Assembly: GCA_029717555.1 (NCBI GenBank) | Contig: JAMDHS010000081.1 | Coordinates: forward strand, 27,607 to 91,606 | DNA: 64,000 nucleotides | Direction of reading: 5' to 3' | From: Peribolospora baueri | Lineage: Eukaryota; Basidiomycota; Peribolosporomycetes; Peribolosporales; Peribolosporaceae | Shown: positions 1 through 64,000 of the stretch, one piece after another | Layout: each line of letters begins with the position of its first letter | Position numbering within the stretch: the first letter of the stretch is position 1 | The notes under the pieces: model-generated | What the model was told of the DNA's origin: nothing | Seen by the model: the letters and a program-made list of their open reading frames with translations, nothing else | Databases searched by the model: none | Program-made: the position numbers and the translations under genes

Positions 1-2
1 TT

Positions 3-233
3 GAACAAGCCTCCTGGGCGCGCCAGCGGTCCCCGTCGGGTCAGAACGACGGCGGGGACGCGCAGGCGGAGGTGGAGGTGGCCAGGATGTGGGTCTTGGG
101 CGACGTGGGCGGACTGGCTGCTGCGCTGAGCGAGGCGAGAGAGTTGGCCGATGGCGGGAAGAGGAGCGCTGACGTGGAGGCGGGCATCGTCTTTGGCGGC
201 GAGCAAGACGGTAAGGTGAACGCCAAGCTATAG
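3..233 (+). CDS. C-terminal end of an unidentified protein (5' part outside window)
   Basis: A + frame is open from the left edge to a TAG at 231-233. It gives about 76 residues rich in Ala, Gly, Glu and Asp, with the run RMWVLGDVGGLAAALSEARE near the middle and an end reading GEQDGKVNAKL. The balanced composition and helix-like pattern look coding, unlike the Pro/Ser-rich antisense frame over the same bases. No family is recognised. The gene would converge on the copper transporter downstream. An intron or a different frame upstream cannot be excluded because only the tail is visible. Confidence 0.4.
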   Translation, partial: EQASWARQRSPSGQNDGGDAQAEVEVARMWVLGDVGGLAAALSEARELADGGKRSADVEAGIVFGGEQDGKVNAKL

Positions 234-692
234 GTGGGCGGACAAGGGGAGGGGAGGCTGGGCATTCGATTTCCTCGTTACGACCCAACGTCCAGGCCGT
301 GTGTGTGCTCTTCAGAGGAGCCCACCAACCGGGTCAATCGTCCGTGCGTGCTGTCTTGTGTCTAGGAATTTCTCGTACTGTAGACCTAGGCAGGTTATAT
401 CCCTGCACGCACACCGTACTACGCCTTCGCCACAGGACGGAAGCCACTTCCATTCAACGGAAAAAAAAAGCTCTTGCCTCTCAGGGCGCCAGGAAGGAAA
501 GAGGAAAAAGACGGAGGAGTGGTTATACACGATCAGATACTGGAAGCCGATCAGGCCGGGTACCAAATGAACCGACCCGCCGCCGTACGTTGTCAAGTTC
601 AAAGCCAAGGGAGTAAGAATTCGTTTCTTGGCCTAACCACAGGGGGGAGGTCATCATCCATCATCTTGTCTTGGGACGAATGCAGACCTCTC
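234..692. other. Convergent intergenic region
   Basis: This is 459 bp between the end of the left partial gene and the stop of the copper transporter. It should hold both 3' UTRs. Short overlapping ORFs are present but none resembles a known protein. Confidence 0.5.
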
Positions 693-1758
693 TCAGCAGC
701 AGCAACCATCGCCCTTCGGAGAGCCGTTGTCGTCGTGCCCATTGTTGGGCGCAGGGAGCGTGTCCCAGCTGGCGACAAAAAAGCCGGCGAAGCCGCCGAC
801 GCAGATGGCGACTAGGACGAAGCCTGTCCCCATGGCGATCCCGCGTGAGGGGGAAGACGCGGGCGGAGAGCGGAGTGAGCCAGGACGCCGACGGGGACGG
901 GGTTGTGGAGGAGCGAGTCGACGGAGCACGCTTACCATTGTAGTACATGGCGAAAAGCATGATGACTGCGAGAAGGAGGGAGCGAGCGGGGGTTGAGCCG
1001 AGCCGCTCGCAGAAGGGGCGCGCTCCTGCCTAAGGAACGCTGAACAGACACTCACTGTAAGCAGCGGTGAACGGCATGGCGTGCAGCAAGCTGCGAACTA
1101 GCTGTTGCATGACCGTCGGTCTCAGCCTCGCGGGGGGTGATCCCGTCGAGGAGCCGCCGCCGAGCCCGGGCAGAACGGATCGGAGGATGGTCGTGTCAGC
1201 TTTGGGGACACCAGCATTCCGACTACGCACGTCCGCCCTGCCGGGCTGGCCTTTTCCTCCTTCTAGCTCGCCCTCGCCCTCGCCCTCCGTCCAAGCGTCG
1301 AAGCCGGAAGAGACACGATGAGCGGCGACGATGCGCCTGTCGTACTCGCGCCCGACGCGGCGGAGCATCTCGGCGATGACGACGAGGAGAAAGACGAAGA
1401 CGACTGTGCCGCCGAACTGCGCGGCCGTGCGGACGTGCCAGGAGGACGTGAGGAAACAAGTGTGGAGGACGTTCCAGTTCCCTCTGTCGAGTTTGGGTGG
1501 CATCGTTGAAGAAAAAGAGTGCAAGAAGATAGATGGGAGCCGGTCAGCTCGTCCAACGCCCTGCTGATCCGTCGCCTCAAGAAAACGGGCCACAAGTTTG
1601 GCCGCTCACAACATCGAGACTTTGCACGAGTTGGGGCCCATGTCCATGCTCATGCCCGGTGCGCTGCTGTTAGTCGTATTGGTCATCCCGCCCATGCCTC
1701 CCATGCCGCCCATGGCCCCGCTGGAAGATGAGTTACTGCCCATGCCCATGCCGCTCAT
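693..1758 (-). CDS. CTR-family high-affinity copper transporter
   Basis: Predicted to carry Cu(I) across a membrane as a trimer, like fungal Ctr proteins. Four exons read on the minus strand: 1758-1610, 1483-1056, 965-936 and 823-693. They sum to 738 nt, or 245 residues. The N-terminus is Met/Gly-rich (MGGMGGMGGM and MSMDMG), typical of copper-collecting ectodomains. TM1 follows FLTSSWHVRTAAQFGG. A long Gly/Glu/Ser cytosolic loop leads to TM2, which carries the family MxxxM motif as MLFAM. TM3 starts FVLVAICVGGFAGFF. The tail ends GDGCCC, a cysteine cluster like those that receive copper in Ctr1. The MxxxM helix is encoded on a 30-nt exon. The ATG at 1758 is the first in frame with the Met-rich domain. 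Plasma-membrane versus vacuolar location cannot be told from sequence. No copper-response element was recognised upstream. Confidence 0.88.
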
Positions 1759-3100
1759 ACCCACGTTGTGAGGTCGTCGTTCAAAGTAAAGACGGGGAAA
1801 GGCGAAGAGCGCTTTTGTAAGTGAAGTAGATAGGTAGGTCGATTGGGACGACGATGCGACGCGTCAGTGCAAGGGAGACGCGAGCGTGCCCACTATCCAT
1901 ACATAGGCCGCGAGGGACTGGAGAGCGGCGCCCATGTGAGGATAAGATGGATAAGACGGGCCCTGCCGGCCTACGATGGAATCAGCAGGCGAGCGGAGAC
2001 CAACTGAGGGCGTCTGACGGTGGACCGCACAGACGTGCCTTGCAGACGGTTGTAAGCTGTTCAGCACAGCCCTTGCCGAGCGTCGCGGTAACAGACCGCC
2101 GAACGGATGAGAAAAAAACAATTGACCAGACGGTTTCCTGGCTTCGTCGGCCTAACCCGGTGAACTTGGGGCAGCCAGACAATGAGAAAACGACCCGCCT
2201 ATCGATCTTCATGCGTCACGAGGAAACGAGAAAGCAGACCGGAGCATCATCCGGGACGAAATGGAGTATGGGCGGGTTGTTGTGGCTGCCAAAAAACTTG
2301 GAGGGGAAGGAGATGAGTCAGCAAGAATGACAAGCTTGTTGCGAGCGGACGGATGAATGGGCCCGAGGAGGGGGGAGGCCAATGCGACCGGGTGCCTGCG
2401 CAGCTGGAGAGGGGGGAGCGAAAGGGAGGACAGATGTGAGGGATACTTGATGTCCCGTCTGGGAAGACGCGAGAGCGCAAATAGTGCAAGCGGGCGAGAT
2501 GAGTAGGAAAAAGGGATCAGTTAAGTCAGTACAATCCTCGATACGAATCCTTGACCGAGATAGCATAGGATTGGAAAGGTGGTGAGATGGAGAGTAGAGG
2601 AGTGAGAGGAAAAGAAAGGGGAGGGGGTCCGACCGCTGGCTCTGGTTCTTATCCTCCGCGGCGCGACCCCGTGCGCGATTTTCGCTGCCTCCGCCGGGCC
2701 TTCTGCGTCCGTCGCCGTCTTTCCTTTCCCATCCGCCATTTGCGGCCGGCCGGTCGAAAGAACAGCCAACGTCTAGTCTTTCGCCTGCCTTGCTCGCTTC
2801 TCCCGTCTCTAGGCTGTAAGTCGAGTCGAGCGCGAGCGGTGTTAGGACGCGCACGGCCGAGCCGCTCGGACCGGAATCTCATCGAGTGCAATTTTGTATT
2901 CTCCTCTTCTTTGAAATGACGTCGAGCGCAATTCTGTATTCTCATCGTATTTGAAATAACGCGGTGCGATCGAAGACTATTGTATGCGAGAAATGCCATC
3001 GTTCTTGCACAACTCCATCACCTCGGCCCCCTTCATCGTCGCCCTTCTTCTCGCACTGCAGTGCTACTGGGCCGTCTTTGCTCCGCCGCATAGTTCAATC
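1759..3100. other. Divergent intergenic region between copper transporter and UPF0047 gene
   Basis: This 1.34-kb stretch should contain the promoters of the copper transporter (-) and the UPF0047 gene (+). ORFs of 158 and 178 codons occur here but are Arg/Pro/Ser-rich, without introns or family resemblance, and I treat them as chance. A 40-bp tandem duplication lies at 2881-2960. Confidence 0.5.
2881..2960. repeat. Two-copy 40-bp tandem repeat
   Basis: Units 2881-2920 and 2921-2960 are each exactly 40 bp. They share a GAGYGCAATTYTGTATTCTC core and a TTTGAAATRAC end, and differ at about seven positions. The unit is AT-richer than its surroundings and lies about 140 bp upstream of the UPF0047 start codon. 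Confidence 0.85.
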
Positions 3101-4354
3101 ATGCCGTATCAGAAGACTTTGTGAGCCGCCCGGAGTCCCACAACACGCTCGCCTTGACGCGACGTCGGCTTACACCTTGGCCTGACCACGTCTTCTGCGC
3201 GACCACAGTACGCTGTCCCATAGGCCCAAGGGGTGAGAGAGAGAGGGACTCATGTCATCCTCTTTCGAGAGAAGGAGAGACCGTGTTCATTTATCCCTAA
3301 CGTCATTCACAGGTGCCACCTCGTCACGGACGAAGTGGTGAACAACATCAAGGACGGCCTGCAGGGAACCAAGGTGCGCCCGCCCCCCCCCGTCGTAGTT
3401 TTACCTTTTGCAGGAACCATCGACTTGTGCTGAGCAACATGTTCCTCTCCTGGCACTTCCTTCACATGCCTTGTCCCTCCGTGCCATGTCATCCTTCAGG
3501 TTGGCATTTTGACCCTCTTCATCCAGCACACCTCTGCGGCGCTGTCCTTGAACGAGAATTTTGATCGCACCGTGCGCAAAGACATGGACATGGTGAGTCT
3601 GTCTCTTCGTCACCATTCTTCTTCTGGGTCTTTGCCGTGCATCCCCATGCGCTCACTCTCGCCCCCGCCCCCCACCCGGCCCCTTTTCCCTTGCACGCAG
3701 GCGCTGGACCGGATCGTGCCCGAGAACCTGCCGTGGCAGCACGTCGACGAAGGGTGAGAAAAGCCTTCCGTCCTTCCGTCCTTCTGCCGAGTCCATGCTG
3801 ACCCCTTCTCTTCTTCTCTGTCTGCGCCTTCTCTGTCGACGCACAGACCGGAGTGAGCATACGTGTCGTGGCGGCCGTCGTGGATGTATGCTGAGGCTGA
3901 CTCGCGGCGGATGACCGACCGCCCATTCGGTGACAGCGACTCGGCGTCACACACCAAGGCATCTTTGAGTACGTCTGCTGGCCCCTTGCCTGTTTCTCTT
4001 TGCCTGTCCAAGGAGCCGCTTTGCTCAAGCTGCCATCCATCCATCCATCCTTTGCGCTCTATCCATGCCACGTCATTTCTTCCAGTCGGCTCGACTGTCA
4101 CGGTGGTACGTCCTGTTTCCTCGGGCCGCTCCTCTCATCTCATCTCACTCAGCCCTTTGACTAACGCTTGCGTGTCCTTTTCTTCCACGCGAAACACGTC
4201 GTCGTCGGCGGCACACCGCCCGCCCGCCCTTTCTCATGACACGTAGCCCATCACAAACGGGCAGCTCAACTTGGGCACGTGGCAAGGGATCTACCTGTGC
4301 GAGTTCCGCTACAAGCCTCACGGGCGGAGGATCGTGGCTACGATCGTGCCCTAA
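3101..4354 (+). CDS. UPF0047/YjbQ-family protein
   Basis: Small conserved protein of the YjbQ/UPF0047 family. Bacterial members have weak thiamin-phosphate-synthase activity; the eukaryotic role is not settled. Nine exons give 417 nt, 138 residues, the usual family length: 3101-3120, 3209-3232, 3313-3373, 3500-3592, 3701-3753, 3847-3852, 3937-3968, 4086-4105, 4247-4354. Visible family blocks are [24 protein letters not shown] with the conserved [43 protein letters not shown] and a terminal RIVATIVP. The ATG at 3101 gives [15 protein letters not shown], matching the usual short N-terminus. Frame and the conserved EGPDD block are only restored if a 6-nt exon (3847-3852) is used. The nine-exon structure for 138 residues is unusually fragmented. 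Confidence 0.9.
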
Positions 4355-5856
4355 TGGATGGGAGAGGGAGGAGATGGAGCTCGATGGCGGATGGCGGATG
4401 GCGGATGGCGGCTTGGTCGGCGCGTCATGGATACCGAAAAGAGGCGTGCTCGGCCGTAAATAGGGGCGGGGCGCTTGATAGAGCCCTGCGGGCTTCGAGC
4501 AGAAACCGGTCCGAGAGTGCGGGCTACGGGCCGGCTGTACTTAGTAAGCGCAGGCGTGGGTAAGATAGAACGTTTGGTCGCCGAGTCGCCGAGTCGATGT
4601 TCAATGATGGTTTGTGTGATGGATGGGGTGGGCGAATGGGATTTGGATTGATTGGCGTGGGCACCGGGTGAGGACGATGGAGGGCACGTTCGACGGATGG
4701 ATATTGGTGCGGGGAAGGAAGGTGAGTACGTACATATGCCATATCCCGTTGGGCCAGGTCAGGGTGATTGTCGAGCTTTCTCTGTGTGTGTGTCCTGGAT
4801 GCTCGCTGTCATGGTCATGGTCACTGTTCGATGCGTCGCCGACGTCGTCGTCGTCCGGACGAGGTGTGGGCGAAACGAGAACGAGAGCCGGAAAGAGTTA
4901 GGGGCTTATCGAATTTCAAATGGAGGATGTTTTTAAAATGGGTTGGGGGCGCGCAAAAGTGTCTCGAGAGGGCGGCTAAGTCGTGTTGAAAGGCGGACGC
5001 TTGTCGGATTTCAAATCGTTCAAATCCCGCCACCGCCGCCTTTTATCTTCTCCCTTTTTCTTTTCTGTCCTCCGCCCCGGCCCGGTTGTCGAGGTCAGCG
5101 TCGAACCACCATCTCCCTCGCCCCCCACCTGGTCGGCCGTCGTCGTCGTCGTCGCCATTCCCCCGTCGTCGTCTCCAGCACTCGTCTTGTCTTCCCCTGG
5201 ATTCTACTTCCAGACACAGACACAGACAGACGCCACGACCGACTGACCGACCCCGACCGACCGGCTGACTGGCCCCGACTGTCCACCGACCCGGCCTGAC
5301 GTTGCCAACGTCAGCGCCCACTTACTACCCTCGCGCGTCCACACCGCGACGCCAGCTCGCCGCTTTTCGGGAGGCATTCGCTTGCTGTTCTCAAGAGCCT
5401 CGCTGTGCGGTGCCACTCTCCTCCACGCGCGGAAGACGAGATTCAACGACCAGACAAGAAAAAAAAAAGTACCCGATCCGGAGTTACTCACGGCACGCTC
5501 CAGGCTCGAGCTTCGGGATCCTTTGACTCGCCCCGTCTTTCTATTCCTCTCCGTCCGTTCTCTCCTCTCTGTCTTCCTTCTTCTCTCTCTTGGCCTTCTC
5601 TCTTTCATTCTATCTCATTCCTCTCTCTCCCGTGCATGGCCTCGCCTTCGACGATTTGATCCACCCCCGTCTCCTGCCGACCAAAGGCCCCCACATCGGC
5701 GCTGCGCTTCGTTCGCCCTTGGCATCGTTGCATCCAAACGGCCTAGCCAGCCAACCGCGCCGGCGCAACCGCTTCAGCGACCGGTCGTCGACCCAGTCCG
5801 ACCGTTGTCCTAGCTCGTCGCCACCGGTCACGCGCTCGTCGCTCCCCCACCCTTCC
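4355..5856. other. Upstream region of the cyclin gene
   Basis: About 1.5 kb between two + genes. The part from about 5030 to 5850 is strongly pyrimidine-rich on + (CT, TCGTCG, CTCTCT runs), typical of fungal promoters and leaders of highly expressed genes. The cyclin ORF is technically open from 5590, but the first 89 codons translate this low-complexity leader. An imperfect 18-bp direct repeat (GCTTRTCGRATTTCAAAT) occurs near 4900 and 5000. No gene is recognised. Confidence 0.5.
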
Positions 5857-8385
5857 ATGTACGGGTCCTCCCAGTTTCCCGACGCCTCCTCCCATTTTCC
5901 CGGAGCGTCGGCCATGTCGTACACCGCCGCCTCCCAAGCGGCACTCGGCATCGGCCACCCTCCCGACCGCTACGCGTACGACGATGGCGGCATGGGCGCC
6001 GCCCCTTCCGTCTGGGCCCTGCCGCCGGCTCCTCGGTTGCCCACTCGCCAGGCGTCCGCCGGCTGGAACTTCGACCCCTTCTTCTCCGCCGGCCACTTCC
6101 TCCAGCAGACGACGCACTACGACCTCGTCGGCCAGGCCATCCGCCGCGCAGAGGCGAACCGGGCCGCGGAGGAGATGGGTATGCCGCCCGTCTCGATGCA
6201 CCCACATCAGCCCGCTGTCCAATCCAATGCCGACTGGTACTCTCAACCCGCCGCCCCGGCTGGGGCGATGGCGACGTACGCCCATCAGCACCGTGACTAC
6301 GCTCAGGCTCCCGTGGCACAGCATCCAGCTGCCCAGCCGGCATACGACGTCGGCTACCCGCCCCGTAGCTTCGCTTTCCCTGCCGGCCAGCGTCAGGCCC
6401 ATCCCCATGCAGTCGCCACCGCGTGGCCCCACGCTTCCCAGGCTGCGTACCAGCCGCCTGCCCCGCCCACGCACTTTGACCAGCCATTCGGACCAGGCTT
6501 TGGTTACGACCGCCCGTTGATGGACCGCACCGGCACCCACTTCTCGTCCGCTCCGTACCCGCCGGCCACCGGTCACCTTTCCACGTACCATGAAGACGCT
6601 CGACTTGGCGGTGGCGTACCCTCCACTCGACAGTACGACGGCTACTATGCAGGCGGAGGCGATTACGGGTGGGATCAGGCTGCTGGCGGCGACGGGAACC
6701 ACCGCGACTACGTGGAGCAGGACGCCAATGGTCAATACGATGACATGTATGCGGCTGACTTGGTTTTCCACCCCGAGACCAAGATCATGCCGACGCCTGC
6801 ACCCCCACCCAGCGCCGAAGCCGCCCCGGCTCCTTCAGCCCCCGCACCGCCTAGCCCGGGAACTCTGGATCGATCGGCCGTCCCCTTGTGCGGTTTCGGT
6901 GTCGAGATGGTGTGGGCCATCTGCGCGGCCATGCTCGACGGCTCCGCTGTCGTCTCACCTGACCATGGCCACTCATCCGCCATGTCTTCCACCCCGTACG
7001 ACTCCCCGCACACTTTGTCGACGCCCGCTGCGAGCGCGGACCACTCGCCGAGTCAGCTTGGCCGCCGCGCCACCAGCGCTCACCGGTCCAGGCCGTCGGA
7101 TCAGCTCGGCGTAGGCCTCATGCACAAGCTCGCCATCAGCGCACTGTCCACTCCCTTCGAGAGCGCCGTTCCTCGTTCCCGAAGCGGGCAGCCCACGCCC
7201 GATGGAGGCTTCAGCTCACCGGTCAGCAGCAACGACGGGTCCGAGCCGGGTACACCTCCGTCGGCCAGCAAGGACGAGCGCGGGGGACGTTATTCGATGT
7301 CTTCGATGTCCTCGGCCAAGGGACTAGGTCTCGATGGCCTAAGCGTCGACATGGGTCCGCGCTCGTCCAGCTTGGGCGCCCGTTCGGAAAGCATCGAACG
7401 ATCTGGCGCAGTGCTACGGTTGGTGTCGCCCAGCTGGCAATGGGATGTTGCCGGCCAGCGGTTTCCGTCTCTGGTCTCCCAACTGCCCGCGGAAGGCGCG
7501 CATGACATTTCTCTCAGGTTGTGGAACGCGAAGAAGGAGAGCTTTCTCTCGAGCGACCTCACCTGGGGCGCACCTCGTGACGTTGAGCCGAGCCCGGCTT
7601 TCCGGCACTTTGCTCACCAGGTGCTCGCTCAGACGCTGCTGAGCCCCACGGCGTTACTCGCTGCCATGCTCTACGTCGCCCGTCTTCCCGGCGCTCTTGA
7701 GACGGCGCGGCCGGCAGCGGCCGAACAGATGTTGTCCGCCTTGTTCTCGCAACCCGCCGCGGCTCCTTTCAAGCTGCTCACTCTGGGCTTGATGGTCGCG
7801 AACAAGCACCTTGACGACAACACTTTCCTCAACAAGACGTGGGCTGAGGTGACTGGTATCCCGCTCAAAGAGCTTTCGATGCTGGAGTCGCACTTCCTCC
7901 TCTTGCTCTCGTATGATGTCGTGATCCCCGACCACGTCTGGAAGGAATGGCTCCGCCGCGTGCGTAAGCGCGAGGTCGGCCGGCTGGACAAGGTCACCGG
8001 CGTGATCGGCGACCGTTCTTGGCGCGCTATCACCTCGCCCTCTCCCGCAGGCACCATTGGCTCGGAGGGCTGGACGCAAGAACAGAGGCGGCTTATCGAC
8101 TCGATCGACACGATGCTCCAAGCCGTCAGCGCGCCCCCCCCGACGCTGTCGTCATCGTCTCACCATCACTACCGTCACTATTACTCGCGTCACCATCGCC
8201 AAACCAGCCCCCGTGCGCTCGGCCTATCTTCCGCCCATCATCAGTCGCTTCCGTCTTCTTCTTCTGGCTTCTTCCTGCCCCTCGCTGCGACGTATGATAT
8301 CGACCTTGATGAGGACGGACCGCTGCGACCAACGGCTCAGCCGCGCCGCACGCCGTACTCGTTCTACTCCCCCCCTGCTGCTTAA
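5857..8385 (+). CDS. Pho80/Pcl-type cyclin with long disordered N-terminus
   Basis: Likely regulatory subunit of a Pho85/CDK5-class kinase. It is a single exon of 842 codons plus stop if translation begins at MYGSSQFPDASS (5857). Residues 1 to about 500 are low-complexity, rich in Pro, Ala, His, Tyr and Ser. From about residue 520 order increases, and the cyclin box follows: FRHFAHQVLAQTLLSP, the helix PFKLLTLGLMVANKHLDDN, then FLNKTWAEVTGIPLKEL and LESHFLLLLSYDVVI. The stretch KHLDDNTFLNKTWAEV is the characteristic Pho80-like cyclin core. The tail is His/Ser-rich and ends YSPPAA. The earlier in-frame ATG at 5590 lies in pyrimidine-rich leader and is less likely. The specific Pcl branch (phosphate, glycogen, morphogenesis) cannot be assigned. 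Confidence 0.87.
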   Translation: MYGSSQFPDASSHFPGASAMSYTAASQAALGIGHPPDRYAYDDGGMGAAPSVWALPPAPRLPTRQASAGWNFDPFFSAGHFLQQTTHYDLVGQAIRRAEANRAAEEMGMPPVSMHPHQPAVQSNADWYSQPAAPAGAMATYAHQHRDYAQAPVAQHPAAQPAYDVGYPPRSFAFPAGQRQAHPHAVATAWPHASQAAYQPPAPPTHFDQPFGPGFGYDRPLMDRTGTHFSSAPYPPATGHLSTYHEDARLGGGVPSTRQYDGYYAGGGDYGWDQAAGGDGNHRDYVEQDANGQYDDMYAADLVFHPETKIMPTPAPPPSAEAAPAPSAPAPPSPGTLDRSAVPLCGFGVEMVWAICAAMLDGSAVVSPDHGHSSAMSSTPYDSPHTLSTPAASADHSPSQLGRRATSAHRSRPSDQLGVGLMHKLAISALSTPFESAVPRSRSGQPTPDGGFSSPVSSNDGSEPGTPPSASKDERGGRYSMSSMSSAKGLGLDGLSVDMGPRSSSLGARSESIERSGAVLRLVSPSWQWDVAGQRFPSLVSQLPAEGAHDISLRLWNAKKESFLSSDLTWGAPRDVEPSPAFRHFAHQVLAQTLLSPTALLAAMLYVARLPGALETARPAAAEQMLSALFSQPAAAPFKLLTLGLMVANKHLDDNTFLNKTWAEVTGIPLKELSMLESHFLLLLSYDVVIPDHVWKEWLRRVRKREVGRLDKVTGVIGDRSWRAITSPSPAGTIGSEGWTQEQRRLIDSIDTMLQAVSAPPPTLSSSSHHHYRHYYSRHHRQTSPRALGLSSAHHQSLPSSSSGFFLPLAATYDIDLDEDGPLRPTAQPRRTPYSFYSPPAA

Positions 8386-9476
8386 TATTTGTCGCCCGTC
8401 TCCCGTTCCCGTCCGCCGATTCCATCTCATGTCATCTCATCTGGATCCTTTGTCCCTCTCTTCTCTGTCCCCCTCCCTCCCCCCTCCCCCCTTCCTTCCT
8501 TCCTCTCCTCGTCTCGACCGCCTGCCTTCCTTCTCCTTCCCCTTGACCGGAACCGCCGACCGATCGTTCATCAAGATGCACTCCTCTCACTCACGTTAGA
8601 GGCGATTTTCCCGTAGCTAGCTACGTTAAAGGCGATTCTCCTGTAGCTAGCTAGTTAGCCACCCTCCCAGCCACTCTGCTTACCTGTCAGCACACACACT
8701 GGCGGCTCGGCTCCCTCCCCCGTTCTTTTTTTTGCGCCCGCCCCCCATTTTCCGAATCCTAACGAAAGCGTGATTTGGTTTGGCCGACAAGTTGAGCGCG
8801 GGTTGCGTACATACAGAGCATGTCTCGCGTGTCCGGTCGCTTTGGAGCTTTTGTGGCGGTTCCACGGGGGCTCACAGTCAAAAAGGGCTGTCTGGGAACT
8901 CGCCTTGTCCAGCAGGCCAAGCTAGGGAGGTCGGGCGACTAGAAGGTGAACGGGATGGGATACGGGTTACGATTGCAACGAAGGAAAAAGAAAAAAAAAA
9001 AAAATAAGAACGAACTATTCAAACCCGATGAAATCCATCCATCCAATCCATTCGGAAAAAAATTTCAAAGCTCCAAAGAGAAAAAAAAGAAAAGATAGCC
9101 GAACCGGAAAGGAGGAGAGAAGACTGATATGGAGGAAACCAGAGAGACCGGAGATGAAACTAAGTGGCTAGCTAGCTAGCTCCCGGCGATTCCAACGACG
9201 CGGCTAAGTACAGGAGGGCGATGACCGGGAGCGAGAGAAAGGAGAGAGAGGGAGGGAGTATTGGAGACGGGCGGAAGAGGAGCGTAGGGAACGTCCAAGC
9301 GCAGACGGAAACAGAGAGGCTCCGAAGGCAGGTAAGAAAGAAAGACAGACGGGTGGGTGAAGCGGGTCCAGTGAGAGCAGGTATAGTAGAGAGGAACGGG
9401 CGACGAAGGGACGGTGACCAAAAGAGGAGGAGGGGAAGGGAGGGAGTCGCCACGAAACGGTGAGACAGCGGGGCGC
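8386..9476. other. Convergent intergenic region
   Basis: About 1.1 kb between the cyclin stop and the PX-protein stop. It is pyrimidine-rich at first, then contains A-tracts near 8990-9005 and 9055-9095 and several AGCT runs (TAGCTAGCTAG near 8613, 8643 and 9170). A 30-bp tandem duplication lies at 8593-8652. No gene is supported. Confidence 0.5.
8593..8652. repeat. Two-copy 30-bp tandem repeat
   Basis: Units 8593-8622 and 8623-8652 begin ACGTTA(G/A)AGGCGATT and end GTAGCTAGCT. They differ at three positions, all transitions. They lie about 210 bp after the cyclin stop codon and probably fall in its 3' UTR. Confidence 0.88.
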
Positions 9477-12400
9477 TCAGACCTTCATGGCCTGGTTGAG
9501 TTCTTCCCTGAACACTTTCAGCAGAGAGTCCAGGCCGGTCGCGTGGTCGGGGTATCTGGGCTCGCGCTCGTAGAGGGGCACGGTGCGCGTCTGAGCGGTC
9601 CAAAGGCAAGAAGCCAGCGCGAGGAAGACGTGAGATGCCATGGTAGTGACGCCTGTCGGTCGACTGCGTAGCCTTTGCTCACCTTGCTGAAACCGTCACC
9701 AAAGATCTTGACCGCGTCGTCGCCGTCGACGTCGCCGCCGTAGTACCTGCATCCCGTTTCGAACTGCTTGGCACGTTTGGCTTTGTGATAGTCGGTCAGC
9801 TCCTCGATGTCCTTGATCATCTTTTCGTTGAGCGAGGGGTAGATGATGCTCCAGAGGTCGACCCTATCGGGGGAGCCGGAGCTGCCGAGCATGATGGCGA
9901 GATGGCGGAACCTGAGAGCATGCGCACAAAAGACTGTGTCAGCAGCGAGGGGAGACGCCTCCTATGTAGGCTCGCTCTCCAGCATAGGTGCTCACCAGAT
10001 GAAAAAGTCTTGAAACACCGGATCCTGCTTGGCCATGTTGTGCATGTACGAGTAGAGCGGGTCGCAATGACTACTGATGAACCTGGCGATGGTCTTGATC
10101 GACACCTGTGGGTCCTGAATGCGTTCTCGCTGCGCGGAAACGACGGCGATGAAGCGGTCAAAGAACTTTGCAAACGTCAAGACGGCGGGCCCGGTGCGCG
10201 TCACGTTGTAGATTCTTTTCGCCGTGCCGACGAGCGGCGTCAGGAACGCTTGCAGCGCCTCGAGGGTGGAGTGCTCGGTGAGCATAGACCGGATCTGCCG
10301 GCCGTCGTGCTGATGTGCCAAGACGCTGAGCAGGCGCTGGAGCGAGAAGATGAGGTTCACGTCGTCGTTCTCGCAGTACGCCTTGGCATGCGGCGACGGA
10401 TTCTTCTTCATGAAGGCGGTGTACGCTTTGGTCGCACGGCGGATGCGGTCCATCTCGTACTTGTTCAGCCGGGGCTTTTCCGCGCTGCGAACGATGGCGG
10501 CGACGAGCGGAATGCCGGACACTCGAGCATGATAGCGGATGACGCTCTGCAGGGCAGAATCGGCACGGGATGTTAGCGGGCGAGCCACTCACGTTGGAAG
10601 CAGCCTGACGTTCGCCGACGGGTGAGCGAGCACTCACCTTGAGGTCCTCAGGCGCCTCCACAAAGCGAGCAATCTTCTGGCACATACGAGGGCTGACGAT
10701 CTTCTGTTGCAGGTCTTGGACCTCTTTGTTGATCTTGACGGGGTCGTCCTCGAGAATGAGGAGGAGGAGCCTGGGGGCGAAAGAAGACGAAAGCACGCAT
10801 CGGGCCCGTCAACAAAGGAGGCGACAAAAAAAGGGAGAAAGAAAAAATGAGGACGAAAATCGGAACAGGAAACACACTTTTGAATGAAAGCCTTCTTGAG
10901 CAGACCGTCGCGAAGGGTCCACAACATCATTCCAGCGCCGGGCATGCGCATCGCCCACCCCAGCTTGCGCCAAGGCACCGCTTCGTAGAGGGCGCGGAGC
11001 CTGGCAAAGTTGGCGTCCGCGCGATCCGAGGCGACGAAAGCGCGGTGGATGACCTTGGCAGCCTGGAGCCAACCGTACTCAAAGAGGCGTCTGTACTGCT
11101 CCGGCACGTCCGCGTACCTGGACACGGTGCGGAGGATGTCGAGGCCCTTGAGGAAACCGGGGCCTTCCACGCACTCTTTGAAAAGAGTGTCCAGGTTGTC
11201 GCGCTCCGACGCCACCACCGCTCCGGCTCGAGCGGCTACGGCGGCACGTGCGGCTTTGCGGCCGTCGTCCACGTCCTTGCGCGCGCGCATGTCCAACATG
11301 TCCGGCACCTTGAGCGATCGCTCCGAAACAAAGCCGGTGAGCAGGAAAGCGACCGTCTCGCGAGCGTGTCCGGCCCCGCGGATGGCGAGCGTGTCGCGCA
11401 GCCAGCCGCGCAAGATGCGCCGACGAGTGTCCCCGACGGGCGTGCGCACCAGCTCAGGGCCAGAGCCTGTCGTCGAGCCGCCGGTAGCCGAGGCCTTCTC
11501 CGTGGACCTGGCCCGCTCGGTCGCCTTGGCCTCTTCGGCCGTGAGCGATGTCGGAGAGGCGATGTCGCGAAGGCTGCGCGTATCTACGCTGTGCCTCACC
11601 TTGCCGCTGAAGACGCTCAAGGTTCGCCTTCGCAACGGCGGCTTGGAGGCGGCGGCAGCGGCGGCGGCGGCGGCCCTCTCTTCGGCCAGCATGGCCTCCT
11701 GCTTTCGCCTGATCTCTTTCGGAAGACCCTCCCTGGCTGCCGCCGAGAGACGGCGGGAAAGCGTGGAGCCTTTGGAGCGCGTGAGCGAGGGTTCGACGCC
11801 GCCGCCGCCGATCTCCTTGACGGGCTCCGCCGCCGCGGCGTCCTCGCCGTTCTTGTCCGACAGGGAGAAGACGCCTCGCGAAAGCCTGTGAGGATTTTCA
11901 ATCGACACGTCGACTTTGGGCTTGGGCGACAGCAAGGTTATTCGCTTAGGGTTCAGGTTCGACGCCGTCGCGGGGGAGGCGGCTAAGATCTTCTCCGCGT
12001 CTTCAGGCTCTTCTTTTGCCGCTTCCTCCGGCTTGTCAGCACCGGTGCCGCCGCTGCCTTCGCGGTCCACGTCGGGGATGGCGGGGAGGCCCTCTTGGCC
12101 CTCGGAGCCCTTGCGAACGGTGGTGGACCACCTGTCCGGCAGCTGAGGGGGCGGGGGAATGCTGGCGTTGGCGGCGGAGAAACGGCCAAAGAGGGGCATG
12201 GAGCGAACGGACATGCGACCGAAAGATCGGCGCGAGTCGATGGACGTCTGTCGCCACAAGGCAAACTCTGGCACAGCCTCGTCCTCGCGCTTGCCGCCTT
12301 TGGGCAGGGAGCGAACGTGAGCGACGGGTGAGACGTCTTTTGCGATCTGCGTGGAAGCGGAGAAGGAAGGAAGGCGCGGTGAGGAAACTGGGCGGGATGG

Positions 12401-15400
12401 GCGAAGAAAGCACAGCGACGGACGCTCACCCCGCTCCTGAAGCGCACAAAGTCGCTCTCGCTGCGGATCACAAATTCGTCATGCCGCCACGGCTGTCGAA
12501 TGCGAAGGATGTAGGACTGAGAAAAAGAGAAAGGAAGCGGTGTGAAGAGTGAGGATGGCGATTGAGAGAAACAAAGACGGATTCCAGCGCCGGCTCACCC
12601 TTTCCAAAAGGTTCCTGCGCACGCCGACAATGTCGACTTCAAAGCCACCGTAGGACAGCTTGTCGATGCTCTTGTAGAACGGCGTGAAAGAAAAGGTGTA
12701 CTTGTCGCCTGGCGCGGGCCACGGATGGCCTGCCTTGGGGGCCGGGTAGAGGCCTCTGGGGCTGGGCGTGGGAGCATGCCAGTCGTCGCCTTCGTCTTCC
12801 GAGGTCGCCTGGCCGGCGTGGATGTACGCGGTGAGGTAGCGGACAGTCCAGCGTTCGAGGGTGCTCTTGATCAAGGAGCCTATGGTCAGGATGGAAGGGT
12901 CGATGTGGTCGCCGTGGTCCATGGCCTTGCTGAGGCCTTTGCCGTGCGCGGAGCGCAGGATGGGCAAGATGGCGGTGAGCCAGAACGAGTTGTCGCCGGC
13001 GGCCGTTGGCACGGGTACGCCTCCGCTGAAAGGCACGGCTTCCTCCTCCTCTTCTTCTTCCTCCCTGTCCGCCGCCGCCGCCGACGTATCGTCCTCGTCC
13101 ACGATGCGTCGCGAACCCACTTCGCCCGGTTCGGCCTCCGACGAGACTAGCACCGCTGCTTCTTCGCGGGCAACCGAGGCACGTGTGGCGGCAACCGGCT
13201 CGTCACGCGGAGGCTTGCCGACGAGGGGAAACGTGCGGAGGGCGTTCTTGATGAGAAAGCGGAGGAGGGGGAGGTCGGGAACGTTGGCGTGGGGATCGAT
13301 CACCCATTCACTTTCCTCCTCCTCCTCGTTCTCGTCCTCTTGTTGGTCTCCTTCAGATGAACCAGTGGCGGCGTGGCCGTTGCCAGCGAGCGAAGGGTTT
13401 TGCTCGTCCTCCTTTCCGGGAGGGTCGAGAGAGGTAAGCTGCCAAGCTTGCTCGAGCTCCCACCTGAGTTCACGCCGAACGAGGTCCTTGAGGAGATCTG
13501 GGTGGAAAGAACGGCGAAGCCATAGCGTCGTTCGATTCGTCAGCGAGTGTCAACGCCAAAACCCGGCCAACCGACCGACCGAGCGGATGGTGAGACGAAG
13601 GGATGCTCACAGTGAGTGCCTTCGGGAGTCATCCCGTTCGGCCTCGGCCGGGACTCGACGCCTTGCTCGTCGTCGACGGCGTCTTCCTTGTCCGCGCCGG
13701 TGGTCGTGACGTCCCTCTCCGTGACGACACGCTTGGACTTGTCCTCTTCCGCTGATGGACCTACAGGCACAGGCCCTTCCGCTGATGGACCTGCAGGCTG
13801 TTCGTCTTCAGGTGCGGACACGGGTGTGACGAGTGCTCTCGAGCCTGAGCCCGAGTCGGAGCCGGAGCCAGAGCCTACGGAGGCGGAGTGCGCCTCAAGG
13901 AAAGCGGCGGCAGGAGACGGGCTGCGAGGGGCGGTGACATCGGTGGGGGATGGGACGAGAGCGCTCCGCTCTTCCCTTGCCGTCTCGGTGGCCGCGTCGG
14001 GCGAGGCGGCGCGCGGCCTCGTCGTGGTCACCGTCTCCTCGAAGAAGACGGGCTCGGAGGCGTCGTCGGCATCGGACGCCGGCGGGGGGACGGAGCGCAC
14101 GGTGGTGGTGGTGGTGGTAGTGGTCTCGGAGCGCGTGGTGGTAGTGGTGGTCGTCGTCTCCACCTCCTCCCACACGCCGCGGTCGTTCTTGCGCCGACGA
14201 CGCTCTACCTTTTTCATCGTCGTCACATCGTCGTTGGCCGCCGGTCGCGCGATATCGGGCGCGGGCGCGGGCGACGCTGGCTTGCCTTCGCCGCCGCCGG
14301 TGGAGGCAGGCGGAGGGAGGGGGTAAAAGAAGCTGCCGCCGGCAAGGCCCAATCCGGGTCCGGCCTTGCCCTGGTCGGAGAAGGCGCCGAGCAAGGGGCC
14401 CGGGTCGGGACTGTCGTCGAGATAGGGCTCGGACGAGTGGAGATAGGGCGAGGACAAGTCGAGATAGGGCTTATCCTCGCTCTCGCCCTGGTCGCCGGCT
14501 ACCGGGGAACGACTTGCGCGGAGGGTGGAGTAAGCCGAGCTGGGGTCGTGAGTCGAAGCAGAGGCGCTGGCTATGGTCGGGTGGGGTTTGACGATGATGG
14601 GCGTCTTGGAAGGGGTGAGGTTGTGAAGGACGAGTTGAGAGGGGAGATGACTGGTGGTACCAGAGCGCGGGTTGCTGGATACATGAAAGGGACGAAAGGG
14701 CGGGGGATGGATGAGCGGATCGTCGTCGCCGTCGTCGCCGTTGTCGCTTCTGCGCGTTCATGCGCGTCGCGTCGTCTTGAACGCGCATATACGACGAGAC
14801 GGCGAGGTCAACTCACCTGAGGAAGTCACCACCAGACTGGTCAACAACGCCTTCGCCTTCGCCCTCACCCTCACTCCCACTCTCGCTGAAGGGCTCCTTC
14901 TTCTCCGACGCCCGCGCCGCTCCTCCGACGGCGCTCACTCGCTTCGGCGACTTGTCCGGTTTGACAGGCCGCTGGGGCAACAAAAGCCCAGGATCCCTAT
15001 CATCGACCGACTTGGGTCGTACCTTCTTAGACAGGGCCTTGATGCTACCGAGTAGCTTGCTGCTGCGCTCCTTGGACGACGTGTCGAGCACCTGGTCTGA
15101 TAGGAGCGGGGAGCGATCGGGCGAAGGGGCGGGGGCGAAGGCGACGGAAGAAGAGGAAGGCGGTTTAGGCGATGCGGCGTCGGCGTCGACGGCGTCGGAC
15201 GTTTTCGCTGCCTCCGAGGCGGTTGTGGTTGTGGTTGCGACTTGTGGGCCTACGTCGTCGTTGTTAGCGTCGGCGTCCGCGATTACGGCCGCCGCGTTGC
15301 CGCCGGCGTCGGCTTTCGTCTTGTCGGCGACACCGCCGTCGCCGGCTTGGCCGTTCAAATAAGCCTTGTCATCGTCGATGGCGCCAGGCACGGCTCGGAC

Positions 15401-15541
15401 GCTGGGGAGGTCGGGGCGGGGGGAGGCGACGACGACGGGGGCAGCTTCGCTCTGTGCGCTGCGGCGAGAGCGAAGGGATTGGGAGCGGGTGCGGGCGCGG
15501 GCGGCGTAGTCTACGTAACCGCCCGGCGGGTGGCCGACCAT
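9477..15541 (-). CDS. Large PX-domain protein (yeast Ypr097w-like, DUF3818/PX-associated domain)
   Basis: Predicted phosphoinositide-binding, membrane-associated protein. Nine exons (15541-14817, 14674-13611, 13497-12599, 12516-12430, 12346-10878, 10770-10638, 10546-9996, 9911-9683, 9590-9477) sum to 5,271 nt, or 1,756 residues, longer than yeast Ypr097w. Order: a disordered N-terminal third including two Thr8 runs; a PX-associated block from LLKDLVRRELRWELEQAWQ through FLIKNALRTF and YLTAYIHAG; the start of PX in YILRIRQPWRHDEFVIRSES; a long insertion; the second part of PX around RILRGWLRDTLAIR; then DUF3818-type helices with IYNVTRTGPAVLTFAKFFD and SHCDPLYSYMHNMAKQDP. The C-terminus ends REELNQAMKV. 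The PX fold therefore appears split by roughly 300 residues of low complexity. The start MVGHPPGGYVDYAAR is preceded by repetitive leader DNA. Cargo and lipid specificity are unknown. Confidence 0.82.
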
Positions 15542-15814
15542 GGCGATGGGGAGGGGTTTGGAGGATGTGGGCGGGTGCGATGGGCGGTGAGCGGTGAGCG
15601 GAGAGCGGATGGAGGAGGGCGGGGATATAGGGGATATGAAGAAGCGGGAGCGGGTATGTGACGGAGACGGAAGCGAAGGGGAAAGAAAGAGATGGGTCGG
15701 TGGTGGTAGTGCGGAGAGGAGGAAGATGGATGAAGGTGGAATGGAATGGAACGGGTCCGCTGAGATGGGCCAAGAATAAGGGAAGATTCTCGCGCAGGCG
15801 GCCGCCGGCCATCG

Positions 15815-15848
15815 AAGTCGAGGTCGAGGTCGAGGTCGAGGTCGAGCG
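15815..15848. repeat. (CGAGGT)n hexanucleotide repeat
   Basis: Five to six copies of CGAGGT, with the first as CGAAGT, in the presumed promoter of the PX gene about 280 bp upstream of its start. As a hexamer it would keep frame if translated. Confidence 0.8.
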
Positions 15849-15873
15849 AGGTGCCGAGAGTATGGGATGAGCT

Positions 15874-15935
15874 CTATTGGTATTGCAATTGGTATTGTCA
15901 TTGCTATTGGTATTGCCACTGTTCTTGCCATTGCC
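15874..15935. repeat. Degenerate TATTG/CATTG minisatellite
   Basis: About 60 bp made of imperfect ATTGGTATTGCA-like units on the + strand. It is markedly AT-richer than its surroundings and follows directly after the CGAGGT tract. Confidence 0.7.
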
Positions 15936-16468
15936 ATCAGACCACATCGCATAGCATCGACATCGACATCGAAACCCGCCTCCCTCTTTCACACGACACT
16001 CGACACTCGACACTCGCCCCGCTCCCCGTCCCCACACTCTCGGACGGTCGGCCGCGGAGGGCACATCCGCACATCTCACCAAGCTTTCTTTCCTTTCTTT
16101 CCCTTGCCGACCGGACGCACCCCGCTGGACGAATACCAGAAATCTGTCTGGCATTACCTTCGCCGCCTCGACACATCTTGGGTCGAGGCGCGCGCGAACA
16201 AAAACGCACGCGACGCGGTCTTTTGTAAGTGTAATAGTATAGCCGCCGCGCCGCCGCTGGGCTGGTGAGCTAGCTAGCTAATGGGACAGTTGCGATGGAC
16301 AGGGGGGTCAGAGGGGAGTTAGAGAGAGAGAAAGACGCGAGGGCAGAGCGGTGGTTGGTTTGCGAAAGTAGAGGCGAAATCGAGAGGCGAGTAGACGACG
16401 AGAAAAGAAAAGGTACAAGAAAGAAAAGAACCGGATCGAGTGCCGAGCAAGGCAAGACAGACAGACCC

Positions 16469-19135
<2,667 letters not shown>

Positions 19136-19531
19136 GGTGTGACAGGAAGAAAGAAAAGGGGAGGAACGGCGGAGCTGATGGAGAGACGGAAGCTACAGTA
19201 TGGGATCGACGAAAGCGAACGTCGAGAAAGGGGTGGCGATAGAAGGGATGATGGAAGGGATGATGAGGAAGATTGACTTCATAAGCGGACCATCGGACGG
19301 GCAGACAGGAAGAAGTCCTAACAACCTGCCGCAGCCTCTCCGAAGCCGATCGAAGCAGCGCTTTTAGGCGGCGTTCGCGGGTCAAAGATGGGCCGTTTTC
19401 CCACGGTCGAGCATTGACCCAATCGGATGCTGCGGTCATCGCCTGCGGCTCCAAGTCGACTCGAATAGACGACGCTGTCTTCTTGAGATGCAAAAGAGAC
19501 TCGAGTCGAGAAATAGCAGCAGAAGGCAGCC
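19136..19531. promoter_or_regulatory. Shared divergent promoter SSC1 / RPB10
   Basis: 396 bp between the two start codons, so both promoters must lie here. GAA/TTC triplets occur, for example in GATCGACGAAAGCGAACGTC near 19203, but without the regular 5-bp spacing of a heat-shock element. No TATA box stands out. Confidence 0.6.
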
Positions 19532-20125
19532 ATGGTGAGCAGACCGGCGAGACTGGGCGGCTTATACTGCAACCTGGAAGCACATCAGTCTGACATGCTT
19601 TCCCCATCTCGCTGGACTCGCTGCAGATCATCCCCGTGAGGTGCTTCTCGTGCGGCAAGGTCATCGGCGACAAGTGGAACACCTATCTCGCTCTCCTCCA
19701 GTCGGACTACGATGAGGGGTGAGTTTCGGTTGGGCGAAGCGGAGACGCGGCGCTTGGCTTCCCCGTCACGCCCACTTGGCGCTTTCGTCTGGCATGTGCT
19801 GGAGGATTGAGCTAATTGGCAATTTTGTGCCTCGCCTGTCTTTCTGACGCCAGCGCTGCCCTGGACGCGCTCAACTTGAAGCGATACTGCTGCCGACGGA
19901 TGGTGCTCACTCACGTCGATCTCATCGAAAAGTTGCTTCACTACAACGGTGAGTTACGTTTCTTATTTGCTGCGCTTACCGGTTGCGATGCGGGACGTGG
20001 ATGGAGACGAAGCAGGGCCGACTCGGGGGTCGGTGGCGCGCAGCGATCGTTGGGAATCCTGTTCATCTCACATATTCGTTGTTCTACTTCACTTTCGTTC
20101 AACAGCCAACGAGCGAAGGAAGTGA
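19532..20125 (+). CDS. RPB10: RNA polymerase subunit ABC10-beta (Rpb10)
   Basis: Small zinc-binding subunit common to RNA polymerases I, II and III. Exons 19532-19534, 19627-19718, 19854-19948 and 20106-20125 give 210 nt, 69 residues, the normal length. The family start [18 protein letters not shown] is present, with the first CxxC zinc ligands, followed by [19 protein letters not shown]-like [10 protein letters not shown] with the paired cysteines, and [12 protein letters not shown]. The last exon adds ANERRK. The first coding exon consists of the ATG alone: the intron donor GTGAGC follows immediately, and the next exon supplies IIPVRC. The full conserved N-terminus is only obtained this way. 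Confidence 0.95.
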
Positions 20126-20383
20126 TCACACATCCGTGACACACCACTTTCTGCATTTTCTCTGCACCGATACGAGACTAGGAAGCATGTACGATATGGG
20201 ATCGGCGACTTTTTCATGAAAACACCAAAAACACCAAGACGGTGAAACCTGCTTTTTTTGCGAAACGAACATGCAGTTTCTACATTTTGAAAGGTAACGC
20301 TTGGACATACGTCCAACCGAGTCCGAACCACCACACTCTCCCTCTTCCGAAGCCGCGCTGTCCATCTCTCTTGGCCCGCACCT

Positions 20384-23300
20384 TCAGCGACGATGGCGCG
20401 AAGCAGAGTCCTCCTCCGCCTGGAAGTCGCCGTACTCGAACGCGCCGGCGTGCGTCCGACGAGCTTCGAGCTCCGCCTCGTTAAGCGTCTTGAGCACTGC
20501 CGAGGGTAAGCGTAACGTGTACCGCCGATCAGTCCTCCGTTTCCACCGGTTCTTCTCCGTGCTTTCACAGCAAATACAAGAACCCGCTCCCGCATCAGAG
20601 CGTGACTCACCGCCAGGGTAAGCCTTAGCATACCTGCTCTTGCGATCGACGACTGCCAACCCATCTCGCACAAGATCAACGTTGATGCTCGCGTCAGGAG
20701 AGCCCGCGGCGGCGGGGTTGCTGGGATCGTAGAGCGTCAAGTGGAGGACCCCGCCTTCACGTGCGTCGACGTTAGCGACCAACTTGCGGCCCTGTAATTC
20801 CGGTGCGGTGTATGAAACCGAATGAACTAGCGTCAGACGGAGCTGGTCGACCTGCAATCAGACACAACAAGCGAGAGCTCACCTCCGCCACCTGTCGGAA
20901 CGCGTCGACTGCCTCGACAGCGTACTCGTTACCTTCGACGAGCCGGATGAAGCTCAACGTAGCCTCGTGGGCTTGCGCCGGCATCTTGCCGATGCCAAAG
21001 CGCGAATTGTCCAGGGGCTTGAGACGGGACCACGGGAGTGTCTCGCCGTTGCCGTAGTCGAAGAACTGGTACCGTTCGTTCGCGAGGCACAGGGGAACGT
21101 CAGCGTATTGAGGACATCACCGATTGGCAAGCGACTGCTAAAACTCACGTGCACCTCGGCCTCCTTCTTCCCCGGGTTGCTCTTCCGCACTCTCGCCCGG
21201 TACCAAGCGTCGTCGGCGGTGAATCTAGCGCTGACGACGTCCCCGGAGCGTGGAATGAAGGAGGTGGGAGCAGGTGTGGAGGAGACGTGGAAGGCGGCAA
21301 AGTCGGCCATGAGCTGCTCAAATGACTTTGAGCTCTCGTCGAGGATCTGGACCGCGAAGCCGAATGGCTCGTCCTTGCCTCCGCCGCGAACTTCAGAGAC
21401 AACCACGTCCTTGTACTCCTTTTGAGCCACGGGCGGCTCGACCAAGTGTCCGGCGGCGCCGTTAGCCGCTTCCTGTTCCGCCGCCTCTGCCTCCGCGTCG
21501 TAATCCTTCCAGAGCTGTGTCGTCCATGTGAGAGGAGAGAAAGGGGCGTCAGACCGATCCCGTCTATCCGGAAACGGGTCCCTGGCGGCTGCATACTCAC
21601 GTTCTTTTGCTCCTTCTTGGCGCTTGCTTGCGCCTCATAGAGCTGAGAGCTGAACGTCATACCCTCCGCAGTGTAGTCGTGCACTTGGGCAAGGCCCTCT
21701 TGGACGAGCGTGACTGCGAAGTTCTCCGTCTTGTTGAGGTAGAGCACTCCGATGAATCCACCGACCTTGTCAGTCGTCACAAACTCTACCTCAACGTCCC
21801 TCTGCAGCGCCCTCCGAGTGGTGAATTCGAGTGCCTCCTTTCCGAATGGCTCGTCCTTCTCGCTGCTATTCCGTGCCGTCCTCGGCGCTCGAATTCCGGC
21901 GAGGACAAACGTGAGACGCTGGTTCTCTTTCGGCAAGAGCAACTTGAACCGCGAGCCGGAGCTGATGAAGTCGACCACCGCAGGGACGCGTCCAGACCGC
22001 TTGAGGCCGGAGAGCACCTGGTTGGCGCGCGTCACGTTCTCGGAGGCGTCGACGACGCGCGGCAGAGGCATCTCCTTGCCCGAATGGATGCCCTTGCCTT
22101 CCGCTGCCGCCTTGGACTCGGCCGCCATAAGCTTATCATACTCAGACGAACGGTCCTCATCGTCTCGACGATGGCGGAGTGCCGTCGCCAGGCCTCGCTC
22201 GATGAGAAGCTCAGAGATGTTCCTAGTGCAAGAGCGAAGCGTAAGGAGAAGCTCAATTTACAGCGTCTCCGTCTCGGACCTTTGGGAGCACATGGGCAGA
22301 CTCACACGTCCTTGAGCTTGACCGTGCCGCATTCACGCTCGCCAAACTCGCCATCGGCCGGCTTGACGTAGTCGATGGTGACGAGGACGTTCTTGCCGAT
22401 GAGCTTCCTCCTCAGGAATTCCCTCGCCTCGGCCTGGTAGCCGGCAAACTTGGCCTCCGCGGGTCGCGGCTGGCGGGTGGAAGAAAGCTGGATTCGGCGC
22501 TCGGTGCTGACGCCGGTGGGCTTTCGGACAGCGATTGTGTCGCCAGACACAATGCGAGACACGACGGCATCGAACGTCCGAGCAGACAGCGGCGTCGCGG
22601 CTGGGCCGGTGGTTGGCGCCGAGTAAGACTTCCAGAGGTTTAAACGCTTCTCCTTGGCAACCCTGCAAAATGCCGGCGGAGCAACGAAACAAGCGCAAAT
22701 GAACCTCCCATATAACGGCTTCGTAGAATACGGGACGACAATCGCACTCACCTTTCAGCTCTTCTATACTTCTCCATTCCCCCGAAAGAGGAGAGCATGC
22801 CCGCATGCCAGTCCACACAGCGTGCGAGTCCGGAAGAGAGAAGGAACTCAGCGATGTTACCAACAGGATGCTCGGCAATACCGATGAATATGGAAGCGGG
22901 TGCGGGCGGCGGTGCAGGGGTGGATGCAGTGGCAGCGAACGGCGTTGGGCCGACGGCGGAAGAAGGGAGGGAGAGAAGAATGATTTTGATATTGCGCTGC
23001 AGAAGTCTGAAGGGGCACACCGTCAGGAGGTGGCGATGCCTCAGCTTACGAAAGCGACACAGCGAGGCAGTGTTCCTGGGAGGGATGTACGAACCTCGAT
23101 TCTACGAAGAACTTTGCCTCCTCGCCGAACTCCTCGCCTTCCGCCGGACCGACACCACCAGACCCTGTCGTTCTGGGCGCTTTGATGCCGGCGAGGCTGA
23201 GGTTGATGAACTGATGGTGCTTCGGAGAGAGGAGCATGCGAGCGCGAATGGTGGAACCGTCACGGACCTGCTCAACGATGGCTGAAGATCGCACAATAGG

Positions 23301-24186
23301 GTCGAGGTAGGGTTCAGTCTTATGGGCCCCACTCCGCCACAAAGGGAGGAAGACTTACAATCGACTGGCTTCCCCTTCCATTCGGAAAGGAAAGCGACCG
23401 AGTCCTCAGGCATCATGTACGCAACTTTGACGAGCTAAAGGGGAAGTAGAGATCGAAGGACGTCAGTTAGAGCTCCGGGCTAGCGGAATGGAAGATGAGT
23501 TTGATGCTATGATGGCTCACCTCGTCAAGATCCCACACTCCCTGCTGCCGCTCCTTGGCCACAGCCTGCGCCTCCTGCAGCTTGATCCTCCAAGCAGGCT
23601 CCTCCCCACCATCGGTCGTCCTCTTGGTACCTCCATCGCGGACCTTGGCCCAGCCAGTGGCGACAATCTCCTCAGCTACGTTGGTGTCGGGAAGACCAGG
23701 AGCCTTTGGAGGCAAAAAGACGTGGGCGAACTCGCGGGGAGCGGAGCCGGGATCGCTGGAAGGGACAGTGTGCTCGATGCGGAAGCGGATCTCTTTGCCG
23801 ACGAGCTTGAGGCGCAAGAACTCGCGGGAGAGGAATGCGTGCGGCTGGGGTAGGGGCAAGAAATGAGCATGTGTGTGGACGCAGAACACAAGCAGAAAGG
23901 GAAGAGAGAAATGGACGAGCGGTTCCCGAGTATGACCATCGGGCATGGGAGTGATCGTCCAACAGTTCATCCGAGCAGACATTATGGGAATATCCAAGCG
24001 GAGCGCCTCGCCATAACTCACCTCGTCCTCGCGGTCCCTGCTTCCCATTCTGGGAGCAGAGATGCCAGCGATGTGAAGCTGCCTCTCCTGACCGCCGATC
24101 TGAGCGTGCCTGGCGCGGACGACGATAGTGTCGCCAGAAGAGACGCTGCGGACGATGCCTGGGAGGAGTTGCTGGGGTGCGGCCAT
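20384..24186 (-). CDS. SND1: Tudor staphylococcal nuclease (Tudor-SN / SND1)
   Basis: Scaffold protein with repeated staphylococcal-nuclease-like folds and a Tudor domain; in other eukaryotes it acts in RNA silencing, splicing, stress granules and RNA decay. The start MAAPQQLLPGIVRSVSSGDT (24186) opens SN1. Later SN repeats are seen at IVRSSAIVEQVRDGSTIRA, at RTFDAVVSRIVSGDTIAV and at RVPAVVDFISSGSRFKLLL, giving four tandem copies. The Tudor domain follows with SGDVVSARFTADDAWYRARV and the aromatic-cage segment FFDYGNGETLPWSRL. A partial fifth SN fold closes with EARRTHAGAFEYGDFQAEED, the usual C-terminal motif. Length is about 900 residues, as expected. Baker's yeast lacks this gene. Many introns interrupt it; I did not resolve every junction. 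It converges with RPB10 across 258 bp. Confidence 0.93.
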
Positions 24187-24801
24187 GGTGGGGTTTCAGG
24201 TGGGAGAGGTGGCAAGGGGTAAAGAGCAAGCACAAGCGGGAAGTAACAAAGAATGTGATAGAAGCGGTCTGGTGTTGGCTTGATCTTGTCAAGACGAGCT
24301 TCCAGGTATCGGAGACGACAGAGAAGGAGCGTTCGAAGTCTCAAACGGGGGGAAGGAAGAAGGTCGCGTGCGCTGGCCGCGATGGTCACGTGGTCCAACG
24401 AAGAAGGAAGGCCTTTCAATGCGCATACTTCCACAGTTACTCCTGTCTCGTCGAGGACGAGGAAGAGGAAGAGGAAGAGGACTTCGAGTTGCAACATGTG
24501 AGGCACTATTGGGGGCGTCGATAATAATGAGGTCAACGTCTGGGCCTTCCACGCCATTGCAAGACGTTTCGACAGCTGAAGGTCGACACGGCGTAGATAC
24601 TGTCAGTCGAAGAATGAACGACGTCTCTTCCTCCCCTGCTTGCTGACGAATACCTATCTGATCACCTCCACTCCGCTTTTGCGCTTTACAGTGCTGCGCT
24701 GCTCGTAGCATCGTTGCTTGCGTACATGGCTAAGCTCTTCTCAGCGAGTGATCGCCGCTCGCGAAGACGCCGCACACCTCTCTTCGGTGTATAGGCGCCA
24801 G
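24187..24801. other. SND1 upstream region and broken 3' edge of retroelement
   Basis: 615 bp holding the SND1 promoter and the junction with the truncated retroelement. A GAGGAA-type purine tract lies near 24455-24482. Several short ORFs occur but none is recognisable, and I find no long terminal repeat here. Confidence 0.45.
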
Positions 24802-25405
24802 TCATGACAACTTTTTACACTCGTTCTGGTCAAGGACGCTACTTGCCACTACATTCGCCGCTGCTGCTCGCCGAGGAGGTTGTACGCCCCTTCGCAGGTC
24901 GAGCTTAATGAACACTTTGGCTCCCCGAAGGCGGTCCATGGCCTCGCTAATGAGCGGGAGAGGGCAGCGGTCTTTTACGGTGACGCGGTTGGGGCCCCGG
25001 TAATCCATGCAGAGGCGCAAGGGGCCGTCCTTTTTCTTGACGAAGAGGATGGGTGCGCCAGCAGGAGATTTGGGACGCCCTGATGAGTCCCTTCGAAAGG
25101 TTCTCCTCCAACCAGGCCGACAGGGTGCTCAGTTCAGTCTCTGACAGAGGATAGATGAGGCCGAAGGGTGGCGAAGCGCCGGGCTCAAGGTGGCTTGCAT
25201 GGTCGTAATGCCGGTGCGGAGGGAGGGTATCTGCCTTGGTCTTGGAAAGTGACGTGAGGAGGTCATGGTACTCTGAGGGGACCACTTCCTTGAGTTTCGC
25301 CACGTACTCTGGGTGCGCGGCAACCTCTGCGCGGGTGGGCACTCCAACCTTGCGGTGTTCAAAGTCGAAATGATCCCCGCCGCGTGTCGAGCAGGAACGG
25401 TCCAA
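24802..25405 (-). pseudogene. Truncated reverse transcriptase (Ty3/gypsy pol fragment)
   Basis: Recognised from the pre-RT signature [16 protein letters not shown], the following [18 protein letters not shown], then [18 protein letters not shown] and the palm segment ending FIKLDLR, the block with the first catalytic aspartate. The frame changes near 25075, between the pre-RT segment and the RLCMDYRG segment, and again directly after FIKLDLR. The remaining palm, thumb and RNase H are missing. Homology is clear but the copy is non-functional. Confidence 0.85.
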
Positions 25406-25562
25406 GAAGATGGTCTTCCCGTTCGAGACCCGCTGGGCCCAACCTGATACTGATAGGAAATGCGCCGCGGGCTGTAGTCGTCCGTGGCCTTGGGCGCCCG
25501 TCTGGCAAGTGAGGGTGGCCCTCCGTCGGTGGATTTCGAGGCCATGGGCGGCCGAGTCGGAA

Positions 25563-26446
25563 TCAGCGGCGTCGAACGAACGCCCTTCGTGCTTCGAAGA
25601 GGGGAGTGAACAGTCGCAACTCCTGAAGAAGGTCGTTCAATGACGGCCGTGGAGAGAGGATGGAGCGGATGTGGGGCAGCATGTCGTTGGGGAGACCGTC
25701 ACGAACCGCATAGACGAGACCGCCGTCCGGACGGCCACTGTACGCGGCCTTGAGTAGGTCCAGCTTCTCGTAGAAATACGTGTCAATTGGCTCACGCCGA
25801 TCCCACTTCCGCTGGTCGGCCTCCATCCGTACGATGACCGAATCTTTGGCAAGAGCGAGACGAAGGAGGCGCTTCCTGGCGTCCCAGCTCACTTCCATCT
25901 CCGCGCGGTCGGGGTCCGAAAGACTCGTCCACCAGCTGCGTGGAGCCCCATCGTAACGCGTTGATAGGATGTGAAGGACCTCGCGAGCATAGTCGGGGTC
26001 GTCCGGGTAGCGGGAGAGGATCGCGCCTTTGTGCGTGATCCAGACTTGAACATAGACCGATGCTGGATCAAAGCGGGGAACGTCGTCGGCCTTGATGCGG
26101 GGTCGGCGCGCAGAGGCGGGCGCAATGAGGGCGCGGCGCAGAGCCAACGTCGCCGATGGTTCGATGGGAGCGGTCGGCGTCGAGGGTACCTTCCGGTGAT
26201 GATCGACGAAGCCGGCCTCGGCGAAGGCTTTCCTACGCTCCTCGCGAAGCCGCGTCTCGATAGCGTCCCACTGACGGCGCTCCTCGTCGGACATGGCAGG
26301 CGGCGATGGCGATAACTCAGCCATCTGCCTCCCCAACTCGGCGATCTTCGTGCTCATCCCGTCCTCGCTCCGCTTTGCCTCAGCGCGCTCGATTCGAGCA
26401 AGTCGATCAGACGCTGCAGCGCTCCAGCCTTGGTGTCAGAGGTCAT
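25563..26446 (-). pseudogene. Gag-like fragment of the same retroelement
   Basis: An open frame of 264 codons starts at 26357. It contains PRFDPASVYVQVWITHKGAI, a central DGAPRSWWTSLSD and KLDLLKAAYSGRPDGGLVYA, which resemble capsid-like gag regions of basidiomycete Ty3/gypsy elements. A second short frame beginning MTSDTKAGALQRLIDLLE at 26446 runs into the ATG of the first with an ATGA overlap. It is probably the original N-terminus, separated by a frameshift. No CCHC zinc knuckle is present; the frame stops after [11 protein letters not shown]. Confidence 0.65.
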
Positions 26447-26940
26447 ACGGGTGTAGCAGGGTGGGGTAAACGCGAGACCAAGGAGGCAGTGTCCACTTGC
26501 AGGGAGGCAGGCTTGACATCCCGCGACTCAGATGTCTGCAGCGATGCTATTGCGCGCGACGTAGTGGGTCTGTGGAGCAAGCGCGTCAACGGCGGCGACC
26601 CAGAGCAACGTCGCTTTCTGCGCTGAAAGAACAGCGACTGTCTATTTTAAGCCAATATCTGTGCCTTTGGTCGGACTCCGGTGACTGGAAAAAGGCAAAA
26701 ATTGCATATCGAGCACAGAGATTGAGAACAGGTGGAGTGATGGAGGCTGAGGACGAATAAGGAAGAAGTATGGGGTATTGGCTGCGGCAACTAGACGCTT
26801 GCAGGTGATCGGCCCCGTAACGACGCAACACGAAACAACGATCAGTTCTTCAACTACTCTCCCACCTTCTACAGACTTGCTTCCCCGCGAGGAACGCTGC
26901 TGTTCCTTCCGCCGCCATTGTTTGTGCGGGGGTAGCCACA
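26447..26940. promoter_or_regulatory. HIR1 upstream region and 5' edge of retroelement
   Basis: Intergenic 494 bp. The part from about 26640 to 26800 is visibly AT-richer (TATTTTAAGCCAATATCTGT) than the rest of the locus. It must carry the HIR1 promoter and may include leader or LTR sequence of the minus-strand element, although no terminal repeat could be identified. Confidence 0.45.
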
Positions 26941-29900
26941 ATGCATATCGTACAGCCCAGCTGGGTCCTCCATCAAGGCAAGTTCGTCTCATTCGCCCAC
27001 TAATCCCGCAGGGGAAACGTTTGCCAGTGTCCTTCTGACCTCTGTTTGCATCGCTTCGCAGACGACAAGAAGAAAAAGACGAGTATATTCTCTATCCATG
27101 TTCATCCAGATGGCAGCAGGGTAGCGACAGGGGGACTGGGTGCGTACATCGAGCTCCTTTTTGTAAGAGTTGTATTTCTGTGCGCTTAGCATCACTCCTA
27201 TCCCGCACTCCGCCGCCGCGGTGCGCCTTGCCCTGCCCTCGCCTAGACACGAAAGTTCGCATCTGGACCACGGCACCTATCCTTGATGAAGGGACGTCCT
27301 TGCGCGCTGACGTGCCCAAGAGCCTTTGCACGCTCACCGTCCATACAGGTAGGCGAATCCAGACGTTTGCCAAACTCTCCACGTCATCTTCTTGACTCTT
27401 TTGCCTATCCGTGACAATGGTATTGCTTCCTTTCTCTTTCTGACAAACGTTTCCAGGAGCCGTACTCGCAGTTCGATGGGCAAATTCAGGCCGCTTCCTG
27501 GCCTCCGGCTCAGATGACACTGTGATCATGATTTACGACCGTAGCCCGTAAGTCTCGTCATTATCCTACGTCTGCGTGTACGATCTCCGCTTGATGCCGT
27601 GTACGATCACAAGCTGAAAGCGTATCCTGGTCCGCGTTTCATCGCAGAGGCGCATTTGCGAGCAAAGCGTTCGGCTCTACGGAAGAGAATGTGGAAAACT
27701 GGCGGTACATCAGACGACTTTCTGGTCACGAATCAGGTTCGTCCCTCTTCCCCCTTTTTCAGCGTATGAGTGACTCCACTGAGTTCTGGGCTTGCGCCGT
27801 CGCTTGTCGGCTCAAGATGTCACCGATCTGGCATGGTCGAAGGATGACGAGTATCTCGCCTCAGTCGGACTGGACAGCAAGGTCTTCGTCTGGAGTGGCC
27901 AGACGTTCGGTGGGTGACCGACGTTTCAGCATACACTCGGAGCAACGTAATCAATTTTCCAGAGCCTGACATGGACGTTTGGTGTTTTTCGCTCATCGCA
28001 GATCCAATAAGGCGCATCGAAGTGCATAGCGGTTTTGTCAAAGGTGTCACTTGGGATCCGGCCGGCCAGTACTTGGCGACCGCTTCGGACGACCGATCCG
28101 TCAAAATCTTCCGCACCACGGACTGGGGTCTCGAGAAGGACGTAACAGAGCCTTTCGAAGGGTCTCCCAGTTCCACGTTCTATCGCCGCCTCGGCTGGTC
28201 GCCGGAGGGAGCTCACCTCGTTGCGTCAAATGCGATGAACGGCCCTGTGTTCGCCGGTTCTGTTATTGCCAGGGAATCGTGGAACACGGACGTTACGTTA
28301 CTAGGGCATGAAAACTGCACGGAATGCGTCGTGAGTCGACTCGCTCGAAATGCACTTCAGGGTCTCTCTGTAGAACGTTGCGACGTAACGTTAACTGGAC
28401 ATACGCACCTCCTCTGCCTCGTAGGCTTTTAGCCCCCAGGTCTTCCTGAAAATTCCCTCTCATCCGTCGCGAAAAGCCGAGAATGTGTGTACGATGCTTG
28501 CCCTGGCTGGACAGGATAGGACTCTCTCCGTATGGTTGACAAAATGGGGAAGGCCGCTGGTGGTCCTCAAGGACGTCTTCGAACGGAACGTCCTCGACCT
28601 GTCTTGGTAAGTTAATCACCAGCCGTCGTCACCGTTACACTCCTAATGACGTCACTGATGCGCCTCCTTCTCGTCGCTCAGGTCCCCAGACGGTCACACG
28701 CTATTTGCTTGCTCTTCGGACGGCACGATCGCCTGTGTCGTGTTCACTCCCGACGAGCTTCCGACAACTGCTGAGCCGGGAACAAAGGAGGAATGTATCG
28801 CTCAGATTGGGTTCAAATGGCCTGTCCATCAGCCTGCTCCTTCCGTGCAGCCTTCGTCTTCGACCTTGAACGGTTTAGGCCATCAGTATCATCACGGGAC
28901 GCACGCCCCCGTCCAAACCCTACCAGCTGTTCCGCAACCTCAATCGGTCACGATCACCAAGGACGGCCGAAGACGCATCCAGCCATCTTTAATCGCTGTC
29001 GGTGCGTCATCTCCCGTGCCGGCTCCTTCCTTACCTTTCGCTACCGCAAATCGTGAGCCGGAGGTGGAAATGCCGGCGCCGGTACCTCCGCTTCTTCCAC
29101 CTCCTTCGGAACCCTCGCTTCCCACACCGACGACATCCTCTTCAGCGCCCATGGCTCGTGGCAAGGGACGGACGCTCGGAGGCGACAAGCCGCGCGAGCC
29201 TGCTGGCGCTCCGGTAGAACTCAGAGCCGCTCAGCATTTCGTCAGTGGTGCAGGTGCAGCCGCTCCATCTACGCGAGTGACTGGTGGGGGGACGGGGCCG
29301 GCTGTCGTCTTCCCTGTGCCGTCTGTGAAGAGCAACGCGAGAATAAAGACGAACGAGGAGAACGCGGACTCTGACATTTTGGAGATGCGCAATTTTACGG
29401 ACGGACGTGAGTACAGCTCTCACTTGACGGCGGGGGATGTTTCACGACCCTGGTGGACCTAGTCTTGGATTCTCCGACTTACGATTGCGGTCTTGACGCG
29501 TCCACAATTTTAGGAGCGTGCGAGGTTACCCTTCTGCATCCCGAGCGCGAACAAGGGAAGATGAAGGACAAGGTTTTGTGGATCGACTATCTCCCATCTC
29601 CCATCCTGGCCATGACTGCGACGCTATTCTTTAGCGCGGTCGCGACGGAAGACGGGGGCATCAACATCTATTCCGCCACCGGCCGACAGTGAGTGTACTT
29701 TTCGTCATTACTCTGTTCTGTCCTGACGGGAAGGACCTGTTTGACCGGCGATTTGACCACGTAATTTTCGCAGTCTCATGCCAACCATTACGCTAGACTC
29801 TCCGTTGGTCAACATGGATAGCGCAGACAATCTGCTGATGGCCATCACCGCGTCGGGAGTGCTCCATACGTGGTAAGCGTCCGTATTTTTTGGGCCCTCA

Positions 29901-30894
29901 CGTATCACGAAAGCCTTGCACGAAAGCCTTACATAAACCATTGCTTTGTTTGGAACTGCCAGGGATGTCAAGCGCCAACGGGCCGTCCGACCTCCGACGT
30001 CTTTTGTGCATCTCCTCTCAACGCCAGGCGTCGCGAGCGGCGAATTGACCATCTCGGACGCCACCCTGCTCAGCAACGGCGCGCCCGTGCTTTCATTTAC
30101 CACTGGCACAGCGTACACTTACCACGATGCCATGCAGTGCTGGGTGCGCCTTTCGAGCGCTTGGTGGGCCGATGGGAGCGACGCTTGGGACGGGAGGATG
30201 CGGGGTAATCGGCAGGGCACGACAGGGAGGGGCGTCGTGCGGGGGATCGAGGCCAGGATAAACGACGTGGTGGCCGGGAGGGAAGACGCTCCGATGGACG
30301 GCAGCGCAGCGTTCGGAGACGGTGCTAATGGCAGGACGGGCATTGGCAGCGTGCCCGTCCACCTCCGTGGGGAGTACTGGGATGCTGCTTTGAGCCTAGG
30401 TCACCTCGAGGCGAGGATGAGCGCCGCGGCGCTGTTGGACTCGCCCACGGAGTACAGGCAGTTCATGCAGCAGTACGCGCGGAAGTTGGGCGAGGAAGGA
30501 TTCCGAGGGAAGGCGGAGGAGCTGCTTAGGGAACTTATCGGACCGATCTATTAGTGAGTTGCCACGGAAGGAAGCGTGTCGTGGAACGGTTGCTTAATTT
30601 TTTTTTCTCTTTTCTCCTACTCGCCTTTCCGCGTTTGTCTTGTAGCAAAGCAAGAGACGATGCCTGGCAGCCGACGATCGTCGGCTTGGACAAGGTGGGT
30701 AGGCCGGTATCTTTTGTCGATCCGCTAGCTTTCGACGTCTCAATCCTCGCGTTCGTCGCCCTTCCTGCATACAGCGAGCGCTCGTGAAGGAGGTGCTGAG
30801 CATCTTCGGCAAGAGCAAGACGCTCATCGCCCTCGGCCAGCAATACGCAGACCTACTTCGCAAGATGTCGGGCGACGATCTGTTTGGAGTGTGA
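26941..30894 (+). CDS. HIR1: Histone chaperone subunit Hir1/HIRA
   Basis: WD40 subunit of the HIR complex, which deposits H3-H4 outside S phase and represses histone genes. Start MHIVQPSWVLHQ (26941) matches the family start. WD40 repeats follow: FSIHVHPDGSRVATGG, AVRWANSGRFLASGSDD, DLAWSKDDEYLASVGLDSK, KGVTWDPAGQYLATASDDRS and later LDLSWSPDGHTLFACSSDG. After a Pro/Ser linker comes the B-domain motif TKDGRRRIQPSLI, which contacts the Asf1 histone chaperone in HIRA proteins. The HIRA C-terminal domain includes ITLDSPLVNMDSADNLLMAI and SPTEYRQFMQQYARKL. The end reads KSKTLIALGQQYADLLRKM. The last two introns are needed to pass a TAG at the IGPIY junction. The first intron has a GC-AG boundary. 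The gene lies head-to-head with a dead retroelement. Confidence 0.94.
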
Positions 30895-31390
30895 TCGGAG
30901 AGGGCTCGGGCGAACGCCGCGCCCAGCAACGGACGAGGTAACGTTTTCCCTGCGATTCTTTCCATGTTTTGGATGCTTTCGGATGTAACAGTACCGTCCC
31001 TTGTATCGTCCCATGCTGGACGCATGACTGTGTGCAATGGCAAGCGGTTTCCACGCCGCTTGGTGATCGTCGTGCTCGATGGACGGCCGGTCCGCTGTCC
31101 TCACCCGTCGTTTTTTGCCCCCCGCCACTATTTTTCTCGAGCTTCTAGAACTTCGTCTGAGACGCTTACTACACTCAAGGAGGGTCTTCGCGGCTCTATA
31201 TCTCACTATGGGTGCAGCTTTTGGATGTCCTTCACCGGACACTATCTGAAAGTCTGAATTGTCACCTGACAAACCGCACGTTTCAGATCCGTGGCCATGG
31301 ATGGTGACGACCACCTAAGACATCATTGGCCACCACAACGACGTCTTGCTCCCCATCATCCATCGTACGAATCGAGTATCACAACAACCC
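30895..31390. other. Intergenic region HIR1 to glutaredoxin
   Basis: 496 bp between two + genes, expected to hold the HIR1 3' end and the glutaredoxin promoter. No coding or repeat structure seen. Confidence 0.45.
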
Positions 31391-32158
31391 ATGGGCTCCT
31401 ATCTTTCCTCTAAATTCGGCATGTCTTACACGTTGACGCCAGAGCTCATGACGGCGGCCAAGGACAAGATCGAGGTTCGTGTCGCTACGGCTGCGAGCCT
31501 GGAGGCGAGGTCGTCTTGATCCAAACGAAGGGCAGACCGAGCTCAACGCCGCCCCTTCTCTGCTCATCCTTTCCATTGCTCCTTCCTTTTCACCATGTTC
31601 TTTAGAAACTGATTCCTGAATAGTGAGTCGAACGGTCGTCGAGATCCATAGTTGCGCGCGGTACTCTCGTCCTCGTCCAACGCCCTCTGATCCTTCTCGT
31701 TTTATGGCTCCAACATGTCCATCCTCGGTCCACAATCACCTTCTACCTAGCACCATCGTCATCTTCTCCAAGACCTATTGCCCATACTGCCGCCGAGCGA
31801 AACAGATGATCGCGTCGCTCGGCCTCGGTCCTGATGAGGTCAAGATCCTTGAGCTCGATGACATGGGCGAGGAGGGAGCGGCTATCCAGGAATATCTTTT
31901 GCAGAAAACGGGTCAGAGGACGGTGCCGAACATCTTTGTGAAAGGGAAACATCTAGGGTAAGCCGTGCCTTCGCTCCTCGGACGTCCACGAGTGGATGGC
32001 CAAGATGGTGGTGGTGAAGGGCTTCGTGTGCTGACCTGGCCGACCTTCTGGGATCGGGACGACGGCGGTAACGAACGATGTCGAACGCTTACAGGGGCTG
32101 CGATGACCTCCTGGCAGCTGAACGAAGTGGAAAGTTGCAACAGATGCTCTCTTCCTGA
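31391..32158 (+). CDS. Dithiol glutaredoxin (CPYC type)
   Basis: Glutathione-dependent disulfide reductase. Exons 31391-31474, 31606-31622, 31751-31957 and 32095-32158 give 372 nt, 123 residues. The active site is FSKTYCPYCRRAK, with both catalytic cysteines of the dithiol class. RTVPNIFVKGKHLGG provides the conserved TVP and the glutathione-binding GG, and CDDLLAAERSGKLQQML is the usual C-terminal helix. The 17-nt second exon encodes KLIPEY and joins the N-terminal helix to the first strand TIVIF in frame. The protein begins MGSYLSS, which fits an N-myristoylation signal, unusual for a cytosolic glutaredoxin. It lies upstream of DUG1, another glutathione-related gene, though that may be chance. 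Confidence 0.93.
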
Positions 32159-33901
32159 TCTCCTCCCTGTATAGTCGCTCTCAGACGCAAGGTGAGCACG
32201 AGCGCATGCGGTGTGCAATGTTCGACAGGTTGTTGGCATGTCGTCCGGTTGTCACCGGGGTCAGCGACTGGACGGGAGAGGGGGTTTGTCGCTACAGATG
32301 ATGCAACTTGGTACCACTACCTTCTGCTGTCGTCAGGGAGAGATAGTCAGGACGAGGATGACTTGTTCAACAGCGGGCAACATGGTCATTAATGTAGACA
32401 CAGGCAAACATTCAGTCAGCGGCGACAGAACACCGTGTTATACTCACGAAAGGATGTATCAGAGCACCGAGGGGATAGGAAGGCATTGCACTAACGGCCA
32501 GGGAGCCCTATCGTTACCCAGGGGATACGGTATCAAGCAAGGGGCACTAAACACAGCAACCAAGGAAAGCACCAGTGACAACCGGCACGCCAGAATCCCC
32601 CGTACGCGATCAGTCGGCCCCCCGGAGAACCCGAAGACCGCGATCGGTCCCTCCCTCGCCCCGCATCGCCTGCAGACTCACCAACTGCGTCTTCATTCGT
32701 TATCACGGCAGCGACGGCGTCGGCCGGCAAGTCGCTGCAGGTGTTGATAGCCGCCTCAATGCTCAACGACGTAATCGAGGCCAAGCGAAGGAAGCCGATC
32801 ACCTTAGGAGCGTTGAGGTTTCACGACGACCCCGGCACCCGACCCAGCGGATGCCGCTTTTTGTCCACAAAGCGCGTTTGCGGATACGGTGGCGTCCATG
32901 AGCCGCTGGGGAGCCGTGCTCGATGAGAAAGCAATCCCACCCGGCTCTCCGACAGGCGATGCAGGCGTCCACGGCCCGATCTGGGCGATTAGGTTCGCCG
33001 ATCTCACCTGTCGCATCCGCTCGATGGAGACGTTCCGGAAGATCTCCCAGGCGGGGCGGTCAGACGGGCTACGAGCAGACGCCATCAGACGTTTAGCCGT
33101 GGGGAGACGGGACGTTGACAGCGAAGCCGCGGTAGCCGCCTGGACGGGGGTCGGGGTCAGAGGCGGGGCGCGGGACGAGCTCTGATATTCTGAAGAGGGG
33201 AACGGCTCCCCTCCCGAACAGCGGCAGTCGCCCAAGAACGAGAGCAAGACTCGTTCGGAGTGCGAGGGGAAGCTGGCGCCGTGGTCAAAGCTGGAGCCTC
33301 GGAGAAGGATTTGGGTTCTGAGGCCGGAGGAGGAACGAAGGTACGGTCCTCAGAGGACGAGGACGAGGACGCCGACGCGAGGAGCAAGGGAAAGCTGCCG
33401 GTGGACTATTTGGCAGCTGTACTTATGCTTCCTCCCGCGAGTTGGTCTCCCAACCAGGGAACGGAGAAGGCTACCACTGGAGGAGCGAGACGGCGCATCT
33501 GTGGACCTTTAGGAGGGACTGAGGGTATTTAAGCGAGGATGGGAACGTAGATCGGCGTCCCGTCGATGAGACCACATTCCGCATTACCATCGCCAGATGT
33601 AGTCGACAAACGACAGACACATTTCTCCCTTCCGGCGGACTTGCTTGGCCGAACAGGGTAAGGAAAGTGGTGGAGGTGGGCGGACGTGGTGGTTGTACGT
33701 ACGACGATCCTTCGCCGCGTCACCTTGATATAGATACGGATGATATCTACCGCAGCCAACCAAACCAGCGTTATTAGCCGCCCATGTCGACGTCGTGTGC
33801 GCATACAATCTCTCTACTCGCACACCCTTTCCCCACTCACCCCCAACCTCCTCGCGCCCGTCCAGCTCGCCTTCCAGCCACATTGACCCATCCCATCAAC
33901 C
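32159..33901. other. Unassigned 1.7-kb segment, possibly an eroded element or gene
   Basis: Several mid-sized open frames overlap on both strands. On minus, 33247-32804 reads RPAWEIFRNVSIERMRQVR and, in another frame, 32802-32533 reads VIGFLRLASITSLSIEAAIN. On plus, 33260-33532 reads SKGKLPVDYLAAVLMLPPAS. Composition looks more protein-like than in other intergenic stretches, but frames are short and not joined by obvious introns, and I recognise no family. The last about 350 bp should contain the DUG1 promoter. A degraded transposon or a dead gene is possible. Confidence 0.3.
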
Positions 33902-36556
33902 ATGTCCGACGTACAGAAGGCGCTCTGCGAGCACATCGAAAAGTCCAAGGACAAGTACATCGCCAGGTACGACCACACAGGAAATGAAACAAAAGCTGAA
34001 TTTGCCGTGACCGCCAGCGACTGACTTTGAGAGGATACCGTTATCCCCCAACGTTTTCGTTCGGTACAGGCTCGCGGAAGCCGTTGCCATTCCGAGCATA
34101 AGTGGAGATGCCGCCTACCGTCCGGAGGTGCACCGTATGATGGCCTGGCTCAAAACTGAACTGGAGAAGCTGGGCGCGCAGTGAGCTATCTATGAGGGCG
34201 TTATGGTCACCCACCTTCGGGGCCCAAGAATTGACTTCCCTTCCTTTCCTCTCAGGGTCCGTCTCCAGCCCTTGGGAAAGGAAAACCTACATGGCACAGA
34301 ACTCGACCTCCCCCCGGCCGTCCTCGCTCAGCTCGGGAACGATCCGAAGAAGAAGACCATTCTCGTATATGGTCATGCTGACGTCCAGCCGGTTCGTCTC
34401 GGCTTGTTTGAATTGCTCAAGCTCGATAACCGTCCCTCCCCATCGGGTCATCTGATGTGCTTTTGTTTTCTTCTTTTGAATGATGTCGCACGCCCACAGG
34501 CACTCAAATCCGATGGCTGGGACACCGACCCGTTCAAGCTGGTCGTGGATGAGAAGACAGGGAGGATGTATGGACGTGGAAGCACGGACGACAAGGGCCC
34601 CGTTCTTGGGTGAGTTTGCTGCTCCCGTCGCTGTTGCACGAGGACGCGAGCGCTGGCCCCTTTCGACGCTGGTCCATCGCATATTATCTCTCTGACATGT
34701 CTTTTGCACCATCACGAAGATGGCTGAACGTCATCGAGGCCCATAAAGAACTGGGTATCGAGCTGCCGGTCAACCTGAAGATGTGCTTTGAGGGTGAGTG
34801 AGAGTGCACGTCGATCGGTCTTTGCATTTCTATCCTTTTGTATGATGACGACCTCATACCTCTGCCTCCTCCCGCTTTCTAAAGGCATGGAAGAGTCCGG
34901 CTCGGTGGGTCTCGATGATTTGATTGTCGCCGAGAAGGACAAGTTCTTTGCTGGGACGGACGCCGTTTGCATCTCTGTGAGTCGAGCCTTTTGCAACGGT
35001 GTCACCTTGGCGATCTCATGGGATCTAATTGCCGAGTCCTTACTTTCCGTGTCTTTCTTAGGACAACTACTGGTGAGCGTAGGCCTTCTTTGAACGATCT
35101 CTACACTCTCCACATCGCTCGTTCTCACGCCCTCTTCGCCTCGTAATTTCCGCGCAGGCTCGGCACTACGAAACCCTGCCTTACGTACGGCCTTCGCGGC
35201 ATCTGCTACTACAACTTGACCATCTCCGGCCCGGCGCGAGACTTGCACTCGGGCCTCTTTGGCGGCGTCGTGCACGAGCCGATGACGGATCTCTTTGCTA
35301 TCATGAGCAAGCTCGTTTCGACGGATGGCAAGATTTTGATCCCCGGTGTCAACGAGCTTGTGGATCCGCTCACCGACGAAGAGAGGTGAGGGTGAGGCCA
35401 GCGACCCCGTCGCGCCGCGTTGCATTGCCAATCTCACGTCATACCGTCGAGCCATTTTGCAGGAGGCGATACGAGGTCGTTGACTTTTCTCTCAACGTGA
35501 GCAGCGAGCTGAACGGTGTTTGGATATTCAATTGTTCGTGTCTGACTCGTCTTTCGCTCTCGCCTTATCCGGCCCCACCCTCTCGTGTCCCGTCGCAGGA
35601 CATTCACGGGGCGACCGGCTCGCAGACGACGATCCGGGAGGACAAAGTGAGCACGCTGATGGCACGCATGCGCTTCCCTTCGCTCTCCTTGCACGGCATC
35701 GAGGGCGCCTTCAGCGAGCCTGGGTCAAAGACGGTCATTCCTGCCAAGGTCATTGGTGAGGAGCCGACTTGATCCGAAACGTCGATGTATGAGTGGACCA
35801 CGGTCTGAACCGGGCCATCACTTTGCCGTTCCGCCTCGGCCAGGCAAGTTCTCCATCCGGTTGGTGCCGTCGCAGACGCCGGAAAAGGTGAACGCGCTGG
35901 TTCACAAGTTTGTCCGAGACGAGTTTGCCAAGCTGGGAAGCAAGAACAAGGTGGACATCTCGTCGGGGCACGACGGCAAGCCTTGGGTTGTCGATCCCAA
36001 TCACTGGAACTACGGTGAGTGGAGCGTTGGGGCTCGCCTTTTACGATCCGTTCCGTCCCTCACCTTTTACCTCCATCTTTAGTGGCCGCGAGCAAGGCGA
36101 CGAAGACGGTGTGGGGGGTGGAGCCTGACCTGACGCGTGAGGGCGGTAGCATCCCTGTCGTGAGTTTTCCTTTATCTTTCTTTCGATCGGTCTCGGAGCT
36201 GACCCGCTTTGTCCCGCCATGCTTGCGTACGACCGGCGCGGGGGGGGAACGAGGACAGACGCTGACGTTTTCAGACACGCTCGGCGTCAACGTGCTCCTG
36301 CTGCCCGTCGGCAGGGCGGACGACGGGGCGCACAGCACGAACGTGAGTGGGCGATCTGGCCGTCACCGTCACCGTCGCTGGCCAGCTTTTCTGAACCGCT
36401 TCCCTCCGTCCCTCTTTCCATCCGACACCGAACCGAACCGAACCGAAACCGAATCAAAACCAAAACCAACAGGAGAAACTGGACATCTCAAACTACATCC
36501 AAGGCTGCAAGACGCTCGGCCTCTACCTCCACGAGGTCGCCGCGGTGTCGGCGTAG
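33902..36556 (+). CDS. DUG1: Cys-Gly metallodipeptidase (M20 family, Dug1/CNDP2)
   Basis: Zinc/manganese dipeptidase that cleaves Cys-Gly in glutathione turnover. The start [19 protein letters not shown] is clear. M20 motifs are in place: [11 protein letters not shown] (metal ligand H and catalytic D), [13 protein letters not shown] (bridging D), MCFEGMEESGS (general base E and ligand E), and [12 protein letters not shown] in the lid domain. Later blocks are [37 protein letters not shown] and [14 protein letters not shown]; the gene ends [10 protein letters not shown]. Length is about 475 residues, as in yeast Dug1. At least a dozen exons are used. One is only 11 nt (35062-35072) and encodes DNY plus part of W in CISDNYWLGTT. 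Downstream lies a long non-coding gap. Confidence 0.94.
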
Positions 36557-37731
36557 ATTTCTCTGGAACTTTTGCCGAGCACCTTGGCCGATGGACGACT
36601 TGTGGTTCGGTCGCCTGCGTGTACATAACGCCCGGTATGCCCGTCAGTGGGTGGTCGTCATCCATCCTCTGAACCACGCTTTGCCTGGCAAAACGCTCAG
36701 TCAGCATGCCATGTGGCCAAGTATCCGGAGCTGTTGCCCATACATACCGAGTAACCCTAAAAACGAAGGCAAAGCAAAAAAGCAAATGGACGCGGCGCGA
36801 GAGAGAACCTCACGCCGATTTGGCAATTTTCGTTTCGTTTCGCGCAAAACGCTCATGGCGCGTACACGAAACGAAAGAGAGCCCCCACCCACCCATATTG
36901 CGATGTTGAAATTGAGCGCTCTGCCATGCTGTGCTGTGCTGTGCCGTGTCGGCGTAGGGTGGGCGTGCTGGGCGAGGCTGGGCGAGGCTAGAGCGGAGGG
37001 TGGAAGGACGACAGAACTTGATCGCTCGCTCGGTCGACGATGGTGGATGGGTGCGATGGCGCACGATCATCGACCGTCGTCATTCTCTTCTTTTTTTTAT
37101 TCCTCATCGTGTTGCCACCATTCGTCTCCACGTAGGCACGTACGTACGTAGTCATGGCCGTCCCTGCCCCTGCGGCGACAGAGACTGAATGACTGGGAAA
37201 GATGCGGGGAATGGAGAGTGCGACGTTAGGACGAGGAAAGAGACAGAGGGTGCGCTTGCGCTTGGGATTGCACGATGGCTAGGCGTTGCACACTGATGCG
37301 GACACGACGACGACGGACGAAAAAAAAAAAAAACGCAGGGAAGCAGGGTGGCACGACACGACACGACACGATACGACACGACACGATACGACACGACACG
37401 GTGTAAGCAGAGAGACTTATACGAGGCTACAGAAGACTACTGCTTGGCTACTGGCTGGCTACTGGCTGATTGCGTGAGGATAGGGTTGGACTAGACACGC
37501 TTCTGTAGACGACATACGACGGACGGCGGTGCGGAGGGTTATGGAAAAGAGACAGGAGACAAGAAAAAAGGGAGAAAAAGATGGTCTGGCTACGTAACCG
37601 GACCAGACAAAACGGTAAAGATACGGCACAAGACAGACAGACGGTCTCGACGAGAGACTCGAGTAAGGGAACGAACGGCAAACGACGGTCGACAAACGAG
37701 ACGACACGACGCGCATACAGACACACGACGC
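36557..37731. other. Convergent intergenic region with simple repeats
   Basis: 1.2 kb between DUG1 (+) and the Zn2Cys6 gene (-). It contains GCTGTGCTGTGC repeats near 36930-36950, GGGCGAGGCTG duplicated near 36965-36990, a 13-A run near 37321-37333 and the CGACA array at 37352-37400. No gene recognised. Confidence 0.5.
37352..37400. repeat. CGACA/CGATA tandem array
   Basis: About 49 bp of alternating CACGA and TACGA pentamers. A 22-bp stretch at its end (37379-37400) recurs identically at 49988-50009, also in the 3' flank of a minus-strand gene. Confidence 0.85.
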
Positions 37732-39103
37732 CTACGAGCCCAAAACTCCTGCAAAGCCGATCGGGACAAACTGGTCAGGTGCGACGAGGTCTTCTCCCGG
37801 TTGGTACCCCTGCCGCTGCTGCTGCTGCTGCTGCTGTTGACCCGCGTTCCAAAGGGCCGACGGCTGCCACGAACTGACGTCAGCAGAGGCGGGGGCGAAA
37901 TGCAGGTCGTACGGAGGCGCTGGGACGGGCCGGTGGATGGCGAGGTCAGGAGTGGGGAGGCGATGAACGAGGTGGACGGGCTCGAGCCTGGTGGCCGCCG
38001 TCTTTTCCAACTCGGCGCGAGCGGCCTCTGGGGCGGAGAGGCGGCGGGCCTTGTGACCGCCGTCGCCGGTCCAGATGAATCCGGGGCTGCAGCCGTTGGT
38101 GTGGGTACCAGGCGGGAAGCCGGCATCGAAACCGGCGAGGCCGTCCACGGATCCGGGTTGGTGCTGCACCTCCTCGAAGTGCTTGAGCTGCCGACCGGGC
38201 TTTTTTACGCGACGTTTGGGCGAAACTTGGTAATAGCAACCGTCGGGAAACTTGCGCTTCATGCACTGGACACATGGTACGCTAGCGGGAGAAGAGCAAA
38301 GGCGGAGGGTGAGAGGCGGTGGCGACGGACGGACCGGAGACGCCCACAGACTCACAGGCCGTCGCACTTTCTATTTGACCGGAGAGGAGGAGGACGGCGC
38401 GGGTCATCGGACGACGTCCAAAGACGGGAAACGGCGAAAAAGGAACCGAAACGCACCTCTTGCTCAGTCTGCAGTTGGCGCAGGCGAGGAGGAGCCTCGA
38501 ACCGGCTCTTTGGGGCTGAGCACCGGGGAAAGGGTCGCGTTTCTTGTGCCAGCCGTAGAGATCCTCTATCGACGGAGGCTGGACTTGCCAGAAGGAAGGC
38601 GGGGGTGGAGGCGTGCGGGAGCCGGTCGTGTCTGCGGGCGTCGTCGGCGCTCGTGTGGGCTGGTAGAGAGGGCGGTGGTAGATGGAGATGGGTCGGGTCG
38701 GTTCGAAGGGGGCGTCGACGTGGCGGTAGTGAAAGTGGGGAGGATGAGCGGTGCTGAAAAGCGGGAGCGCGGGGTTGTCGTAGGCCGGCCGATCGTCGGG
38801 GGCGTAGGTGGACTGCTTGGGCTCGGTGGAAAACCAGCCGAGGTCGAGGCCCAAGGCGGAAGAGGTGGAGGAGGAGGTGTAGGAGGGATGGACGGCGCTG
38901 GGGGCGAGATGGGTATCGGCCATCGCCGAGGGCGTGTCGAGCCTCGGAGCGGGGAGTGGAAGCGATGTGGGAGGCAAGGGCGTGTCGAGGAGACCGCAAG
39001 AACGAATGCCGGGCAGGTTGTAGGATAATGGCCTGGCCCTGGCGTCGGGCGCTGGCTCGTCGAGGTCGTTGGCGGCGTAGGTGAGTGGGCTTGCGGCGGT
39101 CAT
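37732..39103 (-). CDS. Zn(II)2Cys6 fungal transcription factor
   Basis: Putative DNA-binding regulator unique to fungi. Exons 39103-38457, 38370-38356 and 38281-37732 total 1,212 nt, 403 residues. Residues 1 to about 200 are Pro/Ser/Tyr-rich. The binuclear zinc cluster is built across three exons: CANCRLSKR, then KCDGL from a 15-nt exon, then VPCVQCMKRKFPDGCYY. This gives spacing C-x2-C-x6-C-x5-C-x2-C-x8-C, the canonical six cysteines. A basic linker SPKRRVKKPGR follows. The C-terminal part includes FIWTGDGGHKARRLS and a Gln8 run. There is no visible fungal-specific middle homology domain and the cluster is central rather than N-terminal. Targets are unknown. Start MTAASPLTYAAND is the first ATG after a GTGGTG-rich leader. 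Confidence 0.83.
38356..38370 (-). other. 15-nt micro-exon carrying the third zinc-cluster cysteine
   Basis: Flanked on the minus strand by an AAATAG acceptor and a GTGAGTC donor. It encodes RKCDGL together with its neighbours and restores both frame and the sixth cysteine of the cluster. Skipping it keeps frame, because 15 is a multiple of three, but loses the cysteine. Confidence 0.8.
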
Positions 39104-40676
39104 GGTGGGAGATGGCGAGGGCGTCGGCTTGGACGTCGCGATGGTGGTGGTGGTGGCGTCGCGGTGGCGATGGTGTCGCGTCGCGTCGCCTCTTGAACGA
39201 CCCTCGGCTTGTTCTTGTCTCTATCTCGACGGAGCAGAAGAGGAGACTGGGTGGGATGGAAGAGTAAGAAGAAGGCGAGGGTTGGCCGTCGGGGCTTTTA
39301 TAGGGAAACGGGCGGCAGGGATCGGCAGTCGGCAGGGAGATGCGGGTTCGGGCTTGGGATTGAGTCTGTGGGAAAGAAGGAAAAGGAAAACAAGCATCGT
39401 CGACGGCGTCGATGGCAGTGATAGCCTTTGGTGGTCGTCCGTCGCCGCTATCTATCCGACCTCCATCTTCGGCCAGTCCTTCTTCATCTCCATCGTCGGT
39501 GAGGCCTTCCTTCGTCTTCCGCTCCCTTACGGACCACCGAAGACGGTGGCACGGGTGGAAGCGGCGGGGCTTTGCATTGGACCGCCGCCGCCGCCGTCGC
39601 CGCGGGTGGAACACGATGTCGAGTGAGAGAAGAGATGGGAAGGAGGAAGGAAAAAGGAAGAAAAAAGAAGGAACGAAGCAGGAAGGATGCGAGGGGCAAG
39701 CAGGGCCGAGTAGTGGCAGGGCAAGGCTGGCGCAGGGGCTGACAGCAACGGCAGGCACGGCCAAGGGTGGAGAAGAAGAAGGAGAAGTATAAGTATAAGG
39801 ATAGAGAGAAAGAGAAAGAGAAAAAGAAAGGAGCGATGAGAAAGAAGAATAGGACGACGACGACGACGACGACCTCCTCCTCTTCTAGAACATCTCCTCT
39901 TTCTCGTCCTCATCCACGTCCACGTCCACCTCGGGACGGCCAGACACGTGAGCGGAACGGCCAAAGGCGCAAGTTCATTTCCATTTCATTTCGGCTTTTA
40001 TCGCCGACTCGACTTTACTTTGTTCCTAGGCTGTTGCTTGGCTTAGGGCGTAAGCACTTCTAACAAGGCGCCCGCTCGGCATCGCATCCCATCGTCATAA
40101 CGTCCATTCGGTTCCCAACCTCCGTTATACGGCGACGACCACGACGACCAAGACCACGACGATCGTGATTAACCGCCGACGAGCGCCGGTCGAATCCAAT
40201 TCATCCTGGCGAACGTAAATGAAAGAACGTCCCTCCTTCCCTGATCGGCCTCGGCTCCCCCACAAAGAATCCATCCGCCGACGGAAGCACTCCCAAGCTA
40301 GCCAAACCGGTCCTCGATCAAATGCCCCTCTGTCGCTTTTTTAATGGCGTGGCTGCGTGCGGGGGAAGAAAAGGACAGGGGATCCCCCCACCATTGGCCA
40401 CACCTAGCTTCTCGTACAAGGAATAGGAGAAGGATGTCGCTGGCGCTCACTGACTGACTGACTGACCGACCGACCGACCGACCGACGGCACTCTCTATTC
40501 TCCACCGCCTTCTCCTACACGACGACGACGACGACGACGACATACGCGAGGCAGGGTATATCGGTGTGCCCGACGGAGGGTTAAAGCCGACCTTCAACCC
40601 ATACGTCAACGACGGAAAAAAACGCAAAAAATCCAACCGCGCGGCCCCGACGTCTACATCTAACCTCTCCTCTCCT
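39104..40676. other. Upstream region of the Zn2Cys6 gene
   Basis: 1.6 kb between two minus-strand genes. It contains GGTGGT/GACGAC triplet tracts, GA-rich stretches (39765-39835), a GACT/GACC tetramer run at about 40449-40485 and a CGA run near 40518-40540. ORFs of up to 470 codons in this region are antisense or repeat-derived and are not supported. Confidence 0.45.
40449..40485. repeat. (GACT)n(GACC)n tetranucleotide repeat
   Basis: Four ACTG units pass into five or six GACC units. The tract lies about 190-230 bp after the seryl-tRNA synthetase stop, on its 3' side. Confidence 0.85.
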
Positions 40677-42645
40677 CTACTTGCGCTTCTGCGAAGTCGT
40701 GCCCTTCGGCAGCTCGCGCACGTACGGCAAAAACTCGCGTCCCTGCAGGTACGGCTGGAGCACTTTGGGGATCCGCACGCCCTCCGCCGTCTGATGCGTT
40801 TCCATGATGCAGCACAGAGCCCGCTCCGTCGCGCACAGCGTCGCGTTGAGCATGTGCACATACGTCTTTGTCGTGTCTCCTGGCTTCCTCACCCCGCATC
40901 GCACCTCCAACCGGCGCGACTCTGCGTCCCCCAAAATAACGCACAGACCGTCAGCTCGCTGTCCCACCCCATCCGAATGCGTGCCAACCACTCACGGTAG
41001 TCGGTGCAGTTGCTGCACGACACCAGCTCCTTGTATTCGCCCTGGAACGGGAACCACGCTTCCAGGTCGTACTTCTGTGCCGCCGCGTTGTTCAGCGCGC
41101 CCGATACGATCGCCACCACTCGGTACGGGATCTCAAGGCTCTGATAGAATGCCTCTGAAGATTCGACCATCTGGTCAAACATCTCCCACGACGAAGAAGG
41201 GTCCGTGATGCAGAACTGACGCGCGGGTCGGATCGAACATCAGTACCGCCTTCCCCTCCGTCTCCTCAGGCCCGCCCACTCACCTGTTCCACCTTCTCGA
41301 ACTGGTGCACTCGGAAGATACCCCACGTATCCTTGCCGTGCGAGCCAGCCTCTTTCCGGAAGCACGTCGAGTAGCCCGCGTACTTGATCGGCAGCTGCTC
41401 CGACGGCTTTTCGAACCACTCGTCCGAGTGGAACGCCGAGATGGGCTGCTCCGACGTCGCGATAAGGTACTTGCCCTCCTCATCGCCCGTCACCTGCCGA
41501 GCCAGAACGCGAGACACGAGACGACGGTCCGAGATGAGCCCTTTCTGCGTCGGCGACCGTCACCGCTCGTCCCACACGCCGCCTCACTCACGCCGTACAG
41601 CTCCTCGTCAAACTGCTCCAGCTGCGCCGTCTTGGCCATGACCGACTTGCGCATCATGAACGGCGACATGACCTTCTTGTACCCGCGTCCCCGTAAGAAA
41701 TCCAGACCGTAGTTGATCAGCGCCTGGTTGAGGTCGACGCCGTCGCCGGTTAGGAAGAACCCGCGGTGGCCCGAGATCTTGGCACCCCGTTCGGTGTCAA
41801 AGGCGTCCAGGCGGAGCATGACCTCGTGGTGCGAGAGAAAGTCGGTCCGCTTGTCAAGCGTGCCGTTCGGACCGTCGGGGTGCCATGTGCGCATCGTTTT
41901 GTTATCGTCCTGACGAAAAAGGGTAGGTAGACGAAACGAAAAATGGAAAAAAAGGTCAAGGCGATGAAGGTCGTAGGACCATACCACACACAGCCAGGAC
42001 CTCGCATCCCGGCGACCGACGCCGACTAACCTCGGTCGAGCTGATCGGCACGCCCGGAGCGACAATGTTGCCGATCGTCGCCAGCTTGGCCCTCATCTTC
42101 GCCTCCGCCTCGGCCACCTTTGGCTTGAACTCGTTCACCTCCTTGTCGATCGCCGCTTTCCTCGCCAGCTCGGCGTCCGCGTTCTCCTTTGCCTGTCAGT
42201 CGTCGGCGAAGGCAGTACGTGGAGCAATTCGAGCGTGAGCAAAGGTGGTCTTGGGAACGACGACGCAGGAGCTTCTTTTGGTCTGCCCACGCTCGCTCCC
42301 TCGCTCACCTTCTTCTTCGCAGTGATCTCCTTCTGCACCTTGTTGACCTCCTTCTGCTTCTCCATGATCTCAAAGTTCACTGTACGATACGGACGAGGAG
42401 GGGCGACGGGAAAAAAAAAAAAAAAAAAAAAAAAAGTCAGCACGGCGCGTCGGAGCCAAACTCCACAACATGCCCATCGCACTCGGTGCATCCCGGAAGT
42501 GCCACTCACTCTTCGTCCAGTCCTTGTACATCTGCACCACCTCGTCCACGACCTCCACGCTGGCGCCCCTCTTCCTCTGCGACTCCTTGACGACCTCCGG
42601 GTCGCCGCCCTTCTCGGGCATGAGCATGGCAATGTCGAGCGTCAT
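40677..42645 (-). CDS. SES1: Cytosolic seryl-tRNA synthetase
   Basis: Class II synthetase that charges tRNA-Ser. Starts [19 protein letters not shown], the cytosolic eukaryote pattern, and the N-terminal coiled-coil arm is visible in [20 protein letters not shown]. Catalytic blocks: [19 protein letters not shown], motif 2 in [20 protein letters not shown] with its conserved arginine, [16 protein letters not shown] and motif 3 around [18 protein letters not shown]. The C-terminus ends GTTSQKRK, a short basic tail as in fungal enzymes. Several introns interrupt it; the first contains a 25-base T run on the coding strand. The gene is divergent from HIS2 across 291 bp with Gcn4-type sites, fitting co-control of amino-acid genes. 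Confidence 0.96.
42411..42435. repeat. Poly(A)25 run inside seryl-tRNA synthetase intron 1
   Basis: Twenty-five A on +, so T on the transcribed sense of the minus gene, in the middle of the first intron. Confidence 0.95.
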
Positions 42646-42936
42646 TCTTTCCGTCCTATCGTCCTATCGTCTCTTGCTGCGTGGCGGAGCGTCAAATCGG
42701 TCCTGTGGGAGATGGTCGTCGGTGTCGTCGTCGCCCTTCCTTCCACCCGACCTCCGTTCCTAAAGTCTTCTCGCGGAGTCAACGGCGCGTGTGACTCCCG
42801 ACCGGTCATGTGACAAGCACGTGGAGGGCGTGGGTCATGGCCCTGTGTTCGCACCGATCAACTGACGACATTGATAAAGGACAGTCTTTGATAAAGGACA
42901 GTCGATGACAACGATCGCGACGACGACGACGACAAC
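42646..42936. promoter_or_regulatory. Bidirectional promoter of seryl-tRNA synthetase and HIS2
   Basis: 291 bp between the two ATGs. TGACTC cores, the Gcn4/CPC1 half-site, are found at 42776-42781 (on minus) and 42792-42797 (on plus). A CACGTG box sits at 42818-42823. A 16-bp unit TTGATAAAGGACAGTC is repeated at 42871-42886 and 42888-42903, each copy containing TGATAA, a GATA-factor site. Both genes belong to amino-acid metabolism. Confidence 0.6.
42871..42903. repeat. 16-bp direct repeat with TGATAA
   Basis: Two identical copies of TTGATAAAGGACAGTC with 17-bp period, 34-66 bp upstream of the HIS2 start codon. Confidence 0.92.
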
Positions 42937-44240
42937 ATGCCCTGGTCGCACCATTCCCACTCGGGCCAGTTCTGCCGGCACGCAAAGGGGACGCTGGAAG
43001 AGGTGGTGGAGGAAGCCATCGGGCAGGGCTTCAGGACCTACGGTTTGTCGGAACATGTGCCGCGCTACAGGGAGCAAGACCTCTACCCGGAGGAGGTGAG
43101 CGTCTCCTTCCTTCGTCGCCTTCCTCACATACGCCGTTCTATGCGAGCGGACCGTTGAAGGCTTGGTTTGATCGTCGTTTCTCTCCGCTTTGTCCTAGTT
43201 AGAAAGACCTCCAGCCGTCGGCGTTGACGGACACGTTCACAGCCTACCTCTCCCACGCCTCCGCTCTCCGAGAACGGTACGCGTCAAGAATCAATCTCAT
43301 CGTAGGCTTGGAGACGGAGAACATTGTCCCCGCCACTCTTGACGCGCTCGAAGAATTACTCGCCTCCGATCAGGCCCTCCCGCCGGGCGAAAGGAGGATC
43401 GACTACGTGGTCGGATCGGTGCACCACGTCAACGAAGTCCCGTTCGACTTTTCCGAGCAGGAGTACGATCGAGCCATCGCCTCGTTTGCGTCGGAGGACG
43501 AGCGGGCCGAAGGTGCTGGTGCGGCTGCGGCGGGCGTCTCCGGTACGACACCCCGGCCTTCCTCCGCCGCCTTCGACCGCTTCCTCTCGGCCTACTTCGA
43601 CCTCCAGTATCACGTCCTGACCCGCATCCGGCCCGAGGTCGTGGGCCACTTCGACCTCTGCCTTCTCTTCCGCCCTGAGCACTCCCTCAAGGCCCAACCG
43701 GAGGTATGGGCCAAAGTGGAGCGCAACGTCCGGTATGCCGTCGGCTACGGCGCCCTCTTCGAGGTCAACGCCGCGGCCTTTCGCAAGGGATGGAGGACCG
43801 CGTACCCTGGCAAGGAGGTGATGGAGGTGAGCCAGGCCGTGCGGTTGGTTGGGTCGCGCATCGCCCTTCATCCGCCGCTCAGCCCGCGCCGGCGTACACT
43901 TTTCCCTTCCTTCCTTCCTTCCTTCCTTCCTTCCTAGCTCATCCTCTCCCTCAAAGGCCGCCTGTGCCTCTCGGACGACTCGCACGGCCCGCACACCGTA
44001 GGTGCCCACTACGCCTCGGCGCGCGACTACCTCCTCTCCCTCGGCGTCGACGAACTCTGGCATCTCGAACGCGAACTCTGGCATCTCGAACGCGACTCCG
44101 CCCCGGCGCACGACCAAGAAAAAGAAAAAGAAGACACCGTCGTCGTCGTCGGCTCCCCCTTCCCTCGCGGTACGCGGCCGAGGAGAGTCGGCCCGGAATG
44201 GCGGGACGCGCCCTTCTGGGACGGCAGACATCCGCCGTAG
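42937..44240 (+). CDS. HIS2: Histidinol-phosphatase (PHP family)
   Basis: Removes phosphate from L-histidinol phosphate, the step before histidinol dehydrogenase. Three exons (42937-43095, 43203-43826, 43938-44240) give 361 residues. The PHP metal motif HHSHSGQFC follows the start MPWS, the second motif is GLSEHVPR, and GLETENI, DYVVGSVHHVN, VVGHFDLC and LCLSDDSHGPHTVG supply the remaining metal ligands. The fungal insert ERAEGAGAAAAGVSG lies between. A 21-bp tandem duplication in the last exon makes LWHLERELWHLERD. The tail ends FWDGRHPP. The second intron has a CCTT repeat serving as polypyrimidine tract just before its acceptor at 43937. Confidence 0.93.
44052..44093 (+). repeat. HIS2: In-frame 21-bp tandem duplication in HIS2
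   Basis: Copies 44052-44072 and 44073-44093 are identical and each encode ELWHLER. It lies after the last catalytic motif, so the fold is probably tolerated. Confidence 0.95.
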
Positions 44241-44630
44241 CTCCCCCGCTCTTTTTCTTCTTTCTTCCTTTTTTTAATTCTTCGTCTTCCCCTTACGTGC
44301 CAAGGTGCACCCCGGTAACGTTGGCGTTGACGTGACGCGCGTATATAGATATTTTCTTACATCGCGGCGCTCGAAATCGTAGAGTCGTGCGCGGCCGTGG
44401 AGAGCGAGCAGACGGCGGGGCGCGGGCAAACAGTTCCCTAAGCCTATGCAACGATGGGGGGGGGGGTGGGGGAGGGGTAAATCTTCCGGGCGGAAAAGTG
44501 TCCGAATGCGGAGAAGGAGTTGGGTGAAGGAGGGAGGGCGGGATATGCGACTGGCAGTCGAATTGGGGCGGAAGGGATCATTCGGTGTACTGAAGAGAGT
44601 GGGGGATCGTAGAAGGAGGAGTAGCGGGGT
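44241..44630. other. Convergent intergenic region with G-rich tract
   Basis: About 390 bp between HIS2 and GCV2 stops. A G11-T-G5-A-G4 run lies at about 44456-44477 and could form a G-quadruplex on +. The exact GCV2 end is uncertain, so part of this may be its 3' UTR. Confidence 0.5.
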
Positions 44631-47600
44631 TCAGAAAGCTGCGGCGACGGAAGGAAGACGGGAGAGGCTCGATCGATGGCTCACCTGCGAGACGTCTCCA
44701 CATTCGCAGATCAGGTTGAGGTCTCCGTAGGCTGCGCGGGGAAGGGGGGAGGACGGGCCGGCATTTATTCAGACGAGCAAAGGAAAACAAGACTAAATGG
44801 AGGGGAGGAGTCTCGCGAACGGGTCTCGGCTCACCATCGTCGAGACGAGAGGTCGTCGGCCAGAACTTGTTCTCGCGCAAGTACGGTAGCGGGTAGGCGG
44901 CCTGTTCGCGGGTGTACGGCCTGCGGGAGGGGGGCGGCGGGAGGAAAAGCGGGAAGGATGAGAGGAGGAAGTTCGTTTGTCGTCGTCGTCGTCGCGTCGT
45001 CGACGCCAGCGGTGCAAATGCGACGACCTACCTGTCCCACTTATCCGCGGCAATGACCTTGATAGGATGGGGCGAGTTGACGATCACGTTGTTCCCACGG
45101 GGCTGCCTCCCCTCAGCCACGTCTCGGGCCTCGTCGCGGATGCGGATCATGGCGTCGCAGAATCGGTCGATCTCGGCGAGCGACTCGGATTCGGTGGGCT
45201 CGACGAGCATGCACGACTGGTCTGGCCATGCGACCGTGGGCGGGTGGAAGGAGAAGTCCTGGGGCGGGGCGGGAGGGCGGGCGGGCACGATGAGAGATAG
45301 GACAGGGACGGGGACGACAGATCAGATGCGCCCAAGTCGCGGCCCGGCACCCACCTGGAGTCGCTTTGCAAAATCCATAACCTTGAGGCCATCCTTCTCA
45401 AACTCCTTAAAATCGATCAAGAACTCGTGCGCAGCCAGGCCGTGCTTGTTTCCGCTCCGAACCGTGTAGTGGTCCCGGAGCCGGTGGGCGGCGTAGTTGG
45501 CGTTGAGGATGGAGATGGCGGAGGAGCGGGTGAGACCGGAACCTCCGAGCATCTTGATGTATGCCCAGGAGATGGTGAGGATCGATGCGCTGCCCCACGG
45601 TGCGGCCGAGACGGGGTGGATGGGCGTCGAGCCTCCAGTGGGGACGATGGGATGCGAAGGAAGGAAGGGCGCCAGGTGCGCCGCCACGCCGATCGGGCCC
45701 ACGCCTGGTCCGCCGCCGCCGTGGGGACTGAGAGCGGGGGAAAAAAAAGAAAAAAAAAGTCAGCGAATCGACTCGTTCATGGGACAGACACACAGACACG
45801 GCGCACGCCGTCGACGCACATGCCAAACGTCTTGTGCAGGTTCAAGTGGCACACGTCAGCGCCGGCCGTAGCTGGATTGGTAAGGCCGATCTGAGCCTGC
45901 AGGTTGGCGCCATCGAGGTAAACCTGTCCGCCGTTGTCGTGGATGATCTTGCAGGCCTCTGGGGCCGAGTCTTCAAAGTTTCCGTATGTCGTCGGCCATG
46001 TGAGCTAAATGGAGCGAAAGGAAGCGGGGGTGTGAAAAGCGAGGTTGTGAGGAACGGGTGGATCACACGACGCGAAGGAGATACATACCATGAAAGCGGC
46101 AAGCTTGTCCTTGTGCTGTTCCGCCTTGGCCCTCAGGTCCGCCAAGTCGAGGTTTCCGTCCGGCAACGTTTTGACGGGCACGACGCGCAAGCCGGCCATG
46201 ACTGCGGACTGGAATATTCACACGTGTGGTGTGCACCATGGATGAGAGAGGGACGGAACAAAAGGGCGAACATAGGGTGAGCGCGAGAGAAGACGGCAGA
46301 GGAGAAGACGGCGACTTACGGCAGGGTTCGTCCCATGAGCGCTCAAAGGGATCAAGCAAACGTCCCTCGCGCCCTCGCCCCTACTCTCGTGGTAGGCGCG
46401 GATGACGGACAAGCCTGTGAACTCGCCCTGGGCGCCCGAGTTTGGCTGGAGGGAGACGGCGGGGAAGCCGGTGATGAGGCAGAGGTCGCGGGTGAGTTCC
46501 TGAAGGAGTGGTGGGAAAGGAAGGAGGAGAGGAGGGAGGGTGAGCGAGCCGTGGGTGACTAGACAAAACGAAACGGCCGAAAGCAAGGAGCGACTCACGT
46601 CAATGATAACCTGATACCCCTCTGCCTGGTCAACGGGCGCAAAAGGGTGTACGTTTGCAAACTCCGACCAAGTGAGAGGTGTCATGCTGGTAGCCGAGTT
46701 GAGTTTCATGGTACAAGAGCCTAGGGGAATCATGGCGTGTGTTAAGCTAAGGTCTTTGCCTTGGAGGTGTTGGAGGTAGCGCATCATTTCGGTTTCGGAT
46801 TTGTGTGTGTTGAAGACGGCTTGATGGAGATAGGGGGATGTGCGGGCGAAGGGGGCGGGGAGGGAGATGGTATCGAGGGACGCGCCGTCCATGGACGCCG
46901 AGGCCGAGTCGAGAAGGACGGTGGGGGTGTAGGGCAGCGAAGAGGAGGAGGAAGAACCATCTGGTCGCTTAGCGAGGGCAAAGGCGTTGAAGAGGTCCGT
47001 CATCTCCTCCAGCGTCACGCTCTCGTCCAGCGTCACGCCCACCTTCTCTTCGGCGGGCGAGGAGAAGGGGCGCAAGTTGAGGCCGACGTTGTTGGCCTCG
47101 TCGAGGACCCTGCGAGCGGTCGTGCCGGCGGGAGCGACGTCGATGGTGAGCGTGTCGAAGAAAGCATCGCGATTGACGACGCGGTAGCCGATGTGCTCGA
47201 GATGGTCCTTAAGGATCCGCGTCAGCGCGTGCACCTTGGCCGCTATCCTCCGGAGACCGTCGGGGCCGTGGTAAACGGCGTACATGGCGGCCATGTTGGC
47301 CAAGAGGGCCTGGGCGGTGCATACGTTGGACGTTGCCTTTTCTCTACGGATGTGCTGCTCACGGGTCTGCAGGGCGAGCCGGTACGCCGGATCTCCGTCG
47401 GCGTCCTTGCTGAGGCCAACGAGCCGTCCGGGCATGCGACGCTTCAGCTTGTCGGTGGTGGCGAAAAAGGCGGCGTGCGGGCCGCCGTAGCCGAGGGGGA
47501 CGCCGAAGCGGGCCGAATTACCGACAGCGACGTCGGCGCCCCATTCGCCGGGGGGTACGAGCATGGTGAGAGCGAGCAGGTCGGTGGCGGCTACGACGAG

Positions 47601-48660
47601 ACCTCCGGCGGCGTGGACCTCGTCGGCGAGGGCCTTCCACGAGGTGAGCGCGCCGTCGACGTCCGGGTACTGTACGAGGACGCCGAAAAGGTCGTTGCGA
47701 TCGAGGTCAGCGTGGGCGGGTAGGCGTGCGACGTTGGCGAGGTCGGCGACGACGATGCGGATGCCGAATCCCTTTGCGCGTTGGCGAAGGACGGCGAGGG
47801 TCTGAGGGAGGACGGCTTGATGGACAAGAAAGGTCTTGCGCTTGGACCTGGCGTTGGCGAAGGCGAGGATCATGGCCTCGGCGGCGGCGGTGGGCTCGTC
47901 GAGGAGGGAGGCGTTGGCGATCTCGAGGCCGGTGAGGTCCTTGGTCATGGTCTGGAAGTTGATCAGCGACTCGAGGCGGCCTGGGGGCGAAGGAGAGAGG
48001 GAGGAGGGAGGTCAGTGAAGGGGCGGAGGTGGCGTGGGCCTAAGGGAGGCTCACCTTGAGAGATCTCAGGCTGGTAAGCGGTGTAGCTGGTGTACCATCC
48101 GGGGTTTTGGAACAGCTGCGTCGTCGTCGGATGAACGCGAAATGAGGGTCACGCACGCACGGGCACGAAAGGGGTCCACTCACGTTCCTCATGATCACTT
48201 GGGGCACGACGGCGTTGTGGTATCCCAAGCCGATGAGGCTCTTTACGTCCTTGTTCATCCTCGCAATCGTCGTCGCCCTGGTGATGAGCTCTGACTCGCT
48301 GAGCGGGGCGATCTTGCGGTCGTCCACGGCGTCAGCGCGGGCAAGGCGGACGTTGTCGGGGACGGCGCGGGCGAGGAAGGAGTCGAGGTCGGCATGGCCG
48401 AGCGCCTGGAGCTGGTTTTGGACGTCGGACGGGCGGGGGCCGAGGTGGCGCCTCTCGAAGGCATCGAGCGGGGCGAAGGGGGAAGCGGCGGTGCGCGGGG
48501 AGCCGAAGGGGGGTGCGGCGGCGGTGGAGGCGGCGGTAGCGAGGGCACGGCGAGCGAGAAGGGGGGCGTCGAAGGAGCGGGCAGGGAGATGAGGACGGGA
48601 AGCGAGCGCCGATGGTGGTGGTGGGCGAGAGCGAAGGGCAGCCCTGGCGAGGAAGATCAT
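44631..48660 (-). CDS. GCV2: Glycine dehydrogenase (decarboxylating), P-protein
   Basis: PLP-dependent P-protein of the mitochondrial glycine cleavage complex. The start [16 protein letters not shown] with RRALATAAS is a good matrix presequence. Then [53 protein letters not shown] and [15 protein letters not shown]. The C-terminal half includes [28 protein letters not shown] and the PLP-lysine segment [20 protein letters not shown], which spans an intron. Residues near the end read [18 protein letters not shown]. The length, about 1,000 residues, is normal. After CGDVSQ the frame reads through a possible donor to a TGA at 44631-44633; if that donor is used the C-terminus differs. The gene converges with HIS2. 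Confidence 0.94.
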
Positions 48661-49034
48661 ATTGGCGGGGACGGCGGTGGAGCCCGAGCGGGGTCGGGCA
48701 GCACGTGGTAGTGGGGGAGGGCAGGATGGGGGATGGGAAGGAGGAGGAGCGAGGGGGACGACGAGGGACGACAACAACAACGACGAGGCTTTATTGAATT
48801 CGAATCCGGTCCGACGTCAGCTCGCCATCGCCATCGTCTTGTCTTGTCTTTGTGTCTGTCTAGCCGGTCGGTCGGATCACCGGTTATGCTGTGCGAGGAT
48901 GCGTTGCGTCGTGAATTGCGTTGTGCGACGATCGTCTCAATTCTTTTTTTCTTCTTCTCTCTTCCGTGTCCTCGCTTCCCTCTCGCTTCCGCCGCCCGCC
49001 CGCGCTCGCCTGCTCTCTCCCTCTCCTACCGAAC

Positions 49035-49115
49035 AAAAGCGAAAGCGAAAGCAAAAGCGAAAGCAAAAGCGAAAGCAAAAACAAAAAAGAAAAAGAAAAA
49101 GAAAAAGAAAAAGAA
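49035..49115. repeat. AAAGCG / GAAAAA purine array
   Basis: Hexamer-like GCGAAA and GCAAAA units change gradually to GAAAAA units over about 80 bp on +. Frames through it give Lys/Glu/Ser polymers and are not considered coding. It lies about 375 bp upstream of the GCV2 start. Confidence 0.85.
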
Positions 49116-49963
49116 AGAAAGTGATAAAAGGTCCCAGTCCCAGCAACGGGTCGAACAGACAGAGATAAACGCCGGACGCGAAAACTCGCCCCCGCGCCCC
49201 GACTACCAGTTTATGGTAGTCTTGCCGCAGTCGCACGGCCCGTTTTTACCAAAAGATGGAACGGGTCGGCTTTTTTGCTTCGCCGGGATCGATCGATAGA
49301 TAGTAGATAGACCGCCGACGAGGAAGCAGCAGGCGACCGAAGGCACGCCCACCACACACGGAGAGAAGGGTTAGCGTCCGAGGTACAAACATTCGCTAGC
49401 CCGCTCTAGGTCCCTCTTACAGCCGCTCTAGCTCCCTCTTATAACCCTTCCCTGCACCCTGCACCTCCACGCCCGCGGAACCGATCCTGCTCCCGCGCCC
49501 GCACCATGTGACGATTCTACCGCCCCTCTCTCCGGACGACGCGACACGCCCCCGGCCCGCAGGCGCGCACAATGACGGACGGTACGGAACGGGACGGGAC
49601 GACACTGCTTTACATACGGATGTTAACGCAACGCAACGCAACGCATGTGGACATCGTAGCGTGCGGCTCACTAGGACGTCGCTCACCGGCTCTATGACAA
49701 ACGAACGGACGAGGATGCAGAACGACACGGGGCGGGGGAACGAGAAGGAGAGAGGGGTGAAAGGGATACGAGATGGGACGGGACTAAAAAAAGAAAGATG
49801 AAGGGAGTGTGTGTGAACGCGAGGTGCGGTGGGTATCTGACTAGGAATAGGAAATAGAGAGTAATAAACGAGCGACGGTGGAGCGAAAACGATGGTGGGA
49901 TGCGAACAGATATTAAAGCGCGACGTCAAGGTATGGAAAGGAATGCACGGGACAGCGCACGTC

Positions 49964-50010
49964 GGGTCGGGTCGGGTCGGGACGGGACGACACGATACGA
50001 CACGACACGA
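49964..50010. repeat. GGGTC array followed by CGACA array
   Basis: Four GGG triplets separated by TC and a fifth after AC (49964-49986) satisfy a quadruplex pattern. The following 24 bp share 22 identical bases with the array at 37379-37400. The pair lies 44-90 bp after the TBC-gene stop. Confidence 0.85.
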
Positions 50011-50053
50011 GCCCAGACAGACAGGACGGAACGACAGCAAGGACCATGCTAGG

Positions 50054-51303
50054 TTACGTAACCCTCGACATGGCCTCCCCCCTCTCCACCAGCTCCGCCC
50101 ACTCGGCCCTCCATCGCCGGATACCCTTCTGCACGTCCTTGCGACGGAAGACCTTGTGTACCCACGACAGGAACGCGTCCTCGTCCTCGACGACCATGTA
50201 TGATGAGAGCACCGACAGCATCGTCTCGAAGCTTGCTGAAGGGTCTAGGAAGTTTTCTAAACGCGAGTCGACGAACAAAGAAGAGCTGGCTCAGTCGGAA
50301 TCCATTCCCCGTCTTCCACCTTCGTCTTCCCTCTCCGAGCCACACCACCACCTACCTCTCAACCCCCAAACGACGGCCAAAGCGATGATGATCAGCAGGT
50401 CCGGCCCCTCCAAGAAGTAGGCGTCCCATAATCGCAGTTGTGTCTTGAACGGCACCGTGTTGGCAAACAAGGTGATGTACCACTTTGTGGCGAATGCAGA
50501 CGTCGAGATCATGTGTTCCTTCTGTGCCAAAAAGATAATGCCAAACATACGCGGCACGCGGCACGCGTCAGCGAGCGAACCGCGCTCCAGAAGGACGCGA
50601 CTACTCACAAACACCTCGTGCACCTCCGGCATCAGCGACTCCACCAGACGTTCCTGTATGTAAAAGCTCTCTACCAGGCTTGGGAAGCCCGGGGCAAAGG
50701 TCGAGTGGAGGTCGTACAGGTCGTGCAGCCGCGTCAAAGCGGCGTACGCGCGCTGATCGGCGACAGACAATCTCCTATCAGCCCAGACAATCCAACTCGG
50801 CCAATCCCTCGATCAAGCTCACCTCTGGCTCGAAATAGCAGATCAACGTGGCGGCGATGGGACCCATGCCTTGACAGTATCCACACGTGTCGCACAGGAG
50901 CGAGAACGAGTGGAGGACGTGGAACAGAGACCGTTGCCTGCATTCGTTTTTCAAACGCGCATCGTCCGTTGCCAAATACGACAGTCGGTGAGCATCGCCA
51001 ACTCGACGGATGCGATTGAAAACCGCAGACTCGACTCACCCTCGTCCATACCGCGTGTGGAAGAGTATATGCCCGCTGATCGTTCTCGGCACGTCAAGAT
51101 CGATCTGCATGTCGTGCGAAGACGGCCGCTTGACGCCGTCCTGGTACGCCAGCGCAAGCTGCCGTTCCGTGAGCGCCGCGTGACCCCGACCGTCGTGGCC
51201 TGTCGTGGAGGCAGATCGCGAACGCGAGCGCTCTTCGATCATCGCCCACCACGCTTGGGCGCGCCACGCGTCGGGGATGCCCTTGTACACGCGCTGTCAA
51301 ACG

Positions 51304-51335
<32 letters not shown>

Positions 51336-52534
51336 AGACCACATTGAGCACAGCGACGACGGACGGTGGCCATCGCCCGCCCGCCACACCAGCTCACTTT
51401 CTCCAGTTTCTTTGCCTTGGAGCCCTGGAGCCGGTATCCGGCCGCATTTCCACCCTCATCTCGAGCCGTGACGACCATCATCTTCTGCCACTTATCCATC
51501 CTCTTCCTCTCCTTCACCACCTCCTCCCTAGACCTATTTGGCTCTACCGCGTTCACAGGAAGATCGGGCGAAAGGACGGCCCGCTGCTTCGCCGACGCCT
51601 TGCTTTGTCTCGGCCGTTTCGGTTTGCGCGGCTTGGCGGGTACATCTGGGGGCAGGTCGTCGTATGCGGACGCGCGCAGGGTTGCCGTACGGCCGTGTGA
51701 GCTTGCTTTGGTGTATGCTTGGGAGAAGAAACCATAGCTACCGATCGCATAACATCGGGAAATGGAGAGAACAGAAAAATATGTGATTAGACGGGGGACA
51801 AGCCGTCAAGCACTTGAAAATCACGGCGCTCACCGATCCAACTTTGCCAACAAAACATCCCGCTCCTGCTCGGCCTCCAGCCTCTGCCTGGTCTCCTCCG
51901 CGCTCGGCCCTTCTCCCATCGCGCCGGCCAGGCCGCCCGCTTCAACACCCGGCCTAGCGGACGCGGCCGTTGACTGTGGCGCTGGCGTCTGCGCGGGACT
52001 GCGATTCCTCTCCCTCGTGAGCTCGACGCCCTCATCGAAGCCGTCGTTTGGAACGCCAGTCCGCTCGAACTGTGCGTACACCTCCCGTACGTGTGCCGAT
52101 TCTTCGTCCTCCGGCGACTCCCACTGTTCTGACGCGTTGTTGCTCGCCGTGACGTGGGAGGAGGAGGAGCCCGTCGCCGGGGAGCCGCTTCGTTGCACCG
52201 GAGGGCGTTGTGTGGTGGAGGAGGAGGGGACGGAGAGAAAGGAGGGAGAATCTTGCATGACATCCCCTCTTGGAACGTCTCTCCGTGTCCGTCCGGACGA
52301 CGGTGGAGCGAGATGATGAGTGGTGGACGCGGTGGCCAGCGGCTCGACGCGAGAGTTATAGCCGGAAGACGCCCAGCTGTACGCGCTCGTGCTATTGGAG
52401 GACGACGCAGAGGTCTCCAGAGACGACTTGGGTGAGAGCTGGAGCGGCTTGAGTCCATTCAGAGCTCTCTCGGGCGGCGGCACGTTCGAACGGCCGTTGA
52501 GCAGGACGGCGACGGGTGCCAAAGACGAAGACAT
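50054..52534 (-). CDS. TBC-domain Rab GTPase-activating protein
   Basis: Predicted Rab GAP acting in membrane traffic. The start MSSSLAPVAVLLNGRSNV (52534) opens a Ser/Pro/Thr-rich N-terminus of about 240 residues, then a basic stretch and the TBC domain. IPDAWRAQAWWAMIEE is the entry motif. The arginine finger is present as IDLDVPRT (IxxDxxR) and the glutamine finger as YCQGM, so catalysis is expected. Later TBC blocks are YIQERLVESLMPEVHEV, ATKWYITLFANTVPF and LRLWDAYFLEGPDLL. It ends ELVERGEAMSRVT. Introns are frequent, and one carries a 29-base T run. Which Rab is used cannot be told; Gyp/Mdr1-type relatives are possible. Confidence 0.88.
51304..51332. repeat. Poly(A)29 run inside TBC-gene intron
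   Basis: Twenty-nine A on + (T on the gene's sense strand), directly beside the donor of the intron following QGSKAKKLEK and RVYKGIPDAW coding segments. Confidence 0.95.
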
Positions 52535-54150
52535 GGTGTGAGATGTGACAAATAGCAAAAAGAGGGAAGCGAAGGTGAACGAGAGAATGGAAGCGCTGCA
52601 GGGTATCTAAGGAACGTCGAGTAATATCGGGCAAAGGTTGAGCGCCGTTTCGCCAGCTCAGCTTGGCTCAGGCGAGACCCGTCCGGATAGGGGTAAGGGG
52701 ATCCGGAACGTGCCAGGCCTGGTTCGACGACGAGACCGTGTGCGCCGGACAAGAAACCAAGCTGACGAGGTGGTGCGAGTCGGCGACGGCGGGCGGCGTT
52801 GGTTATGGTGAGAAGAAGAAAGGGTCAGATCGCGAAGATGACGCCGGGGCGAACCAACACCAGCAATCCGTCTGACTGCGGCGACGCCATCTGTTTTCCT
52901 CTTCCGCCGATCGTTCGTTGTCTTCAACTGTCATAACAACAGCAGGCCCTGCTGTGCTGTGCAATGCTGTGCAATACGAAGGCATGGAGAGGAAGACGGT
53001 GACGGTGCTTGCTTTCTTGCTCTTGCTTTTCTCCCCTCGTTGGCCCTCTTTTCTACACAGCAGCGCCATGGCGAGCCTTTATCGACCTCATCGACATTTC
53101 ATCTCCATGCATGGCTCACTAACATCTCCCAGTGGACAGAAGGAGCTGACACGTCGTCTCAAAGGCCACGAACGGGTCCAGAAAGGCGAAAAGAGTAGCA
53201 GGCTAGATGGGCCATCTGCCTGCCGGAGACTGGCTGGACGGAGACTGGCGGGCCGGCTGGCTCGCCGATTTAGGACAGACCAGACCATCACATCCTTCAC
53301 CTCGCTCACTGCGCCAGGGACCAGGACAAGGACATCTACCCTCCTCACTCTTCACCACTCTCTTCCTTCTTTCCCTTCTTCTCCTTCTTCCTCCCCTCCC
53401 CACCAGCCACGGCAAGAGCAGTCTTCTGCTTCGTCAGGCCCACGTGTGCGTGTGTCCTCGACTTTGTCCCCTGGTCCTTGCCTCCAGGGTGACTGGGGCG
53501 CCGCTCACGCTGGCGTTGCATCTTCCGGCGATGCTTTTCCGCGTCCACCAGTGGCACGCACATGGCTGCGTGCGGCTCGCGAATGTCGGCCAGGTGTGTG
53601 CCGGACGTGGGGTCGTGGTGGTGAACGGCACGGGCGAGACCGGTGGTGGGCATTGTGGAGCGCAGAGAGGAAGCAGACGGCGATGTGGTTATGTGTTTCG
53701 CTGGCAAGAGATGCGATCGCAAGCGCTTCTACCGTACCGTCTGGACGATCTGGTGCAAAAGTGATCCGGTCTCTTGCGGCGCCACGACGCTTAAGAGGAA
53801 GGAACATCGGTCGCCCTCAGGCATGACAAAGCAGACCGACGGATGGTTCCACCAAGAGCGCGACTAGGTTCCACCATCGGGAAAGCGCGGCCTTCCAGAA
53901 CAAGGACAAAGCTCATAATCAAGTCAGATGAGCAAGCGGCGCAACCTCAGCGTCGCAGAGGAGACAGAAAGATAATTTCATTTGGCGATGACGTGGAAAT
54001 AAGCATGTCTATCACTTCCGCGCGGAAGATAACGTACTAAGGGGAGTGTCAAACCAAAGAGACTTCATCGCATCGCTCGGAAGCGCGCCGCGCCCAGAGA
54101 GAGAGCGTCCTAGCAGTCACCTCTTTACACATGCTCACCCGTCCCATCGC
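52535..54150. other. Intergenic region upstream of TBC gene
   Basis: 1.6 kb between two minus-strand genes. ORFs of 302 and 185 codons on + and about 125 on - overlap here, but they are Arg/Ser/Leu-rich and lack recognisable domains. A tandem GGAGACTGGC(T/G)GG pattern occurs near 53226-53252. I see no supported gene. Confidence 0.45.
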
Positions 54151-55918
54151 CTAACGCACGACGTATCCCAACCCCCGCAATGCGTCGCAACTGTCTAGCC
54201 TCTCCTCCACAATCTGCTTGACCCGCTCCGCATCACTGCCGATGCCGAAGAACCCTCTGGCGTTATCCAATCTCCGATTCCGGTCCTCCATCTCCCTCTC
54301 GCACGCGTTCTGCAAGCCGCGCACGTAACTTCGTTCCACGGTCGACTCAAAGTCGCGGAGCTTGGAGTTGCGGACATGAGAAGATCGGGAGGCGGACGTG
54401 GTGGTGTAGGTGGAGATTGGGTGAGAGGTCCATTGGGCCCCGTTTACCCTGAAAGGATATGGTCGGGAAGGCATCAAATAAGGTGAAATTTCAGCATCAT
54501 GGAAGTCAACTTTCGGCTTCTCTCACGCTGAGGACGGGGGGAACGTACCAGTATGGGACGTTCAAGTTCGAAGTAGATCTATGGAGATCATGCCACTTGC
54601 TAGGCTGGAAGGAGAACGAAGGGTCGGGCGTGGAGAGGAGGGTGGGAATGTAGGACATGAAAGAGAACAGGAACAGTACGAGCAGAGGCAGCAACTGAAG
54701 CAGCAGTGTCGGCCCGCCCTGCTGGCCTTCGTCCCGACCGCCGCCTGCGCCTCGTCCCGCACCAGCCGGTCGCCGAAACTGTGTTCGTTGGAAGCCTGGG
54801 CCATAAAACGTCGTTCGGACGCCTATTGGTGTATGAATCTGCGTTAGCTGGGTTAAACAAACACGACGAAGAGATCACAGACTCACCTGGCCCACCAAAC
54901 CCAAAGCTCGCACCCGGCCCACCGAGCCCACCGCCAAAGAACATATTGAACAGCTCCTCCGGGTTCACTTCTTCGGCGTAAACGCCACCTCCCCGTCCTG
55001 CGAAGCCTCCGAATCCTGGAGACATGCCCCCGCCCGCTGCTGAGGAGGACATGCCGGAGAATCGGCTGTCAGGGTCTGCGCCGTGTGCATCGAAAGCTGC
55101 GCGCTTGTCTGAATCTGAGAGGACTGTGAAGGCCTTTGAGACCACTGTGGAAGCGGTGAGTCAGAATCAGGAAGTGAAAGCAAGAGGCAGAGTGCAAGGA
55201 TCGGTTGAGCCGGGTATGCATGAGGGACGCTTCGCAAGATGGTGTCCTTGGTCAAAGGCAAAGGAAAAGAAAACCAAACGCACTTTTAAAAGCCTCGTCC
55301 GCTCCCGGCGCGCCGTTTTTGTCTGGATGCAATTGTAGCGCGAGCTGTGTACGTAGCCAAAGAAAGCGTGCGAGCATTACACGAAACCTTAGCTCGATGC
55401 GATCCTTATGGGCCGGTGGACTTGGACGCGTATGGAAAGAGATAAGCCCTACCCACCTTGCGATAAGCTTTCTTCACAGCCGCATCCTCGCATCCCTTCT
55501 CGAGACCGAGAATGCCGTAATAGTCCACGTGCTTGCACATCCTGACTCGCTTCACCACCTTCTCCTGCTCGATCGTATACTCGCGCTTCTTCTTGTCCTT
55601 CAATGTTGATGGAGACGGAGACGCGGAAGAAGATGGGGAGGTGGGTCCGTTGGGTTTTGCTGAAGGAGCGGCGCGCCGCCGGTGCGCAGTGGCGTCGGAC
55701 GCGTTCGTCTCGGTGGCCGAAGTGGAAGCCTGAGGCGAGGCGTCCCCGTCAGCGGCGGAAAACGACTCGAGTCTGGCCATAAGAGCATCGGCCTCGTCGG
55801 TGGGAAAAAGAGCGATGGACTTGCGAGCGAACTTGAGCGCCGAGGCCATGTTCTCCGAGTTGTAGTGTTTCTGGGCGATGGCGAGGCATCGCAACGCCTC
55901 GTCCTTGTTGCTCTCCAT
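54151..55918 (-). CDS. ER-type DnaJ with DUF1977 (DNAJB12/14-like, Hlj1-like)
   Basis: Hsp40 cochaperone, probably tail- or single-spanning in the ER membrane with the J domain in the cytosol, acting in ER-associated degradation. The start MESNKDEALRCLAIAQKHY is the family N-terminal helix. The J domain begins DYYGILGLEKGCEDAAVKKA, continues LALQLHPDKNGAPGADEAFK with the HPD triad and ends AFTVLSDSDKRAAFDAHG. A Gly/Phe region with GGGLGGPGASFGFGGPG follows. The hydrophobic stretch LLLQLLPLLVLFLFSFM is the membrane span. The C-terminal DUF1977 part ends in YVRGLQNACEREMEDRNRR and LDSCDALRGLGYVVR. Four or more exons. It is divergent from the DUF4336 gene. Confidence 0.9.
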
Positions 55919-56551
55919 TGCGACGGGCGGAGGGGCTGATTAGGAAAATCGAGAAAGGTTGTCGGAGCCCGGTGACCGTCCTATCCTGTCCTCACTTACT
56001 CCGGGCGACTCCTTGAACGTAAGAGCGGTGCGTCGCAATGAGGCGGGGGAACGAGCAAGAAAGAGAAGATGGCGTCGTTCGCTCGTCCTGTTCTCCACCG
56101 TCGACTTGTCTCCGCTGGCCCTGGAAGATAAACGCCGCTTGTATCCGATCACGTGATTCGATGCTTACGTACACAGCGCCCATCCAGGACGCGAAGGACG
56201 GCTGACGAGGGCTGAGCAAGCGATGGATGGTGCCTGCAGATGAGGCGATGGCTTGGCGGGAGAAGCAGCGACGGCGAAGGGGGCGGCGGCGAGGAGTCGT
56301 TCGTTGTAAAGACAACGATCGTTCAAGACAGGAAGAGGTAACTGGCGGAGTAACGACAGCAGAAGGAGCCAAAGCGGTCGGTCGATCGATCTCACCTCGT
56401 CGCACGCCACCCGTCTCGTCTCATCGTCTTGTCGCACCGGCAACCAGGGCCTTGTCTCTCTCTCTCGCATCGACAGAGAACTGGCTCCTTTCGCTCCTCT
56501 CTCGACACCATCTTCAAGCCTACCACTCTCATCAACGCGCAATCACCCATC
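55919..56551. promoter_or_regulatory. Divergent promoter DnaJ / DUF4336 gene
   Basis: 633 bp between the two starts. TCTCTCTC pyrimidine runs close to the + gene form its likely leader. A TCACGTGA palindrome (E-box) lies at about 56149-56156. No other element stands out. Confidence 0.5.
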
Positions 56552-57965
56552 ATGTCAGCCCCGACAAAAGTCGTCATCCGCGAGGTCGTGCCAAGCCGCA
56601 TCTGGACCTTCTCCGTGCCGTTCTTTCGTTTCGTGCGTGCTTTTTTTTTTTCCTGCGCGTCCGTGAGCGTTTACCTCGGGTCCAAGGCGGCATTGACGGG
56701 CGTGCGCTTTTCTTTACTCTCTCTCACGCCCCTTTTTATTCCACCCCGCGATCACTGACGACAGGGCTTCATCCCCTTCGGAGGTAGGAGCACGGCCGTC
56801 AAGCTCGAAAGTGGCGACGTGTGGCTCGTTGCCAGCAGCCCGCTCACCAAGGAGACCAAGGAGAAACTCAAAGATATCGGGGAGATCAAGTGAGCTCTCC
56901 CTACATCTCTCCCATCTGTGCTGGATGAATTTGGTCGGCGCTGGTCGAATCGCTGACCGCTCGTCAGCTTTCTTGCGTCGTCATTACAGGTATCTGATCG
57001 CCATAGACAACGTGCGTCGCGGCAGACCTGCCCCTTGTCTAGCCTCTTCATCTCCCCACTCACTCACGTGCTTTGCTTTTGGCCCCCGCTCTCGCCCCTT
57101 CTATGCTTGCCATTAATATCCAAAGGTGCACCACCTCTTCATCGGAGACTACGCCAAAGAATGGCCCTCAGCCCAAGTCATTGGCGTCAAGGATCTCCTC
57201 GAAAAGCGCAAAGACATCAAATGGACTGGAGCCTATGGCGCCGATCCGCCTGACAAGACGTACGGCTTCGAGTCCGAAATCAAGGCCAGGCTCTTCGCGG
57301 GGTTTGTTAATCAGGTAAGGGTTCGCAAGGAATGAATTGGGCTGGAATCTCAGATAAGCTGGACGAATTTCCGAAGCACGCCGGCTCGTGTACATGAGCA
57401 AGACGAATAGGGGTTCTTTGCTCACTCTTATCCTTCTCCCGTATACCTCCCCGCGCCTGCTCCAACAACAGGACGTAGCCTTCCTCCACATCCCCACCAA
57501 AACCCTCATCGAGGCAGACCTCCTCTTCAACCTCCCCGCAAACGAGCAGTTCGCGGGAAGCAGTCCTAATGGGTGGCTTCCTCCCTTCTTCGTAAAAATG
57601 CTTCGGCCTTCGTCTAGCTTCCATAAGGTGTGTCTCGCGTTTGCGGGCAAGTCCATTTCCGGGTTTTCCGGCCCTGATCAAGCTTTGGGTTGCGCGTTGC
57701 AGAAATTCGTCACGTTCGTCGCGAAGGACAAGGAGTGAGTCCTCCTTGGTTATTCCGCGGCACGCCGGTGACTGTATGCTGTTCTGACCCCACTTTTGTC
57801 TCTCCCTCTACAATTCATCTCTCCAACCCAAGAGCAATGTCCCGCGACGCAAAAGCCGTCGCCGCCTGGGACTTTGACCGCATCATCCCTTGCCACGGCG
57901 ACGTTATCGAGACAGGTGGCAAGGAGGCTTGGCTGAGCGCCTATTCTGAGCTTTTGCAGGGGTGA
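56552..57965 (+). CDS. DUF4336 (metallo-beta-lactamase-like fold) protein
   Basis: Uncharacterised protein of a family distantly related to metallo-beta-lactamases; no reaction is assigned. It starts MSAPTKVVIREVVPSRIWTF. Family blocks: FGFIPFGGRSTAVKL, DVWLVASSPLTKETKEKL, a 22-nt exon (56990-57011) encoding YLIAIDN, HHLFIGDYAKEWPSAQVIG, DVAFLHIPTKTLIEADLLFN and DRIIPCHGDVIETGGKEAW. The pattern N-x-x-H-H and the C-terminal PCHGD resemble remnants of the metal-binding motifs in which an Asp/His-rich HxHxDH has been lost, so hydrolase activity is doubtful. Seven or so exons give about 270 residues. It faces the DnaJ gene. Confidence 0.82.
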
Positions 57966-58958
57966 AGGGGAATGATTGGAGAATGTGAGATCTGGAACCG
58001 GCGTTCTATCTTCGCTCCGTCGTCATCTCGGTCGCCCTTTTATCTGCTTCCTGCTCTGCCCGTCTTGCCGGGCGGCTTCATTTCATGTATCCCGCTCTAT
58101 TTCTGGTGCGCCCTTCCTTCCTCGTCTTGCTCGCCTTCCTGCCCAGCCTACGTCTTGCTTGCTGTAACTCTCGCTCGTAACTGCTCGTAGTTCCTCTCTT
58201 TCGCAATCTCTTCGCTGACCGATCTGCGCGTGCATTGGCGGCTCGAGACACATTCCACTACGGTGAACAGGACAGCCACGGTCGACTTCCCACGGCCGAG
58301 GTAGATAACTGACGGACGTTCTTACTACGTCTTGTTAAGTATCACGCCTGCTCGGCATGCTCGCCGACCTATGCCTTGTTTGCTATCCTGTGTGGCCAGC
58401 TGCAGCCGGAGCTAGATCGCTGGAAATTTATAACCGGAATTGTCTAGTGCGATTTTATCTCTCCCGTCCACCTATCTGTCTGCGTGCGTACTTCCAGGAT
58501 CGCTCATCATTCTGTTTTATTGATTTATTTTTAAATTTTTTTTGGTTCGGTTCGACCGCGTCGAAATTTAGTCTTGCTGTTCCTGCCCCGCATCGACCCC
58601 GCCGGGGCCCGGTCGCGTCTCCCTTTCCTCCTCCGACGGGCTTTTCATCAACTCTTCCATGCAGAATTCCTTTGTTAGTGGATGAAGAGATGGGACCGCA
58701 CCCCAAGGAGGACGAAGGCAAAGAGAGACGGAGGCGACCAAGCCGGAAGGTCCGCGCTCGCATTCCGTCCATTGCAAGTGGCGTTCGGATGCTTTGAGCC
58801 CTTTCTTTCGTTTGGCTGTTCTCCCACGCCCCCGCAGATAGGCCTACATAACCACGTTCCATCCTGTACAGATAAACATCGGACGATTAAACAAGAAGGA
58901 AGTAGAAGATGGACGAATGGGTAGGTAAAGTTTGCGATACAGTCTAGTTTCTCCACCC
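57966..58958. other. Convergent intergenic region
   Basis: About 1 kb between the DUF4336 and PIS1 stops. A strongly AT-rich patch at 58514-58550 includes ATTTATTTTTA (58523-58533). A 146-codon ORF (58357-58797) has no family resemblance. Confidence 0.45.
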
Positions 58959-60388
58959 TCAGTGCTCCTTGGCCTCCCGGGCTCGCGCGCGTTCGGCGAG
59001 ATCGACGCCAGCAAGGACCTGGGAAGTGGGAGAGGCGCGCGAGGAGGAGAGAGGGGAAAGTGTCAAATTTGGATCAGCATTCGCGTTCGCACCGAATCGA
59101 CCAAAGAGTGACCTACAAGGTGAAAGGCACACTCACTTTTGCGGCCTTCCAGAACTGAACGCAGTTGATGATCTGCTTAACGGCCATGATTGGGAAGGTG
59201 ACGGCGGCCAAGAGCTGTGGCCAAGTAAGGAGCTGGACAAACGTAACAGCCTTAGCCATCCACGGATCGGTGAAGAGGTAGGTGCCGAGGGAAACGCTCA
59301 ATTGGGATGGGAGATAAGCGAGCAGAGGGGCAATAGAGATGCCGATGGGGTGGGACACGTATTTCATGAGATAAAGCGCTACGAAAAAGATCTCATTGCC
59401 AGCGCAGAAGGTGAAGAGGGTGCGCTGAACCGGGATTGCAGGGACGGGAACGAAAAGAAGTGGGATTTCGGTGAGCAAACGCTCAGAAGGGAAAGGAGAG
59501 AGCAGGCATACGCACGTTGTCATTGTAGTAGTACCACAAGATTCGGCTCACGTCACTCGTCACGAGCTTGTGGCTGGTGGCTCCGGTGATGAGGGAGCTG
59601 AGGAGGAAGGCAGGGCGGGCCCGCGAGCAGGCAATGAGTCAGGAATGACGGTTAATTCCAGCAGGAGCAAAGGACAGAAGAGAGATCAAACGGCGAAGTC
59701 ATGGCAAATACTCACCTGTACATGTGAATGTAGTGGCTGCTGAAGTCGAGGGTGATGAGGAACTGGAAGAGTATTGCCAAGGAGGGGTAGGCGGCGGCTA
59801 GGAAACAAAGCAGGCAAGAGGTTGTGCACCTGATCGACAGACGGATGTGGAAGGTGAGTATGAATGTTTCAAGCATGAAGGAGCATTTATATCAACAGCA
59901 CTACCCACCTGTCGGTGACCATATCCAGCACAGCGCCAAACTTGCTTGTCTGGCCCAATGCCCGCGCGGCCAAGCCGTCGAACGCGTCCAACAGGCAGGA
60001 GAGGCAGTACAGCGGAGTACACATTTTCGGGTGCTCCGGCATGTAGTAGAGCGATAAAGCTGCGAGGATGATTCGGACATAGCCTGGCGGATCGGATCGT
60101 TCAAAGACGGTCGCAAGACGCGACGCAAAAAGGATGGATGGTGTCGGTGACGAAGGTGCGAGACGAAGTCAAGTTCCACTCCACCCAGATAAGTTGCTGT
60201 TCTCCCGCTCTTCGTCCAAAAACTTCCGACTCATCACCACGCAACGCGAACGCACCGATGATGTTAGGAGCGAACAAGAAGACGTTTTCATGTTGCGCGT
60301 TGGCGAGGTCGATGGCGGCCTGCGCGTCAACGATATCCGTGCGCTGGTCGCGCCGGATCACGTCGGAGGACTTGGGTTTGCGTGGCAT
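58959..60388 (-). CDS. PIS1: Phosphatidylinositol synthase (CDP-DAG:inositol phosphatidyltransferase)
   Basis: Integral ER-membrane enzyme that makes phosphatidylinositol from CDP-diacylglycerol and inositol. It begins MPRKPKSSDVIRRDQRTDIV and then NVFLFAPNIIGYVRIILAAL, the usual PIS N-terminal span. The CDP-alcohol phosphotransferase signature DGLAARALGQTSKFGAVLD continuing to MVTD fits D-G-x2-A-R-x8-G-x3-D-x3-D with all aspartates. Further membrane segments follow: LAAAYPSLAILFQFLITLDF, FFVALYLMKYV and AVTFPIMAVKQIINCVQF. The C-terminus reads LAERARAREAKEH. Six exons give about 290 residues, longer than the 220 of yeast because of N- and C-terminal extensions. Divergent from ORC3. Confidence 0.94.
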
Positions 60389-60482
60389 TGGACGCGAGGT
60401 GACGAGGGTATGTAAGTACGAGTGAGGGGAAAAGGAAAAAAAGGGTGAGGAACGGAGAGATGGTGGTGGTGGATGCGAGCCT

Positions 60483-60518
60483 AGGTGCGAGTCGTGCGTG
60501 AGGTGCGAGTCGTGCGTG
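60483..60518. repeat. Exact 18-bp tandem duplication
   Basis: AGGTGCGAGTCGTGCGTG twice in a row, about 95 bp upstream of the PIS1 start codon. Confidence 0.95.
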
Positions 60519-60686
60519 CAGACGACTTCAGGTCTTGACGAGAATTATAGAAATCATCGATCGTGCCCGTCATCGCCCGGACTTAAGCGGGGCTGTCAGT
60601 CGGCCCGATCGGCCAACGTCTGAAAAGGCGGCGGTGAAGGCGGTGAAAGCTCTGGCTGGTCGAGGAAAAGGCCGAAGTGATGGTGT

Positions 60687-60736
60687 GCACGCATACATAG
60701 GGATGGGGACCGCACGCATACATAGGAATGGAGACT
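60687..60736. repeat. 25-bp tandem duplication
   Basis: Units 60687-60711 and 60712-60736 share GCACGCATACATAGG and then RATGGRGAC, with two or three changes. Confidence 0.88.
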
Positions 60737-60977
60737 GCCACTTCTCGTCTCGCTTTGAAATGGTAGAAGGAGATGGAAGTGTTGACTTGCCGTGCTTCTT
60801 CTATCCCAGGCGAACAAGACGCGTCAGTCTTTGGCGGCGCGTCTCCGCGTAGATTAAAGACCGACCGGACGACGGACGGGTCAGTCGTGGAATGTTCCTT
60901 ATCACCGATTGACAGCACGCTCCACCACCCTCCAGCCTGAGACAAGCTCCTTGGGTCTCGCAGACGGATGAGCGAGC

Positions 60978-63900
60978 ATGACTCAAGAGCAGTTTGAGTC
61001 GCTCAGCCAAGTGCGTGCGCATTCCTCCATAGTCGCGCAGGGGCGCGAAATGAAATACTGACACCACGAGTCGTTCGTCATGCTCGGATGCAGGGATGCT
61101 TCTTCCTACCTCGGATCGATGACACCATTGAAGAGAGTGAAGGTAGGCAGGCGCTCTCTTTTCTCTAGTACTTTACTCGTCGTTATCACATTCGTCTCAA
61201 CACACTCTCTCCTCTTTCCACACTGCAGCCGAAGGCGACGCCCTCGTCTCTGACGCTTCGGCTTCAACCTCGGTCGCCTTCGACTGCGGGGGGTTCGTTA
61301 GGCTGGAAGACACCGAGCTGGATGACGAAGGTCGGAGATGGAGGTGCTTACTGTACGAAAAGTGCTGGGATCGATGTGCGAACCGGATCGAGGTGAGTCA
61401 ACTCGTTGGCCCTCAGCGTTGGCGCCAAGGCGATGCGAGGAAGACCGCACGGGGCACGATCCGGGCCCGTCACTGTTCTGACAGGACGACACATTTTACG
61501 TCGTCGCTTTATTCCAGGAAGTTTCTCAAGAACTCAACGAGGACTTTTCAAAGAACGTGCTGGACTTTGTCTCCCACGCTTATGAACCCATCCCCGAATT
61601 GGAGGACGTCGTCCTCCCATACCATGAGATCCCTACCGGATTGCTGTTAGGTGGGACTCCAGCTATCTCTGAGTTGTCCTACAAGGTTTGTCTGACATTC
61701 CCCACACCTGATGATGCGGATGGACGTCCTAGGCGCAGGGAACACCTCGCCGACCATCCAGCTCCTCGTCTCCCGCCTCACCTCGCTTTCTGGAACGACG
61801 ACGAGTCCGGTTAAAGTGGCACGATTGACCAGCAAAGAGTGCTCGAGCTTAAAGAGTGCTTTGAGAGCTGTCATTGCAAAGCTCGTAGGGGATGAGGTAC
61901 AGGTGGGTGCGAGTCCGCGGAGGAGCAGACGGCGGGGAGGGGGGCTCAACCTTGGCGTGCCCCAGTTGAAAAGTTTGAGCGTGGGCGCATGTGCTGACAT
62001 GTTCCGAATGCACTACATAGCGCATTTCCAGAGCGTCATTCCTAGCTCCCGAGGACACGCACATCTTTGAAGTATGGTACCGATCTTTTAAGGGTAAGGC
62101 AGATTTTTCAAATTGTAGACTCTCAAGTAGGGAGCGATGACGTTGACCGTTCAGCTTTCCGTCTTGTCAATCTCATCTCGTCCTAGGCTCGTCGAAGCGA
62201 CCAAAGCCCGTAATAGTTATTGAAGACTTTGAGGCGTTCGACTCCTGCGTTTTGCAAGATCTTATTCAGTCCATCAGGTAGGGCGAGCAAGTCCTCTTCA
62301 TAATTCACCATATCGACTGCGACTGAGATGGACGTTTGACTGAGCTAAGCCCTTCTCTCCTTTCATGTCAACCGGCCCGGTCCTCTCTGCATTCTCAGTT
62401 CTCTCGTTCCCAGTCTTCCCTTCGTTCTCCTCCTTGGCATCACCACCTCGGCCGATGCTCTGCACACTATGCTCCCTCATCAATCACTCGTACGATTAGG
62501 CATCCAGCGCTTCGAGGTTCGCAGTGGCAAGACCATGTTTGATGGGATCATGAAGGCAGTGAGTGGTATCGCCTCTAGTCTTCCGTTTCTCGTTTCACGC
62601 AACTTCTTCTTTGGCTAAGACGATACGGCGGTTCGTTGATCCTCGCGCGGGTGGTCTCGTCCTCCTGTCAGATGTTCTTCGATACGCACTGGCAACCGGA
62701 CGTCTTCATTGGCCCAGAAACGTTTGGCTTTCTCCGGCAGCGCTTTTTTGAGCACGACGGCTCTGTCGATGCGCTTGTTTCCGGTCTACAAGTGAGTTTG
62801 TCATTTGCGTTCATCCCGTGGCTGTCTCTTTCTGCGCCCTTTATTCGGAGCACTTATTCGTCTTTTGTACCTATTCGGAGCACTTATTCGTCTTTTGTAC
62901 CTTCTTGTCCTGGTATCGTTTTCCTGCCTCTGCGCCTCCAGCTCGTCTACCTGCACCACTTCCTCTCCCGGCCTCTTTCCATCTTCACCTCTCCGTCCAC
63001 CTCCCTACCCGTCATCCAAAACCACCCGAAGAGCTTTTCCCCGGAGCTCTACACTCGTTTGCGGCTCGGACTCGTCGACGTCAGCTCAGATACCGGTGTG
63101 CAGACGGGCCTACCGCTATCTGACCGGAGGCAGTCAGATGAGCCGGTCAAGGTGCGGATCCCGGCATTTTTGGATGTCTTCGGCGATGACGATGATGAAA
63201 AGGATGTCGAAGGTCAAGAGGAAGGTGGAGAAAAAGGGGCTGTCGCTCGAGCTAACGGCGCCGAGCCGACTTCGACCTCGACCCCTGCCGGTTCTCCATC
63301 AACCCTTCTTACTCGTCTACTCGCCTCTGACGCCGCCCTCATCGGCCACCTTCCCGCCTTCTGCTCTGCCGTCGCCCTCCACGCCCGCCGAAGGGCCTTG
63401 GCCATGGACCTGTTGGAGCTTGCACAGGATTACCTGCGCACGGCGCCGTCCCTTTCCGCAGTGAGCGGAGCGTTTGGGAGAGGGTTGAGGAGGACTAGCG
63501 AGGAGCTTATGGCAGTGGCTTTGAGGGGGAGATTGGGCGAGACGATTGTGGCGCGGGTGGGGGAGGCGGTAAGGTGAGTGTGGCGCTTTCGTTCGCCTTG
63601 ATCCGCGTTGGATATGAGCGGGTTACGTGAGTGTGGGCTGTTTTGGTCAGCTGACATCGGCTGCGTGCTTCCATCATCGTTCGACATGCGAACTGCCTAC
63701 AGGAAGTTGTCATCGGACGATTCCCGGCGCCTGGCCGAACTGGTGACCGCATGGCTACACCAGCAGGAGTCTGTGTCATCAGAAGACTTGGGCATGAAGG
63801 CCATCGTGCGCCGATCTTTGAAAACGCGTTGGGCGGAAGTGGAGCAAAGGTTGGGGTTGACCGAGGCAGATGGGACTGCTCCGTCGACGGTCGAAAACGT

Positions 63901-64000
63901 CGCCCAGTCCTTTCTGGATATGTTGGGGTGAGTTGGAGAGCTCTATCGTTCCTATCTACCGCAGAGAGAGCTCGGAAGATGATATTGAAGATGAAAAAAA
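60978..64000 (+). CDS. ORC3: Origin recognition complex subunit 3 (3' end outside window)
   Basis: Subunit of the ORC that loads MCM helicase at replication origins. It starts MTQEQFESLSQ (60978). Family blocks: RCLLYEKCWDRCANRIEEV, NVLDFVSHAYEPIPELE, LLLGAGNTSPTIQLLVSRL, PEDTHIFEVWYRSFKG, KPVIVIEDFEAFDSCVLQDL, LPFVLLLGITTSADALHTML and the Orc3 insertion region QMFF-type segment MFFDTHWQPDVFIGPETFGF. The C-terminal part includes FLSRPLSIFTS and winged-helix-like LSSDDSRRLAELVTAWLH. The coding sequence is still open at FLDMLG before a donor at 63929, so the end is missing. At least ten exons. A small exon starting at 61966 (7 or 25 nt) is required to keep phase before PEDTH. An intron holds a 30-bp duplication (62842-62901). 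Confidence 0.9.
62842..62901. repeat. ORC3: Exact 30-bp tandem duplication in ORC3 intron
   Basis: Copies 62842-62871 and 62872-62901 are identical, beginning TATTCGGAGCACTTATTCG. They lie within the intron after the exon ending in ALVSGLQ. Confidence 0.95.

Follow-up and report, generated by a model that had tools for sequence, protein, structure and literature searches.

A 15-nt microexon within the zinc cluster of a predicted fungal Zn2Cys6 regulator

Known fungal microexons and the layout of the regulator gene

Microexons are exons of at most about 30-36 nt that are flanked by spliceosomal introns. The closest described system is the Xlr2 regulator of Trichoderma virens, in which a 20-nt microexon in the zinc cluster encodes PCRRCE and thereby two cysteines (PMC11121469). 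The exon is present in the mRNA without glucose and missing with glucose, a behaviour for which the authors use the term 'switch-like', and the RNA-seq results given in that paper include zero reads joining exons 1 and 3 (PMC11121469). A second case in the same family is Rhizopus delemar I1CF81, for which the CeGAL study describes a two-residue exon that was mispredicted, so that five of the six cysteines were left (PMC10141177). Microexons of 2-10 residues are widespread in the P450 genes of Phanerochaete, where they were suggested by the authors to favour alternative splicing (PMC1184071). In Fusarium CYP621A a one-nucleotide exon forms part of a conserved motif; the protein cannot be built without it, and its inclusion was seen under several growth conditions (PMC12940212). 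No further papers on microexons in Zn2Cys6 genes, beyond those on Xlr2 and Rhizopus, were found among the matches listed from the openly licensed literature.

The exon described here resembles that of Xlr2 in being very short, in lying within a Zn2Cys6 cluster and in supplying cysteine to the DNA-binding domain. It differs in being 15 nt long and in frame and in encoding cysteine 3, whereas the exon of Xlr2 is not a multiple of three and contributes two cysteines. Xlr2 comes from an ascomycete and carries a fungal_trans domain, for which the regulator studied here gave no match, and its glucose dependence was seen by RNA-seq, while the present exon is predicted from the sequence. The tiny exon of the Rhizopus gene likewise lies inside the Zn2C6 cluster, but it was handled as an annotation error and not as regulation. 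The P450 microexons are also very short, but belong to enzyme genes. The microexon is therefore a new example of an already known kind.

The positions below refer to the window, which is the whole stretch of 64,000 nt that was analysed. The predicted gene and its parts are:

39103 to 37732, minus strand: Zn2Cys6 regulator gene; its three coding exons are 647, 15 and 550 nt long
38457..39103, minus strand: exon 1, with the ATG at 39103, encoding the N-terminal region and cysteines 1 and 2 (ending ..LLLACANCRLSK AG/)
38371..38456, minus strand: intron 1, 86 nt, GTGCGT..AAATAG
38356..38370, minus strand: 15-nt microexon, phase 2 on both sides, encoding (R)KCDG(L) with cysteine 3
38282..38355, minus strand: intron 2, 74 nt, GTGAGT..CGCTAG
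37732..38281, minus strand: exon 3, encoding cysteines 4 to 6 (VPCVQCMKRKFPDGC), a basic PKRRVKKPGR stretch and polyQ, with stop TAG
38281..38457, minus strand: span of the hypothetical skipped transcript, which would need a 175-nt intron, 38456-38282

The start of exon 1 is presumed; the ATG that opens the listed 273-aa frame was adopted. On the minus strand the microexon stands between ..AAATAG and GTGAGT. Exon 1 ends in ..AAG AG and exon 3 begins with C GTA CCA TGT, which gives the joined reading AG/A AAG TGC GAC GGC CT/C GTA across the microexon, the slashes marking the junctions. The spliced translation has 403 residues when the microexon is included (..ACANCRLSKRKCDGLVPCVQCMKRKFPDGCYY..) and 398 when it is skipped (..CRLSKSVPCVQC..), in the latter case with the frame open and an identical stop. 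In the frame of the gene, codon positions 1, 2 and 3 have a G+C content of 0.66, 0.55 and 0.77, which is compatible with coding sequence. A CAG-type repeat at 37815-37839 on the minus strand codes for eight consecutive glutamines close to the C-terminal end of the regulator. Neither Rfam, run at the gathering threshold, nor ARAGORN in bacterial mode gave a match in the window.

The zinc cluster with and without the microexon

The cysteines of Zn2Cys6 proteins are spaced in the range C-X2-C-X6-C-X5..12-C-X2-C-X6..8-C. With the microexon the spliced translation has the spacing C-X2-C-X6-C-X5-C-X2-C-X8-C, in agreement with this range. The cluster reads LLLACANCRLSK-RKCDGL-VPCVQCMKRKFPDGCYY and is followed by the basic stretch. 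Pfam Zn_clus (PF00172) is matched with 27.8 bits, against a cut-off of 21. Without the microexon cysteine 3 is gone and no Pfam family is found at E <= 10. The DNA-binding domain thus changes between inclusion and exclusion, as it does in switch-like microexons, with Zn_clus found only when the exon is present.

Zn_clus is the sole Pfam family found in the regulator at E <= 10, and the fungal_trans or middle homology domain is absent from the result; this domain occurs in many Zn2Cys6 members and does not define them. The NCBIfam search of the regulator gave no match. The PDB search gave 16 weak matches, of which the best is the yeast heme activator Hap1/Cyp1 (E = 0.024). The gene product appears to be a fungal Zn2Cys6 (Gal4-type) transcription regulator that would bind DNA, and the microexon is required for the predicted DNA-binding domain. 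A fungal origin of the genome is suggested by its zinc clusters, its introns and the 22.1-Mb size of the assembly.

The exon was also compared with all other possible middle exons. The outer splice sites were fixed, and within 38456-38282 all AG..exon..GT arrangements were listed in which the exon had up to 100 nt and 40 nt or more remained on each side; this gave 20 possible middle exons in addition to skipping and full retention. For scoring, a profile was made from 12 of the 21 further zinc clusters detected in the same genome. The 15-nt exon ranks first with 33.7 bits; the next best, at 22.5 bits, are variants that have the 5' part of this exon in common with it but stop early, and skipping scores 7.6 bits. 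When the intervening sequence was shuffled 3000 times with dinucleotides preserved, no shuffle reached 33.7 bits and two came within 5 bits of it. The pattern of the exon with its splice sites, AGNNARTGYGAYGGNNNGTNNGT, has a single occurrence in the 22.1-Mb assembly, at the regulator gene, and the pattern search found no KCDG microexon elsewhere in the assembly.

With 15 nt between two predicted GT..AG introns the exon falls within the size of a microexon. On these sequence comparisons the 15-nt exon at 38356-38370 is confirmed as real, with exact coordinates, and it would be expected in the RNA. This bears out what a preliminary description of the locus had claimed about its structure, namely that a micro-exon at 38356..38370 encodes KCDG within the zinc cluster, that its inclusion completes the six-cysteine spacing and that skipping keeps the frame and deletes cysteine 3.

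Introns and zinc clusters elsewhere in the genome

The seven introns of this genome that served as reference are 68-115 nt long, in a small set (n=7) in which three placements were not made by score gain, two of them by hand and one (L006) by eye. The two placed by hand, of 74 and 68 nt, belong to the neighbouring seryl-tRNA synthetase gene, which was identified by a PDB match (E = 4.7e-35); Pfam on the single ORFs of this gene gave only a match below the cut-off. The introns inside other zinc clusters of the genome are 77, 80, 89, 95 and 115 nt long. The regulator introns of 86 and 74 nt fit the seven reference introns, whereas the 175-nt intron of a skipped transcript exceeds all seven, the intron searches having admitted a maximum of 179 nt or 200 nt so that longer introns could not show up. 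Short tandem repeats lie between the regulator and the synthetase gene, at 40452-40483 (GACT and then GACC units) and at 40519-40539 (ACG units).

An internal intron is found in five of the 21 other zinc clusters, a list that excludes the regulator itself because its gene is split, and of which 14 loci were re-examined in a second pass. The five are:

L011: intron just before cysteine 3, profile gain 12.5 bits
L014: intron between cysteines 2 and 3, profile gain 11.5 bits
L006: intron between cysteines 2 and 3, no gain (29.9 vs 30.0 bits), placed by eye from the cysteine spacing
L017: intron between cysteines 1 and 2, profile gain 5.3 bits
L016: intron between cysteines 5 and 6, profile gain 6.0 bits

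Three of these five clusters have the intron between cysteines 2 and 3, like intron 1 of the regulator. An intron directly after cysteine 3, like intron 2, was not found among the 21 other clusters. A zinc cluster interrupted by an intron is nothing unusual in this genome, and introns near the position of intron 1 are common. Weaker placements with a gain of <=4.3 bits, the largest of them in L020, L015 and L021, were left out of the count; those of L020 would be 116-120 nt long.

In intron 1, which lacks CTRAY, the one branch-point-like motif is a weak ATGAC located 33 nt before the 3' site; intron 2 has CTCAC at 28 nt before its own. Given its non-consensus branch point, intron 1 may be spliced less efficiently. 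As a test for weak splicing the branch-point motifs were rejected as non-discriminating, because the accepted intron of L014 has none of the motifs tested either.

The search of the genome with the regulator protein gave five matches, which are the two long exons of the gene itself and three weaker zinc clusters. The search for relatives gave 288 pattern stretches in general genome contigs and 31 in viral contigs, none of which was confirmed; neither collection is fungal. A similar cluster with an LKCDGI core, L001 (G000:C56:4941-5051), is uninterrupted in one open frame of 613 aa (ILLACGFCKHRKLKCDGIRPQCQQCAKRGLECQY); behind it stands RIRRRGPGK, which resembles the basic stretch of the regulator. 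The zinc-cluster match L019 (G000:C44:275551-275655) is interrupted by two in-frame stops, TGA and TAG, which could reflect decay of the copy or introns that were not recognised in the cluster. In the match L013 (G000:C14:7556-7630), which has an open frame of 499 aa, a glycine stands in the place of cysteine 4 (PTGGTC); five cysteines were counted by eye, and a long loop precedes CVYD. Unusually long loops, read without an intron, are found between cysteines 3 and 4 in L004 and before cysteine 6 in L010.

Constitutive or regulated use of the exon

The best-supported account, which we consider very probable, is that of a constitutive microexon between two ordinary introns that lie close together. 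Two short introns are predicted to split the zinc cluster, the first separating cysteines 2 and 3 and the second following closely on cysteine 3, and the exon most likely measures 15 nt because these two introns are so close. Intron definition is taken as the likely mode of splicing in fungi (PMC2219887). Each of the two introns would then be recognised separately, so that the microexon would require no special machinery, and practically every productive mRNA would contain it. A protein lacking cysteine 3 would be unable to form the DNA-binding domain.

The preliminary description had gone further and read the layout as that of a splicing switch. For this claim the layout is insufficient. The introns are of ordinary length, and by chance a third of all exons would have a length that is a multiple of three. 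Any exon within a zinc cluster would, if skipped, break the domain. A regulated switch at this locus thus appears possible but unsupported, and the idea of a regulated microexon is reasonable, though not new, because of the precedent of Xlr2 in Trichoderma.

Among the alternatives, the 15 bases might mimic KCDG by chance within a single 175-nt intron, in which case the gene would have no complete zinc cluster. This is the least credible of the readings: none of the shuffles matched the score of the exon, GT..AG sites and normal intron sizes are found on both flanks, and the five other cysteines, spaced much as in a cluster, would belong to no domain. A chance exon was accordingly ruled out by the enumeration of candidates together with the shuffles. 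A regulated cassette microexon, with growth conditions choosing between the DNA-binding form and a frame-preserved form that lacks cysteine 3 and is non-binding or dominant-negative, is improbable, though less so than the chance origin. It would fit the in-frame skipping with loss of the domain, the non-consensus branch point of intron 1 and the glucose-dependent zinc-cluster microexon of Xlr2 (PMC11121469). The annotation of Cryptococcus is also mentioned to contain numerous examples of exon skipping (PMC2219887), so that skipping is conceivable in basidiomycetes. The suggestion made for the Phanerochaete P450 genes, that alternative splicing is favoured by microexons, likewise speaks against the constitutive account (PMC1184071). 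Against a cassette switch, skipping would require an intron longer than all seven reference introns, exon skipping makes up only 12 of 193 alternative events in Ustilago maydis, where it is the rarest of four classes (PMC2219887), and the precedent of Xlr2 is itself without reads joining exons 1 and 3 and so is not one of simple skipping (PMC11121469). A toggle by true skipping is a shade less probable again. It would produce a five-cysteine form, C-X2-C-X7-C-X2-C-X8-C, maybe with one zinc in a four-cysteine site, that could act as a non-binding partner or inhibitor. No example of true exon skipping as a microexon switch in a Zn2Cys6 gene was found among the literature matches listed.

The microexon could also be part of a control by intron retention, in which poor removal of intron 1 or 2 would give truncated and probably degraded transcripts and so tune the amount of the regulator, with no alternative protein. 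We give this reading the same low probability as the cassette exon. The reading frame would end at codon 222, immediately behind KCDGL, if intron 2 were kept, at codon 257 if intron 1 were kept and at codon 274 if both were; these early stops agree with such a control but carry little weight, being common to retained introns generally. The predicted retention product is truncated and distinct from the proposed non-binding isoform. Retention accounts for 114 of the 193 alternative events in Ustilago (PMC2219887), and Xlr2 of T. reesei keeps the intron before its microexon in a sugar-dependent manner (PMC11121469). A passage from a paper on intron retention in Cryptococcus is without rates (PMC5006051), and a literature search for splicing data naming Rhodosporidium found none.

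Were the skipping toggle true, it would be the second microexon switch in the Zn2Cys6 family and would act on another cysteine than that of Xlr2. Regulation of the exon would mean that in-frame exon skipping serves as an on/off control of a fungal DNA-binding domain, against the presumed rule of intron definition. For the constitutive microexon, which is the preferred account, the main importance lies in annotation. When the 15 nt are overlooked, the regulator would be reported with a broken DNA-binding domain, and annotation errors of this kind are documented at large scale for fungal Zn2Cys6 genes (PMC10141177).
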